DNA from: Nocardioides kongjuensis
Lineage (GTDB): Bacteria > Actinomycetota > Actinomycetes > Propionibacteriales > Nocardioidaceae
Length of the DNA stretch: 64,000 nucleotides
NCBI RefSeq assembly: GCF_013409625.1
Contig: NZ_JACCBF010000001.1
Location: 2,793,001-2,857,000, forward strand
Reading direction: 5' to 3'
This document shows positions 1-64,000 of this stretch, piece by piece. A model generated the notes under the pieces. It had not been told where the DNA came from and searched no databases. It saw only the letters and a list, made by a program, of their open reading frames with translations. The stretch's first letter is position 1. Each line of letters starts with the position of its first letter. The translations under genes were made by a program, and so were the position numbers.

Positions 1-302
1 CACCAGGTCGCTCAGAAGATCCACGCGTGTTCCGAACCGGGCAGCGACCGTGCCCACGACCTCGTCGACCTGCAGATCATGGCTCCCGGCCTCGACGATC
101 GGCTCGTCGCCGGGACCTGCCGCCGCCTGTTCGCCTTCCGGCAGCTCCACGCCTGGCCGCCGGTCATCACTCCGGCCGGAGACTGGGCGCCGGCCTACCA
201 GGACGCCGCGCTCGGCCTCGACGTCCTGACTCATGTGGAGAGGCCGTCGCGTGGGCGAACACCTACATCGCCCGTCTCGCCGTGGAGCCGATCGCACCGT
301 GA
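1..302 (+). pseudogene. AbiEii/AbiGii-type nucleotidyltransferase toxin, C-terminal part, frameshifted
   Basis: The gene enters from the left edge already open (first codon CAC at 1) and reads like the C-terminal helical region of AbiEii/AbiGii family toxins, with the segment RAHDLVDLQIM followed by CRRLFAFRQLHAWPP. Near 238-243 the frame breaks: the reading passes from DVLTHVE in frame 1 to EAVAWANTYIARLA in frame 3, as expected if one G were lost from a GAGGAG pair. The second frame stops at 300-302. Family members are nucleotidyltransferase toxins of type IV abortive-infection systems, usually preceded by an AbiEi antitoxin, which would lie outside the window. The break could be a real mutation or a single-base assembly error, so the pseudogene call depends on that one position. 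Confidence 0.6.
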
Positions 303-351
303 CGTGTTAAGAATCGACCGAATTCTTAACACGTCCCAGAGACGTGTTAAG
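301..351. repeat. 14-bp perfect inverted repeat plus a third half-copy
   Basis: GACGTGTTAAGAAT (301-314) and ATTCTTAACACGTC (322-335) form a perfect inverted repeat around a 7-base spacer. A third copy of the left arm, GACGTGTTAAG, follows at 341-351 in direct orientation. The arms are AT-rich for this genome and no T-run follows, so an operator or recombination site looks more likely than an intrinsic terminator. It abuts the stop of the AbiEii remnant. AbiEi antitoxins are known to bind inverted repeats, but a link here is only inference. Confidence 0.7.
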
Positions 352-380
352 TCGACGCACAGGTCGTCAGCAGGGCGCCG

Positions 381-406
381 AGTGATACACGAAAGTGATG
401 CACGAA
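381..406. repeat. 13-bp tandem direct repeat
   Basis: AGTGATACACGAA (381-393) is followed directly by AGTGATGCACGAA (394-406), with 12 of 13 bases identical. It lies in the noncoding stretch 352-504 between two gene remnants, where I see no coding signal. Function unknown. Confidence 0.6.
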
Positions 407-504
407 GCCCCGGAAACGGTGTCCAACAGCCTCCTTCGCCGATGCATCGCGAACTTCGAAATGCCCCCTGACCTGCAGTTTCGCGAAAATCCGTCGACGA
501 TCGT

Positions 505-681
505 TCAACCTTGAACCTCGTGGCACCAGTGGCAGGCGGCGTAGCCGACGCTCAGCAGGATGGGGACGTTGCGGCGCCGCGCCTCGGCGAACGCCTCGGG
601 TCCCCACTCCCACCAGTCGACAGGGTTCTCGGCGTGCTGGAAGAGGTAGGGGCTGGTCGCGCTGACGAGACGGTTCGGCAC
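505..681 (-). pseudogene. N-terminal stump of a DUF255/YyaL-type thioredoxin-like protein
   Basis: Reading from GTG at 681, the 58-residue frame starts [20 protein letters not shown] and continues [11 protein letters not shown] to a CHWCH motif, the N-terminal signature of the DUF255 (YyaL/SPATA20) family. Family members are usually about 650-700 residues and continue past CHWCH through a conserved Met-Glu-Arg/His-Glu-Ser-Phe stretch. Here the frame diverges right after CHWCH and stops within three codons at 505-507. The remainder, including the glycosidase-like (alpha/alpha) region, is absent, so this is a truncated remnant. The breakpoint faces the AbiEii remnant and the repeats at 301-406. 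Confidence 0.7.
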
Positions 682-896
682 GTTCCCACGCTAGTCGGGT
701 GCAGGTCACCCGCGCGGGGGCGACGCACGCTCCTCCGGCAGCGTCCGGCGCAGGCTCGGGCCCGGCGACACACCGTGCCCCCACACATTCGAGCCCAGCG
801 ACGCGGATCGTCGGGCGAGATGCGCCGTCCGTTGCGCGGCACCGCTCCCGGCCCGATGCCCTGACAGGAGACCCCATGCCCCGCAACCCGGGCCCG

Positions 897-1244
897 TAGA
901 AGCCCGCCCGGCCCTTCACCCGCCAGTCCACGGTGCTCGAGCTCTCCTCGACCCTGCCGGGCCGCGCGTTCAAGGCGCTGATCGCGCGCCAGCTCCCCCG
1001 GTCGCCACCGAGAAAGAAGCGTCAGGAGCTGGAGGACATGACCGTCGGCCTCCCCCTGGAGACCCTGGTGGCGCTGTCGGAGGGCAAGCTGACGTGGGGC
1101 ATCGCCGACTCCATCGTCGACCTGGCCAACGGCAAGCCGCACCGCCTGATCCGCCGCAGCGTCGGCGCAGGCGCGGGCGCCCTGAAGAAGGTCACGAGCG
1201 CGCGGTCCGCCGCTGAGGGGCGCAGGCCTCCCGGCGATTCGTAG
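897..1244 (+). pseudogene. Probable C-terminal remnant of a GH3 beta-glucosidase-like protein
   Basis: Downstream of an in-frame TAG at 897-899 the frame reads FTRQSTVLELSSTLPGRAF, later LPLETLVALSEGKLTW and IVDLANGKPHRLIRR, ending at 1244. This pattern (T-S-T-x-E, then a hydrophobic helix, then SxGKLxW and NGxP) resembles the extension at the C-terminus of actinobacterial glycoside hydrolase family 3 proteins. No catalytic part of such an enzyme lies upstream. A Shine-Dalgarno-like AGGAG and an ATG at 876 precede the TAG, so a short ORF broken by a stop is an alternative. The assignment is tentative. Confidence 0.4.
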
Positions 1245-1355
1245 GAGGTCACGCCGCAGCTCGCGGCACGCCTGGTCGCGTTGAGCGGATGCACGCGTTC
1301 AACGACCTCGTCGAATAGCGGGTGGGCCGCCCACCCGGCGTGGAAGCATGCGGGC

Positions 1356-1637
1356 GTGAGCGAGTTCGACGCAGAGGCGGCGATCGTCTGGGGAGGTTGG
1401 GACGCCCGGTACGCCCGTGTCCTCGACGTCCAGGTCGAAGGAGACGTCGCCGCGGCGCTCATCGACTCCAACGGGGACGGCGCTGACGTGAACGTGGACC
1501 TCTACTTTCGCGACAGCGACGGTCGTTGGATCCCGGGCGCCAGCGGCAACGGATCGATCAGCATGCCTGGTGTTCTGGCAACGTGGACCGACGACGACCG
1601 GCTGCTGCTGACGCGCACGGACGAAGCGGCGGAGTAG
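1356..1637 (+). CDS. Conserved small acidic hypothetical protein
   Basis: This 93-residue protein is read from GTG 1356; the ATG further upstream would add a basic, compositionally odd leader. It contains EAAIVWGGWDARYARVLDV, then DSNGDGADVNVDLYFRDSDG, a stretch resembling a calcium-binding or beta-hairpin loop, and a C-terminus rich in Trp, Asp and Thr. There is no signal peptide or membrane segment. It sits alone among gene remnants with no operon partner. Even amino-acid usage and a lack of early stops suggest it is real, but I do not recognise a named family. Confidence 0.55.
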   Translation: MSEFDAEAAIVWGGWDARYARVLDVQVEGDVAAALIDSNGDGADVNVDLYFRDSDGRWIPGASGNGSISMPGVLATWTDDDRLLLTRTDEAAE

Positions 1638-1804
1638 GAATGCGCGCAGTCGGCTCCGCGGCTCTGGCGCCTCCCCGCCTGAGACGTCGACGGGACGGCG
1701 CTTGTACCGGCTGCCGATTCCCGCGTCCGTACGTCGGCGAATCCGGACGTCCGATACGCGGCGGAATGGTGCAGGTGCATGATCGTCCACCGCGTCTCTG
1801 AAGG

Positions 1805-1824
1805 CCGCCGTTGCCCGACGGCGG
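1805..1824. terminator. Candidate hairpin terminator between convergent genes
   Basis: CCGCCGT (1805-1811) pairs perfectly with ACGGCGG (1818-1824) across a 6-base loop. It lies between the stop of the small ORF (1637) and the stop of the NERD remnant (1849), so it could end transcription from either side. No strong U-tract follows, as is usual for actinobacterial terminators. The rest of 1638-1848 shows no coding signal. Confidence 0.4.
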
Positions 1825-1848
1825 GACCTGAATGTCCCCGTCGCGCCC

Positions 1849-2248
1849 TCACCGCCAGGTCGTCGAGCGACGGGCCGCGTCGTAGATCGCGGCGATCTCG
1901 CGCTCCACGAGGCGCTGCGGGAGGTTCCCGACGTACTGGCTGATCCGGCGACGGGGAACGACGACGACGGCACCGTCCTCGGGCTGCCGCTTGACCTTGA
2001 AGCCCTTCTGCGCGCCCATCACCGCGATCACGCCGAGCGCGGTCACGGGGAAGCCGACGTGCTCGGTCAGCAGGCGCCCTGCCCGCACGGCCTCGTGGCG
2101 GCTGTTGCGGATGTACGGCACCCGCTGGCCGTTGACCATGAAGGTGTCGTCGCCGCCGACCCAGATGCTGCGCGGTCCCACCGGGCGTCTCGGCGTACAG
2201 GCGCTCGTGGCCGTAGCGAACCCACCTGCGCACGATCCAGTCCGTCAC
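1849..2248 (-). pseudogene. NERD (nuclease-related) domain protein with internal deletion and frameshift
   Basis: The N-terminus is read from GTG 2248 as VTDWIVRRWVRYGHERLYAE. After about 24 codons the sequence jumps frame into the C-terminal part, which contains IWVGGDDTFMVNGQRVPYIR, RHEAVRAGRLL and ends REIAAIYDAARRSTTWR at 1849. Both halves match the ends of actinobacterial NERD-domain proteins, which are normally 200-300 residues. About half of the middle, including the expected nuclease-like acidic residues, is missing and the two parts are in different frames. I therefore call it a pseudogene made by internal deletion. Confidence 0.7.
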
Positions 2249-2315
2249 GGGCGACCACCTCCCCTGCCGTCGAGGGTGGCACCCGCGACGGTGGGGCGCT
2301 GAAGAATCCCCGAAA

Positions 2316-2336
2316 CGCGGGCCACAGGGACCCGCG
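2316..2336 (-). terminator. Candidate terminator of the surface-protein gene
   Basis: CGCGGG (2316-2321) and CCCGCG (2331-2336) form a 6-bp GC stem with a 9-base loop, 16 bases beyond the stop of the large surface-protein gene. On the minus strand the stem is followed by TTTCGGGGATTC, a weak U-rich tail. Confidence 0.45.
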
Positions 2337-2352
2337 GAGACAGGCGGGTGCC

Positions 2353-5300
2353 TCACGCCCTCCTTCGCCGGCCGAGGACGACGAGGAGCAGTCCGAGCAG
2401 GGTGAGGAGCACTCCTCCGATGAGCCCGCGGGTCACGTCGGGGGCGCCGGTGTCGGGCAGTCCCGCCGCGGGGTGGTGCCCGCCGTGGGGCGTCCCGCCC
2501 GGAGTCGGGTGCGGGAGCGGGGTGGTCGGGACCGGCGTCGACGGCACGGGCGTGATCGGGATGCCCGGGGTGGTGGCGCCCTTGGCACCGAAGTAGTGGG
2601 ACGGGTCGGTGTCGGTCACCGTGATCTCGAGTTCGGTGAACTGGCCGACGATGGTGCCGACGTTGGCGTACGCACCCTCGACCGCGCTCCCCCGCGCCGT
2701 GCAGCTGAACGACGCGCCGGGCGCCAGCGGTCCCGGAACCACGTTGGAGGAGGTCCCGTTGCAGGCGATCGCCGACGCCGGTTCCCGGTCGTCGGTGACG
2801 ACGAGGTCCGTCAGAGGCACGTTGCCGGTGTTGGTGACGACGTAGGTCCACTCCACGACGGCTCCCGCGGTGACGGACACGCCGGGCGCCTCGTCGGCGT
2901 CGACGCCGTTGGTGGCCTTCTCGATGTCGACGGCCGGGACGGCACCGAGGTAGTGCGACGGGTCCTCGTCGGTGACCTCCTCCTGCGCGGGGTCCAGCGC
3001 CGTCACGGTTCCGACGTTGGCGTACTGCCCCTCGATCGCGGTGCCCGTGGCCACGCAGGTGAAGGACTCGCCGGGGGCCAGCGGCCCGGCCACGACGTTG
3101 CCGCCGGTGTCGTCGCAGTCGATCTCGGAGGCAGCCACCTGGTCGTCGGTGACCGTCACGTCGGTCAGCTCGACCCCGCCGGTGTTGGTCACCACGTAGG
3201 TCCACGTCACCGGGGAACCGGGTGCGACGAACGGCCCGGTCGGGCTGTCCGCGTCCTGGCCGTTGGTGGCCTTCTCGATGTCGATCCTCGGTGCCGGCAT
3301 CACGGCCAGGTCGACGGTGAACGTCGTGAACGAGTCCGGGACCAGCTCGCCGGACAGCCCCGCCACGTCGTCGCCCAGCGGGCCGTTGCCGCCGACCAGG
3401 CGTCCGCCGGCGTGCACGTAGTCCAGGGTGACCGGCGTGCTGGTCAGCCCGGTCGTCGCCGGGTCGGCTGCCGCGGTGTTGTTGTCGTCGGCCGTCTCGT
3501 TCGGCTCGAGGGTGTCGCCCGACCCGACGGTGCGGACCACGTGCCCGGCCAGCGGACCCGACGGCGCGAACATCGACGCGGGGACGTGCACGGTGTACTC
3601 GCCGGCCGGGAGCGCGGCGACCGACCAGCGGCCCTCGGCGTCCGTGGTCCGGGTCGCGACGACGTCGCCGTCGGCGTCGCGCACCTGCACGGTCACGCCG
3701 GGCACACCCTGCTCGCCGGCGTCGAACCGGCCGTTCCCGTTGCGGTCGATCCACACCAGGTCGCCGAGGGTGAAGCCGGGCATGAGGACGTAGGGCTCGT
3801 TCGACAGCAGCGGCTGGTCCGGGACCGTGGCCGAGAAGATCATGGCGCGGTTCACGTAGAGGTTGTCCAGCACGTTGCTCGTCGACACGGCCGCCAGCCG
3901 CGCCCGAACACGGGACTGCACCGGCAGCGCGGCGGCGGACACGAACCGGACGGCGGTCACGTCGGCGAAGTCGGACACCTCGGCCGCAGTCAGCCACCGT
4001 CCGCCCGCAGCCGCGGGGTTCGCGTTCGTCGCGTGGCGGGGGTCGTGGCTCAGCGTGGCGGGAGCCGCGGTGGAGTAGTACCAGGTGCCGGCCACGGCGC
4101 CCGTGCCGCCGCGGAGGTACGTCGGCGCCGCGAGCGGCCCGACCAGGCGGGCGAGTCCCGTGTAGTCGGACGCGAGCCGGGCCCGCGCCGACCCGGACGC
4201 GGGGTCGCCGTCCCCGTTCCACGGCAGCACGTCGATGACGTCGGGGCTCTGGAACGAGATCACCGTCGAGGTGTTCCCCCACTCCAGCGACCACTCGTAG
4301 GTCTCTCCGCTCGCGACGAACGTCTTGTCGACGCTCTTGACGATGCCGAGCTGTCCGGCGCCGGCGATCTGCATCTGGGCCGTCGCCGTCGGCGCGTTCT
4401 CCGAGTTGTCGCCGAACGCCTGCACGTTGTTGCGGTGCAGGTCGCCGGGCTGCGCCAGCGTCGGCACCGTCGTGCAGACCTGGAGGAAGGGCTTCCCGCC
4501 GCCACCGGCGATCCAGTGCCGCGGTGCCGTCACGATCGCGACGTCGCCGAACCGGAAGGTCACGGTGTTCGCCACCGGGTCGTACGTCGCCGTCACCCCC
4601 GCAGGCAGCAGGTTCTGCGTGCAGGCGGCGTCGTAGAGGAGACCCGCGGGCAGGGAGTCGACCACCCGGACGTTGCGCATCGTGGAGTCGACCGTCGCCT
4701 GGTCGATCCACACCTGCAGGTTCCACCGGGCGGTGTCGCCCGGGAGGTACTGCGCCTGTTGGGCCGCCTTGGAGATGCCCAGCTGCATGCCGCGGAAGGG
4801 CACCTGCCGGGTGACGGTGCCCAGCGTGTCCGGGTTGCCCCGCTGGGTCCAGCCGCCGACGTTGGTGACCTGGACCCCGCTGGGAATGGCCTCCCCGGCG
4901 TTCGGTCCGCCGTTGTAGAAGCCGCGGGTGGTGAGCTGCGCCTCCAGCTGGAGCGAGAACGGGCCCGTCTGCACGTGGTCGGGGTCGATCGGGCGTACCC
5001 GGATCATGTTGACGGAGTCCTGCCAGTCCGGGCCGAACGCCGTCGGGCTGGTCTCCCACGGGCCGTCATGCTCATGACAGGCCGCCGCCGCGTCCTGGAT
5101 CGACGTGAAGTCCGTGGGCGCCTGCGTGTGGGTCTCGTTGGGACCCTCGGCGTACTCGACGACGTAGTCCGCCGGGTCGATGGTTCCGCTGGAAACGAGG
5201 CGGGTGAAGGTGCCGGGCCCGTACCAGTCCACGTCGGCGAGGTAGAGCACCGAGACGTCGAAGACGTCGCACACGGTGAGGTCGGGGATCGAGACCCGGT

Positions 5301-7524
5301 CGTTGCTCGCGTTGGCGGCGACCGCCGTCCCCATCTGGCGCCCGGCCCAGGCGACGGTGGGGTTGAACGTCCACACCTTGCTTCCTGTGTACGTGCCGCA
5401 GTCACCGACCGTGGAGCGGATCGTCCACGTCCGGTCCACGACGTTGTTGCCGGTCGCGGTCGTCCCGTCCCAGCCGGGTTCGCGTCCGGTGCCGTTGATC
5501 GGGTCGCCGCCGGCCGTCCAGCCGTCCGTGCCGCGGGCCTCGTTGCGGATCCGGAAGGTGTCGGTCGGGCTCGCCAGGCACGGGTCCACCGCGATCGCGT
5601 CGGCGGGGATGAAGAACAGGGCCTGCATGAGTCCCTGGCGGTTGTCGATGCCGGTCTGGTTCGGGACGAAGTGGAACTCCCAGCCGTCGCTGGGCTGAAG
5701 ACCGGTCTCGCAGGTCGTGGTGCCCCTCGACGGGAAGGAGGGGTTCGTGCGGCACTGGACGAGGTGCGCGTCGGGATGCGACGTCAGCACGTCGTGGAAG
5801 GTCACGTCGTCGACGAAGGGCGCCAGCACGGCACCGTTGGTCTCGGTGACGTTGAGGTTGTACCAGATCTCGTAGCCGACGACCTGCTGCCCGTCGATGG
5901 TCCGCGTCGTGTACGACGGGTTGGTGGCCGCCCCCTTGGCCAGGTCCCACTTCGGCTCGGTGAGGGCCTGCGAGCGGGTGACCAGGTTGTTGCCGGTCGC
6001 GGTCGCACCGTCCCAGCCGGGCTCGAAGCCCGTCCCGTAGTTGGGCTGGCCGCCCACCATGGTCCACCCGTCGGTGTCCTCGGCCCGGTTCTGCCAGTCC
6101 GAGACCCCGACGGGCCGGTCGTCGCCGGGCTGCCAGTCCGGGTCGACCGTCCGGTAGAGGTCCGCCTCGGGGACGAACACCCTCATCACGGTGAACCCCG
6201 CGTCACCTCCACCCGCGGTGGGGTTGTTGGGCCCGAGGCTGAGCTGCCAGCCGTCGGTGCCCGCGGCCTCGCGCAGCGGGCAGGTGAGCGTCCACGGCGA
6301 GCGGACGGCCGGGGTGTCGGAGAGGTTGTTCGGCCGGCAGCTGACGACGATCGCGTTGGGGAACTCGGTCATCCGGTCGGTGAACGTCACCGGCCAGTCC
6401 AGCTGTCCCCCGCCGGTGGCTCCCGCCATGTTGAGGATCGAGATCTGGTAGTCGGTGTAGAAGCCGCGCACGGCCTGGCCGCCGATGGTCTCGGTCGCGG
6501 GCACGAACGGGACGTAGCTGATCTTCCTGATGTCCCACTCGGCCTTGCCGGTCACCTCGACCGTCGGCCCCGCGACCGGGTCGGACGCGCCGGCGTCGCC
6601 CTGGCCCGCGTAGGCGCGGGCAGCGATGGTCGCATGGGACGGCACCGCCGACGACGTGGTCACGCGGTAGGTGATCTCCAGGGCGGCCACGTTCGACGAC
6701 ATGGTCCCGACGTTGCAGGTCACGGTGATGGAACCGTCGGCGTTCAGCGTGCGCCCGGACGCGGGGTTCGCCCCGTTGGCCGCGGAAAGGCAGCCGGCGG
6801 GCAGGCCGTTGGGGCCCGGTCCGGCGAGCTGGAGGGCCGCCCCGTCCGGGGAGGAGACGAGCATCTCGACCACGACGTTCGGCACCGAGGTCCCGCTCGG
6901 CAGCCCGGTCAGCGACACGGCGTACTGCTGCCGGACGGTGTCGCCCGTGCGGATGATGCAGTTGGCGGTGCCGGTGTCCAGGCCGGGGCCGTTCGCCGCG
7001 TCGAAGGGCGGCGTACCCGTCTGGGCGAGACCGTCGCAGGCGTTGGGCAGCGCGAGCCGCTCGATGCGGACGTCGGCGATCGGCTGCAGACCGGCATCCA
7101 GGCCGACGACCTTGGTGGCACCGGCGATGGCGAAGGGCGCGCTCACGCCGCGCTCGGGTTCGCCCGGAGCCGGCTGCCCCTCGCGAACGAAGTCGTTGGC
7201 CCCGCTCGCCGCGGCGGGGAACCGGAACGCACCCGGCGCCCTCACCCGCACCCGGTAGTCGCCGTCGGGGACGTTCGCGAACGAGTACGCGCCACTGGCG
7301 CTGGTCGTCGTGGAGGCGGTGACCGCCCCGCCGGGCGAGGCGAGCAGCTCGACCGTGACTCCGCTCCGCACCGGCTCGGCCGGCTGACGCGCGCCGTCGC
7401 GGTTGGTGTCGGCCCACACCACGCCGCTGACCGCGCTCCCGGTGCCGGCGAGCGCCGAGCCGGGCGCCAGCAGCCCGACCGCGAGTCCGAGAACCGCCAA
7501 CGTCATCCCCATGCGCCTCGCCAC
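2353..7524 (-). CDS. Large LPxTG-anchored surface protein with SdrD-B-like and DUF11/DUF7507-like repeats
   Basis: A predicted 1,723-residue cell-wall-anchored exoprotein. GTG 7524 is chosen because GGGAG lies just upstream and it opens a signal peptide (hydrophobic core LAVLGLAVGLLAPGSALA, cleavage near residue 27). An SdrD-B-like beta-sandwich follows (about 30-115). A long middle region repeats the motif PGWDGxTATGNN near residues 498 and 678. A second SdrD-B-like domain starts near 1250 (GDLVWIDRNGNGRFDAGEQ), and two tandem about 115-residue DUF7507/DUF11-like units begin near 1411 and 1528 (DIEKATNG, YVVTNTG, GPLAPG). A Pro/Thr-rich linker, the sorting signal LPDTG near 1687, a transmembrane helix and RRRR tail follow. 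Sortase would attach it to peptidoglycan; no sortase gene is in the window. Adhesin or structural role is inferred. Confidence 0.9.
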   Translation of the reverse strand: MARRMGMTLAVLGLAVGLLAPGSALAGTGSAVSGVVWADTNRDGARQPAEPVRSGVTVELLASPGGAVTASTTTSASGAYSFANVPDGDYRVRVRAPGAFRFPAAASGANDFVREGQPAPGEPERGVSAPFAIAGATKVVGLDAGLQPIADVRIERLALPNACDGLAQTGTPPFDAANGPGLDTGTANCIIRTGDTVRQQYAVSLTGLPSGTSVPNVVVEMLVSSPDGAALQLAGPGPNGLPAGCLSAANGANPASGRTLNADGSITVTCNVGTMSSNVAALEITYRVTTSSAVPSHATIAARAYAGQGDAGASDPVAGPTVEVTGKAEWDIRKISYVPFVPATETIGGQAVRGFYTDYQISILNMAGATGGGQLDWPVTFTDRMTEFPNAIVVSCRPNNLSDTPAVRSPWTLTCPLREAAGTDGWQLSLGPNNPTAGGGDAGFTVMRVFVPEADLYRTVDPDWQPGDDRPVGVSDWQNRAEDTDGWTMVGGQPNYGTGFEPGWDGATATGNNLVTRSQALTEPKWDLAKGAATNPSYTTRTIDGQQVVGYEIWYNLNVTETNGAVLAPFVDDVTFHDVLTSHPDAHLVQCRTNPSFPSRGTTTCETGLQPSDGWEFHFVPNQTGIDNRQGLMQALFFIPADAIAVDPCLASPTDTFRIRNEARGTDGWTAGGDPINGTGREPGWDGTTATGNNVVDRTWTIRSTVGDCGTYTGSKVWTFNPTVAWAGRQMGTAVAANASNDRVSIPDLTVCDVFDVSVLYLADVDWYGPGTFTRLVSSGTIDPADYVVEYAEGPNETHTQAPTDFTSIQDAAAACHEHDGPWETSPTAFGPDWQDSVNMIRVRPIDPDHVQTGPFSLQLEAQLTTRGFYNGGPNAGEAIPSGVQVTNVGGWTQRGNPDTLGTVTRQVPFRGMQLGISKAAQQAQYLPGDTARWNLQVWIDQATVDSTMRNVRVVDSLPAGLLYDAACTQNLLPAGVTATYDPVANTVTFRFGDVAIVTAPRHWIAGGGGKPFLQVCTTVPTLAQPGDLHRNNVQAFGDNSENAPTATAQMQIAGAGQLGIVKSVDKTFVASGETYEWSLEWGNTSTVISFQSPDVIDVLPWNGDGDPASGSARARLASDYTGLARLVGPLAAPTYLRGGTGAVAGTWYYSTAAPATLSHDPRHATNANPAAAGGRWLTAAEVSDFADVTAVRFVSAAALPVQSRVRARLAAVSTSNVLDNLYVNRAMIFSATVPDQPLLSNEPYVLMPGFTLGDLVWIDRNGNGRFDAGEQGVPGVTVQVRDADGDVVATRTTDAEGRWSVAALPAGEYTVHVPASMFAPSGPLAGHVVRTVGSGDTLEPNETADDNNTAAADPATTGLTSTPVTLDYVHAGGRLVGGNGPLGDDVAGLSGELVPDSFTTFTVDLAVMPAPRIDIEKATNGQDADSPTGPFVAPGSPVTWTYVVTNTGGVELTDVTVTDDQVAASEIDCDDTGGNVVAGPLAPGESFTCVATGTAIEGQYANVGTVTALDPAQEEVTDEDPSHYLGAVPAVDIEKATNGVDADEAPGVSVTAGAVVEWTYVVTNTGNVPLTDLVVTDDREPASAIACNGTSSNVVPGPLAPGASFSCTARGSAVEGAYANVGTIVGQFTELEITVTDTDPSHYFGAKGATTPGIPITPVPSTPVPTTPLPHPTPGGTPHGGHHPAAGLPDTGAPDVTRGLIGGVLLTLLGLLLVVLGRRRRA

Positions 7525-7652
7525 GAGACCCTCGCTCCCCCGGCCGCACGCGCCGATTCTCGGTACGCTGCGCGTTCGGATGGCCCGAGATACCACCGGC
7601 AGATGGAGCGCAGGGTACACAGCACGCGCCCGGCGTGGGCGGAAATTCCGAA

Positions 7653-7676
7653 GGGTCTCAAACCCGACGAAGACCC
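7653..7676 (-). terminator. Candidate terminator after the carboxyethylornithine synthase-like gene
   Basis: GGGTCT (7653-7658) pairs with AGACCC (7671-7676) over a 12-base loop, starting 6 bases past the stop at 7682. On the minus strand it is followed by TTCGGAATTTCC, giving a moderate T-rich tail. Confidence 0.45.
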
Positions 7677-7681
7677 CGGTC

Positions 7682-8824
7682 TCAGGCGACCCGGTACGGC
7701 GGCTCCGCCTCCCGGCCCTGGAACGCCAGGATCGCGGGGTTGACCACCCGACCGTCGCGGATCTCGATCGCGCGGCTCAGCGTCTCGTCCGCGTCCCAGC
7801 CGGCTCCGCCCTCGAGCACCCGGTGGACGAAGGGGATCAGCGCGTTGCTGTTCTCCCAGGTCGCCGAGCTCCACAGGTACGACGGCGAGTGGTCGACGCC
7901 GTAGTAGAGGACGTTGTCGCCCACCACGAACGTCGGGTCGTCGAAGCTCGTCGGCCGGGCGAAGCTGAACCCCATCGCGAGGTCGCACGACACGTCGACG
8001 ACCAGGCTTCCCGGGCGGAAGGCAGCCATCTCCTCGACGCGGAGGTAGACCAGCGGGTGGGCGGTGTCCTGGAGGGTGCAGTTGACGACGATGTCGTTCT
8101 CGGCCAGGTACGCCGCCAGCGGCTCGCGTCCGCGCTCGGTGATCACGTGGCTGCCCTGGTCGTCGTCCCGGTCGTGCTCGAACTGCCGGATCCGCACCGA
8201 GTGGATCGGCGACCCGACCGCCGCCACCTCGCGGTTGGTCAGCACCGCGACCTCGTGCACGCCGTGCGCGTTGAGCGCGGTCACCGCCCCGCGGGCGGTC
8301 GCACCGAAGCCGATGACCACGGCGCTCAGCCGGCGACCGTAGTCGCCGGTCAGTCCTGCGAGCTGGAGCGCGTGGAGCACCGAGCAGTAGCCGGCGAGCT
8401 CGTTGTTCTTGTGGAACACGTGCAGGCCGACGGTGCCGTCACGTGTCCAGTGGTTCATCGCCTCGAAGGCGATGACGGTCAGGCGACGGTCGATCGCGAG
8501 CTGGGTGAGCTCGGTGTCCTGGACGCAGTGCGGCCAGCCCCACAGCACCTGGCCCGGTCGCATCATCGCGACGTCCGAGTGCTGCGGCTTGGGCAGCAGC
8601 ACCACGTCGGAGTCGGCGAGCAGCTCGTCGCGCGAGGCGAACCCGGCCACGTGCTCGGCCAGGGACGCGTCATCGACGCCGAACCGCGCGCCGTAGCCGT
8701 GCTCGAGCGTGATGCGCGCTCGGAGGCCGGGGTCGAGCACGCGGAGATGGTCGGGATGGATGGGCAGCCGGTGCTCGTTCTCCTTGGCCGAGGACCCGAT
8801 GACGCCCAGCCCGAGGCCCGTCAC
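7682..8824 (-). CDS. N5-(carboxyethyl)ornithine synthase / alanine dehydrogenase family protein
   Basis: A 380-residue soluble enzyme of the AlaDH/PNT superfamily. The N-terminus GVIGSSAKENEHRLPIHP matches the substrate-binding part of this superfamily (KENExRLPI), and VVIGFGATARGAV in the middle is a Rossmann nucleotide-binding loop. The segment HKNNELAGYCSVLHALQLAG is closest to N5-(carboxyethyl)ornithine synthases, which reductively condense pyruvate with ornithine using NADPH. Length agrees with that family. Its start overlaps the stop of the upstream 44-residue gene (ATGA at 8821-8824), so the two are translationally coupled. Substrate is not proven; another opine-type or lysine/ornithine dehydrogenase is possible. 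Confidence 0.75.
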   Translation of the reverse strand: MTGLGLGVIGSSAKENEHRLPIHPDHLRVLDPGLRARITLEHGYGARFGVDDASLAEHVAGFASRDELLADSDVVLLPKPQHSDVAMMRPGQVLWGWPHCVQDTELTQLAIDRRLTVIAFEAMNHWTRDGTVGLHVFHKNNELAGYCSVLHALQLAGLTGDYGRRLSAVVIGFGATARGAVTALNAHGVHEVAVLTNREVAAVGSPIHSVRIRQFEHDRDDDQGSHVITERGREPLAAYLAENDIVVNCTLQDTAHPLVYLRVEEMAAFRPGSLVVDVSCDLAMGFSFARPTSFDDPTFVVGDNVLYYGVDHSPSYLWSSATWENSNALIPFVHRVLEGGAGWDADETLSRAIEIRDGRVVNPAILAFQGREAEPPYRVA

Positions 8825-8955
8825 TTCTTCTTGCCCGGGTGGATCTTCTCGGAGAACGTCTCCTCGGAGGCCTTGCTGCGCTTGTCGGCGCGCTTCTCCT
8901 TGATCGACTTACCGGTCTTCTTGGACATGCTCTGGCGCGGCGACTTGTCGCTCAT
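8821..8955 (-). CDS. Small lysine-rich conserved protein
   Basis: A 44-residue, strongly basic protein (MSDKSPRQSMSKKTGKSIKE, then many Lys/Arg and a GKKK tail). It starts at ATG 8955. Short Lys-rich proteins with this opening are common in actinobacteria, but no function is known to me. Its stop overlaps the start of the carboxyethylornithine synthase-like gene by four bases, so they share an mRNA. Nucleic-acid binding is a guess from charge only. Confidence 0.7.
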   Translation of the reverse strand: MSDKSPRQSMSKKTGKSIKEKRADKRSKASEETFSEKIHPGKKK

Positions 8956-9058
8956 GGCGGTTCTCTCTGAGAGGGAGCCCGGATGGCCCCTGCCTGTGAC
9001 AGTACGCCTCACGTCGCGACGTGCGCCGACGGGACTCGATCCCTGCTTGGATGCGGGC

Positions 9059-9970
9059 ATGCACGTCCCGCTCCGCGCCGCCCGGCTGCTCACCCGTCGC
9101 GTCGTGCGGCCGGTGCTCGGCACCCGCCTGTCCCCCGCCCGGCAACGGCAGGTGATCGACGCCCTGATGAGGTTCCCGGTCCTGCCCAGGGGTACGACGA
9201 TCGAGCACACCAGCCTCGGCGGTGTCCCGGCGGACCGGATCACGACGCCGGCCAGCAACCCCGACCACGCGCTGCTGTACCTGCACGGCGGCGCCCACAT
9301 CGTCGGCTCCCCGCTCACCCACCGCGCCGCGGCCACCCACCTGGCCGACGCCACCGGTGCGGTCGCGCACGTCCTCGACCACCGGCTCGCACCCGAGCAC
9401 CCCTACCCCGCCGCCGTCGACGACGCCCTCGCCGCCTACCGCGCCCTGCTCGACGGCGGCCTGGCGCCCGAGCGGATCGTCGTGGCCGGCGACTCGGCGG
9501 GAGGCGGCCTCGCCCTCGCGCTCGCCCTGCGCGCGCACGCGACGGGCATCGCCCGACCGGCGGCGCTCGGCCTGGTCTCCCCCTGGGTCGACGCGCGCCT
9601 CGACGGCCTCGCCGAGCACGTCGACGACCCGCTGCTCACCCGCGGCTGGCTCGAGCTCGGAGCGACGTCGTACGCCGCCCGCCACCGCGAGCATCCCGAG
9701 GTCTCGCCGCTCCTGGCCGACCCCGCCGACCTGGCGACCCTGCCGCCGCTGTTCGTGCACGCCGCCAGCGACGAGCTGTTCGTCGACGACGTGGAGCGGT
9801 TCGTGGCGACGGCGCGCGCAGCCGGCGCGACGGTGACGTACCGGCGGCTCGAGGGCCACTGGCACGTGACGCACCTGTACGCAGGGACGGTCCGCGCGGC
9901 GACCGAGGTCGTCCGGGAGCTGGGCGGCTGGCTGCGCTCGGCCCTGCCGAACGGCCAGGGCGTGTCCTAG
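9059..9970 (+). CDS. Alpha/beta-hydrolase fold-3 esterase (hormone-sensitive lipase family)
   Basis: A 303-residue cytoplasmic esterase/lipase. YLHGGAH near residue 80 is the HGG(G) oxyanion motif, GDSAGG near 142 carries the nucleophilic Ser, ASDELFVDD near 240 the acidic residue and WHVTH near 270 the His. Together these are the complete triad of the HSL (family IV) group. There is no signal peptide. The start is ATG 9059, the only plausible start before HVPLRAARLL. It converges on the enoyl-CoA hydratase gene, with the two stops sharing CTAG at 9967-9970. Confidence 0.9.
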   Translation: MHVPLRAARLLTRRVVRPVLGTRLSPARQRQVIDALMRFPVLPRGTTIEHTSLGGVPADRITTPASNPDHALLYLHGGAHIVGSPLTHRAAATHLADATGAVAHVLDHRLAPEHPYPAAVDDALAAYRALLDGGLAPERIVVAGDSAGGGLALALALRAHATGIARPAALGLVSPWVDARLDGLAEHVDDPLLTRGWLELGATSYAARHREHPEVSPLLADPADLATLPPLFVHAASDELFVDDVERFVATARAAGATVTYRRLEGHWHVTHLYAGTVRAATEVVRELGGWLRSALPNGQGVS

Positions 9971-10743
9971 CGACCCGTCCAGCGCGGCTCGCGCCGCTCG
10001 AAGAAGGCGCCGATCCCCTCGGCGACGTCGGCGGAGGCGAGCAGCCGCTCGTGCGCGGCGTGGCTGGCGGCCCAGCTGGCGGTCTCGTCGCCGTTGATCT
10101 CGTCGTTCGCCAGCGCGAGGGCGGCGCGGACCGCGAGCGGGGCGTTGCCGCTGATCGTGGCGGCGAGGCCCAGGGCGACGTCGAGCGTGGTGCCGGGCTC
10201 GACCAGGCGGTTGACGAGGCCGAGCCGCTCGGCGCGCTCGGCGCCGATCGGGTCGCCGGTCAGCAGCATCTCGCGGGCGACGTTGGCGGGCAGCACCCGC
10301 GGCGCGCGGAAGACACCGCCGAAGTCGGGCATCAGGCCACGCTTGACCTCGGGGAAGCCGAAGGTCGCCGTGCGGGAGGCGACGACGAGGTCGCAGCACA
10401 GCACCAGCTCGAGGCCGCCGCCGAGCGCGTACCCCTCGACCGCGGCGACCAGCGGCTTGGGCCGGCGGCGCGACATGATCCCGGCGATGCCGCCGCGCTC
10501 GGTCGGCTCGCCGGGTCCCTCGGCGAGGTCGGCGCCCGCCGAGAAGACCGACGGGCCGCCGGTCAGCACGCCGCACCACAGCTCGTCGTCGTCCTCGAGC
10601 AGGTTCAGCGCCTCGTCGAGGCCGCGGGTCACCGCGCCGTTGATGGCGTTGCGCTTGGCCGGGCGGTCGAGGCCGATCACCAGGGTGCGCTCGACGCGGA
10701 TGGTCTGGACGGCGGGGGCGGCATCGGGAGCGCGGTCACTCAT
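9967..10743 (-). CDS. Enoyl-CoA hydratase/isomerase family protein
   Basis: A 258-residue crotonase-fold protein, usual for the family. RPAKRNAI near residue 29 and FSAGADL near 69 form the first part of the CoA site, and EGYALGGGLELVLCCDL near 103 carries the oxyanion-hole glycines. FPEVKRGLMPDFGG supplies the catalytic-loop region. It would hydrate or isomerise enoyl-CoA in fatty-acid or related catabolism. It is divergent from a PaaI thioesterase gene 22 bp away, suggesting shared acyl-CoA metabolism. A TAGATT box seven bases before ATG 10743 suggests a leaderless transcript. The specific substrate cannot be told. Confidence 0.9.
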   Translation of the reverse strand: MSDRAPDAAPAVQTIRVERTLVIGLDRPAKRNAINGAVTRGLDEALNLLEDDDELWCGVLTGGPSVFSAGADLAEGPGEPTERGGIAGIMSRRRPKPLVAAVEGYALGGGLELVLCCDLVVASRTATFGFPEVKRGLMPDFGGVFRAPRVLPANVAREMLLTGDPIGAERAERLGLVNRLVEPGTTLDVALGLAATISGNAPLAVRAALALANDEINGDETASWAASHAAHERLLASADVAEGIGAFFERREPRWTGR

Positions 10744-10750
10744 GCCCGAC

Positions 10751-10756
10751 AATCTA
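10751..10756 (-). promoter_or_regulatory. -10 box (TAGATT), leaderless type, enoyl-CoA hydratase gene
   Basis: TAGATT on the minus strand sits 7 nt upstream of ATG 10743, matching the TANNNT-N6/7-RTG arrangement of actinobacterial leaderless genes. It also overlaps the region that must drive the divergent thioesterase gene. Confidence 0.5.
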
Positions 10757-10765
10757 GGGATGACC

Positions 10766-11431
10766 ATGGAGATGTTCATCCACGACGAGATCCCGACCGA
10801 CGAGGTCGACCGTCGCGAGAAGGCAGTCTCCGCCCTCGCCGACTCGGTGCGCGAGCTCGTCGACGCGACCATCCGCAGCACCGTCCCCGACGAGGAGCTG
10901 GCCGCCGTGCAGGCCGAGGTCGCCGCGCTCGCCGCCCGCCTGCGTCGGCAGCAGCTGCCCGGCTCCGCGGGGGTCCGCTACAACTCCGAGGGCCGCAGCT
11001 GGAACTGGGGCAACGCCGTCGTCGGGCGCGGCAACGCGGTCGCGCCGCCGGTCGACATCGTCCACGACGGCTTCGGCAACGCCCACGCCGAGATGACCCT
11101 GGGCGCGGCGTACGAAGGCCCGCCGGGAATGGTCCACGGCGGCGTCTCCGCGCTGATGCTCGACCAGATCATGGGCGAGACGGCCAGTGGGTTCCGGCGC
11201 CTCACCATGACCGGCACCCTCACCCTGCGCTACCGGCGGCCGCTGCCGCTCGGCCCGGTCCGGATGGAGGCCCGGATCGCCCACGAGGAGGGCCGCAAGA
11301 TCACCGTCGAGGCGCAGATCGGCGTACCCGGTCAGGACGCGGCGGTCGAGGCGACCGGCCTCTTCCTCATCCCCAGCTGGGCGCCGATCGACGAGACCGA
11401 GGAAGGCTGGTCCCGCTCGGCCGAGGGCTGA
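10766..11431 (+). CDS. PaaI-type hotdog-fold thioesterase family protein
   Basis: A 221-residue protein whose C-terminal half is a hotdog domain: DGFGNAHAEMTLGAAYEG, then GMVHGGVSALMLDQIMG, the HGG(V)-x-A-x-x-D signature of PaaI thioesterases, followed by TGTLTLRYRRPLP. The N-terminal 80 residues are a charged helical extension. The preferred start is ATG 10766, with AGGGA five bases ahead; ATG 10760 is only two codons earlier. It probably hydrolyses acyl- or aryl-CoA and is divergent from the enoyl-CoA hydratase gene, so a joint role in acyl-CoA turnover is plausible. Confidence 0.85.
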   Translation: MEMFIHDEIPTDEVDRREKAVSALADSVRELVDATIRSTVPDEELAAVQAEVAALAARLRRQQLPGSAGVRYNSEGRSWNWGNAVVGRGNAVAPPVDIVHDGFGNAHAEMTLGAAYEGPPGMVHGGVSALMLDQIMGETASGFRRLTMTGTLTLRYRRPLPLGPVRMEARIAHEEGRKITVEAQIGVPGQDAAVEATGLFLIPSWAPIDETEEGWSRSAEG

Positions 11432-11573
11432 TCAGCTCGCGGACCGACCCGAAGCACGAGGACCGGACCGTTCCTTCGGCGGATCGAGCACGAGCCCCGA
11501 GGCCGATCCGGCCGCCGCCGACCTCGTCGATGCTGGAGTCGCAGCCGATCCGACCGCGACGAAGGAGCAGCCG

Positions 11574-12236
11574 ATGAGGTCAACGAGGAAGATCGTCGCC
11601 CTGACGGCGATCGCGCTGGCGGCGTCGCTGCTGGTCCAGAACGCCGTGCTGGTCGGGGTGGGAGCACCGGGCTACGGCGATCCGACCGAGGACGTCCTCG
11701 CCTTCCACGCGGAGCACCGGGGTGCAGTCGCGTTCGCGGTCGGCCTGGAGGCGCTGAACCTGCCGCTGCTGCTCGGGTTCGTGACCGGGCTCCACGGGCT
11801 CGTCGAGCGCCGCGGGGGTGCGGGCGCGGACTGGTCGCGGTTGGCCGTGGCCGCGGGCGCGACCCTCGCTGCGGTCCTCGCCCTCTACGCCGTGCTGTGG
11901 AACGGTGTCGTGCTGCACGCCGACGGGCTCGTCGAGCCGAGCCCGGAGCTCGAGCTCGTCTGGCAGCTGCACGCGGCGGCGTTCGCGCTGGCGCTGCCGG
12001 CGCTCGGCACCACCTTCGCCGGCGCCGCCCTGGCGGCGCACGCGAGCGGGCTGACGCCGCGGTGGCAGCGGCTGCTCGGCGTCGCCGGAGGGAGCCTGCT
12101 GCTCGCCGCCGGGGCGTGCAGCCTCGCGATCGCGGACGGCTCGCCGCTGCTGTTCGTGGGGATGCCCGGCTACGTCGCCTGGCTCGTGTGGTTGCTCGCG
12201 ACCGGCCTGCGGCTGGTGCGCACCCGCGGGGACTAG
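11574..12236 (+). CDS. Integral membrane protein, unknown function
   Basis: A 220-residue protein with about six hydrophobic segments (first IVALTAIALAASLLVQNAVL, last AWLVWLLATGL) and short charged loops. ATG 11574 has GAAGGAG upstream. A central HAAAFALALPALG segment precedes a conserved-looking SGLTPRWQRLLG loop. It resembles uncharacterised actinobacterial membrane proteins of the DUF4386-like type, but I cannot name it firmly. It is monocistronic and converges with the MmcQ-like gene, sharing a CTAG stop overlap (12233-12236). The preceding 142 bases (11432-11573) hold only its leader. Confidence 0.75.
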   Translation: MRSTRKIVALTAIALAASLLVQNAVLVGVGAPGYGDPTEDVLAFHAEHRGAVAFAVGLEALNLPLLLGFVTGLHGLVERRGGAGADWSRLAVAAGATLAAVLALYAVLWNGVVLHADGLVEPSPELELVWQLHAAAFALALPALGTTFAGAALAAHASGLTPRWQRLLGVAGGSLLLAAGACSLAIADGSPLLFVGMPGYVAWLVWLLATGLRLVRTRGD

Positions 12237-12616
12237 GCCCCCGGCCGGTCCACGCGGTCGACGAGGCGCTGCGGCGCCTGCAGGCAGAACGAGTCGGTGA
12301 GCAGCTCACCCAGCTCGACCCAGTCGGTGTCGTCGTCGACGAGCATCCCGACCACGTTGTTGCCCCACTCGCCCTTGAAGTAGGGCGCCCCGAGGTGCTG
12401 GAAGGCCATCACCTCGTCCGGCTCGGCGCGGAAGGTGATGCGGAACAGCTGGTCCTCGCCGCCGAACACGTGGGCGACGGTGACGGTCGTCCCGGCGACC
12501 CTCCAACGCACGCCGACCCACGCCTCCTCCTCGTGGCACTCGGGCAGCCGCGCGAAGATCGCACGCAGCCGGGCGAGGTAGGCGCCGGGGACGTCGGGGC
12601 GGGTCGGGCGAGGCAC
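12233..12616 (-). CDS. MmcQ/YjbR family DNA-binding-fold protein
   Basis: A 127-residue protein that I start at GTG 12616 (GGGAG nine bases upstream). A longer frame to 12694 would add an atypical leader. RLRAIFARLPECHEEEAWVG is the typical opening of MmcQ/YjbR proteins, followed by WRVAGTTVTVAHVFGG, YFKGEWGNNVVGM and WVELGELLTDSFCL, the conserved C-terminal pattern. The fold resembles the DNA-binding CyaY-like type, but the cellular role is not established. It is isolated, divergent from the small membrane gene at 12709. Confidence 0.85.
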   Translation of the reverse strand: MPRPTRPDVPGAYLARLRAIFARLPECHEEEAWVGVRWRVAGTTVTVAHVFGGEDQLFRITFRAEPDEVMAFQHLGAPYFKGEWGNNVVGMLVDDDTDWVELGELLTDSFCLQAPQRLVDRVDRPGA

Positions 12617-12661
12617 GACGGCAATCTCCCACACGCCGCCGACACCCACCAGCCGCCAGGC

Positions 12662-12711
12662 GTCAATGCGAGGTTGACATCCAGGATGCGTCAAGAGATC
12701 GTTGACATATG
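12662..12711 (+). promoter_or_regulatory. Promoter of the small membrane-protein gene with overlapping inverted repeat
   Basis: TTGACA (12674-12679) and GATCGT (12697-12702) are separated by 17 bases, and GATCGT ends 6 bases before ATG 12709, a leaderless arrangement. GTCAA (12662-12666) and TTGAC (12674-12678) form an inverted repeat that covers the -35 element and could bind a regulator. TTGACAT recurs at 12702-12708. Confidence 0.5.
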
Positions 12712-12912
12712 CCCGACAAGTCCCTCGTCCTGATCCTGCTCGGCGTCGCGCTGATCACCAGCACCCTCTCCCTCCACGGCCTCCTGCGCGGGTTCGGCCA
12801 GGGCGCCGGGGTCGCACTCGTCCTGATCGGCGTCGCCACGATGTCCGCCCGCCTGCGCAAGCGGAAGGACGACGGCATGTGGCTGCCCAGCCGCGACGAG
12901 GACCAGCGGTGA
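12709..12912 (+). CDS. Small two-helix membrane protein
   Basis: A 67-residue protein with two hydrophobic segments (LVLILLGVALITSTLSL and GAGVALVLIGVATMSARL) and a basic, then acidic tail. Its stop overlaps the GTG of the next gene (GTGA at 12909-12912), so it is co-translated with the HTH-like protein. No family recognised. A good promoter with leaderless spacing lies directly upstream. Confidence 0.7.
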   Translation: MPDKSLVLILLGVALITSTLSLHGLLRGFGQGAGVALVLIGVATMSARLRKRKDDGMWLPSRDEDQR

Positions 12913-13421
12913 GCGACCTCGCCGAGGCCATCGGCCGCGCGATCCTGAGCGGCGCCGACGCGCAGGACCAGCTCGCCCTGGTCCGTCGTACGGCGGACGC
13001 GGACCTGGTCACCGCCGACCTGCTCCAGCAGGCGGTCAACGCCGCCCGCGCCGGCGGACACAGCTGGTCGGCCATCGGCAGCACCCTGGGCCTGACCCGG
13101 CAGGCCGCCCAGCAGCGCTTCGGCCGCGAGCCCGCCGGCAACCCCGCCGACAGCCCCGAGGAGCGCTGGCTCGGACCGGTCACGGCGTTCGACGAGATGC
13201 AGGAGCTCGAGCTCGCCGGCCGCCTCGGCTGGCACACCGTCGGCGCCGGCCTGCTGCGGCACCGGATGGTCCGCACCGCCACGCAGTGGGAGCACAAGCG
13301 GGTCGTGTGGAGCGGCAGCCTGGGCCGCCACGAGAAGGACGGGTGGCAGGTCGGCTGCCGCGCCTTCCCGTGGGTCTACCTGGTCCGCGACACCGGCGAG
13401 CCCGCCACGATCACGCCCTGA
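12909..13421 (+). CDS. Helix-turn-helix-like protein, uncharacterised
   Basis: A 170-residue cytoplasmic protein starting at GTG 12909, coupled to the small membrane gene. ARAGGHSWSAIGSTLGLTRQ followed by AAQQRFG is a clear HTH of the sort found in many short actinobacterial proteins, where W-x-x-I-G-x-x-L-G leads into TRQAAxQRF. The C-terminal part (GWHTVGAGLLRHRMVR, then VGCRAFPWVYLVRDTG) has no motif I can name. A DNA-binding regulator is likely; its targets are unknown. The last 11 bases overlap the convergent MpaB-like gene. Confidence 0.75.
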   Translation: MSDLAEAIGRAILSGADAQDQLALVRRTADADLVTADLLQQAVNAARAGGHSWSAIGSTLGLTRQAAQQRFGREPAGNPADSPEERWLGPVTAFDEMQELELAGRLGWHTVGAGLLRHRMVRTATQWEHKRVVWSGSLGRHEKDGWQVGCRAFPWVYLVRDTGEPATITP

Positions 13422-14682
13422 GCTCGCCGACGTCCTCCGCGTCGCCCTGGAAGTAGCTGTCGAGCAGCCACTGCGCCCGCCGCCCGCCCCACCGGGCGAG
13501 TCGGTCGGGGCCGCCGGGCAGCCGCTTGAGCACGCGGTAGCGCAGCGTGTTGAGCACCACCAGGTAGGCGTGCGCCCACGGCGGCCGCATCGGCAGGCCG
13601 AGCTCGCGCATGCTCTCGGGGCCGAGGAAGACCGTCAGCATCGAGAGCAGGCGCTCTCGTTCGTAGCGGGCACGCGCCGCCTGCAGCGCCGCCGGCCAGC
13701 CGGGATAGCGACGCAGCGCCTGGGCCTCGACGACGGCCTGCGCCAGCTGGGGCCCGGCCTCGGTGAGCGGTCCCTGCGCGAGCAGCACGTGGTAGTCGAT
13801 GCGGTGCCGCTCCCACTCGTCGTCGACGAGGAAGTCGGGGTGGACGCCCATCAGCCAGCCGACGTACTTCCACAGGTGCATCAGGGCCCGGGACTCCGAC
13901 GCCGAGATCGGTACGCCGAGGGCGCGGGAGCCGATGATCAGCACCCCGTCGAACAGGCCGAGGGTCGAGGCCTGGTCGGCCTGGTTGATCGGCAGCCCCC
14001 ACTGCGCGGTGTCCCAGGTGTCCTCGAAGGCGTGGTTGACCAGCGCGTGCATCAGCCGGACGTGGACGGTCAGTCGCCAACCCTCGCCCGGCGGGCGGCC
14101 CGCGCGCGGCGCCGCGAGGGAGCCCGGGTCGGTGAGGCTGGCGCCCCACTTCTGGGTCTCGGCGAGGCGGCGCAGGGTCTGCGCACCGGCCAGCCCACCG
14201 GTCGCGACGAGCAGGTCGGTGGGACCGCCGAACCGGTACCCGCCGACGAGCGAGAGCTGGAGCAGCACGTCCTGGGCGTTCTGCCCGAGCCGCCGGAAGA
14301 CCCGGGCTCCCTCCTCGACGAGGTCGCGGTCGAGCCACGCGGGGTCCTGCTCGAGCTCGGCGAGGAAGGCGACGAGGGCCGGTGGCGCATCGGGGACGGC
14401 GACCAGGCCGCCCTCGAGCGCCCTGCGGAACTGGTCCATCCGGACCCGGCCGGGGTCGTCCCCTCGCAACCGGATCGCGTCCGCGAGGGCCGCGCCGAGC
14501 TCGTCGCGCTCGAGCATCGCGCGCCCGATCCGCTCGAGCAGCGCCTCGTCGGTGCCCCGCACCCGCCCGACCACCTTGAGCGGGCGGCCCAGGCGGCGGT
14601 TGCGCTCCCCACCGGCACGGAACCGGGACGGGAAGGGCTGCGGGAGCGGCTGCGGGAGCGGCTGGGCCACGTCGGTGCTCAT
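13411..14682 (-). CDS. MpaB/DUF2236 family oxygenase-like protein
   Basis: A 423-residue protein of the DUF2236 group (latex-clearing protein Lcp and mycophenolic-acid enzyme MpaB). Typical segments are RFGGPTDLLVATGGLAGAQT, TVHVRLMHALVNHAFED and LMHLWKYVGWLMGVHPDFL, in which conserved His residues are expected to bind haem or metal. The N-terminus is a Pro-Leu-Gln-Pro repeat encoded by two 12-bp direct repeats near 14640-14665. The start is ATG 14682. A -10 CAGGAT six bases ahead and a -35 TTGAAT flank the palindrome at 14697-14712. The natural substrate is unknown. Confidence 0.85.
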   Translation of the reverse strand: MSTDVAQPLPQPLPQPFPSRFRAGGERNRRLGRPLKVVGRVRGTDEALLERIGRAMLERDELGAALADAIRLRGDDPGRVRMDQFRRALEGGLVAVPDAPPALVAFLAELEQDPAWLDRDLVEEGARVFRRLGQNAQDVLLQLSLVGGYRFGGPTDLLVATGGLAGAQTLRRLAETQKWGASLTDPGSLAAPRAGRPPGEGWRLTVHVRLMHALVNHAFEDTWDTAQWGLPINQADQASTLGLFDGVLIIGSRALGVPISASESRALMHLWKYVGWLMGVHPDFLVDDEWERHRIDYHVLLAQGPLTEAGPQLAQAVVEAQALRRYPGWPAALQAARARYERERLLSMLTVFLGPESMRELGLPMRPPWAHAYLVVLNTLRYRVLKRLPGGPDRLARWGGRRAQWLLDSYFQGDAEDVGELRA

Positions 14683-14688
14683 GCCACC

Positions 14689-14718
14689 ATCCTGACGCGA
14701 GTATTTGCTCGCATTCAA
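14689..14718 (-). promoter_or_regulatory. Promoter of the MpaB-like gene with palindromic operator in the spacer
   Basis: On the minus strand TTGAAT (14718-14713) and CAGGAT (14694-14689) are 18 bases apart, and CAGGAT ends 6 bases before ATG 14682. The spacer is filled by the near-palindrome GCGAGCAAATACTCGC (14697-14712), which would let a dimeric repressor block RNA polymerase. The same motif occurs at 21655-21668. Confidence 0.5.
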
Positions 14719-14741
14719 CTCGCGAATGGAAGGATGTCGCC

Positions 14742-15692
14742 ATGGAGCCCGCCCAGCTGGACCGCCTGCTGCTCGCCGTGCAGGAGCTGTCGATGGCCGC
14801 CGACCTGCCGAGCGTCCAGGAGGTCGTGCGGACCGCGGCGCGCGAGCTCGCCGACTGCGACGGCGCGACCTTCGTGCTGCGCGACGGCGAGCAGTGCTTC
14901 TACGCCGACGAGGACGCGATCGCCCCGCTCTGGAAGGGCCACCGCTTCCCCCTCGAGGCCTGCATCAGCGGCTGGGCCATGCTCCACAGGCAGCACGTGG
15001 TCATCCCCGACATCTACCTCGACGACCGGATCCCCCACGAGGCGTACCGGCCGACGTTCGTCCAGAGCCTGGTGATGATGCCGGTGCGCACCCTGGACCC
15101 GATCGCCGCGATCGGCGCCTACTGGGCCGAGCACCACACCGCCACCGACGCCGAGGTCGCCCTGCTCCAGGGGCTGGCCAACGCCACCTCGGTCGCGCTC
15201 GACAAGCTCGCCGTCCACGACCAGCTCGCCTCCGCCGTCGCCCTGCGCGAGGCGACCCACCACCTGGCCACGACCGACGAGCTCACGGGGCTGTGGAACC
15301 GGCGCGGCTTCTTCGAGCAGGCGCGCACGCGCTGGGCGCCCGGCACGCCCGCCGCCGTCGGCTTCGTCGACCTCGACGGCCTCAAGCTCGTCAACGACAC
15401 CAACGGCCACAGCGCCGGTGACGCCTTCATCCGCCGCCTCGCGAACGCGCTGTCCACGGCGGTGCGGGGCACCGACGTGGTGGCCCGGCTGGGCGGCGAC
15501 GAGTTCGCCGTCCTCGCCCCCGGCCTGTCCCCCGACGACCTGCACGCCCGGCTCGCCGCCGCGGTCGGACGCCGCGCCAGCGTCGGCACCGCCCCGGTCA
15601 CCGACATCGGCCTGCTCCCCGACGCCCTGCTCGAGGCCGACGCCCGGATGTACGCCGCCAAGCGCCGCCTGCTGACCAGCCGCACTGCCTGA
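14742..15692 (+). CDS. GAF-GGDEF diguanylate cyclase
   Basis: A 316-residue soluble signalling enzyme predicted to make cyclic di-GMP. Residues about 10-155 form a GAF sensor-like domain (ACISGWAMLHRQHVVIPDIY is characteristic), and 175-310 a GGDEF domain opening with TDELTGLWNRRGF. The intact active-site motif GGDEF is at 251-255, and RGTD at 242-245, five residues before it, forms a complete RxxD inhibitory site, so product feedback is expected. Start ATG 14742 has GGAAGGA seven bases ahead. The TetR gene follows 17 bp downstream. The upstream divergent region contains the palindrome shared with the metB/DUF5995 promoter. Confidence 0.92.
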   Translation: MEPAQLDRLLLAVQELSMAADLPSVQEVVRTAARELADCDGATFVLRDGEQCFYADEDAIAPLWKGHRFPLEACISGWAMLHRQHVVIPDIYLDDRIPHEAYRPTFVQSLVMMPVRTLDPIAAIGAYWAEHHTATDAEVALLQGLANATSVALDKLAVHDQLASAVALREATHHLATTDELTGLWNRRGFFEQARTRWAPGTPAAVGFVDLDGLKLVNDTNGHSAGDAFIRRLANALSTAVRGTDVVARLGGDEFAVLAPGLSPDDLHARLAAAVGRRASVGTAPVTDIGLLPDALLEADARMYAAKRRLLTSRTA

Positions 15693-15697
15693 GCCCC

Positions 15698-15703
15698 TAC
15701 AGT
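15698..15703 (+). promoter_or_regulatory. -10 box (TACAGT), leaderless type, TetR gene
   Basis: TACAGT ends 6 nt before GTG 15710, so the TetR gene may have its own leaderless promoter in the 17-bp gap after the GGDEF gene. Confidence 0.5.
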
Positions 15704-15709
15704 CCTCAC

Positions 15710-16303
15710 GTGCGCAAGGCCCCGCAGCAGGCCCGGTCCCGGGAGATGGTCGAGCGGATCGTCGCTGCCGGGCGCACGGTCCTCGTCGAGCGTGGGTACG
15801 ACGCCTTCAGCACCAACCGGGTCGCGACCGTCGCGGGCGTGAGTCCCGGCTCGCTCTACCAGTACTTCCCCGACAAGGCCGCGATCCTCGAGGTCGTCAT
15901 CGACCGGTACTGGGAGGAGGTCGCCGACCGGGTCGCCGCCTCGCTGGCCGACCGGATCGGCGAGTTCGGCCCGGCGATGGTGCGGGACACGGCAGACGCC
16001 CTGCTCACCGCCCTGGAGGCCGACCGCGAGCTGCTGCGCGTCGTGGCCGAGGAGCTGCCCGTGCAGCGCAACCGCGAACGCCGAGCTGCGCTGGAGCGCC
16101 GGGTGCGGGAGCTCGTGACGACGTACCTCGCCGCCCGGCCCGGCACCACCACCCGACCGAACCCCGCGGTCACCGCCTGGGTCGTGGTGCTGGCGATCGA
16201 GAACCTCGCCATGCGCTGGGTGCTCGACCAGCCCGAGGCGGTCACCCGCGACCAGCTGCTCGACGAGGTGCTGGCGCTGGTGGGCGGCTACCTGCTCGCG
16301 TGA
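15710..16303 (+). CDS. TetR family transcriptional regulator
   Basis: A 197-residue repressor. The N-terminal HTH is typical: RSREMVERIVAAGRTVLVER, then GYDAFSTNRVATVAGVSPGS and LYQYFPDKAAIL. The C-terminal two-thirds is the helical ligand and dimer domain, ending in a hydrophobic helix. GTG 15710 is preferred because a TACAGT box is six bases upstream. It follows the GGDEF gene closely and converges on a LysE exporter gene, with the last 16 bases overlapping. It is a candidate regulator of the palindromes at 14698-14711 and 21655-21668, which is inference from proximity. Confidence 0.9.
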   Translation: MRKAPQQARSREMVERIVAAGRTVLVERGYDAFSTNRVATVAGVSPGSLYQYFPDKAAILEVVIDRYWEEVADRVAASLADRIGEFGPAMVRDTADALLTALEADRELLRVVAEELPVQRNRERRAALERRVRELVTTYLAARPGTTTRPNPAVTAWVVVLAIENLAMRWVLDQPEAVTRDQLLDEVLALVGGYLLA

Positions 16304-16935
16304 CCGGTGAGGGCCATGCCCACGCCGAGCCCGATCATCGACGTCCCGCCGATCGCACCGAGCGCGCTGCCGCGCCGCTCGGAGGCGACGAACCAGTCGC
16401 GCGCCCGGCCGGCGGCCAGGGCCCAGGTCGAGTCGCAGAGCAGGCCGATCGTGATCGCGACCAGTCCCAGGCTCAGCATCTGTGCCGGGACCGAGGCGGC
16501 ACCGGCCGAGCGGTCGACGAACGGCGGCAGCAGCGCCGCGAACATCATGAAGCCCTTCGGGTTGCTCACCCCGACCACGAAGCCCTGCCGCAGGGCCGTG
16601 CGCCACGACAGCGGTGTGCGGGCCTCGCCGCTGCCCATCCGCATCTCGCGGCGGTGCCGCAGCGCCTGGATGCCGAGCCAGACCAGGAAGGCCGCGCCGG
16701 CGAGCTTGATGAGCGTGAAGACCAGCTGTGACTCGGCGACGATCGCGCCCAGGCCGAGACACACGAGCACCATGACGAGGAGCAGGCCGGCCGTGTTGCC
16801 GAGCACGCTGGCCAGCGCCACCCGTTGGCCGTAGGACACCGCACGGCCGACCACGAAGACCACGCTCGGGCCGGGGATGACGATCAGGACCAGCGCGGCC
16901 AGGCCGAAGCCGAGGAGCTGGTCGAGACCGATCAC
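16288..16935 (-). CDS. LysE/RhtB family amino-acid exporter
   Basis: A 215-residue membrane protein with about six helices. VIPGPSVVFVVGRAVSYGQR near residue 18 is the LysE-family signature (P-G-P with a following G-R), and QGFVVGVSNPKGFMMF near 120 is the second conserved loop (NPK). Such proteins export amino acids or related metabolites. The GTG 16935 start lies four bases past the stop of the small membrane-protein gene at 16940, so they are probably cotranscribed. It overlaps the TetR gene tail-to-tail, but a regulatory link is not shown. Confidence 0.9.
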   Translation of the reverse strand: MIGLDQLLGFGLAALVLIVIPGPSVVFVVGRAVSYGQRVALASVLGNTAGLLLVMVLVCLGLGAIVAESQLVFTLIKLAGAAFLVWLGIQALRHRREMRMGSGEARTPLSWRTALRQGFVVGVSNPKGFMMFAALLPPFVDRSAGAASVPAQMLSLGLVAITIGLLCDSTWALAAGRARDWFVASERRGSALGAIGGTSMIGLGVGMALTGHASR

Positions 16936-16939
16936 CGGT

Positions 16940-17179
16940 TCACTCCTCCGCGGACTCCGGGGCGTCGTCGACCGGCTCGTCGCCGTACACCCCCGCGTCC
17001 TTGGCCCGGGCCGCGGTGCGCAGGCTGCGGGTCAGCGCGAAGCCGATCACCACGACGGCGGCGATCAGCAGCAGGAAGATCCAGAACGCCGTCCAGCCCG
17101 CCACGATGTTGGTGTCCTGGTCGACCGGCTTGTCCTTGGCGGCCACGGCGGAGACGACGGTGGCGACGACGGCATGCAT
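16940..17179 (-). CDS. Small single-pass membrane protein near mca
   Basis: A 79-residue protein with one transmembrane segment (TAFWIFLLLIAAVVVIGFAL), a short outer N-terminus and an acidic cytoplasmic tail (VDDAPESAEE). ATG 17179 is preceded by CACACT six bases upstream, a degenerate leaderless -10. It sits between mca and lysE on the same strand, 12 bases after the mca stop. A small membrane protein beside mca is a pattern I have seen in other actinobacteria; no function is known. Confidence 0.75.
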   Translation of the reverse strand: MHAVVATVVSAVAAKDKPVDQDTNIVAGWTAFWIFLLLIAAVVVIGFALTRSLRTAARAKDAGVYGDEPVDDAPESAEE

Positions 17180-17191
17180 GACCTCAGTGTG

Positions 17192-18091
17192 TCAGGCGTC
17201 GGGGGTGACGCCGGCGAAGAGGTCGTCCTCGGGCGTCGAGGAGGCGACGTGGCTCACGACGAGCTCGAAGTCCTCCGTGGGCCACACCTCCTGCTGCAGC
17301 TCGCGCGGGATCGCGAACCAGAAGCCGTCGGGGTCGATCTGGGTGGCGTGCGCGAGGAGCGCCTGGTCACGGACGCCGAAGTAGTCGGCGCAGGGCACGC
17401 GGGTGGTGATCCGGGCGTCCCACTCGGGCTCCGGCTTCCACTCCTTGAGGCGCTCCTCCCACGGCGACTCCAGGCCGTGGGCGAGCATCGCGTCGTGCAG
17501 CGCCTGCATCCGCGGCCGGTTGAACGAGTGGTGGTAGTAGAGCTTCAGCGGCTGCCACGGCTCCCCCGCGTCGGGGAACCGCTCGGGGTCGCCGGCCGCC
17601 TCGAAGGCCGCGACGCTCACCTCGTGGCAGCGGATGTGGTCGGGGTGCGGGTAGCCGCCGCGCTCGTCGTACGTCGTCACGACGTGCGGCCGGAACTCGC
17701 GGATCTGCCGCACCAGCCGCTCGGCCGCCTCCTCGAGCGGCACGAGGCCGAAGCAGCCCTCGGGCAGCGGCGGCTTCGGGTCGCCGTCGGGCCAGCCGGA
17801 GTCGATGAACCCCAGCCAGGACTGCGAGATCCCGAGGATGTCGCGGGCCCGCTCCATCTCCTGGCGGCGCACCTCGGTGATGTTCTCGAGGATGTCCGGG
17901 CGGTCCATCTTCGGGTTGAGGATGGAGCCGCGCTCGCCGCCGGTGCAGGTGACGACGCGGACGTCGGCACCCTGGGCGGCGTACATCGCCGTCGACGCGG
18001 CGCCCTTGCTCGACTCGTCGTCGGGGTGGGCGTGGACGTGCATCAACCGCAGCCCGGAGCGGTCGGTGGCAGGCGCGTGCGAGGTGGGCAT
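17192..18091 (-). CDS. mca: Mycothiol S-conjugate amidase Mca
   Basis: A 299-residue zinc hydrolase of the LmbE/PIG-L fold that cleaves mycothiol S-conjugates to a mercapturic acid and GlcN-inositol, the detoxification step of the mycothiol system. The zinc motif HPDDE is at residues 22-26 ([13 protein letters not shown]) and the second ligand site is in [11 protein letters not shown] near 150. [13 protein letters not shown] and [19 protein letters not shown] are typical of Mca rather than MshB, as is the C-terminal WPTEDFELV. Start ATG 18091 has a TACGAT box seven bases upstream. The related deacetylase gene mshB lies at 39243-40169. Confidence 0.92.
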
Positions 18092-18098
18092 GCGCACC

Positions 18099-18104
18099 AT
18101 CGTA
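18099..18104 (-). promoter_or_regulatory. -10 box (TACGAT), leaderless type, mca
   Basis: TACGAT on the minus strand ends 7 nt before ATG 18091, which supports that start over longer upstream frames. Confidence 0.5.
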
Positions 18105-18132
18105 GGGATCGCCCTCATGGGACCATGGATCG

Positions 18133-18543
18133 GTGAGCACCTCCCCCGGCAACCTGGCCCAGCGCTACGGCGCTCCGTCGCGCGGTCGGCGCACGGCCGT
18201 CGTGGTCGGCGCCGGCACGGTCGTGGTCGTCTTCCTCGGCTGGTTGCTGTGGGCGATGCTCTTCCACGCCAACCCGGCCGTCTCCTCCGAGGAGATCGGG
18301 CACGAGGTGGTCGACGACCACACGGCGACGATCCGGGTCCGGGTGACCTACGGCGACGGCCCGGTCGACGCGACCTGCGTGGCCCGCGCGATCTCCCACG
18401 ACAAGGCGGTCGTCGGCGAGCAGTCGTTCACCCCGGGACGCGACGAGGAGGCCGTGCAGGAGGTGACCGTGCGCACCGAGCGCCGGGCCACGACGGTCGA
18501 GTGGATCGGCTGCAAGACCGCCGGACAGACCCGCTACCGGTAG
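18133..18543 (+). CDS. DUF4307 family membrane protein
   Basis: A 136-residue protein with a short basic N-terminus ([14 protein letters not shown], the usual DUF4307 opening), one transmembrane helix ([20 protein letters not shown]) and an extracytoplasmic beta-rich domain containing two Cys ([15 protein letters not shown]) that could form a disulfide. GTG 18133 is the start. It lies divergent from mca and directly upstream of greA, the usual actinobacterial order mca - DUF4307 - greA. Function unknown. Confidence 0.85.
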
Positions 18544-18573
18544 ACTCGATCGTTCATGTACCCGGACGGGTAC
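18541..18573 (+). promoter_or_regulatory. greA -10 box and leader hairpin
   Basis: TAGACT (18541-18546) resembles a -10 element; I see no good -35. About 12 bases further on, GTACCC (18558-18563) and GGGTAC (18568-18573) form a 6-bp hairpin with a 4-base loop in the greA leader, ahead of the AGGAG ribosome-binding site. It could be an operator or an attenuator-like structure. Confidence 0.35.
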
Positions 18574-18599
18574 GCGAACGAGCATGTGCAGGAGCACCC

Positions 18600-19106
18600 A
18601 TGACGCAGACCGACCAGAGCGGCCAGAACACGATCTGGCTGACCCAGGACGCCTACGACAAGCTGCAGGCCGAGCTGGAGCACCTCCAGGGGCCCCGCCG
18701 CGCCGAGATCGTTGCCGAGATCAGTGCTGCGCGCGACGAGGGTGACCTGAAGGAGAACGGCGGCTACCACGCCGCGCGCGAGGAGCAGGGCAAGAACGAG
18801 GCCCGCATCCTCCAGCTCAAGGACATGCTCCGTCGTGCCGAGGTGGGCGAGACGCCTCCCGACGACGGTGTCGTCGAGCCGGGCATGGTCGTGACCTACA
18901 AGTTCGAGGGCGATGACGACGACGAGGCGGAGTCCTTCCTCCTCGGCGCGCGCGAGATCGACCCCGAGGGCCTGACCGTCTACTCGCCGCAGTCGCCGCT
19001 GGGCCAGGCCATCAACGGCCGCAGCAAGGGCGACACCGTCTCCTACGAGGTCAACGGCAAGACCCAGACGGTCGTCATCCTCGACGCGAAGCCCTACGCC
19101 GGCTGA
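18600..19106 (+). CDS. greA: Transcription elongation factor GreA
   Basis: A 168-residue RNA polymerase secondary-channel factor that stimulates cleavage of backtracked transcripts. It has the N-terminal coiled coil with LTQDAYDKLQAELEHLQGPR and the acidic tip AARDEGDLKENGGYHAAREE (Asp and Glu that coordinate the catalytic metal), then the C-terminal FKBP-like domain with SPQSPLGQAINGRSKGD. ATG 18600 has AGGAG upstream. The coding end overlaps the convergent permease gene by 13 bases. Confidence 0.97.
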   Translation: MTQTDQSGQNTIWLTQDAYDKLQAELEHLQGPRRAEIVAEISAARDEGDLKENGGYHAAREEQGKNEARILQLKDMLRRAEVGETPPDDGVVEPGMVVTYKFEGDDDDEAESFLLGAREIDPEGLTVYSPQSPLGQAINGRSKGDTVSYEVNGKTQTVVILDAKPYAG

Positions 19107-20410
19107 GGTTCTTCCTCCGGACCGCCGGTCTCCTCCTCGGAGGCCGGCGGTTCGGCCATTTCGGCCATCTCGGCCAGGTGCAGCACCACGGCGTTCGCCG
19201 CCGCAGCCAGCGGTACGGCGACCAGCGCGCCCGCCACGCCCGCGACCAGCACGCCGCAGGCGATCGCCAGGATCACGCCGAGCGGGTGCAACGAGACCCA
19301 CCGGCCGAGCAGGAACGGCTGCAGCACGTGGCCCTCGAGCTGCTGCACGCCGATCACCACGGCGAGCATCAGCAGCGCGGTCACCGGTCCCTGGTCGACG
19401 AGCGCGACCAGGATCGCGACGCTGCCGGCGATGGTCGCACCGATCATCGGCACGAAGGCGCCGAGGAAGACCAGGACGCCGATCGCCAGCACGAACGGCA
19501 CCTTGAGGATCGCGGCGCCGATCGCGATGCCGGTCGCGTCGACCAGCGCGACCACGACGGTGGCCCGGACGAACTGGACCAGCGACAGCCAGGCCACCCG
19601 GCCCGAGCTGTCGACCCGCTCCCGGGCGGCGCGCGGCGCCAGCCGGACCACCCACGACCAGATCCGGTCGCCGTCGGCGAGGAAGAAGTAGGTCGCGAAG
19701 AGCGCGATGAAGAACCCGGCCACGACGTGGCCGAGCGCGGCGCCGACCTCGGTGACCTGCGTGATCACCTTGCCGTCCTTGGACCGCTCGGTGATCAGGT
19801 CCTGGGCGCTCTTGATGTAGTCGTTGATCTGCGAGTCGCTGGCGTGCAGCGGCCCGTCCCGCAGCCAGTCGCGGATCTCCTGCAGACCCTGGACCGTCGA
19901 GTCCGCGAGGTCGTTGGCGCCGGCCGCGACCTGCTGGCCGGCGAAGGTCAGCAGCATGCCGACCACCACGAACCCCGTGATCACCACGAGCAGGGCCGAC
20001 AGCCCGCGCGGCAGGCCGGCGCGGTTGACCCCCTGCGCGAACGGCGCCGCCAGCGCGCTGATCAGCAGCGCGACGGCGAGTGGCACGGTGACCACGGCGA
20101 AGTAGCCGACGAGCCACAGCAGCAGGTAGCCCGCCCCGGCGATCAGCAGCAGGCGCCAGGCCCAGCCGGCCGCCAGGTCGAGCCCGTAGGGAACCTCCGC
20201 TCGGCGCAGGTTCGAGGGACCGGTGCTGAACGACGGCGGCTCGTGCCGTCGCTCGTCGCGCTCCTCGCGCAGCAGCGCCCACTGGTGGGCGAAGCGGCGG
20301 AACAGCCGCTCGTCGCGTTCGTCGCGCTCGTCGGGCTCGGGGCCCAGCGGCGGCGCCTCCTCCTCGGGCTCGCTCGCCTCTGCGGACTCGGTCGCGCCGT
20401 CGCTGGTCAC
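19094..20410 (-). CDS. AI-2E family transporter (PerM-like permease)
   Basis: A 438-residue membrane protein with an acidic, repetitive N-terminus (ERDERDERLFRR) and about eight helices. GVNRAGLPRGLSALLVVI and the long periplasmic helix region near 150-220, followed by FFLADGDRIWSW, LGAFVPMIGATIAG and GHVLQPFLLGRWVSLHPLGV, are typical of the AI-2E/PerM family. Members export small molecules or act as antiporters; the substrate here is unknown. GTG 20410 follows a TAGCCT box with 6-nt spacing. Its tail contains a short EMAEMAEP repeat. Confidence 0.9.
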   Translation of the reverse strand: MTSDGATESAEASEPEEEAPPLGPEPDERDERDERLFRRFAHQWALLREERDERRHEPPSFSTGPSNLRRAEVPYGLDLAAGWAWRLLLIAGAGYLLLWLVGYFAVVTVPLAVALLISALAAPFAQGVNRAGLPRGLSALLVVITGFVVVGMLLTFAGQQVAAGANDLADSTVQGLQEIRDWLRDGPLHASDSQINDYIKSAQDLITERSKDGKVITQVTEVGAALGHVVAGFFIALFATYFFLADGDRIWSWVVRLAPRAARERVDSSGRVAWLSLVQFVRATVVVALVDATGIAIGAAILKVPFVLAIGVLVFLGAFVPMIGATIAGSVAILVALVDQGPVTALLMLAVVIGVQQLEGHVLQPFLLGRWVSLHPLGVILAIACGVLVAGVAGALVAVPLAAAANAVVLHLAEMAEMAEPPASEEETGGPEEEPQPA

Positions 20411-20416
20411 CCGGTC

Positions 20417-20422
20417 AGGCTA
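20417..20422 (-). promoter_or_regulatory. -10 box (TAGCCT), leaderless type, AI-2E transporter gene
   Basis: TAGCCT on the minus strand ends 6 nt before GTG 20410. Confidence 0.5.
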
Positions 20423-20432
20423 GACGGTCGGT

Positions 20433-21614
20433 TCAGGTCGTGGAGGCCAGCGCCCGGTCGAGATCGGCGAGCTGGTCCTCGGAGGTCTCGATGCCGACGC
20501 TGAGCCGGACCAGGTCGGCCGGGACCTCGAGGTCGGTGCCCGCGACGCTGGCGTGGGTCATCCGGCCCGGGTGCTCGATCAGCGACTCGACGCCGCCGAG
20601 CGACTCGCCCAGGGTGAAGACCTTCGTCGCCGCACAGATCGCGAGCGCCTGCTCCTCGCCGCCCTTGACGCGGAAGGAGACCATGCCGCCGTAGCGCTTC
20701 ATCTGACGGCTGGCGACGGCGTGGCCGGGGTGGTCGGCGAGTCCGGGGTAGATCACCTGGCTGACCGCCGGGTGGCTGCCCAGGAAGTCGGCGACCTTCT
20801 CGGCGTTGTCGCTGTGGCGCTCCATCCGCAGCGCGAGGGTCTTGAGGCCACGCAGCACCAGCCACGAGTCGAACGGGCCGGCCACGCCGCCGATGGAGTT
20901 CTGGTGGAACCCGATCCGCTCGGCCAGCGCGTCGTCGTCCACGACGAGCGCACCGCCGACGACGTCGGAGTGGCCGCCGGCGTACTTCGTCGTCGAGTGG
21001 ACGACCACGTCGGCGCCGAGGGCCAGCGGCTGCTGGAGGTACGACGACGCGAAGGTGTTGTCGACGACGAGCAGGGCGCCCGCGTCGTGGGCCACAGCGG
21101 CGAGCGCCTCGATGTCACCGATCGACAGCAGCGGGTTGGTCGGCGTCTCGACCCACACCATCCGCGTGACGCCAGGCTTGATCGCCGCGCGCACCGCGTC
21201 GACGTCGGTCACCGGCGCCGGGCTGTGCTCGACGCCCCAGACCGTCGCGACCTTGTCGAAGAGGCGGAACGTGCCGCCGTAGGCGTCATTGGGCAGGACC
21301 ACGTGGTCGCCCGGCTTGCACAGCGCGCGGATCAGGGTGTCCTCGGCCGCGAGGCCGGAGGCGAAGGCGTACCCGTGCGCCCCTCCCTCGAGCGCCGCCA
21401 GGGTCGACTCCAGCGCCGTGCGCGTGGGGTTGGCCGAGCGGCTGTACTCGTAGCCGTTGCGCAGCCCGCCCACGCCGTCCTGGGCGTAGGTCGAGGTCGC
21501 GTAGATGGGCGGGATCACCGCACCGGTGGTCGGGTCGGGTGCGTAGCCGGCGTGGATGGCCCGGGTCTCGAAGCCGGCGCCGTCGAGGTGCTCGTCGATG
21601 TGGTTGTCGCTCAC
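20433..21614 (-). CDS. metB: Cystathionine gamma-synthase
   Basis: A 393-residue PLP enzyme of the Cys/Met-metabolism family. It has YEYSRSANPTRTALESTLAA (phosphate and dimer-contact Tyr-x-Arg), VETPTNPLL, and the PLP lysine at about K210 in HSTTKYAGGHSD. The ending SVGIETSEDQLADL is the consensus C-terminus. It should join an activated homoserine ester to cysteine, giving cystathionine for methionine synthesis; cystathionine gamma-lyase or homocysteine synthase activity cannot be excluded by sequence alone. GTG 21614 has TAGGCT six bases upstream. It is divergent from a DUF5995 gene across a palindromic operator. Confidence 0.88.
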   Translation of the reverse strand: MSDNHIDEHLDGAGFETRAIHAGYAPDPTTGAVIPPIYATSTYAQDGVGGLRNGYEYSRSANPTRTALESTLAALEGGAHGYAFASGLAAEDTLIRALCKPGDHVVLPNDAYGGTFRLFDKVATVWGVEHSPAPVTDVDAVRAAIKPGVTRMVWVETPTNPLLSIGDIEALAAVAHDAGALLVVDNTFASSYLQQPLALGADVVVHSTTKYAGGHSDVVGGALVVDDDALAERIGFHQNSIGGVAGPFDSWLVLRGLKTLALRMERHSDNAEKVADFLGSHPAVSQVIYPGLADHPGHAVASRQMKRYGGMVSFRVKGGEEQALAICAATKVFTLGESLGGVESLIEHPGRMTHASVAGTDLEVPADLVRLSVGIETSEDQLADLDRALASTT

Positions 21615-21620
21615 CGTTCG

Positions 21621-21626
21621 AGCCTA
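21621..21626 (-). promoter_or_regulatory. -10 box (TAGGCT), leaderless type, metB
   Basis: TAGGCT on the minus strand ends 6 nt before GTG 21614. Confidence 0.5.
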
Positions 21627-21654
21627 CTCAGGCGGCGTCGTCCCGTGACCAAAG

Positions 21655-21668
21655 CGAGCATTCGCTCG
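21655..21668. promoter_or_regulatory. Palindromic operator candidate between metB and the DUF5995 gene
   Basis: CGAGC (21655-21659) and GCTCG (21664-21668) form a perfect inverted repeat with an ATTC spacer, 10 bases before GTG 21679. The 14-mer differs in only two positions, both C/T changes, from CGAGTATTTGCTCG at 14698-14711, so both may bind the same dimeric regulator. Confidence 0.5.
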
Positions 21669-21678
21669 TTTCCGGCGT

Positions 21679-22620
21679 GTGACCGCCCTCACCCGGCTCC
21701 TGGCCGCCGTCGTCCTGCCCTGCCTGCTCGCCGTCACCACCGTCGCGGCGCCCGCACCCGCCACGGCGACCGGCTACGGCGACGACCCGGACCCGCTGCG
21801 CGCCCTGCTCCTGCCACCGCTGGACGCCGTGGTCGCCCTGCTGGCTCCGCTGCCGGTCCCCGCGACGCCCTACACCGGTGAGGTCTGCGTCAGCGGGGCC
21901 GACGCGTGCATCGACGACGTGGTCGCCCGGATGCAGACCCGGCTCGACGGCCTCGCGAGCAGCTGCTCGCACAGCGCGATCTTCTCGCTGGCCTACCTCC
22001 GGGTGACCGAGAACGTCCGTGACGCGGTCCGCAGCGGGTACTTCGCGGACCGCGCCTGGCTCAACCGCGTCGACGCGGTGTTCGCGCAGATGTACTTCGA
22101 CACCACCGCACGATGGGCCGCGGGCGACCGCACGGGCATCCCGGCCGCGTGGCGGATCGCGCTCCAGGCCGAGGACGACCGGGCGATGAGCGGGCTGGGC
22201 AACTTCCTGCTCGCCATGAACGCCCACATCAACAGCGACTTCCCGCACGTGTTGGCGACGGTCGGCCTCACCGGTCCGGACGGCAGCCACAAGGCCGACC
22301 ACAACCGCTACAACAACCGCCTCGACAGCCTCTACGCCCCGGTGTTCGCCGAGGAGGCCGCACGCTTCGACCCGACCTTCGACGACATCGACGCCGGCAC
22401 CGCCGAGGAGGCGGTCGCCGGCGTGATCATGCGCGGCTGGCGCGAGATGGTCTGGCGCAACGCCGAGGCGCTGGTGCTGGCGCGGACCCCCGCGGCCAAG
22501 CGCCTGGTCGAGAAGGAGATCGAGGTCTACGCGGCCCTGCAGGCGCAGCTGATCCGCGCGTTCTTCGTCGCGAGGCCGACGAAGCGCGACGCCTGGTGCG
22601 CCGCGCACGGCGCCGCCTGA
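21679..22620 (+). CDS. Secreted DUF5995 family protein
   Basis: A 313-residue protein with an N-terminal signal peptide (LLAAVVLPCLLAVTTVAAPAPATA) and a helical domain typical of DUF5995: MQTRLDGLASSCSHSAIFSL, YFADRAWLNRVDAVFAQMYF, LGNFLLAMNAHINSDFPHVL and DHNRYNNRLDSL. The conserved His, Asn and Asp residues in AHINSD and KADHNRYN could bind metal, but the biochemical role is unknown to me. Near the N-terminus two Cys (EVCVSGADAC) may form a disulfide. GTG 21679 lies beside the palindrome at 21655-21668, so the same factor may control this gene and metB. Confidence 0.85.
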   Translation: MTALTRLLAAVVLPCLLAVTTVAAPAPATATGYGDDPDPLRALLLPPLDAVVALLAPLPVPATPYTGEVCVSGADACIDDVVARMQTRLDGLASSCSHSAIFSLAYLRVTENVRDAVRSGYFADRAWLNRVDAVFAQMYFDTTARWAAGDRTGIPAAWRIALQAEDDRAMSGLGNFLLAMNAHINSDFPHVLATVGLTGPDGSHKADHNRYNNRLDSLYAPVFAEEAARFDPTFDDIDAGTAEEAVAGVIMRGWREMVWRNAEALVLARTPAAKRLVEKEIEVYAALQAQLIRAFFVARPTKRDAWCAAHGAA

Positions 22621-22651
22621 GCCCCCTTGCGCGCCGGGAGAGAATGGACCC

Positions 22652-23296
<645 letters not shown>

Positions 23297-23361
23297 CCAC
23301 CTCCGCCGCCTGACCCGTTCGGGCCATGGTCACGACCGTCGCGCGGTGCGATGGTCGGGTG

Positions 23362-23700
23362 ATGGCCGAGGACCCGGTGACGAGCAACCCGGACCACTAC
23401 ACGGTGGTCTTCGAGAACGACCGCGTGCGGGTGCTGGAGTACCGCGACGAGCCGGGTGCGCGGACCACGCCGCACGCGCACCCGGACAGCGTGATGTACA
23501 CGCTGTCGTCCTTCCGCCGCCGGCTGGTCGCCGGTGACCAGCAGCGCGAGGTGGAGATGACGGCAGGGACGGTGGGCTGGCTGCCGGCACAGGAGCACCA
23601 CGGGGAGAACATCGGCGACACCCCGACCCACGTGCTGTTCGTGGAGCTCAAGGAGCCCGCCCCGGGTGCCGGCGGGCGCACCCTCGGCCCGGCGGACTGA
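23362..23700 (+). CDS. Cupin-domain protein
   Basis: A 112-residue small beta-barrel protein. HYTVVFENDRVRVLEYRDEP opens the cupin fold, TPHAHPDSVMYTLSSF gives the first metal motif (two His) and GWLPAQEHHGENIGDTPTHV the second, with a further His-Glu pair. Start at ATG 23362 is preferred; an upstream ATG at 23326 would add an unstructured leader. The metal ligands suggest a small-molecule binding or dioxygenase-like role that cannot be specified. Confidence 0.8.
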   Translation: MAEDPVTSNPDHYTVVFENDRVRVLEYRDEPGARTTPHAHPDSVMYTLSSFRRRLVAGDQQREVEMTAGTVGWLPAQEHHGENIGDTPTHVLFVELKEPAPGAGGRTLGPAD

Positions 23701-23789
23701 CCTCGCACGACCGACACCTCCCAACGGGCCATCCCCGTTGAGCAGGTGTACTCACGTCACCCGCCGCACACAGCCGCCACCCTCGTCGC

Positions 23790-24017
23790 ATGACCAAGAC
23801 GACGTACGCCTTCTACCTCCAGTCCGCCATCTCCTTCGCCGCCGCGCTGGTGTTCATGGTCGGCGGCATCTACTTCCTGCCGGTCGACGGCTGGATCCGC
23901 GCGTTCCTCTGCCTCGGCGCGCTCTTCCTCGTGAACTCCTCCTTCGCGCTCGCCAAGTGCGTGCGCGACCAGCAGGAGGCGCGGGCCGCGGAGATCCGGG
24001 TCGACGCGTACCGCTGA
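23790..24017 (+). CDS. YiaA/YiaB-type two-helix membrane protein
   Basis: A 75-residue inner-membrane protein with two helices (LQSAISFAAALVFMVGGIYF and WIRAFLCLGALFLVNSSFAL) and the tail KCVRDQQEARAAE, matching the YiaAB domain. Such proteins have no defined role. ATG 23790; it ends 31 bp before the ABC1 kinase gene. Confidence 0.8.
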   Translation: MTKTTYAFYLQSAISFAAALVFMVGGIYFLPVDGWIRAFLCLGALFLVNSSFALAKCVRDQQEARAAEIRVDAYR

Positions 24018-24048
24018 AGCAGGTTGCCCCATGCCCGACAATGGGGCC

Positions 24049-25389
24049 ATGGCTGACCTTCCCCGGAAGGCCGCGGCGCGCACCGCGCGGCTCGCGGCAC
24101 TCCCCCTCGGGTACGCCGGTCGCACGGCGCTCGGGTTCGGGAAGCGCCTGGGCGGCGCGGCTCCCGAGGCGGTGATGAGCGAGATCCAGCAGCGGACGGC
24201 GGAGCAGCTGTTCCGGACGCTCGGCGAGCTCAAGGGCGGCGCGATGAAGTTCGGGCAGGCGCTGAGCGTGCTCGAGTCGGCGCTCCCGGAGGAGATGGCG
24301 GCGCCGTACCGCGAGCAGCTCACCCGGCTCCAGGACTCCGCTCCCCCGATGCCCACCCAGACCGTGCGCACGATCCTCACCGAGGACCTCGGCGTGGACT
24401 GGAAGGACCGCCTGGTCTGGCTCGACGGGGCACCGACGGCGGCCGCGAGCATCGGGCAGGTCCACGAGGGCCGGTGGTACGACGGCCGCCGGGTCGCGGT
24501 GAAGGTCCAGTACCCCAACGCCGGCGACGCGCTGATGGCCGACCTGCGCACCCTGGCCCGGGCGGCCCGGGCGATCGGGCCCCTCATCCCCGGGGTCGAC
24601 ATGAAGCCGCTCGTCGAGGAGGTCCAGGCCCGGGCCCGCGAGGAGCTCGACTACGACCTCGAGGCCGAGGCGCAGCGGGAGTTCGCGCAGGCGTTCCGCG
24701 ACGACCCGCACATCGTCGTACCCGACGTCGTCGCCGTCGGTCCCCGCGTCCTGGTCACCGAGTGGCTCGACTCCGCGGGATCACTGGCGTCGGTCATCGC
24801 CGACGGCACGCCCGAGGAGCGCGACCACTACGGCGAGATCTTCACGCGCTTCCTGTTCTCCGGGCCCGCCCGCACCGGACTCCTCCACGCCGACCCGCAC
24901 CCCGGCAACTTCCGGGTGATCCCCGACGACGACGGCGCGCCCGGCCGGATCGGGGTGCTCGACTACGGAGCCGTGGCCCGGCTCCCGCAGCGCGGCCTGC
25001 CCGCGCCGATGGGCCGGCTGATCACGCTGTGCGCGGCCGGCGACGGCGACGGGCTGATCGCGGAGCTGCGAGCCGAGGGCTTCCTCAAGGACCGCATCCA
25101 GATCGAGCCCGAGCTGCTCATGGACTACCTCGCGCCGTTCGTCGACCCCACCCTCGTCGAGCGGTTCCGGTTCAGCCGGGAGTGGATGCGCGAGCAGTTC
25201 CAGAGGATCAACAACCCCAGGGACCCGGCCTACACGGTGAGCATCAAGCTCAACCTGCCGCCGTCCTACGTCCTGATCCACCGCACCTGGCTCGGCGGCG
25301 TCGGCGTGCTCAGCCAGCTCGAGGCCGAGGCACCGTTCCGCGCGATCATGCAGGAGTTCCTGCCGGGCTTCAGCCCGACTGCACGCTAG
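24049..25389 (+). CDS. ABC1/UbiB/ADCK family atypical kinase
   Basis: A 446-residue protein of the AarF/UbiB family. It carries the family-specific GGAMKFGQALSV (KxGQ) helix near residue 70, ASIGQVHEGRW and AVKVQYPN (ATP-binding Ala-rich loop and lysine), LLHADPHPGNF (catalytic-loop HxDxHxxN form) and VLDYGAVA (metal-binding DxG). In other bacteria UbiB proteins support isoprenoid-quinone or lipid biosynthesis; actinobacterial ones are uncharacterised. ATG 24049 has GACAAT six bases upstream; ATG 24031 is the alternative. Stops overlap the convergent VOC gene in CTAG at 25386-25389. Confidence 0.9.
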   Translation: MADLPRKAAARTARLAALPLGYAGRTALGFGKRLGGAAPEAVMSEIQQRTAEQLFRTLGELKGGAMKFGQALSVLESALPEEMAAPYREQLTRLQDSAPPMPTQTVRTILTEDLGVDWKDRLVWLDGAPTAAASIGQVHEGRWYDGRRVAVKVQYPNAGDALMADLRTLARAARAIGPLIPGVDMKPLVEEVQARAREELDYDLEAEAQREFAQAFRDDPHIVVPDVVAVGPRVLVTEWLDSAGSLASVIADGTPEERDHYGEIFTRFLFSGPARTGLLHADPHPGNFRVIPDDDGAPGRIGVLDYGAVARLPQRGLPAPMGRLITLCAAGDGDGLIAELRAEGFLKDRIQIEPELLMDYLAPFVDPTLVERFRFSREWMREQFQRINNPRDPAYTVSIKLNLPPSYVLIHRTWLGGVGVLSQLEAEAPFRAIMQEFLPGFSPTAR

Positions 25390-26114
25390 GGCGCCACGTC
25401 CGTGAGGCAGTAGGCCCGCCCGTTCGGGTCGGCGAGCACGGTCCAGTGGCGGTGCTGCGCGAGCACCCGCGCACCGAGGCCGAGGTGCCGCTCGGTCTCC
25501 GCGGCGCGGTCCGTGGTCCCCCAGTCGAGGTGCGCGCGGACCTCTCCGGTGTCGTCGGCGCCGAGACGCTGGACCAGCAAGCCGAGCGGATGGCCGGCGG
25601 GAGCGTCGAGAACGTGGAACTCCTCGGCGACCACGGACTGCCGCAGCGACCACCCGGTCACGGCGGTCCAGAACGCCAGCTCCCTGTCGTACGACGCCCG
25701 CGGCACGTCGATCGCGACCTGGCGCACCCGCGACGCTGACCCGTGCCCGTGCACCGTGGCCGCCGGCACCCGGGACGCGGCGTGGTCGACGAGGCAGAAC
25801 ACGAAGCCGGCGGGCGAGGCCATCACGACGTACCCACGGTCGGCGACGATCGTCGCGCCCGCCACCCGCGCCGCGTCGGCCGCGGCCAGCGGGTCGGTGA
25901 CGTGCAGGTCGAGGTGGATCCGGTCCGCGCCCGCGTGGCGGCGTTGCACCTTGAGGTACGGGTCGCCGTCGGGCGCCAGCAGCGAGGCGAACTCGTCGTG
26001 GGCGCCGCGCGGCGGCGAGACGGCGTACCCGGTCGCCTCCTGCCAGAAGCCCACCGTCTCCTGGTGGTGCGCCGGAGCGCTGTCGAGGAAGGCGGTGATC
26101 CAGAACGGGTGCAT
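25386..26114 (-). CDS. VOC (glyoxalase-like) double-domain protein
   Basis: A 242-residue protein made of two vicinal-oxygen-chelate modules. The first ends with DRIHLDLHVTDP and VMASPAGFVFCLV; the second has RQVAIDVPRASYDRELAFWT, EVRAHLDWGT and VLADPNGRAYCLTDV. These paired beta-alpha units form metal-binding or substrate-binding cavities in glyoxalases, dioxygenases and resistance proteins, and the specific activity cannot be read. It lies 7 bp from the PPOX-like gene upstream, so it may be its operon partner. Confidence 0.85.
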   Translation of the reverse strand: MHPFWITAFLDSAPAHHQETVGFWQEATGYAVSPPRGAHDEFASLLAPDGDPYLKVQRRHAGADRIHLDLHVTDPLAAADAARVAGATIVADRGYVVMASPAGFVFCLVDHAASRVPAATVHGHGSASRVRQVAIDVPRASYDRELAFWTAVTGWSLRQSVVAEEFHVLDAPAGHPLGLLVQRLGADDTGEVRAHLDWGTTDRAAETERHLGLGARVLAQHRHWTVLADPNGRAYCLTDVAP

Positions 26115-26121
26115 CGGCTGG

Positions 26122-26499
26122 TCAGCCGCCGATCGGGGCGCAGTCGTGACCGCAGCCCTCGGGCGGGAGCGGGCCGTCGGCGTGGGCAGCGGGGCGGTGC
26201 AGCACGGCGGCCGTGGCGGTGACGAGGACGTCCTCGCCGTCGGTCGTGGCGGTGCCGTCGACGAGCAGGGTGTAGCCGTGGCGCTCCCGCGGCGGGAACA
26301 CCACCGTCACCGTGGGGTTCTCGGCCAGGTTGCGCAGTGTGCCCCTGCCCGGACCCGCGATCCGCAGCGTGCCGTCGTCGCCGGCGACCGGGTCGACGGT
26401 CACGACCTTGACCTGCGGTGAGGACGTGGTCAGCAGGTAGCCGCTGTCGAAGTCGGCCAGGGCCTGGCGCAGGTCCGCGGGGTCCACCGGGATGCTCAT
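26122..26499 (-). CDS. Pyridoxamine 5-phosphate oxidase-like (split barrel) protein
   Basis: A 125-residue split-barrel protein with LRQALADFDSGYLLTTSSPQ, PGRGTLRNLAENPTVTVVFP and GYTLLVDGTATTDGEDV, the pattern of PPOX-class FMN- or F420-binding proteins. A C-terminal HADGPLPPEGCGHDCAPIGG segment has two Cys and two His that might bind metal. ATG 26499 has a TAACCT box six bases upstream. Cofactor and substrate are unknown. Confidence 0.75.
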   Translation of the reverse strand: MSIPVDPADLRQALADFDSGYLLTTSSPQVKVVTVDPVAGDDGTLRIAGPGRGTLRNLAENPTVTVVFPPRERHGYTLLVDGTATTDGEDVLVTATAAVLHRPAAHADGPLPPEGCGHDCAPIGG

Positions 26500-26505
26500 G
26501 TCGTC

Positions 26506-26511
26506 AGGTTA
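26506..26511 (-). promoter_or_regulatory. -10 box (TAACCT), leaderless type, PPOX-like gene
   Basis: TAACCT on the minus strand ends 6 nt before ATG 26499. Confidence 0.5.
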
Positions 26512-26515
26512 CGGC

Positions 26516-27295
26516 TCACCACAGACCCAGCACACCGCCGCCGATGCGCACGACGAACGCACTCACCACGGCGATGAAGAACAACCGCACGAACCCGGAG
26601 CCGCGGGCCACCGCGGTGCGCGCCCCGAGGTAGCCGCCGACCAGGTTGCAGGCGCCCATCATCAAGCCGACGTCCCACAGCACCGCACCCTGCGGCACGA
26701 AGAGCAGCAGCGCGCCGAGGTTGGTCGCGAAGTTCGCGAGCTTGGCCTTGGCCGAGGCCTGGAGGAAGTCGTAGCCGAGCAGTCCGACGAGCGCGAACAC
26801 GAAGAAGCTGCCCGTTCCCGGACCGAGGATCCCGTCGTAGGAGCCGATCACGAACCCGACGCCCATCGCTGCGACGAGGTGGCGGTGCCCGGCGAACCGG
26901 AGCGCGGTCTGCTCTCCGAGCTGGGGACGGAGCAGGACGTAGCCGCCGACCACGACCAGCGCCACCAGCACGATCGGCTCGAACGCGTCGCGAGGGATGT
27001 GCGAGGCCAGGAGCGCGCCGGAGAAGGCGCCGGTCAGCGCGAGCGCCATCAGCGGGAGCGCGGTGCGCAGGTCCGGGCCGATCCGGCGGTAGTAGGTGAG
27101 CGAGCTGACCGCAGTACCGCACACCGAGGCGATCTTGTTGGTGGCGAGCACCTGGACCGGGCTCGCGCCCGGCAGCCCGAGCAGGATCGCCGGGAGCTGG
27201 ACCAGTCCCCCGCCGCCGACGACGGCGTCGACGAATCCGGCCGTGAGGGCAGCCAGCGCGAGCAGCGCGATGACGGTCAGGCTGAGGTCCCCCAC
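26516..27295 (-). CDS. TSUP (TauE/SafE) family sulfite/organic-anion transporter
   Basis: A 259-residue membrane protein with about eight helices. FVDAVVGGGGLVQLPAIL near residue 21 is the N-terminal TSUP signature (GGGG), and GSYDGILGPGTGSFFVFALV near 150 is the second repeat's signature (GxGTG). LATNKIASVCGTAVS and LANFATNLGALLLF are further conserved parts. The family exports sulfite, sulfoacetate or related anions; the substrate is not specified. GTG 27295 has a TAGAGT box seven bases upstream. Confidence 0.9.
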   Translation of the reverse strand: MGDLSLTVIALLALAALTAGFVDAVVGGGGLVQLPAILLGLPGASPVQVLATNKIASVCGTAVSSLTYYRRIGPDLRTALPLMALALTGAFSGALLASHIPRDAFEPIVLVALVVVGGYVLLRPQLGEQTALRFAGHRHLVAAMGVGFVIGSYDGILGPGTGSFFVFALVGLLGYDFLQASAKAKLANFATNLGALLLFVPQGAVLWDVGLMMGACNLVGGYLGARTAVARGSGFVRLFFIAVVSAFVVRIGGGVLGLW

Positions 27296-27302
27296 GGCCG
27301 CG

Positions 27303-27308
27303 ACTCTA
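27303..27308 (-). promoter_or_regulatory. -10 box (TAGAGT), leaderless type, TSUP transporter gene
   Basis: TAGAGT on the minus strand ends 7 nt before GTG 27295; it overlaps the last codon of the upstream lipoprotein gene. Confidence 0.45.
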
Positions 27309-27815
27309 CGAGGACCAGGCGAGGCCGATCTCGGGACGGTCGTCGTAGTCCTCGGCGACCTTCCGCGACGTCCGGATGCACGCGGCCCGGAGGTGGACCT
27401 GGACCTGGGCGGGCGCGATCCGGAGGTTCAACGACAAGTCGCCCTTGGTGGCGCTGAGCGCCGTCTGGCCGGCCGGGTCCTCGACCGTCCAGCCGTCGGC
27501 CTCGAGCAGGCCGGCGGCGGTGGCCGTCGCCTTCTCCTGGGTCAGCTCGCCAGAGGACCCGAAGCGCACGAGGTCGTTGAGCACCACCCCACCGGGCGCG
27601 AGGTCGTCGCCGCAGACGGTGAAGGACCGGCTGCCCTCGGCGCCGCTCAGCACGAGCGCGTCCGCGATCTCGTGGAGGACACCGGCTCGGGCATCGTCCG
27701 CTGCCGCGATGACGTCGTCGACAGCCGTGCGGTCCGCCTCGTCGTCGCAGCCGGTCAGGCCGGCGGCGAGCAGGAGGGCAACGGGCAGTGCCACTGCGTT
27801 CCCGAGAAGGCGCAT
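27306..27815 (-). CDS. Putative lipoprotein, uncharacterised
   Basis: A 169-residue secreted protein with signal peptide and lipobox: LLLAAGLTGCDDE, Cys near residue 23. The mature part is acidic and contains FTVCGDDLAPGGVVL and LRAACIRTSR, where two Cys could pair. No domain recognised. ATG 27815 has GGGAGG upstream. It starts immediately beside the stop (27818) of the DUF1023 gene, so it is probably the last gene of the three-gene unit 29937-27306. Confidence 0.75.
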   Translation of the reverse strand: MRLLGNAVALPVALLLAAGLTGCDDEADRTAVDDVIAAADDARAGVLHEIADALVLSGAEGSRSFTVCGDDLAPGGVVLNDLVRFGSSGELTQEKATATAAGLLEADGWTVEDPAGQTALSATKGDLSLNLRIAPAQVQVHLRAACIRTSRKVAEDYDDRPEIGLAWSS

Positions 27816-27817
27816 GC

Positions 27818-29605
27818 TCACAGCCTCCCACCGAGCTTCGCGTGCTCCCAGGTCCACGTGGCGGCGTCGGCGAGTCCCTCCGCCGCGGTCGCGCTGCCGG
27901 CGGCGACCAGGAGCTCGGGCAGCGTGAGGTGGCCGCCGCCGGGGGCGCCGCGTGGCGGTTGCCCGGTGACCTCGTCGTCGGCGGCGGCGACGACGTGGGC
28001 GAGGTTGGCGAGCGAGGTGCCGGTGAAGTACGAGGTGTGGTTGTGCAGCAGCTCCTCGGCCCGCAGGTCGCCGTCGCCGGTCTCGAACCGGGTGCCACCG
28101 AAGGCGGTGTCGGCCGGGTCGTGGCCGAGTGCGCCGAGGCCGCCGCGGTCGCCGCTGCCGAGCAGGGACACCGGGTCGTGGTCCTTGCTGCCGACCCATA
28201 CGTCGGCGTCGGTCAGCGCACCGGCGGTCTCGGCCGGGACGCCGGGGCTCCCGAGCAGCACGGCGTCGTCGACCGGGAGACCGTCGGCCAGGGCGTGCCC
28301 CAGCGTCGTGGAGCCGTAGCTGTGACCGATCACGGTGAGGTGGGCCGGCGGCCCCTGATCGGATCCGCGGACTCCGTCGACGAAGTCGCCGAGCCGCTCC
28401 CCGCCCGCCTCGGCCTTGCCCGTGAGGGCAACGCCGTCGAAGTCCGCCTGACCGCGCGGGTCGAGCGGGTTGAGCGGGTTGCCGCTCGGGGCGTCGTAGT
28501 CGGCCCAGTAGACGGACGCAACGCTGCCCCTCCCCTCGTTGACCGCCGCCTCGTGCAGGACGAGGGTCTTGTCGAGGTTGCCCCCGATGCTGGAGGTGTC
28601 GGTCGTCAGGCCGGGCACGTTGACCGAGACGTGGTCGGCGGTGTCCGGGTCACCGAAGCCGACCGCCACGCCGCCGTCACCCGAGTGCAGGCCCGGGGTG
28701 AAGGCGAGCAGCTTCGTGAGGTGGGCGCCGGCGTCGTCGGTCAGTCCGGCGTGCTCGTCGAGGGCCTCGTCCACGGACCGCGCGTTGTCGAGCACCCGTT
28801 CCTCCTTCCCGGTGAGCTGCCCGTCCTGGTCCCGCTGCCGGTAGAGGTCGAGGTCGCGGGCGAGCTCGCCCCGGTTGGCCTCGTCGCGGTCGGCCATCGG
28901 CACCCCGCCGGTGTTGCCGACCAGGCCGGGGTGCTCGGTGGTGAGCGCCTCCTGCTCGGCGCGGCGCAGCCCGCGCCACCAAGCGGCCAGCGCGACCGGG
29001 TCACCACGGAGCCGGCGCAGCTGCCGGGTGAGCTCGCCGGTGCGTGGCCGGCCGGGATCGGCGGCCGCCGACTGGCCCTCGCTGACGCTGTCGACGCCCT
29101 GGAGGGCGGCGACGACGTCGGCCTCCACCCGGGCCCGCGCGGCCTTCCACGCGTCGATCCGCTCCCGCAGGGCACTCGCCCGGCGGTGGAGGACGTCGGC
29201 CCGTTCCCGGAGCTCGACGAGCCGGCTGTCGTCGGTCGCGGCAGCCACCTCGGCGACGAGCTCGGCGATCCGTTCGTTGACCTCGGCACGGTCGGCGTTG
29301 ATCCGGGTACGTCGGACGAACAGCCGGCTCAGCCGGGCAGCGAACCGGTCGGTCGCGGTGACCGCCCTGTCGAGCGCGGCCTCCGCGGCGTCGAGGCGGA
29401 CGGCCACCTGGGTGGCGGCGTGGTCGTGCGCCTGCGCGGTGTCGCCCTGCCACGCCGGCGCGGCGATCGAGGCGGCCCAGCCCTGCACGTTCTTGACGGC
29501 GATGGCAGCCGCGCGCAGGTCGGTGGCGAGGTCCTGGGCGCCGGTGGGCGTCGAGGTCAGGTCGGGGCAGGGCGGCACCTGGGCGGGGACGTGGACGAGG
29601 GTCAC
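27818..29605 (-). CDS. DUF1023 alpha/beta-hydrolase with N-terminal coiled/WXG-like region
   Basis: A 595-residue protein. The N-terminal 250 residues are alpha-helical (GWAASIAAPAWQGDTAQAHD, a WXG-like turn, then long charged coiled coil RTRINADRAEVNERIAELVA). The C-terminal part is an alpha/beta-hydrolase of the DUF1023 family: KTLVLHEAAVNEGRG, SVYWADYDAPSGNP, LTVIGHSYGSTTLG with the nucleophilic Ser near 420, and ELLHNHTSYF with a likely His. Start GTG 29605 overlaps the stop of the upstream gene (GTGA). This helical-plus-hydrolase design is typical of proteins near type VII secretion genes, none of which are visible here. Confidence 0.8.
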   Translation of the reverse strand: MTLVHVPAQVPPCPDLTSTPTGAQDLATDLRAAAIAVKNVQGWAASIAAPAWQGDTAQAHDHAATQVAVRLDAAEAALDRAVTATDRFAARLSRLFVRRTRINADRAEVNERIAELVAEVAAATDDSRLVELRERADVLHRRASALRERIDAWKAARARVEADVVAALQGVDSVSEGQSAAADPGRPRTGELTRQLRRLRGDPVALAAWWRGLRRAEQEALTTEHPGLVGNTGGVPMADRDEANRGELARDLDLYRQRDQDGQLTGKEERVLDNARSVDEALDEHAGLTDDAGAHLTKLLAFTPGLHSGDGGVAVGFGDPDTADHVSVNVPGLTTDTSSIGGNLDKTLVLHEAAVNEGRGSVASVYWADYDAPSGNPLNPLDPRGQADFDGVALTGKAEAGGERLGDFVDGVRGSDQGPPAHLTVIGHSYGSTTLGHALADGLPVDDAVLLGSPGVPAETAGALTDADVWVGSKDHDPVSLLGSGDRGGLGALGHDPADTAFGGTRFETGDGDLRAEELLHNHTSYFTGTSLANLAHVVAAADDEVTGQPPRGAPGGGHLTLPELLVAAGSATAAEGLADAATWTWEHAKLGGRL

Positions 29606-29937
29606 GGCCAGCTCACCTCCCCCACGGCGGCGTCGCGCTCGGCCCACGGGAGCAGCGCGCGCAGCCGCTCGGCCTGGGACTGGTCGACGAGGACGAGGAG
29701 CCGTCGGAAGAAGACGAACTCCTCGGCGTACCCCTGCGCCCGTCGGGCGACGGCCTTGACCTCGTCGACCCAGGGGTCGGCGAAGGCCGTGACGGCGGCC
29801 GTGACGGCGTCGGAGAGGTCGGAGGTCGAGACCTTGGCGAGGCGGCGCCAGGCGCCGTCGAGCTCGTCGGCGGCCTCGTCCCAGCGGTCGCGGGTGGCCG
29901 TGAGGACGGCGTACGGGACATCGAGGGTGATCGTCAT
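29602..29937 (-). CDS. Helical protein, WXG100-like partner of the DUF1023 gene
   Basis: A 111-residue protein of nearly all helix (ATRDRWDEAADELDGAWRRL, then DPWVDEVKAVARRAQGYAEE). Its length, central Trp-rich turn and coupling (GTGA overlap) to a DUF1023 hydrolase suggest a WXG100/ESX-type helical hairpin or a partner of the hydrolase's N-terminal region. No canonical W-x-G triplet is seen, so the assignment is loose. Start ATG 29937. The upstream gap to the VWA gene is 90 bp, with no clear promoter. Confidence 0.6.
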   Translation of the reverse strand: MTITLDVPYAVLTATRDRWDEAADELDGAWRRLAKVSTSDLSDAVTAAVTAFADPWVDEVKAVARRAQGYAEEFVFFRRLLVLVDQSQAERLRALLPWAERDAAVGEVSWP

Positions 29938-30027
29938 GCACGTCCGGCTGCCCGACGTGCCCGGCCGGGAAACGACGGGTTCCGGTTGTCCACAGGACCG
30001 CCGGAATCCCCGCTCAGGACGAGGGAA

Positions 30028-32052
30028 TCAGCCGACCCAGAACCCGCGCGAACCGAACCAGTCGCCGTAGGTCCCCGGCCCGGAGCCGCGTCCGCCCGCG
30101 CCGCCGCGTCGCGATCCGAGGTAGGAGCCGACGACCGCGGCGCCCAGGTCGTCGGACTCCGGCGCGATCACCGAGCCCTCGACACGGCGGGCCATCGACT
30201 CGATGAAGCGGGCCAGGCCAGGGTCATCGCCGAGCCGGAAGAAGGTCGTCTGCGCCCCCAGCCGGCGTGCGTTGTCGAGCTCGCGCACGGCGAGCGCGAT
30301 GGTCATCGGGTGCGGCGGGTAGGAGAAGAAGACGTCGCCGCTCGACTCCAGGTGGGAGGTCGGCTCGCCGTCGGTGACGATGAGCAGCACGGGCTGGGCG
30401 TTGGGGTGCTTGCGGAAGTGCCGGTTGGCCAGCAGCAGCGCGTGGTGGAGGTTGGTGCCCTTCGCCCAGCGCGCGTCGAGGGCGGTGAGCTCCTCGATCC
30501 GCATGGTCTGGGCGTGCCGGCCGAAGCCGATCAGCTCCAGGCTGTCGCCGCGGAAGCGCGATCCGATCAGGGTGTGCAGCGCGAGCGCGGTCTGCTTCAT
30601 CGGCACCCAGCGACCGTCCATCGCCATCGAGAACGACGTGTCGACGCACAGCGCGACCGCGGCCTGGGTGCGGGCCTCGGTCTCGGCGACCTCGACGTCG
30701 TCGATCGCGAGCAGTCGTCCGTCCGGGTCCGCGGCGCGGCGCAGCACGCCGTTCAGCATGGTGCGGGGCAGGTCCCACGGCTCGGTGTCGCCGAACTCCC
30801 AGGCGCGGGTCGCGCCGGACAGGTCGCCGGCGGCGCCGGCCTGGCGCACGTCGCGCTGGCCCTGCCGGCCGGACATCCTCTGGGCCACGTCGCGCAGCAG
30901 TGCCTTGCCGAGCTGGCGCATGGCCTTGGGCGTGAGCCGCAGCTCGCCGTCGAAGCCGCGCTCCATCGCGCCCGACTCGCGCAGTGCCTTCTCCAGCTCC
31001 TGGAGCCTGCGGGCGTCGACGGCGGCCTCGGTGCCGAGCTGGCGGGCCAGCTTGTCGAGGTCGACATCGTCGAGGCGGGCGCCGCCGTACCCCTGGGACA
31101 GCTGGTCGGCCAGGGCGTCGAGGTCGGCGAGGTCCTGCAGCACGCCGGTGCCGTCGCCGAGGCCGAGGCCGGTGGTCGAGGGGTCGCCGTCGCCGAACTG
31201 CTCGGAGCCGCCCCAGTCCTCACCGGGGCGCAGCGACATGAGGTTCGCATCGAGCCGGTCGAGCTGCTCCATCAGCGCGGGCGAGCCGAATGCCTGGGCG
31301 GAGAGCTGCATCAGCTCGGCCCGCTGCTCGGCGCTCATCGAGTTGAGCATCCGCTGGGCCGCGGCGGAGCGCTGGGCGAGCGCGTCGAGGAGCTCGTCGA
31401 TGTCCTGCGGGTTCTCGGGGAAGTGCTGGCCGTGCTTGGCCATGAACTCCTGGAAGTCCTCGGGGGTGTCCTCACCACGCGCGTGCTTCTCGAGCAGCTC
31501 GTTGAGGTCGCCCAGCATCTCGCTGATCGCCTGCCGGTCCTCGTCGGTGGCGTTCTCGAGGGCCTGCTTCATGCCGGCGAAGCGCTGGTCGAGGAGCTCG
31601 CGGCCGAGCAGGTCCTTGATCTGCTCGAAGGCCTCGCGCGCCTCGCGGGACTGCCAGTCGTAGTCGCCGAGCTCGGTGACGGCGGCGGCGGGCGAGTCGG
31701 GCAGGCTCTGCAGCCGCATCTCGCGGAAGGCGCGGTCGCCGTCGTCCATCATCGCGTCGCGGGCCAGCTGCTTGCGCTCCTCGAGGACCGCCTTCTCGAG
31801 AAGCTCGCGCACCTCGTTCAACGTCCCGTCGAGGTTGTGCCGCTGCAGCAGGTCGCGGCGGCGCTCGGCCACCCGGCGGGCGAGGTCGTCGAGGCCGGCC
31901 CGGTCCTGGCCGCCGCGGCGCAGGAACTCCCGCATCGCGCGCTCGGGGCTGTAGCCGGCCATCACGTCCTGGCCGATGGCGTCGAGCGCCTCGGCGATGT
32001 CGACCGGCGGGGCGAGGGGGTCGCCGCCGTCGTACCTGCGGTAGCGGCTCAC
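30028..32052 (-). CDS. VWA-domain protein (MoxR-associated)
   Basis: A 674-residue cytoplasmic protein. The long N-terminal part is helical with acidic runs (ISEMLGDLNELLEKHARGED). The C-terminal von Willebrand A domain starts near residue 460 and has a MIDAS with DTSFSM (CVDTSFSMAMDG, near 469), a Thr in AKGTNLHHAL and the Asp in IVTDGEPTSH. Such proteins form complexes with MoxR ATPases, acting in metal insertion or chaperoning. Its GTG 32052 overlaps the OsmC-like gene's stop (GTGA), placing it third in an operon with that gene and the MoxR ATPase gene. Confidence 0.88.
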   Translation of the reverse strand: MSRYRRYDGGDPLAPPVDIAEALDAIGQDVMAGYSPERAMREFLRRGGQDRAGLDDLARRVAERRRDLLQRHNLDGTLNEVRELLEKAVLEERKQLARDAMMDDGDRAFREMRLQSLPDSPAAAVTELGDYDWQSREAREAFEQIKDLLGRELLDQRFAGMKQALENATDEDRQAISEMLGDLNELLEKHARGEDTPEDFQEFMAKHGQHFPENPQDIDELLDALAQRSAAAQRMLNSMSAEQRAELMQLSAQAFGSPALMEQLDRLDANLMSLRPGEDWGGSEQFGDGDPSTTGLGLGDGTGVLQDLADLDALADQLSQGYGGARLDDVDLDKLARQLGTEAAVDARRLQELEKALRESGAMERGFDGELRLTPKAMRQLGKALLRDVAQRMSGRQGQRDVRQAGAAGDLSGATRAWEFGDTEPWDLPRTMLNGVLRRAADPDGRLLAIDDVEVAETEARTQAAVALCVDTSFSMAMDGRWVPMKQTALALHTLIGSRFRGDSLELIGFGRHAQTMRIEELTALDARWAKGTNLHHALLLANRHFRKHPNAQPVLLIVTDGEPTSHLESSGDVFFSYPPHPMTIALAVRELDNARRLGAQTTFFRLGDDPGLARFIESMARRVEGSVIAPESDDLGAAVVGSYLGSRRGGAGGRGSGPGTYGDWFGSRGFWVG

Positions 32053-32444
32053 TGCTCGCTCCTTCGTACGTCGGCGCCGGCTCGCAGCGCGCGCGGGATC
32101 TCGGCCACCTCGTCGACCACCTCGAGCAGCAGCTGCACCGTCTCGGAGGCAGCGGTGGTGTCGAGGGCGATGTCGTAGGTGATACCGGTCGAGTTCCACA
32201 CGTCGTCGAAGCCGCCGTCGGCGCTCACCGCGACCCCGTGGACGGGCACGTCGAGCCGCCGGGCCTCGCGGTAGGTGTCGTTGAGCACGCACAGGGCCAC
32301 CGCGAGGTGGAGCAGCTGGGCGCCGTTGGTCGCAGGCCCCGCGAGGACGCCCTCCTCGGTCCAGGCGTGCGGGAGCACGACCCCCTCCCCCTCACGGAGG
32401 GTGCCGGAGGAGACCCGCACGCCGAACGGGGAGGGATCAGCCAT
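32049..32444 (-). CDS. OsmC-like protein
   Basis: A 131-residue protein starting at ATG 32444. AGPATNGAQLLHLAVALCVL near residue 35 carries the first conserved Cys of the OsmC family, followed by NDTYREARRLDVPVHGVAVS and VVDEVAEIPRALRAGADV. OsmC proteins reduce organic hydroperoxides with a Cys pair; only the first Cys is obvious here and the second is not evident, so hydroperoxidase activity is uncertain. It overlaps both the MoxR ATPase gene (8 bp) and the VWA gene (4 bp), an unusual position for this family. Confidence 0.7.
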   Translation of the reverse strand: MADPSPFGVRVSSGTLREGEGVVLPHAWTEEGVLAGPATNGAQLLHLAVALCVLNDTYREARRLDVPVHGVAVSADGGFDDVWNSTGITYDIALDTTAASETVQLLLEVVDEVAEIPRALRAGADVRRSEQ

Positions 32445-33870
32445 AGATCGTCTCCACGCCGGCCTCGCCGAACTGCACGTCCTTGCCGATCTTGCGGGCG
32501 AGGAACAGCCCCTCGAGGGCGAGCTCGATCGCGGCCGCCCGCTCCCCGTCGGTGCGGCCGCCGCCGGCGCCCCCTGAGTGATAGATGCGATCGCAGACCT
32601 GGTCATAGAGCTCCGACTCGCCGAGCACCGGCAGCCCGGCGAGCACGTCGCGGGCGGTGACCTGGCCGCCGGTCACGACGGTGGCGCCGTCCTCGATCGC
32701 GTCGACGAGCAGGGCGAAGTCGAGGCCGCGGAACTTCTCGCGGACGGTCTCGGCGGTCGCCGTCCGCAGCAGGTGGGTGAGGATCTCGGCCTCGCGGCCC
32801 TCCTCGCCGGACTCGAACTCGATCTTGCCGCCGAGCACGTCGACGGCGGTCTCGAGGTCGACGACCCGCGCCACGGCCCGGTCCTCGCCCTGGATGGTGG
32901 CGCGGCGCAGGGCTGCGGCGGCGATGGTCTCGGCGCCGGCGATCGCGAACCGGGCGGAGACGCCCGAGCGCTGGTCGACAGCGCTGGAGTCGCGCAGGTT
33001 GCGGGTGAACCGGGCGAGGATCTCGACCAGGAAGTCGGGGACGTCGACCCGGTCGGGCAGCAGGTCCGCCTCCTGCCGGATGACGGCGATCTCGGCGGCG
33101 AGCGCCTTCGGGTAGTGGGTGCGGATCTCGGCGCCGAAGCGGTCCTTGAGCGGCGTGATGATCCGGCCGCGGTTGGTGTAGTCCTCGGGGTTCGCGGAGG
33201 CGACGACGAACACGTCGAGCGGCAGCCGCAGGACGTAGCCGCGGATCTGGATGTCACGCTCCTCCATCACGTTGAGCATTGCCACCTGGATCCGCTCGGC
33301 GAGGTCGGGCAGCTCGTTGATGGCGACGATGCCCCGGTGGGAGCGGGGAATCAGGCCGAAGTGGATGGTCTCCGGGTCGCCGAGCGAGCGGCCCTCGGCG
33401 ACCTTCATCGGGTCGACGTCGCCGATCAGGTCGGCGACGCTGGTGTCGGGGGTGGCGAGCTTCTCGGCGTACCGCTCCTCGCGGTGGCGCCAGGAGATCC
33501 GCAGGTCGTCGCCGTAGGTCGCCACGGCGGCCTTCGACGTCACGGTGACCGGGTCGTAGGGGTGCTCGCCGAGCTCGGAGCCGGAGATCACGGGGGTCCA
33601 CTCGTCGAGCAGGCCGACCAGGGTGCGCAGCAGCCGGGTCTTGCCCTGGCCGCGCTCGCCGAGCAGGACGACGTCGTGGCCGGCGATGATCGCCCGCTCG
33701 AGCTGCGGGATGACCGTGTCCTCGAAGCCGTGCAGGCCGGGCCAGGGGTCCTCCCCCGCTGCCAGCCGGTCCAGCAGGTTGTCGCGGAGCTCGGCTCGCA
33801 GGTGCTTGTGCTGGTGGCCGGAGGCGCGCAGCTCGCCGAGGGTGGAGATCGTCGGAGCCGTAGTGGTCAC
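32437..33870 (-). CDS. MoxR-type AAA+ ATPase
   Basis: A 477-residue AAA+ protein. Walker A GERGQGKT is at 71-78; Walker B is represented by GIVAINELPDL near 185, with sensor region VFVVASANPEDYTNRGRIIT near 225. The middle and C-terminal parts (RQEADLLPDRVDVPDFLVEI, VDVLGGKIEFESGEEGREAE) are typical of ChlI/MoxR-like ATPases. It is expected to work with the VWA protein encoded two genes downstream, probably remodelling or activating a partner. GTG 33870 has TAGCGT six bases upstream; it is divergent from a nucleotide cyclase gene. Confidence 0.9.
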   Translation of the reverse strand: MTTTAPTISTLGELRASGHQHKHLRAELRDNLLDRLAAGEDPWPGLHGFEDTVIPQLERAIIAGHDVVLLGERGQGKTRLLRTLVGLLDEWTPVISGSELGEHPYDPVTVTSKAAVATYGDDLRISWRHREERYAEKLATPDTSVADLIGDVDPMKVAEGRSLGDPETIHFGLIPRSHRGIVAINELPDLAERIQVAMLNVMEERDIQIRGYVLRLPLDVFVVASANPEDYTNRGRIITPLKDRFGAEIRTHYPKALAAEIAVIRQEADLLPDRVDVPDFLVEILARFTRNLRDSSAVDQRSGVSARFAIAGAETIAAAALRRATIQGEDRAVARVVDLETAVDVLGGKIEFESGEEGREAEILTHLLRTATAETVREKFRGLDFALLVDAIEDGATVVTGGQVTARDVLAGLPVLGESELYDQVCDRIYHSGGAGGGRTDGERAAAIELALEGLFLARKIGKDVQFGEAGVETIYG

Positions 33871-33876
33871 CGTCTC

Positions 33877-33916
33877 ACGCTACTGCGGCCCGCAAGAGGT
33901 TTCCTGGCCCTAGTCT
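33877..33916. promoter_or_regulatory. Divergent leaderless -10 boxes for the MoxR ATPase and cyclase genes
   Basis: TAGCGT on the minus strand (33882-33877) ends 6 nt before GTG 33870, and TAGTCT on the plus strand (33911-33916) ends 6 nt before GTG 33923. The two promoters must share the 28-bp stretch between them, so mutual interference or common regulation is likely. Confidence 0.55.
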
Positions 33917-33922
33917 TCGAAC

Positions 33923-34759
33923 GTGGCGATCGTCGTCGGGGTCCTGTGCGTCCTGGTGGTCGGCCTGCTCGGCCTGGTCCTCGCGTTCGCCCGGGACCGC
34001 GGGCAGCTGCAGCGCCAGCTCGCCGACACCCGGGCGCACGTCGCCCAGCTCGAGTCGGACCTGGACGCGGCGCTGCGCCCGCCGCCGCCGACGAACTCCG
34101 CCGAGCGCGCCGTACGACGGGTGATCCGGACCGCCTCGAAGGTCCGGTCCCACGGCATCACCGGGCTGATCCAGAGCACGGTCGAGGACCTGCAGACCTG
34201 GGCCAGCGACGACGAGCGGGCCGACATCCTCAACATGGCCGCCTCGGACGGCACGGTCACCCTGTTCTTCTCCGACATCGAGGAGTCGACGCCGCTCAAC
34301 GACCGGCTCGGCGACGCGACGTGGGTCAAGGTGCTGGCCGCCCACGACCGGGTGCTGCGCGCGCAGATCGAGAAGTACCGCGGCCAGGTGGTGAAGACCG
34401 CCGGCGACGGCTTCATGGTCGCCTTCCGCGACAGCGAGGCCGCCTGCCGAGCGGCACTCGGCATCCAGCGCGACCTGCCGCGCGACGTCACCCTGCGCCG
34501 CCACGGCCCGATCCTGGTCCGGATCGGCATCCACACCGGCCAGGTGGTCGCCCGCGACGGCGACTACTTCGGCCGCAACGTGGCCATGGCGGCCCGGGTC
34601 GCCAGCCTCGCCCACGGCGGCGAGGTCCTCGCCAGCGACGCGGTCCGCGAGGCGCTCGACGAGGACGCGGCGCTCACGCTGGTGGAGCGCGACGCGGTGG
34701 AGCTCAAGGGGCTCGCCGGCGAGCACGTGGTCTGGGAGATCCTCCCGCCGGCGAGCTGA
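33923..34759 (+). CDS. Class III adenylate/guanylate cyclase, membrane-anchored
   Basis: A 278-residue protein with one N-terminal transmembrane helix (IVVGVLCVLVVGLLGLVLAF), a charged coiled linker and a class III cyclase domain from about 105. LFFSDIEESTPLNDRLGD supplies the first metal Asp; KYRGQVVKTAGDGFMVAF the second Asp (GDGFM); IGIHTGQVVARDGDYFGRNV the substrate-binding part. VASLAHGGEVLASDAV follows. It should make cAMP or cGMP. It is homologous in architecture to mycobacterial membrane cyclases. GTG 33923 is leaderless with TAGTCT. The substrate cannot be decided from sequence. Confidence 0.9.
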   Translation: MAIVVGVLCVLVVGLLGLVLAFARDRGQLQRQLADTRAHVAQLESDLDAALRPPPPTNSAERAVRRVIRTASKVRSHGITGLIQSTVEDLQTWASDDERADILNMAASDGTVTLFFSDIEESTPLNDRLGDATWVKVLAAHDRVLRAQIEKYRGQVVKTAGDGFMVAFRDSEAACRAALGIQRDLPRDVTLRRHGPILVRIGIHTGQVVARDGDYFGRNVAMAARVASLAHGGEVLASDAVREALDEDAALTLVERDAVELKGLAGEHVVWEILPPAS

Positions 34760-34762
34760 GCC

Positions 34763-35947
34763 TCACACGGAGAGGATCACCGACGAGCCGTGGCCGAACA
34801 GGCCCTGGTTGGCGGTGATGCCGACCCTGGCGCCCTCGACCTGACGGCCCTCGGCACGGCCCTGGAGCTGCCAGGTCAGCTCGCAGACCTGCGCGATCGC
34901 CTGGGCGGGCACGGCCTCGCCGAAGCACGCGAGACCACCGGAGGGGTTGACCGGGATGCGGCCACCGAGGGTGGTGTCCCCGGCGCGGAGCAGCGCCTCG
35001 GCCTCGCCGCGCTTGCACAGCTGCAGGTCCTCGATCCAGTCCAGCTCGAGCGCGGTCGAGAGGTCGTAGACCTCGGCGACGTCGACGTCGGAGGGGTCGA
35101 TGCCGGCCTCCTCGTACGCCGCCTGGCCGATCGACTCCTTGAACGTGCGCTCCGGCACACCGGTGAGGGCCGAGGAGTCGGTCGCGAGCAGCGGCATGTC
35201 GATGACCGTGTTCGGGAAGGTCGGGGTGACCGTGGAGACGGCGGCGACCGTGACCGGGGAGGCGATGCCGTGCTTCCTGGCGTAGTCCGCGCTGGTCAGC
35301 ACGACCGCGGCGGCGCCGTCGGAGGTGGCGCAGATGTCGAGCAGGTGCAGCGGGTCGGAGACCATCGGCGAGGCGAGGACCTCCTCGACCGACGACTCCT
35401 TGCGGAAGCGGGCGTTGGGGTTCGTGAGGCCGTGCTTGGCGTTCTTGACCTTGACCTGGGCGAAGTCCTCCGCCGTGGCGCCGTAGAGGTCCATCCGCCG
35501 GCGGGCGTAGAGGGCGAAGTACGCCGGGTTGGTCATGCCGAGCAGCCGGAAGCGCAGCCAGTCGGGGTCGTTCCAGCGCTCGCCGGCGTTGGGGGCCAGG
35601 AAGCCCTTCGGCGTGGTGTCGGCGCCGACGACCAGGGCGACCTCGCTCATGCCGGCCAGGATCCGGGCCCGGGCGGTGTCGATGGCCTGGGCGCCGGTCG
35701 CGCAGGCGGCGTACGACGTCGCGATCCGCGCACCGTTCCAGCCCAGCGCCTGGGCGAAGGTGGAGCCGGCCACGTAGCCGGCGTAGCCGTTGCGGACGGT
35801 CTCGCCGCCGACGACGAGGTCGACGTCGGCCCAGGCGATGCCGGAGTCCTGGAGGGCCTCGCGAGCGGCGCGCACGCCGTACTCCGTGAAGTTGCGGCCC
35901 CACTTGCCCCAGGGGTGCATGCCCGCACCCGCGATGACGACGCTCAT
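34763..35947 (-). CDS. Thiolase-family lipid-transfer-type protein (Ltp-like)
   Basis: A 394-residue thiolase-fold protein. SYAACATGAQAIDTARARIL carries the reactive Cys position, ICATSDGAAAVVLTSADYA, EVYDLSTALELDWIEDLQLC and VNPSGGLACFGEAVPAQAIA (with the His/Gly loop altered) follow. This subgroup, which includes Ltp2, acts with a DUF35 partner in retro-aldol cleavage of steroid side chains rather than ordinary thiolysis. The DUF35 gene lies directly upstream, overlapping by four bases (ATGA at 35944-35947), and a KstR-like operator precedes the pair. Steroid or related acyl-CoA substrate is inferred. Confidence 0.85.
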   Translation of the reverse strand: MSVVIAGAGMHPWGKWGRNFTEYGVRAAREALQDSGIAWADVDLVVGGETVRNGYAGYVAGSTFAQALGWNGARIATSYAACATGAQAIDTARARILAGMSEVALVVGADTTPKGFLAPNAGERWNDPDWLRFRLLGMTNPAYFALYARRRMDLYGATAEDFAQVKVKNAKHGLTNPNARFRKESSVEEVLASPMVSDPLHLLDICATSDGAAAVVLTSADYARKHGIASPVTVAAVSTVTPTFPNTVIDMPLLATDSSALTGVPERTFKESIGQAAYEEAGIDPSDVDVAEVYDLSTALELDWIEDLQLCKRGEAEALLRAGDTTLGGRIPVNPSGGLACFGEAVPAQAIAQVCELTWQLQGRAEGRQVEGARVGITANQGLFGHGSSVILSV

Positions 35948-36387
35948 GCGACCGGCCTCCAGCGGTAGATGGTGCGCTCACCGGTCTCGTCGACGTTGAG
36001 CGTCTCGACGACCAGGTCGACCTCGGCGCCGACCACCAGGTCGGCGACGCCGAAGCCGTCGGCCACCTGGCCGAGCACGACGATGCCCTCGGGCAGCTCG
36101 ACGGCGGCCAGTGCGAACGGCTGGAACGGGTCGGTCGGCGCGACGTACGGCGCCGGGGGCTGGTACTGCGCGTCGGTGTAGGACCACACGCGGCCGCGCC
36201 GCGAGAGCTCGACGGCGTCGCGCTCGGTGCCGTCGCAGGCGGGGTTGCGGCAGTAGAACGCGGCCGCGCCGGCGTCGCTGGACACCGGCGGGAACACGAC
36301 GTTGCTGCACGTGGTGCAGCGGGAGGCGAGGAGCCGGGGCTCGTCGCCGGTGGTGAACCAGCCCTCGATGACGGGGGTCGCGGTCAT
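35944..36387 (-). CDS. Zn-ribbon OB-fold (DUF35) partner of the thiolase
   Basis: A 147-residue DUF35 protein: a rubredoxin-like zinc ribbon with CTTCSN near residue 25 and CRNPACDG near 46 (four Cys), then an OB fold (GRVWSYTDAQYQPPAPYVAP, FALAAVELPEGIVVLGQVAD). DUF35 proteins bind acyl-CoA and pair with thiolase-like lyases such as Ltp2. ATG 36387 has AGGGAG seven bases upstream. Directly upstream are a KstR-like operator and a TAGAAT -10 box. Confidence 0.92.
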   Translation of the reverse strand: MTATPVIEGWFTTGDEPRLLASRCTTCSNVVFPPVSSDAGAAAFYCRNPACDGTERDAVELSRRGRVWSYTDAQYQPPAPYVAPTDPFQPFALAAVELPEGIVVLGQVADGFGVADLVVGAEVDLVVETLNVDETGERTIYRWRPVA

Positions 36388-36403
36388 GGAAGCTCCCTGG
36401 AAG

Positions 36404-36423
36404 TAGAACGTGTTCCTATTCTA
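36404..36423 (-). promoter_or_regulatory. TAGAAT -10 box with KstR-like operator, DUF35-thiolase operon
   Basis: On the minus strand TAGAAT (36423-36418) is a good -10 element. Immediately downstream, 36404-36417 on the plus strand reads TAGAACGTGTTCCT, matching the KstR/KstR2-type consensus TNNAACNNGTTNNA in all but the last base. It would cover the transcription start, fitting repression of steroid-catabolism genes. No KstR gene is in the window. Confidence 0.5.
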
Positions 36424-36437
36424 CCGGGAACCGGTGC

Positions 36438-37001
36438 TCAGCCGGTGCGGAAGTCCCGGCCACCGAAACCGTCGAGGCCGAACCGGATCCGGTACGCCGT
36501 CTCCGACCGCGCGACGCCGCCGGACCAGCGGGTTCGGACCAGGTCCACGTCCTCGACCAGCCAGCTGCTGCCGGCGAGCTCCCCCAGGACGTCGGCACCG
36601 GCTCCGATCCCCGCGAGCGACCCCGAGCCGACCACGACCGCGGGCCGGAAGGCGCGCCGGTCGACGAGCACCCGGATGCCCTGGGCAGCGATCCCCACCG
36701 CGCGGGCGACCTCCGAGAGCGCTGGCAGGTCACCGTCGAGCCGGACCGTCACGTCCTCGCCGTGGACCTCGAGAGCGGCCGGCCGCACGACGATCGGCTC
36801 GAGGTCCGAGAGGCACTCCGCGAGCAGCCCGGCGAACCGGTGGGCGTCGGCGTCGACGACGTTGCCCAGCCCCGCGATCGGTACGTCGACCCGGTCCGGC
36901 TCCACCGGCCGGATCCCGGGCAACCGGGCCAGCCGGTCCCCGAGCGCGAGCAACCGCTCCACCGCCTCGGGCGGCGGGACGAACGCGGCGCGCAGCATCA
37001 T
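36438..37001 (-). CDS. 2H-phosphoesterase-like protein lacking catalytic His motifs
   Basis: A 187-residue protein started at ATG 37001, which has GGAGGGG five bases upstream. The layout MMLRAAFVPPPEAVERLLAL, then PDRVDVPIAGLGNV, and FRPAVVVGSGSL follows the 2-prime-5-prime RNA ligase (2H) fold, where HLTLxxLG and FxPHLTLxR are expected. Here both H-x-T motifs are replaced (VDVPI and AVVVG), so catalysis is unlikely if the homology is right. A binding-only derivative or a distant look-alike are both possible. It is monocistronic, between the DUF35 and VanW genes. Confidence 0.5.
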   Translation of the reverse strand: MMLRAAFVPPPEAVERLLALGDRLARLPGIRPVEPDRVDVPIAGLGNVVDADAHRFAGLLAECLSDLEPIVVRPAALEVHGEDVTVRLDGDLPALSEVARAVGIAAQGIRVLVDRRAFRPAVVVGSGSLAGIGAGADVLGELAGSSWLVEDVDLVRTRWSGGVARSETAYRIRFGLDGFGGRDFRTG

Positions 37002-37074
37002 CGGAACCCCTCCGCCGTACTCCATCGGCCGGGCGATGGCGTGGTCGAGCCGAACTGCGCAGGAACCTGGGTCG

Positions 37075-38874
37075 CTACTGCCCCGGGTCGGGGGTGCCTC
37101 CGGGGGTCGGGGCCGGCGGCTTCTCGCACTTCACGGTGTCGGCAGGCGTGTAGACCGTGTGGAACTTCTCGGTGTGGTCGACGGCGCTGTCGCCGTGCTT
37201 GCGGAAGATCCGGGTGACGTCGACCTGGAAGCCGGACCAGCCGGTGTTCGGCTCGCAGTCGGGCGTGGTGAGCGTGCGGACCTTCGGCGGGACCGTGGCG
37301 TAGCGGGCCGAGGTCTTCGAGTCGATGTCCCACGTCTTGGTGGACCACATCTGGACGGTGACCTTGCCCTGGCGCGACCAGGTGCTCGGGACCACCCAGG
37401 CGTGGATGAGGACGCCGTACTCGGTGTCGTTCTGGAAGCGCAGGTCGACCGTCGGCCAGGCGACGGTGGCCTCGCGGCCGACCGGGTAGCGGTCGATGTA
37501 GAACGAGTGCGGCTTGTGCTGGATGTCCTTGAGGCCCGCGAAGAACATGGCGTTGAAGGTGGTCGTCGCCATCTGGGAGACGCCGCCGCCGAGGTCCTTC
37601 TTGAGGATGCCGTTGCTGATGATGTAGCCCTCGGTGAAGCCGTTGGCGGCGGTGCGCTCGCCGACGATGCCGTTGAGCGAGAACTCCTCGCCGGGCTTGA
37701 GGAGGGTGCCGTCGATCAGCTCGGCGGCGCGGCCGATGTTGATGTTGCGGTAGTCGGCGTGGGGGTAGTACGTCGAGAACTCCGAGACCTTGTCGACGAT
37801 CTTGAGGTTCTCGGCGTCCTTCGTCGTGAAGGCGGCATCGGTGACCTGCGCGGTCACCGGGCCGCTGCGCGATCCGTCCGGCGCGGTCAGCAGGCCGAGG
37901 AAGACCTGGGCCGCCTCGCCGGAGTCGAAGGTGACGCCGGGCTTGGCCGGGACGACCTTCGGCTTGCCCGACTTGTTGATCTTGACCGTGGCGTCCACCG
38001 GGGCGCCGTTGGCGGTGGCGCCCTTGACCAGCTCGGTCAGGGCGGCCTCGTCGACGTGCGGGACGAGCTCGCCGTTCTCGGGCTGCATCGAGAGGACCGG
38101 CGCGAACTTGGCCGGCGTGAGCTTCACGTCGTTCTCGCCGAACTGCAGGGTCACGGCGTTCGCCATCGCCGGGTTGGCGAAGGAGTCGAGCGCCTCGGCG
38201 ACGTCGGCGGCGTCGATCTCGGGCTGGGCCGGCGCCACCTCGAGCTCGACGCTCTTCTCACCGGTCAGGAAGGCGTCGGTGATCGCGGCGCGGGCCTGGT
38301 CACGGTCGACGGCCTGGCCGGCCTGCGGCTGCGTGGTCTGCACGCCCTCGGCGGAGAAGGTGACCGTGCCGTCCCTGGGCGGGGTGCCGAGGCCCTGGGA
38401 GAGCTCGCTCAGCTTCTCGTCGAGGAGCTCCTCGTCGACGTCGACGACGGCGTCGACCTTGCCGCCGCCGGTGAAGTAGTCCCACTGGCGTGCCGGGCTC
38501 CACGAGTCCCCGGCGCCGGCGGCGTCGACGGAGGCGGCGTAGTCGATGGCCAGGCCGATGTCGCCGGGCTCGACGTCGGCGTCGTTGACCTTGCCGCTCG
38601 CGCCCTGGTGGCCGACGCTCACGGTGATCGGGCTGTCGGCACGCGGGCCGAAGGTCCTCTCGAGCTTCTCGATCGCCGCGGACCGGGTCAGGCCGCCGAC
38701 CTCGACGCCCGAGATGGTGGTGCCGGTCGGGACCTTGTCGCCCGCGACGGCGTGCGCAGCGGCGTACCCGCCACCGGCGAGCAGGAGGAGCAGCACGACC
38801 ACGACCACGACGACCTTGCCGCCGGGTCGTTCAGTCTTGCCGTCCGTCGCGGACTCGGACTCCCAGAACGTCAC
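37075..38874 (-). CDS. VanW family protein with peptidoglycan-binding repeats
   Basis: A 599-residue membrane-anchored exoprotein. A cytoplasmic N-terminus is followed by a transmembrane helix (VVVVVVVLLLLLAGGGYAAA, near 20-42), two PG_binding_4-type repeats (GVEVGGLTRSAAIEKLERTF and the EADV-like second copy), then the VanW domain (GRAAELIDGTLLKPGEEFSL, GGGVSQMATTTFNAMFFAG, HSFYIDRYPVGREATVAWP). The C-terminus is proline-rich. The same design occurs in proteins tied to glycopeptide resistance clusters and cell-wall maintenance, but the activity is unknown. GTG 38874 has a TAGGAT box six bases upstream. Confidence 0.9.
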   Translation of the reverse strand: MTFWESESATDGKTERPGGKVVVVVVVLLLLLAGGGYAAAHAVAGDKVPTGTTISGVEVGGLTRSAAIEKLERTFGPRADSPITVSVGHQGASGKVNDADVEPGDIGLAIDYAASVDAAGAGDSWSPARQWDYFTGGGKVDAVVDVDEELLDEKLSELSQGLGTPPRDGTVTFSAEGVQTTQPQAGQAVDRDQARAAITDAFLTGEKSVELEVAPAQPEIDAADVAEALDSFANPAMANAVTLQFGENDVKLTPAKFAPVLSMQPENGELVPHVDEAALTELVKGATANGAPVDATVKINKSGKPKVVPAKPGVTFDSGEAAQVFLGLLTAPDGSRSGPVTAQVTDAAFTTKDAENLKIVDKVSEFSTYYPHADYRNINIGRAAELIDGTLLKPGEEFSLNGIVGERTAANGFTEGYIISNGILKKDLGGGVSQMATTTFNAMFFAGLKDIQHKPHSFYIDRYPVGREATVAWPTVDLRFQNDTEYGVLIHAWVVPSTWSRQGKVTVQMWSTKTWDIDSKTSARYATVPPKVRTLTTPDCEPNTGWSGFQVDVTRIFRKHGDSAVDHTEKFHTVYTPADTVKCEKPPAPTPGGTPDPGQ

Positions 38875-38880
38875 CGCGAC

Positions 38881-38886
38881 ATCCTA
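38881..38886 (-). promoter_or_regulatory. -10 box (TAGGAT), leaderless type, VanW gene
   Basis: TAGGAT on the minus strand ends 6 nt before GTG 38874. Confidence 0.5.
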
Positions 38887-38898
38887 AGGAGGGGTTGC

Positions 38899-39246
38899 TC
38901 ACCCTTCCGCATCCTCAGGCGCGTCGGCGGTGGTACGACGAGCGACCAGGCCCACGAAGCCGGTCCCGACGACCACCGCACCGGTCGCGAGCAGCAGGTA
39001 GCCGGACGCGTCGCTGGCGATCACGTAGTCGCCCTCGGGCCGCTGGACCGTCGCCACGCCGAGGATCGCCGTCCAGCCGAGGGCGAACGGCAGGCGCCGC
39101 CACCAGCCGCCGGGCAGGGCGACCAGCGTCGCGACGGTCGCGGCGATGCCGAGCCCCAGCCCCCAGCCGTAGCGGTGCAGCACGACCGAGCCCAGGCCGA
39201 CCGCCGCACCGAGGACCAGGCAGCCGAGGGCGACCAGGGCCCTCAC
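38899..39246 (-). CDS. Small membrane protein coupled to mshB
   Basis: A 115-residue protein with about four hydrophobic segments ([71 protein letters not shown]), likely DUF6113-like. Its GTG 39246 overlaps the mshB stop (GTGA at 39243-39246), so it is translated with mshB. Function unknown; the VanW gene follows 25 bases later on the same strand. Confidence 0.7.
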
Positions 39247-40169
39247 TCGCCGGGGATGCCGGCGAACAGGTCGGTCTCCCAACCGGTCTCGGGGTCGAGC
39301 GGGCCGGCGGCCCCCTTCACCAGGCGGTACTGCTCACGCCCGAACGCCTGCGCCCCCTGGTTGTTCGACAGCGCGAAGAACGGGCCGTCTGTCGTGATCT
39401 GGGTGGCGTGCGCACGCAGCGCGTCGAGCTTCTGCTCGACGTGGTCGCTGGCGTCGACCTCGCAGGAGATGTCCTCGTCGGGGCGGAACATCGGCGGCAG
39501 GTCGCCGTCGGGGTCCATGCCCTCGAAGGTCGTGGTGTCCCCGGCCTCGCGGATGCGGCGCAGGCCCTCGCGGATCCGGCTCTCCGAGATGGCGCCCCAG
39601 TAGATCTTCGCGATCTCCCAGGCCTCCCCCAGGTCGCGGCGGTACGACGGCGCCGCGGCCAGCTGGGCGGCGTACATCGCGACCCGGTGGGCCTGGATGT
39701 GGTCGGGGTGGCCGTAGCCGCCGAACTCGTCGTAGGCGACCAGCACCTGGGGCCGCACCTCGCGGATCACCGCGACCAGGTGGGTGGCGGCCTCGGTCAG
39801 GTCGGCGTGCCAGAAGGCGTTGGCGTGGATGTCGTCGGCCGCGACGGCGTGGCCGTCCTCGTGCCACTTCATGCCGGAGTCGCGGTAGGTGCCGAAGCCG
39901 CCGAGGAAGCGGTGGTCGGTGACCCCGAGCGCCTTCATCGCGGCGTCCAGCTCGCCGCGGCGGTGCTCGCCGAGGCGGTCCTCCTTGTCGGCGGCGAGGT
40001 GCTCGAGCTCGGGCACCAGGATCTCGCCCATCTCGCCGGCGGTGCAGGTCACCAGCGTGACCCCCCGGCCCTCCGCGACGTACTTCGCCATGGTGGCGCC
40101 CTGGCCGATCGACTCGTCGTCGGGGTGGGCGTGCACGAGGAGCAGCCGGTGGGCGGCAGTTGCGGTCAT
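39243..40169 (-). CDS. mshB: N-acetyl-1-D-myo-inositol-2-amino-2-deoxy-alpha-D-glucopyranoside deacetylase MshB
   Basis: A 308-residue zinc deacetylase of mycothiol biosynthesis, which removes the acetyl group from GlcNAc-inositol. The motif HPDDE is at 15-19 ([15 protein letters not shown]), and [20 protein letters not shown] near 150 carries the third zinc His. Mca-like relatives share this fold, but [20 protein letters not shown] and the ending [13 protein letters not shown] favour MshB. ATG 40169 has a TACGCT box seven bases upstream. Mca is encoded 21 kb away. Confidence 0.92.
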
Positions 40170-40176
40170 GAGGACG

Positions 40177-40182
40177 AGCGTA
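40177..40182 (-). promoter_or_regulatory. -10 box (TACGCT), leaderless type, mshB
   Basis: TACGCT on the minus strand ends 7 nt before ATG 40169, only 13 bp from the divergent lipoprotein start at 40195. Confidence 0.5.
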
Positions 40183-40194
40183 ATGATGGGGCCC

Positions 40195-41166
40195 ATGCGG
40201 AACCTCGGGCGCCTTGCTCTGTCCACGGCGCTGCTCGGCGCATCGCTCTCGGGCTGCGCCCTTCTCGACGGGAGCTCGCGGCTCGAGGAGGCGCTGGAGT
40301 ACTTGCCCGCGGACGCCACCACCGTCACCTTCGTCGACCGCGCCGCGATCGCCGAGCGGGTCGGCGACGGGGATCCCGAGACGGCGTACGGCACCGAGCT
40401 GTCGCGCTGGTCGGCGGTCATGGGCGACGCCGCCTTCGACGACTCCGACGTCGAGTGGGAGGCCGTCGCCAACGGCGACGGGCTCGGCCGGGTGTGGAAG
40501 ATGTCCGACGACCTCGACTTCGACGCGGTGGCCGCCGACCTCGAGGACGCCGGCTTCGAGCGCTCCGGGTCCGCGGACCGTCCGGTGTTCGAGGCCGACC
40601 TCGCCGACGCCGACGAGACCGGCCTCATCGGCGGCCGCTACCCGGCGGCACCCCTGCTGACCCTCGCGCTCGTCCCCGACGAGGAGCTGATCGTCTCCGG
40701 TTCCGACGTCCCGGCGTTGCTCGACGTCGTCACCGACGACACGGACTCCCTCGCCGACGCCGGCAGCTTCGGCGACCTGGTGGACGAGGCCGAGGACCAG
40801 GACGGGTTGGAGTACGCCGCCCTGACCCTCGAGCCGGCCTGTGGCGGCTCCGGTCGGCTGAGCCCCGAGCAGGCCGCCCAGCAGTACGGCGGACTGCTCC
40901 ACCCCGACGCGATGGCACTCTTCGTCACCGCCGACGAGGTCTCCGGCGTCCGGTTGCTCCCGGACGAGAAGGAGGCGACGGCGGACGCCGAGGGACTCAC
41001 CACGTACCTCGACGAGCGCGCTGACATCACCGGGTTCGACGCCGACGTCGACGTGGAGGCCGACGACCGGGCGGTGCTGGCCGAGGCCGGCCCCGCCGAC
41101 CGGCGGGTCATGGCGCAGGCGTGGCTGCAGGCGGACGGGCCGTTCGCCTGCACGCTGGCGAAGTAG
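40195..41166 (+). CDS. Putative acidic lipoprotein, uncharacterised
   Basis: A 323-residue exported protein with the signal and lipobox [18 protein letters not shown] (Cys near residue 22). The mature part is very acidic (Asp/Glu) and contains repeated [20 protein letters not shown] segments, resembling secreted beta-sandwich proteins, but no family is recognised. Two Cys ([15 protein letters not shown]) may pair. ATG 40195, divergent from mshB across 25 bp, so their promoters overlap. Confidence 0.75.
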
Positions 41167-41169
41167 CGG

Positions 41170-41469
41170 CTACTCCGGGCGCTTGATCCGCTTCGGCGCG
41201 TCCGGGAGCGGCAGCACGAACCCCGCCCTGGTGGGCGGCTCGGGCGGCGCGCCCGGGTCCTCGTCGTCGTGGTCCAGCCAGCCGTCGTACGTCTCCACCA
41301 GCATCTCGAGCTGGATCTCCGGGGCGTCGGTGACGACCGCCCACGGGTGGTCCTCGTCGTCGTCCTCGCCGGCGAGGCGCTCGCGGACGACCTCGGCCGC
41401 GAAGCCGCCACGGACCAGCACCAGCGCAGCTGCCCGCGCGTCGTCCTCGTCGAAGAAGATGCCCCGCAT
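41170..41469 (-). CDS. Small conserved acidic protein, uncharacterised
   Basis: A 99-residue protein started at ATG 41469 (GGGAGG eight bases upstream). RGIFFDEDDARAAALVLVRG is an amphipathic helix-strand opening, and the middle is Asp/Glu-rich (AGEDDDEDHPWAVVTD, LDHDDEDPG). It ends with a basic KRIKRPE. No family assignment, but the regular codon use and strong ribosome-binding site favour a real gene. It converges with the lipoprotein gene. Confidence 0.6.
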   Translation of the reverse strand: MRGIFFDEDDARAAALVLVRGGFAAEVVRERLAGEDDDEDHPWAVVTDAPEIQLEMLVETYDGWLDHDDEDPGAPPEPPTRAGFVLPLPDAPKRIKRPE

Positions 41470-41544
41470 GGGCACATCCTCCCAGATCAGGACAGGCCGA
41501 TGTCCCCGCAGACGTGGAGTCCTGCGGGGTGCGGGGCGGGGTCG

Positions 41545-42846
41545 CTACTCGTCCGGCGGGCTGGGGTCGCCGGTGTCGTGCACGGGGTGGGTGCCGCGGT
41601 GGTCGACCCGGAACCGGAACCCGTTGGGACTGGTCCACACGTAGGACCCGGGCATCGGGGACTCGTACCGCCAGGTCGAGTGGGTCTTGGCGCGGTGGTG
41701 CCGTCGGCAGAGTGGGACGAGGTTGCAGGGACAGGTCGGTCCGCCCCGGTCGTGAGGCTTTGCATGGTCGATGTCGCACCGGGTCGCGGGGCGGGTGCAG
41801 TGGGGGAAGCGGCAGGTGTGGTCGCGCAACGCGACCCGGGTCTTGTGGCGGTCGGGGATCTCGTAGGCCGTGACGGGGAGATGGTCGGCGAGGTCGATCA
41901 CCGGGCGCACGATGATCGTGGTGCTCTTCGAACGCAGCCATTCGCGGATCTGGGCGGTGGTGACGGGGCTGCGGCCTTCCTCCCACCGCCCGACCGGGTT
42001 CCGGCCAGCAAGGGTGGTGTCGGTGACGTGCACGTTGAGGACGACCTTGCGGCCGGGGACGGTCGCGACGACCTCCCCGGTGGCGGGGTCCGGGACCAAC
42101 AGGTCCAGGGCCAGGTCCTGGCGGGCGAGCTCGGCAGCGGCCTTGGAGCGGCGCACGTCGAGTGACGAGTCGTCCCCGAGCCGACCGAGAACCTCGGCTC
42201 TGCGTGCGACGGCTTGGTCGAGGTCGTGCCCGTCGGCGGCATCCATCAGCCCGTCGAGGTGCACGAGCCCGTGCTCGTCGACGTCACCGATGTCGAAGTG
42301 CCGGTGGTCGGCAGCCTTGGCCCGGTCGGTCTCGGCATTGTCGGGGTCGAACCGCAACATCGCCTCCGCGACGAGGCGTTCGAGCTGGGCCCACCCGATG
42401 CCGGAGGCGTTCCACAGCTGCCGGTCCACGAACCCCGCCGCCTCAGCCGACAGGCCACGGGTGAGGTCCGCGATCCGCTCAGCACGCCACGGAGCCAACC
42501 GCCCCGCCACCACGGCGTCGTAGACGTTCGGCAATCGCCACGCGCACTCGATCACCCGCCCGACGTAGGCCTTGCCACCGTCAGGGGTGCGGCCGAGGAC
42601 CGCGACGAGCTCCATCAACGCGAACTCGCTGACCAGCGGGGCACCCGCCCCGGCGATCGGGACACCGGTGTCGAGGTAGCCCTCGGTGATCGTCGCCGCA
42701 CCCTCGGGCCCGGTCACGATGTGGTCGCTCGCCCACTCCACGATCGCCGCCCATTCCTCGACGAGGAGCTGGTTGCGGACCTGGATCCCGGCGCTCAACC
42801 GTGACAGCACCGGGGCTGTCGAACGGGGCCTGGTTCCGAGATCCAT
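41545..42846 (-). CDS. DUF222 / HNH endonuclease-domain protein (13E12-like)
   Basis: A 433-residue protein of the actinobacterial DUF222-HNH group. The long helical N-terminal DUF222 region (LVEEWAAIVEWASDHIVTGP, ARRAEVLGRLGDDSSLDVRR, ALDLLVPDPATGEVVATVPG) is followed near 350-385 by an HNH nuclease motif with CRFPHCTRP, CDIDHAKPHDRGG, CNLVPLCRRHHRAKTH, containing the Cys pairs that bind zinc and the catalytic His. ATG 42846; GGGAG lies upstream. Members are multicopy and of unknown function, possibly mobile-element related. The IS110 element starts just upstream of its promoter region. Confidence 0.92.
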   Translation of the reverse strand: MDLGTRPRSTAPVLSRLSAGIQVRNQLLVEEWAAIVEWASDHIVTGPEGAATITEGYLDTGVPIAGAGAPLVSEFALMELVAVLGRTPDGGKAYVGRVIECAWRLPNVYDAVVAGRLAPWRAERIADLTRGLSAEAAGFVDRQLWNASGIGWAQLERLVAEAMLRFDPDNAETDRAKAADHRHFDIGDVDEHGLVHLDGLMDAADGHDLDQAVARRAEVLGRLGDDSSLDVRRSKAAAELARQDLALDLLVPDPATGEVVATVPGRKVVLNVHVTDTTLAGRNPVGRWEEGRSPVTTAQIREWLRSKSTTIIVRPVIDLADHLPVTAYEIPDRHKTRVALRDHTCRFPHCTRPATRCDIDHAKPHDRGGPTCPCNLVPLCRRHHRAKTHSTWRYESPMPGSYVWTSPNGFRFRVDHRGTHPVHDTGDPSPPDE

Positions 42847-42899
42847 GACAGGATTCTCCCACCCACCCCCGACATTGATGCTGGTCTTCGCTGCTCCCT

Positions 42900-43117
42900 G
42901 TGGAGTAGTGAAGAGGTCCCGATCGTCGTGCCTCAGCCTCCGACTGTCGCCCTGCTGGGTTGACCATCTTGTGGTCCGGCCGGCGGTCGGGACCCCGCGC
43001 GCCGGCCGGGCGGACATGACCTAATAAGAGCCTGGCAAGCGCCTCATCAATGTCCTGTCTGCTCGCCCGACCGGCGTCGACCATCCACATCGGTACGACA
43101 CGGAAGGCAGCTCCATC
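42900..43117 (+). ncRNA. Candidate IS110 bridge RNA region
   Basis: Noncoding 5-prime flank of the transposase, the place where IS110-group elements encode the bridge RNA. It holds the strong bulged hairpin at 42974-43015, with GTCC/GGAC and GGCCGGCG/CGCCGGCC arms, and further weaker pairings such as GTCG with CGAC around 43076-43098. Bridge RNAs carry two guide-bearing internal loops, one binding the target and one the donor. I could not match guide loops to flanking DNA by eye, so RNA boundaries are approximate and the call rests on family knowledge plus position. Confidence 0.45.
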
Positions 43118-44326
43118 ATGACAGCGACACGACCAGTGACCCCTGCCGTCTTCGCGGGCGCTGACACCCACGCCGACACGATCCACGTGGCCGCGATCGA
43201 CGGCTACGGTCGCGATCTCGGCGACGGCGAGTTCCCCACGACGCCGGCGGGCTACCGCGACGCCTTGGCCTTCCTCGCGTCGTTCGGTTCGGTACAGGTC
43301 TTCGGGATCGAAGGCACCAGCTCCTACGGAGCAGGGCTGGCCGTTGTGGCCCGCACGGCCGGGATCGCGGTGCGGGAGGTGATCCGTCCCGAAGCCACGG
43401 TGCGGCGGATGCAGGGCAAGTCCGACCTGATCGACGCTTACCAGGCGGCCCGTGCCGCCATGACCGGTCGCGCGAAGACCGCGCCGAAGGCCGAGGACGT
43501 CGAGGGACTTCGAGCGCTTCTCAGCACGCGACGTTCAGCCGCCAAGGCACGTACTGCGGCGATGAACCAGATTCACGCACAGTTGATCACCGCGCCCGTC
43601 GAGATCCGTGAGAGGTACCGGAAGCTGAGCGACAAGCGGTTGATCGACGCGCTCGCTGCCTGCCGCCCCGGCTCCCGCGGTGGAGTGGTGGCCACCGTGC
43701 TGCTCGGGTTGAAGATGCTGGCCCAGCGCCACCGGTTCCTCGGCCAGCAGATCGAGCTGCTCGACGACCAGCTCCGCGGCCTGGTCGCGGCGATCAACCT
43801 GAACCTGATCTCGGCACGCGGCATCGGACCGGTGACCGCTGCGCAGCTGCTCCTCACCGCGGGCGGCAACCCCGAGCGCCTGGCCAGCGAGACATCCTTC
43901 GCTGCCCTGTGCGGCACCGCACCGGTCCCGGCATCGTCGGGCAAGACCACCCGATACCGGCTCTCTCGTGGCGGGGATCGTCACGCCAACTCCGCGCTGC
44001 ACACGATCGCGACCGTGCGGATGGCCAGCGACCCCCGCACCCGCGAGTTCGTCGCCACCCAGCGCGCCAAGAACCGCAGCAACCCCGAGATCCTGCGAAT
44101 CCTCAAACGCGCCATCGCCCGCGAGGTGTTCAAGCTGCTCCAGAACCCGAACGCGCTTACCGGAATCGCCGACCTACGACGCATCCGACGCGAGAAGAAC
44201 CTGCCTATCCGAGTCGTGGTCGAACAGCTCGGCACCACCCTGAACCATGTCAGCCGCATCGAACGCGGAGTCGCGTTCGACCGCGAGTTCACCCAGCGCT
44301 ACCGAACCTGGCTCCAAGCCGCTTGA
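43118..44326 (+). CDS. IS110 family transposase (bridge-RNA-guided recombinase)
   Basis: A 402-residue IS110 transposase. The N-terminal RuvC-like DEDD domain has Asp16 (GADTHAD), Glu65 (FGIEGTSSYG), Asp103 and Asp106 (GKSDLIDAYQAAR). The C-terminal Tnp domain carries the catalytic Ser at 273-274 in PVPASSGKTTRYRLSRGG. The protein looks complete: IS110 transposases are about 350-420 residues. The reaction cuts and rejoins via a Ser covalent intermediate directed by a bridge RNA. ATG 43118 and all key residues are intact, so the element is potentially active. Confidence 0.95.
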   Translation: MTATRPVTPAVFAGADTHADTIHVAAIDGYGRDLGDGEFPTTPAGYRDALAFLASFGSVQVFGIEGTSSYGAGLAVVARTAGIAVREVIRPEATVRRMQGKSDLIDAYQAARAAMTGRAKTAPKAEDVEGLRALLSTRRSAAKARTAAMNQIHAQLITAPVEIRERYRKLSDKRLIDALAACRPGSRGGVVATVLLGLKMLAQRHRFLGQQIELLDDQLRGLVAAINLNLISARGIGPVTAAQLLLTAGGNPERLASETSFAALCGTAPVPASSGKTTRYRLSRGGDRHANSALHTIATVRMASDPRTREFVATQRAKNRSNPEILRILKRAIAREVFKLLQNPNALTGIADLRRIRREKNLPIRVVVEQLGTTLNHVSRIERGVAFDREFTQRYRTWLQAA

Positions 44327-44419
44327 CAACCATAGGAGCATCACAATCCAGCGCCGGAAACCCGCCTGGGGACAGGGGAAACTCCATTCGGAGGGTGTGG
44401 AGAACCGACGTCACCGACC

Positions 44420-44433
44420 GTCACGAAAGTGAC
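44420..44433. repeat. Perfect hairpin with GAAA tetraloop
   Basis: GTCAC (44420-44424) and GTGAC (44429-44433) flank GAAA, a GNRA-type tetraloop. It lies in the noncoding stretch 44327-44604 between the transposase and the next gene. Otherwise that stretch shows no coding signal and only the TACGGT box near its right end. The hairpin might belong to the right end of the element, be a terminator, or be chance. Confidence 0.4.
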
Positions 44434-44591
44434 CCCGGGACCGCAGCCCAACCGCGGAACCCAGCCACCTCCCCACCCTTCTCGTCACTGCCCTTTCGGA
44501 ACCCGACCGGCTCCGCCACCGAAGGCCCGAGCACAGCCCCCAGCAGCACCGCCGAGGCCCGCGTGCGGCCTCCGGACAACGGGCGCTCCGC

Positions 44592-44597
44592 TACGGT
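44592..44597 (+). promoter_or_regulatory. -10 box (TACGGT), leaderless type, conserved hypothetical gene
   Basis: TACGGT ends 7 nt before GTG 44605, supporting that start for the gene that follows. Confidence 0.5.
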
Positions 44598-44604
44598 GGC
44601 GGCC

Positions 44605-45645
44605 GTGTCCGGACTGCACCTGACCCGCACCGCGGAGAACAGCGACGAGATCGACGCCCTCGCCGCCGCACTGAGCGCCGACGGCGGTGGTCGCGTGGGG
44701 ATGGCGGCGATGGCGCCCGACCTGCCGTTCCGGCTGCGCCGCACGTACGCCCCGCTCCCCCGGCTGCTCGGGCTCAAGGTCAGCCGGGCCTGGACCTGGG
44801 AGGCGGCGGACCGCCAGGACCCGAACTGGTACCCCCAGGGCATCACCACCTCGGCGCAGACCGGCTTCCGTGAGTCGCACGGGCACGACGTGCTGGTGAC
44901 GTCGTGGTACGCCCGCAAGGCCGGCGGGTCGCGGATCAGCGTGGTCGACGTCGAGCGACGCCGTTACGGCCACGTGCTGCTGGTGGTCCCGACGCTGGTC
45001 GACGGCAAGGCGGGCTTCCGGCCGCTGAAGGTACACGCCGGCGGCATCGTGTGGCACGGCGACTTCCTCCACGTCGCGGCGACCGGTGCGGGCATCCACA
45101 GCGCCCACGTGGCCGACGTGCTGCGCGTGCCGGCCGGGTCGACGTACCAGACCTTCGGGCACCGCTACGTGCTCCCGATCCGGTTCACCCAGCAGAGCGG
45201 CCACGACCACGGCGTCGAGCGGCTGCGCTACTCGTTCCTCACCCTCGACCGCAGCGACGACGTACCGGCGCTCGTCGTCGGCGAGTACGGCACGCCGACC
45301 CAGACGCGGCGGATGGCGCGCTTCGCGATCGACCCCGACAGCGGTCTGCCCCGACACGAGGTCGACGGCCGCGCGGTCCCCGAGGTCGACGACCGCGGCG
45401 TGCCGCGGATGCAGGGCGTGGCCGCGGTCGACGGCACCTACTACGTCACCCGCTCGCGCGGGCGGCGCAAGCCCGGGTCGGTGTACGTCGGCCGGCCCGG
45501 TGCGCTGCGCGTGCACCGGTGGGCGACGCCGCCGGGCCCCGAGGACCTGGTCTGGTGGCCGGAGACCGGCTGCCTGTGGTCGGTCAGCGAGCACCCGCGC
45601 CGGCGGTGGGTGTTCGGGATGAAGCGGGAGAGCCTGCCGGCCTGA
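44605..45645 (+). CDS. Conserved hypothetical protein, beta-propeller-like
   Basis: A 346-residue protein with repeating beta-rich motifs: DPNWYPQGITTSAQTG, HDVLVTSWYARKAGGSRISV, KVHAGGIVWHGDFLHVAATG, and later MQGVAAVDGTYYVTRSRGRR and EDLVWWPETGCLWSVSEHP. Similar secreted proteins with the segment HAGGIxWHG occur in Streptomyces; here no signal peptide is visible from GTG 44605. A blade-like beta-propeller fold is suggested by the repeats, function unknown. It is convergent with the threonine aldolase gene. Confidence 0.7.
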   Translation: MSGLHLTRTAENSDEIDALAAALSADGGGRVGMAAMAPDLPFRLRRTYAPLPRLLGLKVSRAWTWEAADRQDPNWYPQGITTSAQTGFRESHGHDVLVTSWYARKAGGSRISVVDVERRRYGHVLLVVPTLVDGKAGFRPLKVHAGGIVWHGDFLHVAATGAGIHSAHVADVLRVPAGSTYQTFGHRYVLPIRFTQQSGHDHGVERLRYSFLTLDRSDDVPALVVGEYGTPTQTRRMARFAIDPDSGLPRHEVDGRAVPEVDDRGVPRMQGVAAVDGTYYVTRSRGRRKPGSVYVGRPGALRVHRWATPPGPEDLVWWPETGCLWSVSEHPRRRWVFGMKRESLPA

Positions 45646-45649
45646 CGCC

Positions 45650-46732
45650 TCAGGCCCGGCCCATCTCCTCGCGCAGCGCGCCGAGGAAGGCGTCGACGTC
45701 GTCCTCGGTGGTGTCGAAGGAGCACATCCACCGCACGTCGCCGGCGGCCTCGTCCCAGAAGTAGAAGCGGTGCCGCTCCATCAGCCGGCGGCTGACGTCG
45801 TGGGGCAGCCGGGCGAACACGCCGTTGGCCTGCACCGGGTAGAGGATCTCGACGCCGTCGATCTCGCGCACGCCGGCGGCGAGCCGCTGCGCCATGGCGT
45901 TGGCGTGGCCGGCCAGCCGCAGCCAGAGGCCGTCGGCGAGCAGCGCCTCGAACTGCACCGAGACGAAGCGCATCTTGCTGGCCAGCTGCATCGAGAGCTT
46001 GCGCAGGTGCTTGAGGTGGCTGACCCCCTCGGGGTCGAGGATGACGACGGCCTCGCCGGCGAGGGCGCCGTTCTTGGTGGCGCCGAAGGAGAGCACGTCG
46101 ACGCCGGCGTCGGAGGTGAAGGTCCGCAGCGGTACGTCGAGCGCGGCCGCGGCGTTCGCCAGCCGGGCGCCGTCGAGGTGCAGGCGCATGCCCAGTCCGT
46201 GGGCGTGGTCGGCGAGCGCGCGGATCTCGTCGGGCGTGTAGAGCGTGCCGAGCTCGGTGGACTGGGTGATCGAGACGACCTGCGGCATCGCGCGGTGCTC
46301 GTCCTCGAAGCCCCACGCGTGCTTGTCGACCAGCTCGGGGGTGAGCTTGCCGCCGGGGGTGGCGACGGTGTGCAGCTTGAGGCCGCCCATCCGCTCGGGG
46401 GCGCCGCCCTCGTCGACGTTGATGTGGGCGCTCTCGGCGCAGATCACCGCGCCCCAGCGGTCGGTCAGCGCCTGCAGGCCGACGACGTTGGCGCCGGTGC
46501 CGTTGAAGACCGGGTACGCCTCGACGCCGTCGCCGAACAGGCCGGCCATGATCGTCTGGAGGTGCTCGGTGTAGGCGTCCTCGCCGTACGACACCTGGTG
46601 GCCGCCGTTGGCCAGCGCGATCGCGGCCAGCACCTCGGGGTGCACGCCGGCGTAGTTGTCGCTGGCGAACTGGCGGGCCTCGGGGTCGTGCCGCCGCTGG
46701 GCGGCGGTGCTCAGGGTTGCGGCGTCAGCCAC
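45650..46732 (-). CDS. Threonine aldolase family PLP enzyme
   Basis: A 360-residue PLP enzyme of the beta-eliminating lyase / low-specificity threonine aldolase family, splitting threonine into glycine and acetaldehyde. ASDNYAGVHPEVLAAIALAN opens the fold; ICAESAHINVDEGGAPE and LHLDGARLANAAAAL contain the conserved His and Asp. Lys220 in LSFGATKNGALAGEAV is the PLP ligand. GTG 46732 overlaps the upstream SDR gene by 22 bp. As the last gene of a tdh-kbl-DUF6421-SDR unit it gives a second threonine-to-glycine route. Confidence 0.9.
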   Translation of the reverse strand: MADAATLSTAAQRRHDPEARQFASDNYAGVHPEVLAAIALANGGHQVSYGEDAYTEHLQTIMAGLFGDGVEAYPVFNGTGANVVGLQALTDRWGAVICAESAHINVDEGGAPERMGGLKLHTVATPGGKLTPELVDKHAWGFEDEHRAMPQVVSITQSTELGTLYTPDEIRALADHAHGLGMRLHLDGARLANAAAALDVPLRTFTSDAGVDVLSFGATKNGALAGEAVVILDPEGVSHLKHLRKLSMQLASKMRFVSVQFEALLADGLWLRLAGHANAMAQRLAAGVREIDGVEILYPVQANGVFARLPHDVSRRLMERHRFYFWDEAAGDVRWMCSFDTTEDDVDAFLGALREEMGRA

Positions 46733-47391
46733 AGTCGCTCTCCGTTCAGCTCGGCGCTCGGCCGGTCCCACAGACCGGCGATCGTCTCGGCCAGGTCGTC
46801 GACGTGGGTGAAGCCGTCGAAGGCGGCGTCCGGGCGGGCGGCGCGCATCGCGTCGTCGAGCAGGGCCTTGACCACCAGGATCGTAGCGGCGGCGTCCCCG
46901 CCGGCCCGGCCGAAGGCGTGGGCCAGGGCGAGGGTCCAGGCCTCGGCAGCGGCCTTGGCGGCGGCGTACGACGCGTTGCCGGCGCTCGGCTGCCCGGCAC
47001 CGGCGGCGCTGACCACCACGAACCGGCCACCGGACTCGACCAGGGCCGACTGCGCGGCCAGCGAGGTGTGCTGCAGCGTGCGGACCAGGAGCGGCTCGAG
47101 GACCGCCCAGTGGTCGAGCGCCTCGACGCTCAGGCCCTTGCCGCCTCGCCAGCCGCCGACGAGGTGCACGACTCCGTCGAGGCGACCGTGCCGGGCGACG
47201 ACGTCGTCCACCCAGGCCTGCGTCGCGGCCAGGTCGAGAAGGTCCACGACGCTGGTCTCGGCCTCCAGGCCGTCGAGTCGCGCCCGGTCGGCGTCGGCGG
47301 CCGCGACCACGGCACCACCGGCCGCGAGCCGGCGCACCGCGGCACGCCCCGCAGGGCCGCCGGCACCGGCGACCGCGATGACGCGGGTCAT
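46711..47391 (-). CDS. Short-chain dehydrogenase/reductase (SDR) family protein
   Basis: A 226-residue Rossmann protein. VIAVAGAGGPAGRAAVRRL gives a glycine-rich nucleotide loop (GxxGxxG-like), GVVHLVGGW the NxxG-like strand, VSAAGAGQPSAGNASYAAAK includes the Tyr-x-x-x-Lys catalytic pair with a preceding Ser. It ends within the threonine aldolase gene. ATG 47391 overlaps the DUF6421 stop (ATGA at 47388-47391). A classical SDR oxidoreductase is expected; the substrate is unknown. Confidence 0.85.
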   Translation of the reverse strand: MTRVIAVAGAGGPAGRAAVRRLAAGGAVVAAADADRARLDGLEAETSVVDLLDLAATQAWVDDVVARHGRLDGVVHLVGGWRGGKGLSVEALDHWAVLEPLLVRTLQHTSLAAQSALVESGGRFVVVSAAGAGQPSAGNASYAAAKAAAEAWTLALAHAFGRAGGDAAATILVVKALLDDAMRAARPDAAFDGFTHVDDLAETIAGLWDRPSAELNGERLWLTPQP

Positions 47392-48761
47392 GCGGCGGCG
47401 GTGATGCCGCGGGTCTCCGCGATCACGTTCTTGAGCTTCTTGGCCAGGGCCTCGAAGAACATGCTCAGCGGGAACTCGTCGGCCAGCACGTCGTCGACCA
47501 GGTCGCGCGGCTGCTTGGAGAAGTCGAGCGCCTCGGCGCCACGGGCCCACTTCGAGGCCGGGTGCGGCGCGAGGTAACGGCTGACCAGCTCGTAGGCGGC
47601 CTGCCAGTGCACGATCTTCGGGCGGTCGATGCCGTCGCGGTAGAGCTGCTCGATCTCGGCGCACAGCGCGTTGGTGACCTGGGGCGCGAGGTCCCAGTCG
47701 ATGCGCAGCTTGTTGTCGGTCCAGCGGATCGCGTCGTGCTGGTGCAGGTAGGCGAACAGCAGCTGGCCGCCGAGGCCGTCGTAGTTGCGGGTGCGCTCGC
47801 CGGTGACCGGGAACCGGAACATCCGGTCGAGCAGGATCGCGTGCTGCGCGTCCGCGGCGACCTCGTTGCCCTCGGCCTCGAGCTCGACGGCCGCCTTGAA
47901 CGCGGTCAGGTCGCAACGCAGCTCCTCCAGCCCGTACATCCAGAACGGCTGGCGCTGCTTGATCATGAACGGGTCGAACGGCAGGTCGCCGTGGCTGTGG
48001 GCGCGGTCGTGGATCATGTCCCAGAGCACGAAGGCGTCCTGGCTGCGCTGCTGGTCCTCGAGCAGGCCCCGGACCTCGTCGGGGAGCTCGACGCCGAGGA
48101 GCTCGACGGCGGCGGTGCCGACGCGACGGAAGCGGGCGGCCTCGCGGTCGCAGAAGATGCCACCCCAGCTGAACCGCTCGGGCACCTCGCGCACGGCGAC
48201 GGTCTCGGGGAAGAGCACCGCCGAGTTGGTGTCGTAGCCGCTGGTGAAGTCCTCGAACGCGATGCCGCAGAACAGCGGGTTGTCGTAGCGCGTGGCCTCG
48301 AGGTCGGCGAGCCACTCGGGCCAGACCATCCGGAAGGCGACGGCCTCGAGGTTGCGGTTCGGGTTGCCGTTCTGGGTGTACATCGGGAACACGACGAGGT
48401 GCTGGCGGCCGTCGACGCGCTCGGCGGCGGGCTGGAAGGCGAGCAGCGAGTCGAGGAAGTCCGGGACGCCGAAGCCCGCGTCGGCCCAGCGGCGCAGGTC
48501 GGCGACGAGCGCGCGGTGGTACGCCGCGTCGTGCGGCAGCAGCGGCGAGAGGGCCTCGACGGCGTCGACGACGCGCGCGACCGCGGCGGCGACCGTCTCA
48601 CGGGTCGGCGCGCCCTCGGCGGCGAGGTCGACGGATCCGTCGGCGAGCTGCCAGGTGCGGATCTGCTCGACGGCGTCCTTCAGCGCCGGCCAGGACGGAT
48701 CCGCCACCACGGCGGCACCGCGGGCGTCGATACGGTCAGCGAGCGAGAGAACGTCCGTCAT
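47388..48761 (-). CDS. DUF6421 family protein
   Basis: A 457-residue cytoplasmic protein of the actinobacterial DUF6421 family, recognised by PLLPHDAAYHRALVADLRRW, FPMYTQNGNPNRNLEAVAF, WGGIFCDREAARFRRVGT, DMIHDRAHSHGDLPFDPF and YDGLGGQLLFAYLHQHD. Conserved His, Asp and Glu residues in DRAHSHGD could bind metal, but activity is unknown. The gene has its own leaderless-like promoter (TCTAAT seven bases before ATG 48761), lies 65 bp after kbl and is coupled to the SDR gene. Confidence 0.85.
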   Translation of the reverse strand: MTDVLSLADRIDARGAAVVADPSWPALKDAVEQIRTWQLADGSVDLAAEGAPTRETVAAAVARVVDAVEALSPLLPHDAAYHRALVADLRRWADAGFGVPDFLDSLLAFQPAAERVDGRQHLVVFPMYTQNGNPNRNLEAVAFRMVWPEWLADLEATRYDNPLFCGIAFEDFTSGYDTNSAVLFPETVAVREVPERFSWGGIFCDREAARFRRVGTAAVELLGVELPDEVRGLLEDQQRSQDAFVLWDMIHDRAHSHGDLPFDPFMIKQRQPFWMYGLEELRCDLTAFKAAVELEAEGNEVAADAQHAILLDRMFRFPVTGERTRNYDGLGGQLLFAYLHQHDAIRWTDNKLRIDWDLAPQVTNALCAEIEQLYRDGIDRPKIVHWQAAYELVSRYLAPHPASKWARGAEALDFSKQPRDLVDDVLADEFPLSMFFEALAKKLKNVIAETRGITAAA

Positions 48762-48768
48762 GAGACCT

Positions 48769-48798
48769 ATTAGACCGGAAATCTTCCTGCCAGATCAA
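48769..48798 (-). promoter_or_regulatory. Promoter of the DUF6421-SDR-threonine aldolase unit
   Basis: On the minus strand TTGATC (48798-48793) and TCTAAT (48774-48769) are 18 bases apart; TCTAAT ends 7 bases before ATG 48761. The transcript could be leaderless and separate from tdh-kbl. Confidence 0.45.
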
Positions 48799-48826
48799 CC
48801 TGACGGCCCCACTCCTTCGCTGATCG

Positions 48827-50008
48827 TCAGCCCTGAGCCGCCCGTCGTCCGGCGACGAAGGCCTCGACGCAGCGCCGGACCTGCTCCTCGGTGTGCGCGG
48901 CGGAGAGCTGGACCCGGATCCGGGCCTCGCCCCGCGGGACGACCGGGAAGCTGAACGCGGTCACGTAGACGCCGTGCTTCTGCATCTCGTCGGCCACCCG
49001 GGCGGTGAGCGCGGCGTCGCCGAACATCACCGGGACGATCGGGTGCTCGCCGGGGAGCAGGTCGAAGCCCTCGGCGCTCATCAGCTCGCGGAACAGCGCC
49101 GCGTTGGCCTGCAGCCGCTCGCGCAGCTCCCCCGAGCCCTCGACCAGGTCGAGCGCGCGCAGGGTGCCGGCGACGATCGCGGGGGCGAGGGTGTTGGAGA
49201 ACAGGTACGGGCGCGAGCGCTGGCGCAGCAGCGCGACGATCTCGCGGTGCGAGGAGACGTAGCCGCCGGACGCGCCGCCCAGCGCCTTGCCGAAGGTGCC
49301 GGTGTAGATGTCGACCCGGTCGGCGACGCCGCACAGCTCGGGGGTGCCGCGGCCGCCCGCCCCGATGAAGCCGACCGCGTGGGAGTCGTCGACGAGCACG
49401 AGGGCGTCGTACCTGTCGGCGAGGTCGCAGATCTCGCGCAGGGGTGCGATGTAGCCGTCCATCGAGAAGACGCCGTCGGTGACGACCACCCGGAACCGGG
49501 CGTCGGCTGCGGACTGCAGCTGGGCCTCGAGGTCGGCCATGTCGCGGTTGGCGTAGCGCAGCCGGCGTGCCTTGGAGAGCCGGATGCCGTCGATGATCGA
49601 GGCGTGGTTCAGGGCGTCGGAGATGATCGCGTCCTCGGGCCCGAAGAGGGTCTCGAAGACGCCGCCGTTGGCGTCGAAGCACGACGAGTAGAGGATCGTG
49701 TCCTCGGTGCCGAGGAACTCCGCGAGCCGGCGTTCGAGCTCGAGGTGCTGCTCCTGCGTGCCGCAGATGAAGCGGACGCTGGCCAGGCCGTAGCCCCACT
49801 CGTCGAGCGCGCCACGTGCGGCCTCGAGGAGTCGCGGGTCGTCGGCGAGGCCGAGGTAGTTGTTGGCGCAGAAGTTGAGCACCTCGGCGCCGTCGGCCAC
49901 GATCTCGGCCTTCTGCGGTCCGCGGATGCCGCGCTCGCGCTTGGTGAGCCCGGCCTGCTCGATCCCGTCGAGCTCGGCGGTGAGGTGGTTCCTGAAGTTC
50001 CCGTACAT
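48827..50008 (-). CDS. kbl: Glycine C-acetyltransferase (2-amino-3-ketobutyrate CoA ligase)
   Basis: A 393-residue PLP enzyme of the alpha-oxoamine synthase family that splits 2-amino-3-oxobutyrate with CoA into glycine and acetyl-CoA, the second step of threonine degradation. Motifs: [62 protein letters not shown], and PLP Lys241 in [15 protein letters not shown]. Its ATG 50008 overlaps the tdh stop by one base (TGATG), so both are translated as one unit. Confidence 0.96.
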
Positions 50009-51051
50009 CACAGCTCCGTCCAGTCCAGCACGACCTTGCCGACCCCGGCGGACGCCGCGATCTCGAATCCCTGCTCCCACTCGCGCGCGGGCAGCCGGTC
50101 GGAGATGACCGAGCCGATCGCCGCGCGCAGCGTGCTGCTCGACTGCAGCATCGCCCCCATCGCGTTCCAGGTCTCGAACATCTCGCGACCGTAGATCCCC
50201 TTGAGCGTGAGCATGTGGGTGACGACCTTGCCCCAGTCGACCGCGAACGGCGCGCTGGGCAGGCCGAGCATGGCGATCCGGCCGCCGTGGTTCATGTTGT
50301 CGATCATCTGCGGCAGCGCCGAGGGGGCGCCGCTCATCTCGAAGCCGACGTCGAAGCCCTCGCGCATGTGCAGGGCCTGCTGCACGTCGGCGACCGAGCC
50401 GGTCGACACGTCGACGACCGCGTCCGCGCCCATCCCCCGGGCCAGCTCGAGGCGGGCCGGGCTCACGTCGGTGCCGACGACGTACCGGGCACCGACGTGG
50501 CGGGCGATCGCGATCGCCATCAGCCCGATCGGTCCGCAGCCGGTGACCAGGACGTCCTCGCCCACGAGCGGGAACGCGAGCGCGGTGTGCACGGCGTTGC
50601 CGAGCGGGTCGAAGATCGCGCCGAGGTCGGGGTCGACGTCGGGGTGGTGCACCCACACGTTGCTGGCCGGGAGGCTGAGGTACTCGGCGAACGCGCCGTC
50701 GCGCTGCACGCCGAGGCCGATGGTGCGGATGCACATCTGGCGGCGCCCCGCGCGGCAGTTGCGGCAGGTGCCGCACACGATGTGGCCCTCGCCGGAGACC
50801 CGGTCTCCGACGGCGACGTCGGTGACCAGCGGGCCGACCTCGACCACCTCGCCGTAGAACTCGTGGCCGGGCGTGAGCGGCGCCTTCACCGCACCGGCGG
50901 CCCAGTCGTCCCAGCGCAGGATGTGGAGGTCGGTGCCGCAGATGCCGGTGCGGAGCACGCGGATGATCACGTCGGCCGGACCGCAGGTGGGGTCGGGGCG
51001 GTCGACGAGCGCGAGCCCGGGGGCCGCCTCGGCCTTGTAGAGCGCCTTCAT
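50008..51051 (-). CDS. tdh: L-threonine 3-dehydrogenase
   Basis: A 347-residue zinc alcohol-dehydrogenase-type enzyme oxidising threonine to 2-amino-3-oxobutyrate with NAD. Cys38 in GICGTDLHI and the [12 protein letters not shown] region bind catalytic zinc; [15 protein letters not shown] (93-107) is the structural zinc loop. [20 protein letters not shown] is the Rossmann loop. ATG 51051. It is divergent from a LysR gene across about 90 bp that hold a palindrome at 51110-51125, so LysR control is likely. Tdh and Kbl together convert threonine to glycine and acetyl-CoA. Confidence 0.96.
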
Positions 51052-51109
51052 GGCTCCATTGGATCGCCGGACGACCGTGCAGAGCAACGGGCAGTTCCTG
51101 CACCATCCT

Positions 51110-51125
51110 TTAAGTGATCGCTTCA
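51110..51125. promoter_or_regulatory. Imperfect palindrome, candidate LysR operator between tdh and lysR
   Basis: TTAAGTGATCGCTTCA (51110-51125) matches its reverse complement at 12 of 16 positions and lies between the divergent tdh and LysR starts, just upstream of the LysR -10 box TAGGCT. Confidence 0.4.
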
Positions 51126-51128
51126 CCA

Positions 51129-51134
51129 TAGGCT
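51129..51134 (+). promoter_or_regulatory. -10 box (TAGGCT), leaderless type, LysR gene
   Basis: TAGGCT ends 6 nt before GTG 51141. Confidence 0.5.
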
Positions 51135-51140
51135 GGCGCC

Positions 51141-52055
51141 GTGGAGATCCACCAGCTCACCATCCTGCGCGAGCTCGGCGCCCTCGGCAGCGTCACCGCC
51201 GTCGCCGAGTCGCTCCACGTGTCGCCGTCGGCCGTGTCGCAGCACCTGGCGGCGCTGCAGCGGCAGTTCGGCACACCGCTCACGCGACGCGACGGGCGGG
51301 TGCTGGCCCTCACCGACGCCGGCCGCGCCCTGGCGCGTGCGGGTGCCGACGTCATCGACGCGATGGCCGCCGCCCGCGGTGCCGTCGAGGACTTCGAGGG
51401 GGCTCCGGGCGGCACGGTGACGCTGAGCAGCTTCCACAGCGCCGGCCAGGCGGTCTTCGGCCCGTTGCTGCGTGAGCTCGGTCGCCAGCCCGATGCCCCG
51501 GACCTCCGGCTGACCGACGAGGACGTGGCCCAGCGCGACTTCCCGGCCCTGACGGCGCAGTACGACCTCGTCCTCGCCCACCGGATGGAGCACAGCCCGC
51601 CCTGGCCCACCGACGACCTGCACGTCGTGACGCTGGCCCGCGAACCGCTCGACGTCGCCCTTCCCGCCGACCACCCCCTGGCCGCACGCGAGCGGCTGCG
51701 GCCGCGCGACGTCGTCGGCCAGCGCTGGGTGACCAGCCGGGTCGGCTACTCCCCCGACGACGTGCTCATCGCCGTCGCCGCGCTCACCCGCCGCCACGCC
51801 GAGGTGGTCCACCGCGTCAACGACTACGGCGCCGTGGCCGCCCTCGTCGCCGCCGGCTCCGGGATCGGCCTGCTCCCGCGCTACACCTCCGCCCACCCCT
51901 ACGACGACGTCGTGCTCCGCCCGCTGCACGGACTCAGCACCAGCCGGACGATCGACGTCCTCGCCCGGCCGGAGACCCTGCGCCGCCGCTCGGCGCAGCA
52001 CGTCGTCCAGGCGCTTCGACGCGTCATGGAGCGGCTGGTCGCGTCGCAGGGTTGA
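51141..52055 (+). CDS. LysR family transcriptional regulator
   Basis: A 304-residue regulator with the LysR HTH at the N-terminus: [54 protein letters not shown]. The effector domain follows from about 90, with the subdomain sequence [16 protein letters not shown] near 250. It is divergent from tdh-kbl and most likely controls it, perhaps with threonine or an intermediate as signal (inference from position). GTG 51141. Confidence 0.92.
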
Positions 52056-52063
52056 ATGTCCGC

Positions 52064-52531
52064 ATGAGCGAGGAGACCTGGCTGGCACGGGCCGTCGAGC
52101 TGGCCACGACCAACGTCGCCGCCGGCGGCGGGCCGTTCGGTGCGGTGATCGTGCGCGACGGCGCCGTCGTGGCCGAGGGCCAGAACCGGGTCACCCGCGA
52201 CCTCGACCCCACCGCCCACGCCGAGGTGATGGCGATCCGCGCCGCCTGCACTTCTCTGGCGACCTTCGAGCTGACCGGCTGCACGCTCTACACGTCGTGC
52301 GAGCCGTGCCCGCTGTGCGTGTCCGCGTCGCTGTGGGCCCGCCTCGACCGGGTGGTGTACGCCGCCGACCGCGACGACGCCGCCCGCGGTGGGTTCGACG
52401 ACCGGGCCTTCTACGAGCTCTTCGAGCGGCCGCGCTCGCAGTGGACGATGGCCGTCACCCACGTCGCGACCGCCGACGCCACGGCGCCCTTCGACGCGTG
52501 GCTGGCCCACGAGGGCCGCACCGCCTACTGA
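52064..52531 (+). CDS. Nucleoside/base deaminase, guanine-deaminase-like
   Basis: A 155-residue zinc deaminase of the cytidine-deaminase superfamily. GGGPFGAVIVRDGAVVAEGQ and DPTAHAEVMAIRAA supply His52 and Glu54; CEPCPLCVSASL holds the two zinc cysteines (Cys82 and Cys85). The Phe-rich tail FYELFERPRSQW resembles Bacillus GuaD-type guanine deaminases more than tRNA adenosine deaminases. Conversion of guanine to xanthine would feed the xanthine dehydrogenase encoded 4 kb away. ATG 52064, 8 bases after the LysR gene, may be co-transcribed with it. Confidence 0.85.
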   Translation: MSEETWLARAVELATTNVAAGGGPFGAVIVRDGAVVAEGQNRVTRDLDPTAHAEVMAIRAACTSLATFELTGCTLYTSCEPCPLCVSASLWARLDRVVYAADRDDAARGGFDDRAFYELFERPRSQWTMAVTHVATADATAPFDAWLAHEGRTAY

Positions 52532-52542
52532 CCCGTTGCTGG

Positions 52543-53055
52543 TCAGGCGACGACGGCGACGGTGATGACGGTGACGAGCAGGGCGACCAGCAGGCCGACC
52601 CCGAACCCGAGGACCAGCAGCACGCCGCAGCCCACCCTGCGCACGGGCACGCCTGACGCCCGCGCTGCCGCGAGGAACGCCGGTCCGCCCAGCCGCGAGA
52701 ACGCCGACGCGTCCGCGGCGAGGTTGCCGGCCCGCGCGGCCGTGGCACGGCCCTGCGCGAGGTCGGCACCCGCGAGGCCGGCAGCCGCGCCGGCGGCGCC
52801 CAGGGCCGGCCCGATCGCCCGTCCGATCGGCCGGGCGAGCACTGGGTAGGACCGACCGGCCACCGTGACCGTGATGCGTTGCGCGGCCGAGGACACCCTC
52901 GCCTGGTGGGCCGGGACCCGGAAGACGTCGATGTAACCGGTCGGGCTGTGTCCCGGAGCCAGCAGGGCGAGGTGGCCGTCCTCGACGACCAGCCAGACCG
53001 GTACCCCGCCGAAGGCGCCCGGCGCCATCCAGTGGCCCTGGAATGCGGCACGCAT
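52543..53055 (-). CDS. Membrane-anchored hypothetical protein
   Basis: A 170-residue protein started at ATG 53055. The first part (GHWMAPGAFGGVPVWLVVED, VPAHQARVSSAAQRITVTVA) is soluble; a helical glycine- and alanine-rich middle and a C-terminal transmembrane segment (GVLLVLGFGVGLLVALLVTV) follow. It is coupled to the transglutaminase gene (TGATG overlap at 53055). Function unknown. Confidence 0.6.
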   Translation of the reverse strand: MRAAFQGHWMAPGAFGGVPVWLVVEDGHLALLAPGHSPTGYIDVFRVPAHQARVSSAAQRITVTVAGRSYPVLARPIGRAIGPALGAAGAAAGLAGADLAQGRATAARAGNLAADASAFSRLGGPAFLAAARASGVPVRRVGCGVLLVLGFGVGLLVALLVTVITVAVVA

Positions 53056-55139
53056 CAGCGGGTGGCGTACTTGCTGAGGTAGGCGTCGGACATCCAGCTG
53101 TCGCGCTCGGTACGCAGGGCGCTGCCGCTGAACTGGGCGTCGCGGATCATCAGGTACCTGGTCCCTGACTGCGGGTTCCACGGCCCGCGCGGGTCGTTCC
53201 AGGTGACGTCGACGGCGCGCCAACTCTCGCCGAGCTTGACCTTGTTCCACGCGTGCCCGCCGCCATCGGCGAGGTCCCCGGTGACGACCACCGTCTCGAG
53301 GCCGGCCTCCTCGGCAAGCGCCTGGAACGCGTACGCATAGCTCATGCACACGCCGGTGCCGCTGACGAGGACGCCGTCGGTCTCCCATGCGTACCGGAAG
53401 CTCGCGGGGATGTCGTCGATGACGGCGAACGCGGCGTGGTCGTAGTCCGCGCCGTCCACCAGGTGACGGTTGATCGCCGCCACCTTGTCGGCGTCACTCA
53501 TCCCGGAGGAGATCGTGCTCCTCACGACCTGCTGGGCCGCGTCGGCGATCTTCTTCTGCCGCGACTGCAGCTCCGCCTGCGAGTACGCCGCATCGACGTG
53601 GATCACGCTGCCGTCGAACGAGAACTCGTCGAAGTACGCCAGGGCGTAGGGGTTCTGGTAGACCGCCTCCCACAGCGCGTCCTGGACGTCGGGAAGCCCC
53701 GGCTCGTCGGCGAGCTCCGAGACGTCGATGGCCGTGGAGCCCGCGATCAGCTGCCCGGCGATGAACCTCGTGAGCTCGTTGCTCCCGAAGGCCGGATAGT
53801 CGGGCACAGGCAGCTCCGGGCTCGGCGCCTTGGGCAGGTCGGCGCGGATCACGATCCCCGCCTCGTCCAGCCCGGCGGGCGGGTAGTCACGCTGTGCGCG
53901 CTCGTTGAAGGTCGCGACAGCGGCGTCGATGTCGTCGACGGCCGCGACGGGGATGCGGACGGGATCGACGAGCCGGGTCCCCTGGCCGCGCAGCGGGACC
54001 ACCCAGTGATCACCGTCGCGGCGCACCTCGGACCGGTCGACGGTGGCAGCCGTCGCCCGGGTCGAGCCGTCGATGGAGACGAACAGGAACCGGCTCGGCA
54101 GCGCCGCCAGGCCACGGTTGGCGATGTCGGCGCCGTCGTCCCACTTGCGGTCGGCCCGGACGGGGAGCGTCTCCAGGCCGTCGAAGTCGATCGGCGCCAT
54201 CGCCGACGCCTCCCGGTCAACGACCGCGACCACTCCGAGGCGGGCGTCGACCTTCTCGGCGACCAGCTGCGGCGACGACACCTGGGTCGACCCGTCGACC
54301 GTGGTCAGCCTCATGGCCTCGTTCTGGGTGCAGTCGTGGAGGCACTTCGTGGTCGAGGCCGACGACCAGGTCGTCTCCGTGGTGCGTCCGACGACGCGCA
54401 CCGAGTCGTTGAGGTCGTCGCCGCGCCGCTGCAGCAGCACCACGAAGTACTCGGTCGCGTCCTCGACCCGCGTCCACCTCAGCAATGCATCGCCCTCGGC
54501 GCTCACCGACGAGGTGATCTGCGCCGGCGCGGGCGTCTCGGCAACGAAGTCGACCTCGGTGACCAGCGGTCGGGGACGCGGGGCGCCGTCGGGGGTGAGG
54601 TACTGGACGACGTAGGCGTGGGGGTTGAGGTTCCAGTAGGTCCCGAGATCGGCCAGCGTGCCCTTCGCCTGGTCGTCCTGGCGTGTGATGTACGACGACC
54701 TGACCGCCACCGGCGTGATGGCCAGGTGCGGGTCGGAGGCGGACGAGGTCAGGTCCGGGAGGATGTCCACCGGAACCGGCTCGGTCAGCGCCGCGTCGGC
54801 GTACACCTCGATCTTGCCGACCGCGCCCCGCCACGGGTCGCTCACCTCGGCGTCATAGCTCGCTGGAACGGCCAGGTCGGCCTCGGTGCCGACACCGGTC
54901 ACGGGCGTGGTGTAGTCGTAGCCGGGAACGGCGTTCTCGACGTCCGCGGTCGTCGGGAGCTCGGCCCGCGCATCCTCGAGCAGCCGCTCCTTCAGCTCGT
55001 CCGCCCTGCTCCGGCGCTCCTTCGACGCGTCCGACTCGTCGCCGTCCAGCACCAGGACCACGGTGACGCCGACGACCAGGACCAGTGCCAGGGCGAGCGA
55101 GCCGAGCACCGCCAGCCAGGGGAACCTGCGCGGGGTCAC
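53055..55139 (-). CDS. Membrane-anchored transglutaminase-like protein
   Basis: A 694-residue protein with an N-terminal transmembrane helix (LAVLGSLALALVLVVGVTVV), a long beta-rich extracytoplasmic region with several Ig/FN3-like segments (GDALLRWTRVEDATEYFVVL) and a C-terminal transglutaminase-like domain. The triad is visible as Cys in SGTGVCMSYAYAFQAL (about 596), His in GGHAWNKV (about 628) and Asp in AVDVTWND (about 644). It could be a protease, cross-linker or peptide hydrolase. It overlaps the next upstream gene (GTGA at 55136-55139). Confidence 0.8.
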   Translation of the reverse strand: MTPRRFPWLAVLGSLALALVLVVGVTVVLVLDGDESDASKERRSRADELKERLLEDARAELPTTADVENAVPGYDYTTPVTGVGTEADLAVPASYDAEVSDPWRGAVGKIEVYADAALTEPVPVDILPDLTSSASDPHLAITPVAVRSSYITRQDDQAKGTLADLGTYWNLNPHAYVVQYLTPDGAPRPRPLVTEVDFVAETPAPAQITSSVSAEGDALLRWTRVEDATEYFVVLLQRRGDDLNDSVRVVGRTTETTWSSASTTKCLHDCTQNEAMRLTTVDGSTQVSSPQLVAEKVDARLGVVAVVDREASAMAPIDFDGLETLPVRADRKWDDGADIANRGLAALPSRFLFVSIDGSTRATAATVDRSEVRRDGDHWVVPLRGQGTRLVDPVRIPVAAVDDIDAAVATFNERAQRDYPPAGLDEAGIVIRADLPKAPSPELPVPDYPAFGSNELTRFIAGQLIAGSTAIDVSELADEPGLPDVQDALWEAVYQNPYALAYFDEFSFDGSVIHVDAAYSQAELQSRQKKIADAAQQVVRSTISSGMSDADKVAAINRHLVDGADYDHAAFAVIDDIPASFRYAWETDGVLVSGTGVCMSYAYAFQALAEEAGLETVVVTGDLADGGGHAWNKVKLGESWRAVDVTWNDPRGPWNPQSGTRYLMIRDAQFSGSALRTERDSWMSDAYLSKYATR

Positions 55140-55759
55140 TCGTCGTCCAGCCAGCTGGGCGTGTTCAGGGTCGGCGCAGTGATCTTGGGGATCGGCTTGT
55201 CGTTGCCCGCGGGCAGCACGTCCTGGCACGCCTCGACGACGGCTGCCTGGCTCTCGGGGATCCTGCCCTGCTGCGCGGTGATGTCGTCGGGGATCGCGGT
55301 GTCGGGGTACTCACCCTGGGCCAGCGCGTCGTCCAGGGACTGCTTCCACTCGCCCAGGGCGCGGTAGTAGGACACGGTGACCGTGGCCTCCTCCTCCACC
55401 AGTCCCGCGACCTCGTCGTCGGTGATGTCGGCGAGGGCTGCGTCGTACATCTCCTGCAGCTTGTCGGGGTCGAGGTCGGTCGCCGCCCAGACCTCGCTGT
55501 TGAGCACGAGGTCCCGGTAGACCTCGCACGACGCCTCGTGCGCGCCGCCGCCGGCGCCGGCCGGTTCGTCCGACCCGTCGGAGTCGTCCCCGCGGACGAC
55601 CAGCGCGACGACACCGATCACGCCCAGGACCAGCACCAGCCCGACCGCGAGCAACGCGATCGTCAGCCCGGTGCGGCTGCGCCTCGGTGGCGGTGGACCG
55701 GACGGCGCGGCCCAGGTCTGGGCGTACGGCGGCTGGCCAGGGGGCGGGGGGTAGCTCAT
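55136..55759 (-). CDS. Pro-rich membrane protein of the transglutaminase operon
   Basis: A 207-residue protein: a cytoplasmic Pro/Gln-rich N-terminus (MSYPPPPGQPPYAQTW), one transmembrane helix (LTIALLAVGLVLVLGVIGVV) and an acidic helical outside domain ending PTLNTPSWLDDE. Two Cys (HEASCEVYRD, VEACQDVLPAG) may pair. It starts the three-gene operon 55759-52543. ATG 55759 has GAGGA upstream. No family recognised; its partner role is inferred from coupling. Confidence 0.7.
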   Translation of the reverse strand: MSYPPPPGQPPYAQTWAAPSGPPPPRRSRTGLTIALLAVGLVLVLGVIGVVALVVRGDDSDGSDEPAGAGGGAHEASCEVYRDLVLNSEVWAATDLDPDKLQEMYDAALADITDDEVAGLVEEEATVTVSYYRALGEWKQSLDDALAQGEYPDTAIPDDITAQQGRIPESQAAVVEACQDVLPAGNDKPIPKITAPTLNTPSWLDDE

Positions 55760-55821
55760 CGGTTCCTCACACACGACGGGTTGGCCCGCCGTTTCGGCAA
55801 GCCATCTCAACGCTGAGGAAC

Positions 55822-56637
55822 CTAGCCGCTCGCGGGGTCCTTCAAACGCGCCGGCGCGAGCAGCTCGACGGCGACGGCGAGGGCGATCCGGGCCGGCTCC
55901 TTGCCGGTGATCGCCGGGTCGCCGATCGGCGTGCGCACCCGGGCGATGGCCGCCTCACCGTGGCCGAGCTCGGCGAGCCGCGCCCGGAATCGGGTCCACT
56001 TCGCGCTGGAGCCGATCAGCCCGATCGAGCCGGGCAGGTCGGAGCGGAGCAGCGCGTCGAGCAGGGCGAGGTCCTCGGCGTGGTCGTGGGTGAGCACCAG
56101 GACGTCGGTGCCGGCGGGCAGGTCGGCGACGACGAGCTCGGGCAGCACCGGCACCCGGTGCACGCGTACGTCGGCCGGCCCGGTGAGCACGGGAGCCAGC
56201 CGGTCGTCGGCGAGCTGGTCGGCGCGGGAGTCGACGAGGTGCAGCTCGAGGTCGTGGCGGCTGAGCAGCAGCGCCAGCTCGAGGCCGACGTGCCCCATCC
56301 CGAAGACGGCGACCGACGGGCGGACGGGCAGCGGCTCGTAGAGGATCGTCACCTGCCCGCCGCAGCACTGCACGCCGTGCTCCCCGGGCGCCCGGTCGGA
56401 GAGGTCGTGCGTCTCGGTGAGCACCGCCGTGGCGGCGTCGTGCAGCAGGGCCCGCGCCCGTCGTACGGCGCACTCCTCGAGGTTCCCGCCGCCGATGCTG
56501 CCCCACGAGTCCCCGGCGGCCACGACGAGCTTGGCGCCGGCCGCACGCGGTGCGTGGCCACGGACCTGGGTGATCGTGACCAGCACGCCAGGGGTGCGGG
56601 TGTCGCGGAGGTGCTGGAGCGCGCTCAGCCAGTCCAT
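55822..56637 (-). CDS. xdhC: XdhC-type molybdenum cofactor maturation protein
   Basis: A 271-residue XdhC/CoxF family protein, which inserts or sulfurates the molybdenum cofactor of xanthine dehydrogenase. The N-terminal part ends HGVQCCGGQVTILYEPL with the CCGG motif characteristic of XdhC; the C-terminal part is a Rossmann fold (VAVFGMGHVGLELALLLSRH) and contains GLIGSSAKWTRFRARLAELG. The start is ATG 56637. It lies 2 bases after the xdhB stop (56640) as the last gene of the xdhABC set. Confidence 0.92.
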   Translation of the reverse strand: MDWLSALQHLRDTRTPGVLVTITQVRGHAPRAAGAKLVVAAGDSWGSIGGGNLEECAVRRARALLHDAATAVLTETHDLSDRAPGEHGVQCCGGQVTILYEPLPVRPSVAVFGMGHVGLELALLLSRHDLELHLVDSRADQLADDRLAPVLTGPADVRVHRVPVLPELVVADLPAGTDVLVLTHDHAEDLALLDALLRSDLPGSIGLIGSSAKWTRFRARLAELGHGEAAIARVRTPIGDPAITGKEPARIALAVAVELLAPARLKDPASG

Positions 56638-56639
56638 GC

Positions 56640-58874
56640 TCAGCCCCTGACCCGCTCGATCGCCCACCAGACCGCCTCGGGCGTCGCGGGCGAGGCGAGC
56701 TCCACGCTGACGCCGGGCGGCCCGAACGCGGCGACCGCGTCGCGCAGCGCCTCGCGCACCGAGAAGGCCAGCATCAGCGGCGGCTCGCCGACCGCCTTGG
56801 AGCCGTACACCACGCCGTCCTCGGTGGCCCGCTCGAGGAACGCGACCCGGAGGTCGGCGGGGAGCTCGGACAGGCTCGGCAGCTTGTACGTCGACGCCGA
56901 CTGGGTCGCGAGCCGGCCCCGCGCCGGGCCGTCCGAGCTGTCCCAGCGCAGGTCCTCGAGGGTCAGCCAGCCGACGCCCTGCAGGAAGCCGCCCTCGACC
57001 TGCCCCAGGTCGACCAGCGGCGAGAGGCTGTCGCCGACGTCGTGGACGATGTCGACCCGGCGGACGACGTAGGCACCGGTGAAGCCGTCGACCTCGACCT
57101 CGGCCGCGGCGACGCCGTAGGCGAAGTACTTGAACGGGTGGCCGGTCATCGTGGTCGCGTCCCAGGACAGGCCCTCGGTGCGGTAGAAGCCCGCGGCCCA
57201 GAGCTGGATCCGGTCGAGGTACGCCGTGCGCACGACCTCGTCCCAGCCCGCCTCCGCACCCAGCCGGTCCCGCACGGGGACCAGCCGCGCCAGGATCTGG
57301 TCGCACGCGTCCTTGACCGCCGCTCCGTTGAGGTCGGCCCCCGAGCTTGCCGCCGTGGCGGAGGTGTTGGGCACCTTGTCGGTGCGGGTGGGCGCGAGCC
57401 GGACCCGCTCGATCGGCAGGCCGAGCGCGGTGGCCGCGACCTGCAGCATCTTCGTGTGCAGCCCCTGGCCCATCTCGGTGCCGCCGTGGTTGATCAGCAC
57501 CGAGCCGTCCTTGTAGACGTGCACCAGCGCGCCGGCCTGGTTGAAGGAGGTGAAGTTGAAGGAGATCCCGAACTTGACCGGCGTGATCGCCAGGCCCCGC
57601 TTGGCATGGGGGCTACCGGTGTTGTGGCGCTCGATCTCCTTGCGTCGCACGGCGTACTCGCCGGTGTCGAGGACCTGCTGCCAGGCCCGGTCGAGGCGCT
57701 CGGGGTGCCGCACCGGCTGGCCGTAGGGCGTCGCCTGGCCCTCGACGTAGAAGTTGCGGCGGCGCAGCTCCTCGGGTGCCAGGCCGAGCAGGGGCGCGCA
57801 GCGACCGAGGGCGTCCTCGATGACGAGCATCCCCTGCGGCCCGCCGAACCCGCGAAACGCGGTCTGGGACGTGGTGTGGGTGCGGGCGACCCGGCCGGCG
57901 ACCCGGACGTGCGGGATCCAGTACGCGTTGTCCACGTGGCACAGTGCCCGCGACAGGACGGGTTCGGAGAGGTCGAGGCTCCAGCCGCCGTCGGAGGTGA
58001 GGGTCGCGTCGAGCGCCTGCAGGCGGCCGTCGTCGTCGAACCCGATCCGCCAGGTCGCGTGGAAGCCGTGCCGCTTGCCGCTCATCGTCATGTCCTGCTG
58101 GCGGGTGAGCCGCACCCGCACCGGTCGGCCGGTGAGGGTGGCGCCGAGGGCCGCGACGGCGGCGTACCCGTGGGGCTGCATCTCCTTGCCACCGAACCCG
58201 CCGCCCATCCGCAGGCACTGGACGCTCACCTGGTGGCTGGCAATGCCGAGCACGTGGGCGACGATCTCCTGGGTCTCGGTGGGGTGCTGGGTGCTGCACG
58301 ACACGTTCACCTGGCCGTCGTCGTCGACCTGCGCGAAGGACGCGTGCGTCTCGAGGTAGAAGTGCTCCTGCCCGGCGAGCTCGGTCACGCCCTCGAAGAC
58401 CCGCGTGCTCCGGGCGAACCCGGCCTCGACGTCGCCGCGCTCCATCGTCGGGCGTGCACCCTGGAAGGAGTCGGCGGCGATGGCGTCGGCGACCGTGACG
58501 AGGGACGGGAGCGGCTCGTAGTCGACGGCCACCGCGAGCGCGCCGAGACGTGCGGCCTCGAACGTCTCGCCCAGCACCCACGCCACCGACTGGCCGTGGA
58601 ACATCACCTCGTCGGGGAACAGCGGCTCGTCGTGCTTGGTGCCGGAGTCGTTGACGCCGGGGACGTCGGCAGCGGTCAGGACCCGCACCACGCCCTCGAT
58701 CCGGTACGCCGGCGCGGGGTCGAGCCGGGTCACCCGGGCGTGGGCGTGGGGCGCCTGGACCGGGTGCGCGTGCAGGACGCCGGGCGCGCGGAGCGCGAGG
58801 TCGTCGGTGTAGAGCGCGCGTCCGGTGACGTGCAGGGCGGCGGCCTCGTGGTGGCGCGCCTCGCCGACGCTCAC
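56640..58874 (-). CDS. xdhB: Xanthine dehydrogenase, molybdopterin-binding subunit XdhB
   Basis: A 744-residue large subunit of the xanthine oxidase family. ALYTDDLALRAPGVLHAHPV opens the fold; MGGGFGGKEMQPHGYAAVAA, QTAFRGFGGPQGMLVIEDAL and NHGGTEMGQGLHTKMLQVAA contribute to the Mo-pterin site, and VGEPPLMLAFSVREALRDAV near the C-terminus carries the catalytic Glu. It converts hypoxanthine/xanthine to urate with the FAD/Fe-S subunit. GTG 58874 overlaps xdhA by four bases (GTGA). Confidence 0.94.
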   Translation of the reverse strand: MSVGEARHHEAAALHVTGRALYTDDLALRAPGVLHAHPVQAPHAHARVTRLDPAPAYRIEGVVRVLTAADVPGVNDSGTKHDEPLFPDEVMFHGQSVAWVLGETFEAARLGALAVAVDYEPLPSLVTVADAIAADSFQGARPTMERGDVEAGFARSTRVFEGVTELAGQEHFYLETHASFAQVDDDGQVNVSCSTQHPTETQEIVAHVLGIASHQVSVQCLRMGGGFGGKEMQPHGYAAVAALGATLTGRPVRVRLTRQQDMTMSGKRHGFHATWRIGFDDDGRLQALDATLTSDGGWSLDLSEPVLSRALCHVDNAYWIPHVRVAGRVARTHTTSQTAFRGFGGPQGMLVIEDALGRCAPLLGLAPEELRRRNFYVEGQATPYGQPVRHPERLDRAWQQVLDTGEYAVRRKEIERHNTGSPHAKRGLAITPVKFGISFNFTSFNQAGALVHVYKDGSVLINHGGTEMGQGLHTKMLQVAATALGLPIERVRLAPTRTDKVPNTSATAASSGADLNGAAVKDACDQILARLVPVRDRLGAEAGWDEVVRTAYLDRIQLWAAGFYRTEGLSWDATTMTGHPFKYFAYGVAAAEVEVDGFTGAYVVRRVDIVHDVGDSLSPLVDLGQVEGGFLQGVGWLTLEDLRWDSSDGPARGRLATQSASTYKLPSLSELPADLRVAFLERATEDGVVYGSKAVGEPPLMLAFSVREALRDAVAAFGPPGVSVELASPATPEAVWWAIERVRG

Positions 58875-60265
58875 GACAGCGCTCCCTGCGCGAGCAGTCG
58901 CGGGAGCGCCTGGCCGAGCATCGCCCGCCGGTAGGCGGCACTCGCCCGGTGGTCGTCGAGCGGTGTGCCCGCCGCGGCCAGGACCTCCGCGGCGGGGGCG
59001 ATGCCCTCCGGCGTCCAGGCGGCGCCGACCAGCGCCTCCTCGGCGGCGGTCGCGCGGATCGGGGTGGCAGCCACTCCCCCGAGCCCGATCGCCGCCCTGC
59101 GGACGACACCGTCGACGAGGTCGATCGCGAACGCGACCGCCACCGAGGAGATGTCGTCGAAGCGGCGCTTGGCGATCTTGTGGAACGCGGTGGTGGTGGC
59201 GAGCGGCAGCGGGACCCGGACCCTCGCGATCAGCTCGCCGGGCTGCCGGACCGACTGCCGGTAGCCGGTGAAGAAGGCGGCGAGCGGGACCGCTCGCTCG
59301 CCCTCCGGACCGACGAGGACGAGCTCGGCGTCGAGCGCGAGCAGCGCGGGCGGCAGGTCGCCGATCGGCGAGCCGGTGCCGAGGTTGCCCCCGAAGGTCG
59401 CGCCGTTGCGGATCAGCCGGGAGGCGAACTGCGGGAACACCGCGTCCAGCAAGGGGATCCGCCCCTCGAGCCGCCGCTCGACCTCGCTGAGCGTGAGTGC
59501 CGCGCCGATCTCGATCACCCCGTCGGCGACACGCAGGTCGCGCAGCGCCTCGAGCCGGTCGATCGCGACCAGCAGGGCGGGGCGGGAGCCGCGCAGGTTG
59601 GCCTCGACGCCGAGGTCGGTCGAGCCCGCGATCGCGACCGCACCCGGCTCGGCGAGGAGGGCCAGTGCCTCGGCGAGGGTCGCCGGACGGACCCAGCCCG
59701 GCACCGAGTGCGGCGGCACGCTGGGCGGGGCGGTCGTCGTACGCACGGCGAGGGGGTCGTCGGCGACCGGCGGCCCGAGCGCCTCGGCGGCATCGACGAT
59801 CGGCCGGTAGCCGGTGCACCGGCACAGGTTGCCGGACAGGGCGTGGTGGTCGAAGGAGGTGCGGCCCGGGCGGTAGAACTCGGCGGCCATGCTGCAGACG
59901 AAGCCGGGCGTGCAGTAGCCGCACTGGGACCCACCGCGGACCGCCATCTCGTGCTGGACGGGGTGCAGCGTGTCCGGCGTACCGAGTCCCTCCGCGGTGA
60001 CGACCTCCTGGCCGGCGAGGGCGGCGGCCGGGACCAGGCAGGCGTTGATCGCCGTCCACTCGGTCGCCGCGTCGGTCCCCGGGCGGGCGACCAGCACGGC
60101 GCACGCCCCGCACTCCCCCTCGGCGCAGCCCTCCTTGGCGCCGGTGAGCCCGAGGCCGCGCAGCCAGTCGAGCGCGGTGAGCGGCGGCTGGGCGCCGACC
60201 AGCGCCCGGGCGGCTCCGTTGACGGTGACGGCGGCGCCCGGCCCAGCGGCCGGATCCGTGCTCAT
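58871..60265 (-). CDS. xdhA: Xanthine dehydrogenase, FAD/2Fe-2S small subunit XdhA
   Basis: A 464-residue protein combining both iron-sulfur and FAD domains. The first [2Fe-2S] ligands are Cys47, Cys52, Cys55 (CAEGECGAC) and Cys75; the second are Cys115, Cys118 (CGYCTPG), Cys148 and Cys150 (CRCTGYRP). The FAD domain follows (AIAGSTDLGVEANLRGSRPA, NGATFGGNLGTGSPIGDLPP). It passes electrons from the molybdenum subunit to NAD. ATG 60265 lies 16 bases after the CocE gene; a TAACGT -10 box is in this gap. Operon order is xdhA-xdhB-xdhC. Confidence 0.94.
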   Translation of the reverse strand: MSTDPAAGPGAAVTVNGAARALVGAQPPLTALDWLRGLGLTGAKEGCAEGECGACAVLVARPGTDAATEWTAINACLVPAAALAGQEVVTAEGLGTPDTLHPVQHEMAVRGGSQCGYCTPGFVCSMAAEFYRPGRTSFDHHALSGNLCRCTGYRPIVDAAEALGPPVADDPLAVRTTTAPPSVPPHSVPGWVRPATLAEALALLAEPGAVAIAGSTDLGVEANLRGSRPALLVAIDRLEALRDLRVADGVIEIGAALTLSEVERRLEGRIPLLDAVFPQFASRLIRNGATFGGNLGTGSPIGDLPPALLALDAELVLVGPEGERAVPLAAFFTGYRQSVRQPGELIARVRVPLPLATTTAFHKIAKRRFDDISSVAVAFAIDLVDGVVRRAAIGLGGVAATPIRATAAEEALVGAAWTPEGIAPAAEVLAAAGTPLDDHRASAAYRRAMLGQALPRLLAQGALS

Positions 60266-60273
60266 CACGGTCA

Positions 60274-60279
60274 ACGTTA
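60274..60279 (-). promoter_or_regulatory. -10 box (TAACGT) of the xdhABC operon
   Basis: TAACGT on the minus strand ends 8 bases before ATG 60265 and 5 before the in-frame GTG 60268. Either a very short leader or a GTG start is implied. Confidence 0.35.
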
Positions 60280-60281
60280 GG

Positions 60282-62078
60282 TCATGGCACCACCGGGAGG
60301 GTGAGGGTTTGCGCGCTTCCGGAGGCGATGGTGACCGGGGTGGTGAGGGCGCCGCCTCGGTAGTTGACCGAGCCGCCCGCGACGACCAGCCGCAGCCGGT
60401 GGCCCGGCGCGAACTCGTGCACGATGGCCGGCAGCTGGACGGTGAAGGGGCGGGTGACGTCGGGGACGCGGACCGGCGCCTCGAGGCCGTTGATCAACCG
60501 GGCGGTGCCGTCGGGCGCGACGTCGGCGACCTTGACGAACACGACCAGCTCGCCGGCCGGGCCGAGCAGCTGGGTGAGCGCTGCCGTCGGTGCGCTGACC
60601 TGCAGGCGGACGGTGGGCGAGCCCGCGACCCGCAGCGGTGCGGCGAGGGCCGGGGTGGACCAGGCGGCGGAGGTGCCGGGCAGGTCGGTGACCAGCGACG
60701 GGACCGGGCCGAGCACGCTGCCGAGCACGTCCATCTCGTCCAGCCGGGTCGGCAGGCCGGCCCCGGGGGTGAGGAAGGACTGGGCGCCGGGGGCGTCGGG
60801 GGTGGCGCCGGTGACCAGGTCGCCCGCGCCGGAGAGCCGCCACGTGCGCGCCGTTCCGACGGGGAAGGTCGACGCGGAGGCGTACGCCGGCGCGGCGCTG
60901 CCGCTGTAGTCGACCCAGTCGCGGAAGTAGGCGAACTCCGGGCCCGTGCTGACCGAGTGGCGGTCCTTGAGGTAGCGCTCGAACCAGTCGAGCACCCGGC
61001 CGCTGACGTAGCCCGAGGCCGGGTCGGACCAGCTCACCTCGCCGGGCGCACCGTCACCGGAGTGGCCGCCGAGCTGCCAGATCATCTTGGTCTCGGTGCC
61101 CTGGTCCTGCAGCGCCCGGTAGGTCGCGGCTGCCTCGTTGAGGTTGAACAGCGTGTCCCGCTCTCCCTGGACCAGCAGCGTCGGGGCCGTGATCTGCGAG
61201 AGGTACGACGCCACCGACCGCCCGCGCAGCTTCGCGACGTCGCCCGGCTGCAGGTATCCGGTCGCGCCGGCCGTGACCAGCGCCGGGCAGACGAAGTCGG
61301 CGAAGTTCGGGCAGGGCAGCAGGTCCGGTGGCACCTGCTGGTTCTGCAGGTCGCCGGTGACGCCGATCGCCGAGAAGCCCAGCGCCCACACCAGCTTGGC
61401 CGCCCCCGGCACCGAGGTCGAGACGCCCGTCGTCTGGGCGGTGTTGTTGGGACCGAGGCTGTAGCTGAGGTCGTTCCAGGTGATCACCGGGACCAGCGCG
61501 TCGACGCGGTGGTCGATGGAGGCGACCGCGAACTGGAACCCGCCGCCGTAGGAGCCGCCGAAGGTGCCGACCCGCGGGTCCCCGGGCCCGTCGAGCTCGA
61601 CGGCACTCTGCACGGGCGCCGGCTGGGTGTGCGCCGCGTCGAGGTAGGCGATCCGGTCCGCGCCGGCGAGATAGCTGACGAGCTGGCTGGCCGCCTTGCC
61701 GTCGTACGCCGGGTCGTCCAGCGTGATCTTGCAGCTCGAGCCGCCGAACCCGAGGCCGGAGTAGGACAGCACGGCGTACCCACGCGAGGCGAGCGCCGCC
61801 CCGAGCGCTGCCTGGTCGTCCTTGGAGCCGCCGAAGCCGTTGGTGGTGAGCACGGCGGGCACCGGGTCGTCGCTGCTGGCGCCCGTGGGGACGTAGACGT
61901 CGCCGACGACGTCGCAGACCTGGTTGCCGGCGGGGCCGACGAGCACCTTGAAGTGCAGCGTGGTCGTGGTGAACGGCTCGGCGGCCGCAGCGGCGCCTCC
62001 CGGGGCGACGAGCGCCGTGCCGAGGCCGGTGGCGAGCGAGGTGAGCAGGGCGAGCCGGAGCAGTGTGACGCGCTTCAC
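60282..62078 (-). CDS. Secreted CocE/NonD-type alpha/beta-hydrolase (X-Pro dipeptidyl-peptidase-like)
   Basis: A 598-residue protein with a signal peptide (LRLALLTSLATGLGTALVAP, cleavage around AAAAAEP). The N-terminal hydrolase domain has FGGSYGGGFQFAVASIDHRV, with the nucleophile in GGSYGG, VITWNDLSYSLG, the acid in LVQGERDTLFNLNEA and His in QLGGHSGDG. The C-terminal beta-jelly-roll (RVPDVTRPFTVQLPAIVHEF, APGHRLRLVVAGGSVNYRGG) is typical of CocE/NonD hydrolases and X-Pro dipeptidyl-peptidases. Substrate is unknown. GTG 62078. Upstream 62079-62129 carries no clear box. Confidence 0.85.
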   Translation of the reverse strand: MKRVTLLRLALLTSLATGLGTALVAPGGAAAAAEPFTTTTLHFKVLVGPAGNQVCDVVGDVYVPTGASSDDPVPAVLTTNGFGGSKDDQAALGAALASRGYAVLSYSGLGFGGSSCKITLDDPAYDGKAASQLVSYLAGADRIAYLDAAHTQPAPVQSAVELDGPGDPRVGTFGGSYGGGFQFAVASIDHRVDALVPVITWNDLSYSLGPNNTAQTTGVSTSVPGAAKLVWALGFSAIGVTGDLQNQQVPPDLLPCPNFADFVCPALVTAGATGYLQPGDVAKLRGRSVASYLSQITAPTLLVQGERDTLFNLNEAAATYRALQDQGTETKMIWQLGGHSGDGAPGEVSWSDPASGYVSGRVLDWFERYLKDRHSVSTGPEFAYFRDWVDYSGSAAPAYASASTFPVGTARTWRLSGAGDLVTGATPDAPGAQSFLTPGAGLPTRLDEMDVLGSVLGPVPSLVTDLPGTSAAWSTPALAAPLRVAGSPTVRLQVSAPTAALTQLLGPAGELVVFVKVADVAPDGTARLINGLEAPVRVPDVTRPFTVQLPAIVHEFAPGHRLRLVVAGGSVNYRGGALTTPVTIASGSAQTLTLPVVP

Positions 62079-62129
62079 ATGGAGGAAACGACGTCCCGCT
62101 CGCTCTCGTTACGGCGCCCCGCGTCCGGT

Positions 62130-62777
62130 CTAGTGGCTCTCGGCGGTCGCCAGCGTGATCCCGAGGCCGACCATCATCACGCCGCCGGCGGCGCCGAGGG
62201 AGTCGAGGCGCTTGGGCTTGCGCGCGAACCAGTCCCGCGCTCGGGCGGCGAGCAGTGCCCAGCAGCCGTCGGAGCAGACCGCCATCGCGCCGAACAGCAG
62301 GCCGAGCAGCACCAGCTGCGGCGCGGCGGGGGCCCCGGCGTCGATGAACTGCGGGAGGAAGGCGACGAAGAAGACGATCGTCTTCGGGTTGGTCGCGCCG
62401 ACGACCAGGCCGGTCCGCACCGAGGCGAGCCCGCTCGTGGACTCCGGGGTGGCGCCGATGCCGACGGCCTCGAGCGCGGCCCGGGCGTTGGCTCGGTGCA
62501 GGATCGCGCGCACGCCGAGGTAGACGACGTATGCCGCACCGGCGAGCTTGAGCAGCGTGAACGCCGCCGCCGACGCCGCGACGACGGCACCGAGGCCGAC
62601 CGCGACGAGCACGACCTGGGCGACCAGCCCGAGTGCGTTGCCCACCACCGACAAGAGCGCGTCGCGGCGCCCGACCGTGAGCGCACGGCCGATGGTGAAC
62701 AGCAGGCTCGGCCCCGGGACCTGGATGAACAGGAACGAGGCGATCGCGAAGGCGGCGAGCTGGCTGGTGGACGGCAT
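62130..62777 (-). CDS. LysE/RhtB family exporter (second copy)
   Basis: A 215-residue membrane exporter, similar in size and motifs to the LysE protein at 16288-16935: FLFIQVPGPSLLFTIGRALT, VGNALGLVAQVVLVAVGLG, GLVVGATNPKTIVFFVAFLP. About six helices. It presumably exports an amino acid or related small molecule. ATG 62777; a GATACT box seven bases upstream resembles a leaderless -10. Confidence 0.9.
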   Translation of the reverse strand: MPSTSQLAAFAIASFLFIQVPGPSLLFTIGRALTVGRRDALLSVVGNALGLVAQVVLVAVGLGAVVAASAAAFTLLKLAGAAYVVYLGVRAILHRANARAALEAVGIGATPESTSGLASVRTGLVVGATNPKTIVFFVAFLPQFIDAGAPAAPQLVLLGLLFGAMAVCSDGCWALLAARARDWFARKPKRLDSLGAAGGVMMVGLGITLATAESH

Positions 62778-62857
62778 GCCCGCCAGTATCCGCCCGCGGT
62801 CCGGGTCCGCGCGAGCCGATTCCTCAGCCGGACGGCCGGGACGCCGATGGGAGGGAG

Positions 62858-63217
62858 ATGGAGGCAGAGGACGACCGGCCGGACTGCCCGTCGTGGTGCG
62901 TGACCACGGCGGCGGAGCACGCCGAGGACGACCCGGGCACGTGGCTGCACGAGGGCCCGCGGTTCGGGCTGCTGCGGACCTGGTGGCTGGAGGGCGCGAC
63001 GTCCGGTCCGGCCTTCAGCGCGACGTTGTCCGAGCCCGATGACGCCCCGGAGGGCAGCGAGGAGCTCAGCGCCGACGACCTGCGCCAGCTGGCCACCGAC
63101 GCGCTCGACGCCGCGATGTGGCTGGACCGGCAGGCGCGGACCTCGCGGGCCGAGCACGGCGTCTCCGTGGTGGAGCTGGTGCGCCGTGCGCACCAGGGCT
63201 CGACCCGCTCAGCCTGA
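62858..63217 (+). CDS. Hypothetical protein with zinc-like CPSWC motif
   Basis: A 119-residue protein. DRPDCPSWCVTTAAEHAEDD has a CxxxC pair and a following His, typical of DUF6907-like proteins, and the middle (DLRQLATDALDAAMWLDRQA) is helical. Metal binding is possible. ATG 62858 follows a strong GGGAGGGAG ribosome-binding site. The last nine bases overlap the convergent TetR gene. Confidence 0.65.
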   Translation: MEAEDDRPDCPSWCVTTAAEHAEDDPGTWLHEGPRFGLLRTWWLEGATSGPAFSATLSEPDDAPEGSEELSADDLRQLATDALDAAMWLDRQARTSRAEHGVSVVELVRRAHQGSTRSA

Positions 63218-63793
63218 GCCGACCACCGCCAGGGCGAGCCGGCGGGCGGTCTCGAGCGCACTGTCGTCGCCGAACAGCTGGCGCCGGGTGTTGGCGGCGA
63301 CCAGGTAGGCGTCGATCCGGAACGCACCCTCGACCGGGTCCGCCACCCCCGCGACCAGGAGCTCGCCCTCGAGCAGGTCGAGCCACTCCCGCTTGAGCGC
63401 CCGCACCGCGTCGGCGACCGGGCCGTCGCGGCGGCCGTACTCGGCCGAGGTCGCCGCCACGAAGCACCCGCCGGGGAAGACCCCGGCCCGCTGGTAGTCG
63501 ACCCACGCGTCGAGCAGGGCGGCCAGCCGGTCCCGCCCGGGTGCCGCTCCCCAGACCGGTGCGACCACCGTCTCGACGTACACCCGGCGGGCCTCGGCGA
63601 CCGCCGCGACCTGGATCGCCTCGCGGGTGCTGAAGACGGTGAGGATGCCGCTCTTGCTCAGCCCGGTCGCCGTCGCGAGGCCACCGACCGAGATCGAGTC
63701 GAGGCCGTGGGTGGTGGCGATGTCGGCCGCGCAGCGCGCCGCCCGGCGCCGGGTCGCGTCGCCCCGGGCTCGTCGTCCGTCGGTGCCGGTCAC
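63209..63793 (-). CDS. TetR family transcriptional regulator
   Basis: A 194-residue repressor: AARCAADIATTHGLDSISVG, GLATATGLSKSGILTVFSTR form the HTH domain, followed by the helical effector domain with an ending of AFRIDAYLVAANTRRQLFGD. GTG 63793 has TATAGT six bases upstream, the best leaderless box in the window. It is divergent from an SRPBCC gene that starts 57 bp away, a likely target. Confidence 0.9.
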   Translation of the reverse strand: MTGTDGRRARGDATRRRAARCAADIATTHGLDSISVGGLATATGLSKSGILTVFSTREAIQVAAVAEARRVYVETVVAPVWGAAPGRDRLAALLDAWVDYQRAGVFPGGCFVAATSAEYGRRDGPVADAVRALKREWLDLLEGELLVAGVADPVEGAFRIDAYLVAANTRRQLFGDDSALETARRLALAVVGSG

Positions 63794-63799
63794 GGGAAA

Positions 63800-63805
63800 A
63801 CTATA
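63800..63805 (-). promoter_or_regulatory. -10 box (TATAGT), leaderless type, TetR gene
   Basis: TATAGT on the minus strand ends 6 nt before GTG 63793, close to the ideal TATAAT. Confidence 0.6.
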
Positions 63806-63850
63806 CGACCGACTGGACGCAAAGTTGGATCGCGGCTACGGTCCGAGGCC

Positions 63851-64000
63851 ATGGACCAGCTCGAGGACTCGATCGGGATCGAGGCGCCGCCGGCGACGGT
63901 GTGGGCCCTCGTCAGTGACGTACGCCGGATGGCCGAGTGGAGCCCGCAGGTCACCTCCACCCGGATCAAGGACGGCGCGGAGCCCGGTGAGGGCGTCGCG
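63851..64000 (+). CDS. SRPBCC family protein, partial (cut by the window end)
   Basis: The first 50 residues read MDQLEDSIGIEAPPATVWAL, then VSDVRRMAEWSPQVTSTR, the usual N-terminal segment of SRPBCC/START-like ligand-binding proteins (polyketide cyclase/dehydrase type). The frame is open at 64000. ATG 63851 has a TACGGT box eight bases upstream. It is divergent from the TetR gene. Confidence 0.75.
   Translation, partial: MDQLEDSIGIEAPPATVWALVSDVRRMAEWSPQVTSTRIKDGAEPGEGVA

Follow-up and report, generated by a model that had tools for sequence, protein, structure and literature searches.

The window, a stretch of 64,000 nucleotides from Nocardioides kongjuensis, carries an intact-looking IS110-group element beside a DUF222 gene on the opposite strand. 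Its features, in window coordinates, are the following.

41545–42846, minus strand: DUF222 gene (Pfam DUF222); the listed open reading frame, 41545–43017, starts inside the element
42844–42874, minus strand: host promoter-like region kept beside the element (TGTCGG 42869–42874, GAGAAT 42853–42858, ATG 42844–42846)
42873–42874, plus strand: CA core dinucleotide on the left side (its right-hand copy at 44342–44343)
42875–44343, plus strand: IS110 element, 1469 bp, counted so as to include the right CA core but not the left one
42875–43117, plus strand: noncoding left end with the predicted bridge RNA (fold and covariation)
42885–42914, plus strand: 5′ hairpin with a 13-bp stem, predicted by folding, a lineage-specific extra
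42916–42993, plus strand: predicted target-binding loop (stem 42916–42932 with 42978–42993; tip hairpin 42946–42952 with 42957–42964)
42936–42944, plus strand: left target guide (LTG), GCCUCCGAC, placed by guide–target fit; the next base, U, mismatches the second core base
42968–42973, plus strand: right target guide (RTG), CUUG then UG, the UG pairing with the CA core
43008–43064, plus strand: predicted donor-binding loop (stem 43008–43020 with 43052–43064)
43024–43031, plus strand: tentative left donor guide (LDG), AUAAGAGC, against ATAGGAGC at the right end, 7 of 8 letters
43045–43052, plus strand: right donor guide (RDG), CAUCAAUG, complement of CA plus TTGATG at the left end
43118–44326, plus strand: IS110 DEDD recombinase, 402 aa, with a predicted C-terminal helix-turn-helix (HTH) at residues about 345–402
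44327–44343, plus strand: right end; TTGACA (44323–44328) overlaps the stop codon

Comparison of copies, which the first-pass annotation had named as the way to place both ends, did place them. Five occupied sites in this genome (G000) read CCGA[CA]TTGATGC...GGAGCAT[CA], whereas nine empty paralogous sites, found by searching the genome with each flank and with left flanks homologous to the DUF222 gene of the window, read CCGA[CA]; CA is the sole dinucleotide common to both junctions and the empty site. The outer left boundary thus falls at 42874/42875 and not inside 42960–43100, where it would have made the hairpin host DNA. The element looks intact, as described earlier: the reading frame and both ends are intact in all five genome copies, which share a length of 1469 bp, an identical ORF and protein, and the same orientation relative to their DUF222 genes. 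The noncoding left end measures 243 nt and the right end 17 nt, an asymmetry that marks the IS110 group as opposed to IS1111. Long subterminal inverted repeats are not a feature of the IS110 group. Beside the core of the window element lies a 7-bp match, TGATGCT/AGCATCA, which shrinks to about 5 bp where the left end is TTGATGATG; the subterminal inverted repeats of IS1111 are described as 7–17 bp long (PMC11208160).

The ORF at 43118–44326 matches Pfam DEDD_Tnp_IS110 and Transposase_20, as well as the NCBIfam model ‘IS110 family RNA-guided transposase’ (173.7 bits against a cut-off of 140). The annotation had credited it with all the IS110 catalytic residues, and D16, E65, D103, D106, S273 and S274 are indeed invariant in all nine aligned sequences (the window and eight relatives). 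The best fold matches of its AlphaFold model (pLDDT 78.8) are IS621 and ISCro4, with residues about 345–402 forming an added small helical domain.

Upstream of this gene, a noncoding flank of roughly 220 nt with strong secondary structure had been reported at 42890–43117. The noncoding left end stands, but it extends over 42875–43117 (243 nt), and while the strength of its fold is confirmed (minimum free energy −117.9 kcal/mol, z −4.7, with 0 of 200 shuffles folding as well), the strong 5′ hairpin turns out to be a lineage extra and not part of the conserved core, as it is present in 2 of 20 aligned left ends (the window and L038), also in L216, and is confined to these among those examined. 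RNAalifold on the 20 left ends gives 41 pairs, 18 of them with changes on both sides, and 96.7% of cells pair across these 20 distinct sequences. Double-change cells number 99, compared with 30.8 in shuffles (0 of 500 reach 99) and 14–21 with partners slid. Most of the covariation falls in the target-loop stem, where 12 of 16 pairs have changed on both sides, in the tip hairpin, which is paired in 99.3% of cells, and in a short 3′ helix. With 99.1% of its cells paired and zero double changes, the stem of the donor loop is nearly invariant and for that reason escapes this kind of test. Rfam has no family at gathering score within the window, and the four hits in 42700–44500 are at chance level, with E up to 5. 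Taken together with the guide fits described below, 42875–43117 very probably encodes the guide (bridge) RNA of the element, as the annotation had proposed for a candidate locus with target and donor loops; the transcribed part probably runs from about 42889 to 43080–43105.

The guides of this copy can be read, and they fit the empty target sites as well as the element’s own ends, the match that had been suggested as a check. The relatives come from two sources, a set of 215 congeneric genomes, 22 of which gave a match, and a scan of genome contigs, which yielded 28 loci. The LTG ends in GAC directly before the tip hairpin, and the RTG stands directly before UG. Counting wobble, the LTG agrees with the left target at positions −8 to −3 in 27–33 of 33 sites and at −9 in 9 of 33, while the RTG agrees with the right target at +1 to +4 in 21, 21, 16 and 11 of 28 sites, falling to 2 and 2 at +5 and +6. 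The mean LTG fit is 5.76 of 7, against 4.34 on re-pairing (33 sites, 21 guides), and the mean RTG fit 2.90 of 4, against 1.62 (28 sites, 12 guides); in each case 0 of 20000 re-pairings did as well, although the guide rows are related by descent and the permutations ignore kinship. The RTG fit is partial (11–21 of 28 per position) and absent in L088 (0 of 4). These counts leave out L075 (the same locus as L045) and L084, L086 and L093, whose left ends were not placed; L085 lacks a left flank, the RTG test omits rows lacking a right end, and two entries, L038 for its guides and L042 for its right target, were assigned manually from the printed sequence.

On the donor side, 34 rows, five own copies and one duplicate among them, were compared; in 30 the RDG is exactly complementary to CA and the six bases that open the left end, and this holds over four left-end variants, TTGATG, CTGATG, GTAATG and GTGATG. 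The match is broken in L072, L078, L080 and L090. The LDG stays tentative, being inaccessible to covariation because the donor hardly varies. Another candidate for the RTG, GCUGGGUUG (about 42956–42964), was rejected: it fits 8 of 9 letters in four own copies and 0 to 6 of 9 elsewhere, is near-constant in relatives and forms the covarying tip hairpin.

Of 25 sites that a covariance model retrieved later, 22 have the best-fitting of 80 positions in the LTG slot, the exceptions being L210, L216 (a tie) and L220. Among these sites are some with markedly different targets, for example CTGTCTTAC in L201 and TCTCGAAAC in L224, so the same slot appears to read other targets in other subclades. The set omits duplicates (L179, L180, L182, L183, L209, L211–L215, L217 and L218), L238, which is not a left end, and rows with an unplaced left-end start or a short contig (L190–L192, L194, L196, L198, L199, L202, L203, L205, L208, L221, L222, L225–L231, L233 and L234). 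In the wider group, L223, L224 and L232 have an LTG and a target that share TCACGAGAC, TCTCGAAAC and TATCGAGAC, a different target class.

What the guides of the window’s own subclade read has a recognisable layout. On the other strand, all 28 sites begin with TGTC and 25 with TGTCRG; a hexamer nAnnnT follows exactly 10 nt past the box in 18 of 28 (at most 2 of 28 at other offsets from 8 to 39; the strict form TANNNT at 10 nt in only 3), and 16 carry ATG or GTG at offset 28 or 29. The window copy leaves the run from box through spacer and hexamer to ATG unbroken. The layout was first noticed by eye on these 28 sites, among which one element accounts for five in Janibacter and the L044/L059 element for two; L002–L005 are folded into L001, L075 is left out, and so are L042 and L085, whose flanks are too short. 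Among the later sites, the hexamer is found in 9 of 11 of the close group and 3 of 14 of the wider group (Fisher p 0.0048), the 119-bit split into groups A and B having been made after the flanks were seen.

The first lead for the motif was tTGTCRGTGN8TAnnnT. The published motif of PafBC is TGTCGG-N10-TANNNT, with TGTCAG also allowed (PMC8151990). The site layout resembles that of PafBC (DNA-damage) promoters, which may thus be PafBC-dependent here as well; the WYL-domain genes of the genome include two tandem pairs that could be pafB-pafC.

The genes behind the sites partly suit such a regulon. DUF222/HNH genes lie behind six of them (L001, a paralogue with a weak HNH match besides DUF222; L041, below cut-off; L045; L184; L210; L216), and repair-type genes behind three, LigA (L070), an Lhr-type helicase (L071) and RmuC (L090). 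In M. tuberculosis, the 13E12 genes are damage-induced. Together the DUF222/HNH, ligA, lhr-type and rmuC genes make up 9 of the 21 scanned, four short or cut ORFs (L073, L079, L082, L092) being left aside, while 12 of 21 have no repair link or no Pfam match: TnpB-like (L076), glyoxalase-like (L087), DksA/TraR-type (L088), Hypoth_Ymh (L059), SUKH-1 (L189) and a thioesterase (L236), and six in which the Pfam scan found no match (L066, L040, L043, L089, L186, L207).

The ends, the core, the two-loop structure, the fit of guides to target and donor and the promoter-like layout are thus all read from sequence comparison. On this basis we consider it probable that 42875–43117 forms the bridge-RNA end of an IS110-group element that looks intact and whose subclade has its guide set to the −35-like box of PafBC-like promoters; the guides of the element and its close relatives appear to place copies just before promoters that look like those of the DNA-damage response.

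The LTG alone was rejected as a predictor of insertion: G000 holds 35 perfect LTG 10-mers, and at the 30 loci read (32 rows, with repeats where two sites are close together) an xAA right target occurs in none and the hexamer in 2 of 32 rows, whereas the five insertions of this genome sit where both guides fit. One of the perfect LTG sites, L095 (G000:C1:501214), is empty and lies, with hexamer-like spacing and an ATG, ahead of a gene of the holA type (DNA polymerase III delta); on its right side the target is not matched. Ten empty sites in G000 fit both guides (TTNTGTCGGNGG), six of them DUF222 promoters and nine with an ATG at 28 or 29. Three of the ten match sites that are filled elsewhere: L140 corresponds to L087 (proteins 74% identical), L141 to L089 (80%), and L148 to L066, a site filled in Pimelobacter simplex 3E and empty here, where the 31 letters from box to ATG are identical and the right side agrees in its first six letters only (CAAACC).

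An ordinary bridge RNA could leave the same picture if in-gene insertions at guide-fitting sites were lost and the promoter layout merely marked the survivors. The start-codon layout is missing at the L072, L078 and L080 sites, as such sorting would allow, and genome G560 shows no clear excess of the hexamer at insertions (2 of 3) over background guide sites (9 of 30, with 30 of 60 read and one being an occupied site). In Janibacter, by contrast, hexamer and start codon accompany 4 of 5 insertions and only 2 of 30 background guide sites (30 of 97 read; p 0.0014), a difference that could itself be due to survival. Since 9 of the 10 genome sites that fit both guides are gene starts already, guide specificity would suffice, and we regard survival as a somewhat unlikely explanation of the layout.

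A second alternative is that the element is a relic, no longer self-mobile and spread by recombination or gene conversion among DUF222 repeats. At least 14 DUF222 gene starts with a conserved upstream region are present in the genome (L001–L005, L025–L027, L031–L036), five of them occupied, and they fall into two right-hand types, CAAYCCAGCGCCGGA-like and GAAGCGAACGTTCAG. Two observations would suit a relic: L003 and L004 stay identical for 468 bp before the ORF and 123 bp after it, which amounts to about 225 and 106 bp of flank beyond the element, and may represent one event, a duplication and not two insertions; and L001 occupies the other right-target type. Occupancy by type in G000 (CAAYCC, 4 occupied and 2 empty; GAAGCG, 1 occupied and 7 empty) was not used as a test because L003 and L004 may be one event. 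Set against a relic are the intact frame and ends of every copy, the differing flanks of the other copies and the presence of relatives at unrelated genes in other genomes, which make it quite improbable. If the structured region acted as a leader or attenuator for the recombinase gene and held no guide RNA, a strong fold directly upstream of that gene would be accounted for, but not loop letters that change together with target and donor letters; this alternative is most improbable.

We return to the reading of a guide set to a promoter box, and to the extra domain of the recombinase. The Pfam HTH_31/HTH_3 match of the window protein is below cut-off (22.3 against 27 bits), and 6 of 120 listed homologues carry PF13560. 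Structural matches of the C-terminal domain are XRE-like with a middling score and include the XRE protein ClgR, which reportedly recognises the same P1 motif (PMC5656591). A profile of residues about 345–402 matches the untruncated close-group recombinases and L048, a broken close relative, but none of 12 sister IS110s (L046, L047, L049–L058) and none of 27 wider recombinases, several of which are partial. The modelled domain is a putative Cro/CI-like HTH, absent from the sister IS110s examined. Among the 14 sites of the wider group, the hexamer is found at 0 of 9 with a recombinase and at 3 of 5 without a recovered one (L189, L207, L220). The link between HTH and promoter targeting is an association only, because one clade amounts to one event. 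The bolder proposal, that this clade fused a Cro/CI-type domain to an RNA-guided recombinase so that guide RNA and HTH jointly read DNA-damage promoters, seems to us unlikely; were it true, movement would be tied to the PafBC response and the element could spread along a host regulon without breaking it.

The closest relative among characterised systems is IS621 (PMC11208160; PDB 8WT6/8WT9), which is described as having a DEDD/Ser recombinase that is also the best fold match, a long left end with target and donor loops, the same LTG, RTG and RDG geometry and a short core. As described there, it differs in its core (CT, here CA), its LTG (here without the second core base), its 5′ stem-loop (missing in 18 of 20 aligned left ends here), its lack of the extra C-terminal HTH and its target, a REP in place of a promoter box. 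The ISCro4 recombinase (PDB 9T56) matches in sequence over profile positions 193–335 and in fold; the C-terminal HTH has no match there, in a comparison that covered the protein. In the seekRNA system of ISEc21/IS110 types, a noncoding end upstream of tnp yields an RNA complementary to both target strands, and the circle junction creates a promoter, much as proposed here, although the targets reported are others and the RNA, predicted here, is experimentally shown there (PMC11187229). IS900 of M. avium subsp. paratuberculosis (PMC8141618) is likewise an actinobacterial member of the IS110 family that inserts near gene starts, with motif CATGNNNNNNTCTCCTT; compared by description and not by sequence, its target is at the translation start, unlike the −35-like box here. 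TIGR-Tas is a distant fold match (E 4e-4) but a nuclease with a tandem guide array instead of a recombinase; a weak NCBIfam match of our protein to the TIGR-Tas endonuclease (24.7 bits, cut-off 100) agrees with the TasR fold match.

As far as it can be judged from sequence, the bridge RNA is real and of the kind known for IS110, and what is unusual is the class of targets and the extension of the protein. The first-pass annotation had noted neither these two features, the latter being the HTH on the recombinase, nor the CA core. A literature search returned no paper joining IS110 with PafBC, and the titles and abstract openings on IS110 with helix-turn-helix, DUF222/13E12 insertion, bridge RNA or the PafBC regulon contained nothing on such an element. 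The literature covered, with ISfinder and most subscription journals outside its scope, did not show a variant with this target class, CA core and HTH.

By analogy with work on IS621 and seekRNA, we propose the following mechanism. The element would circularise, joining TTGACA (44323–44328) to GATGCT (42877–42882) to form a promoter from which bridge RNA and recombinase would be transcribed. In all 28 elements for which both ends are available, among them five own copies, the joined ends would carry the pattern TTGACN-N17/18-nAnnnT, a count made without a shuffled control; such conservation is expected if the circle junction drives the bridge RNA. The donor loop would then pair with the joined ends and the target loop with CCNCCGA-CA-NAA, and the recombinase would exchange strands at CA. 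With a target guide that reads the −35-like TGTCRG box, copies would land directly upstream and leave box, −10-like hexamer and start codon in place, presumably sparing host expression.

For study, the element provides a naturally occurring bridge-RNA system in which the core is CA, the guides can be read, and occupied as well as empty sites are numerous. Since its targets, promoter boxes in front of DUF222/HNH genes and of some repair genes, resemble a functional class, host consequences are predictable and testable; should the HTH take part in targeting, a recombinase would here combine guidance by RNA with readout by protein in nature. L084 (Arthrobacter sp. efr-133-TYG-118) is a more distant relative with a different left end and target (GCGGAAACGG..), and L189 and L207 are left ends at promoter-like sites with no recombinase gene recovered nearby, possibly solo ends or non-autonomous elements.
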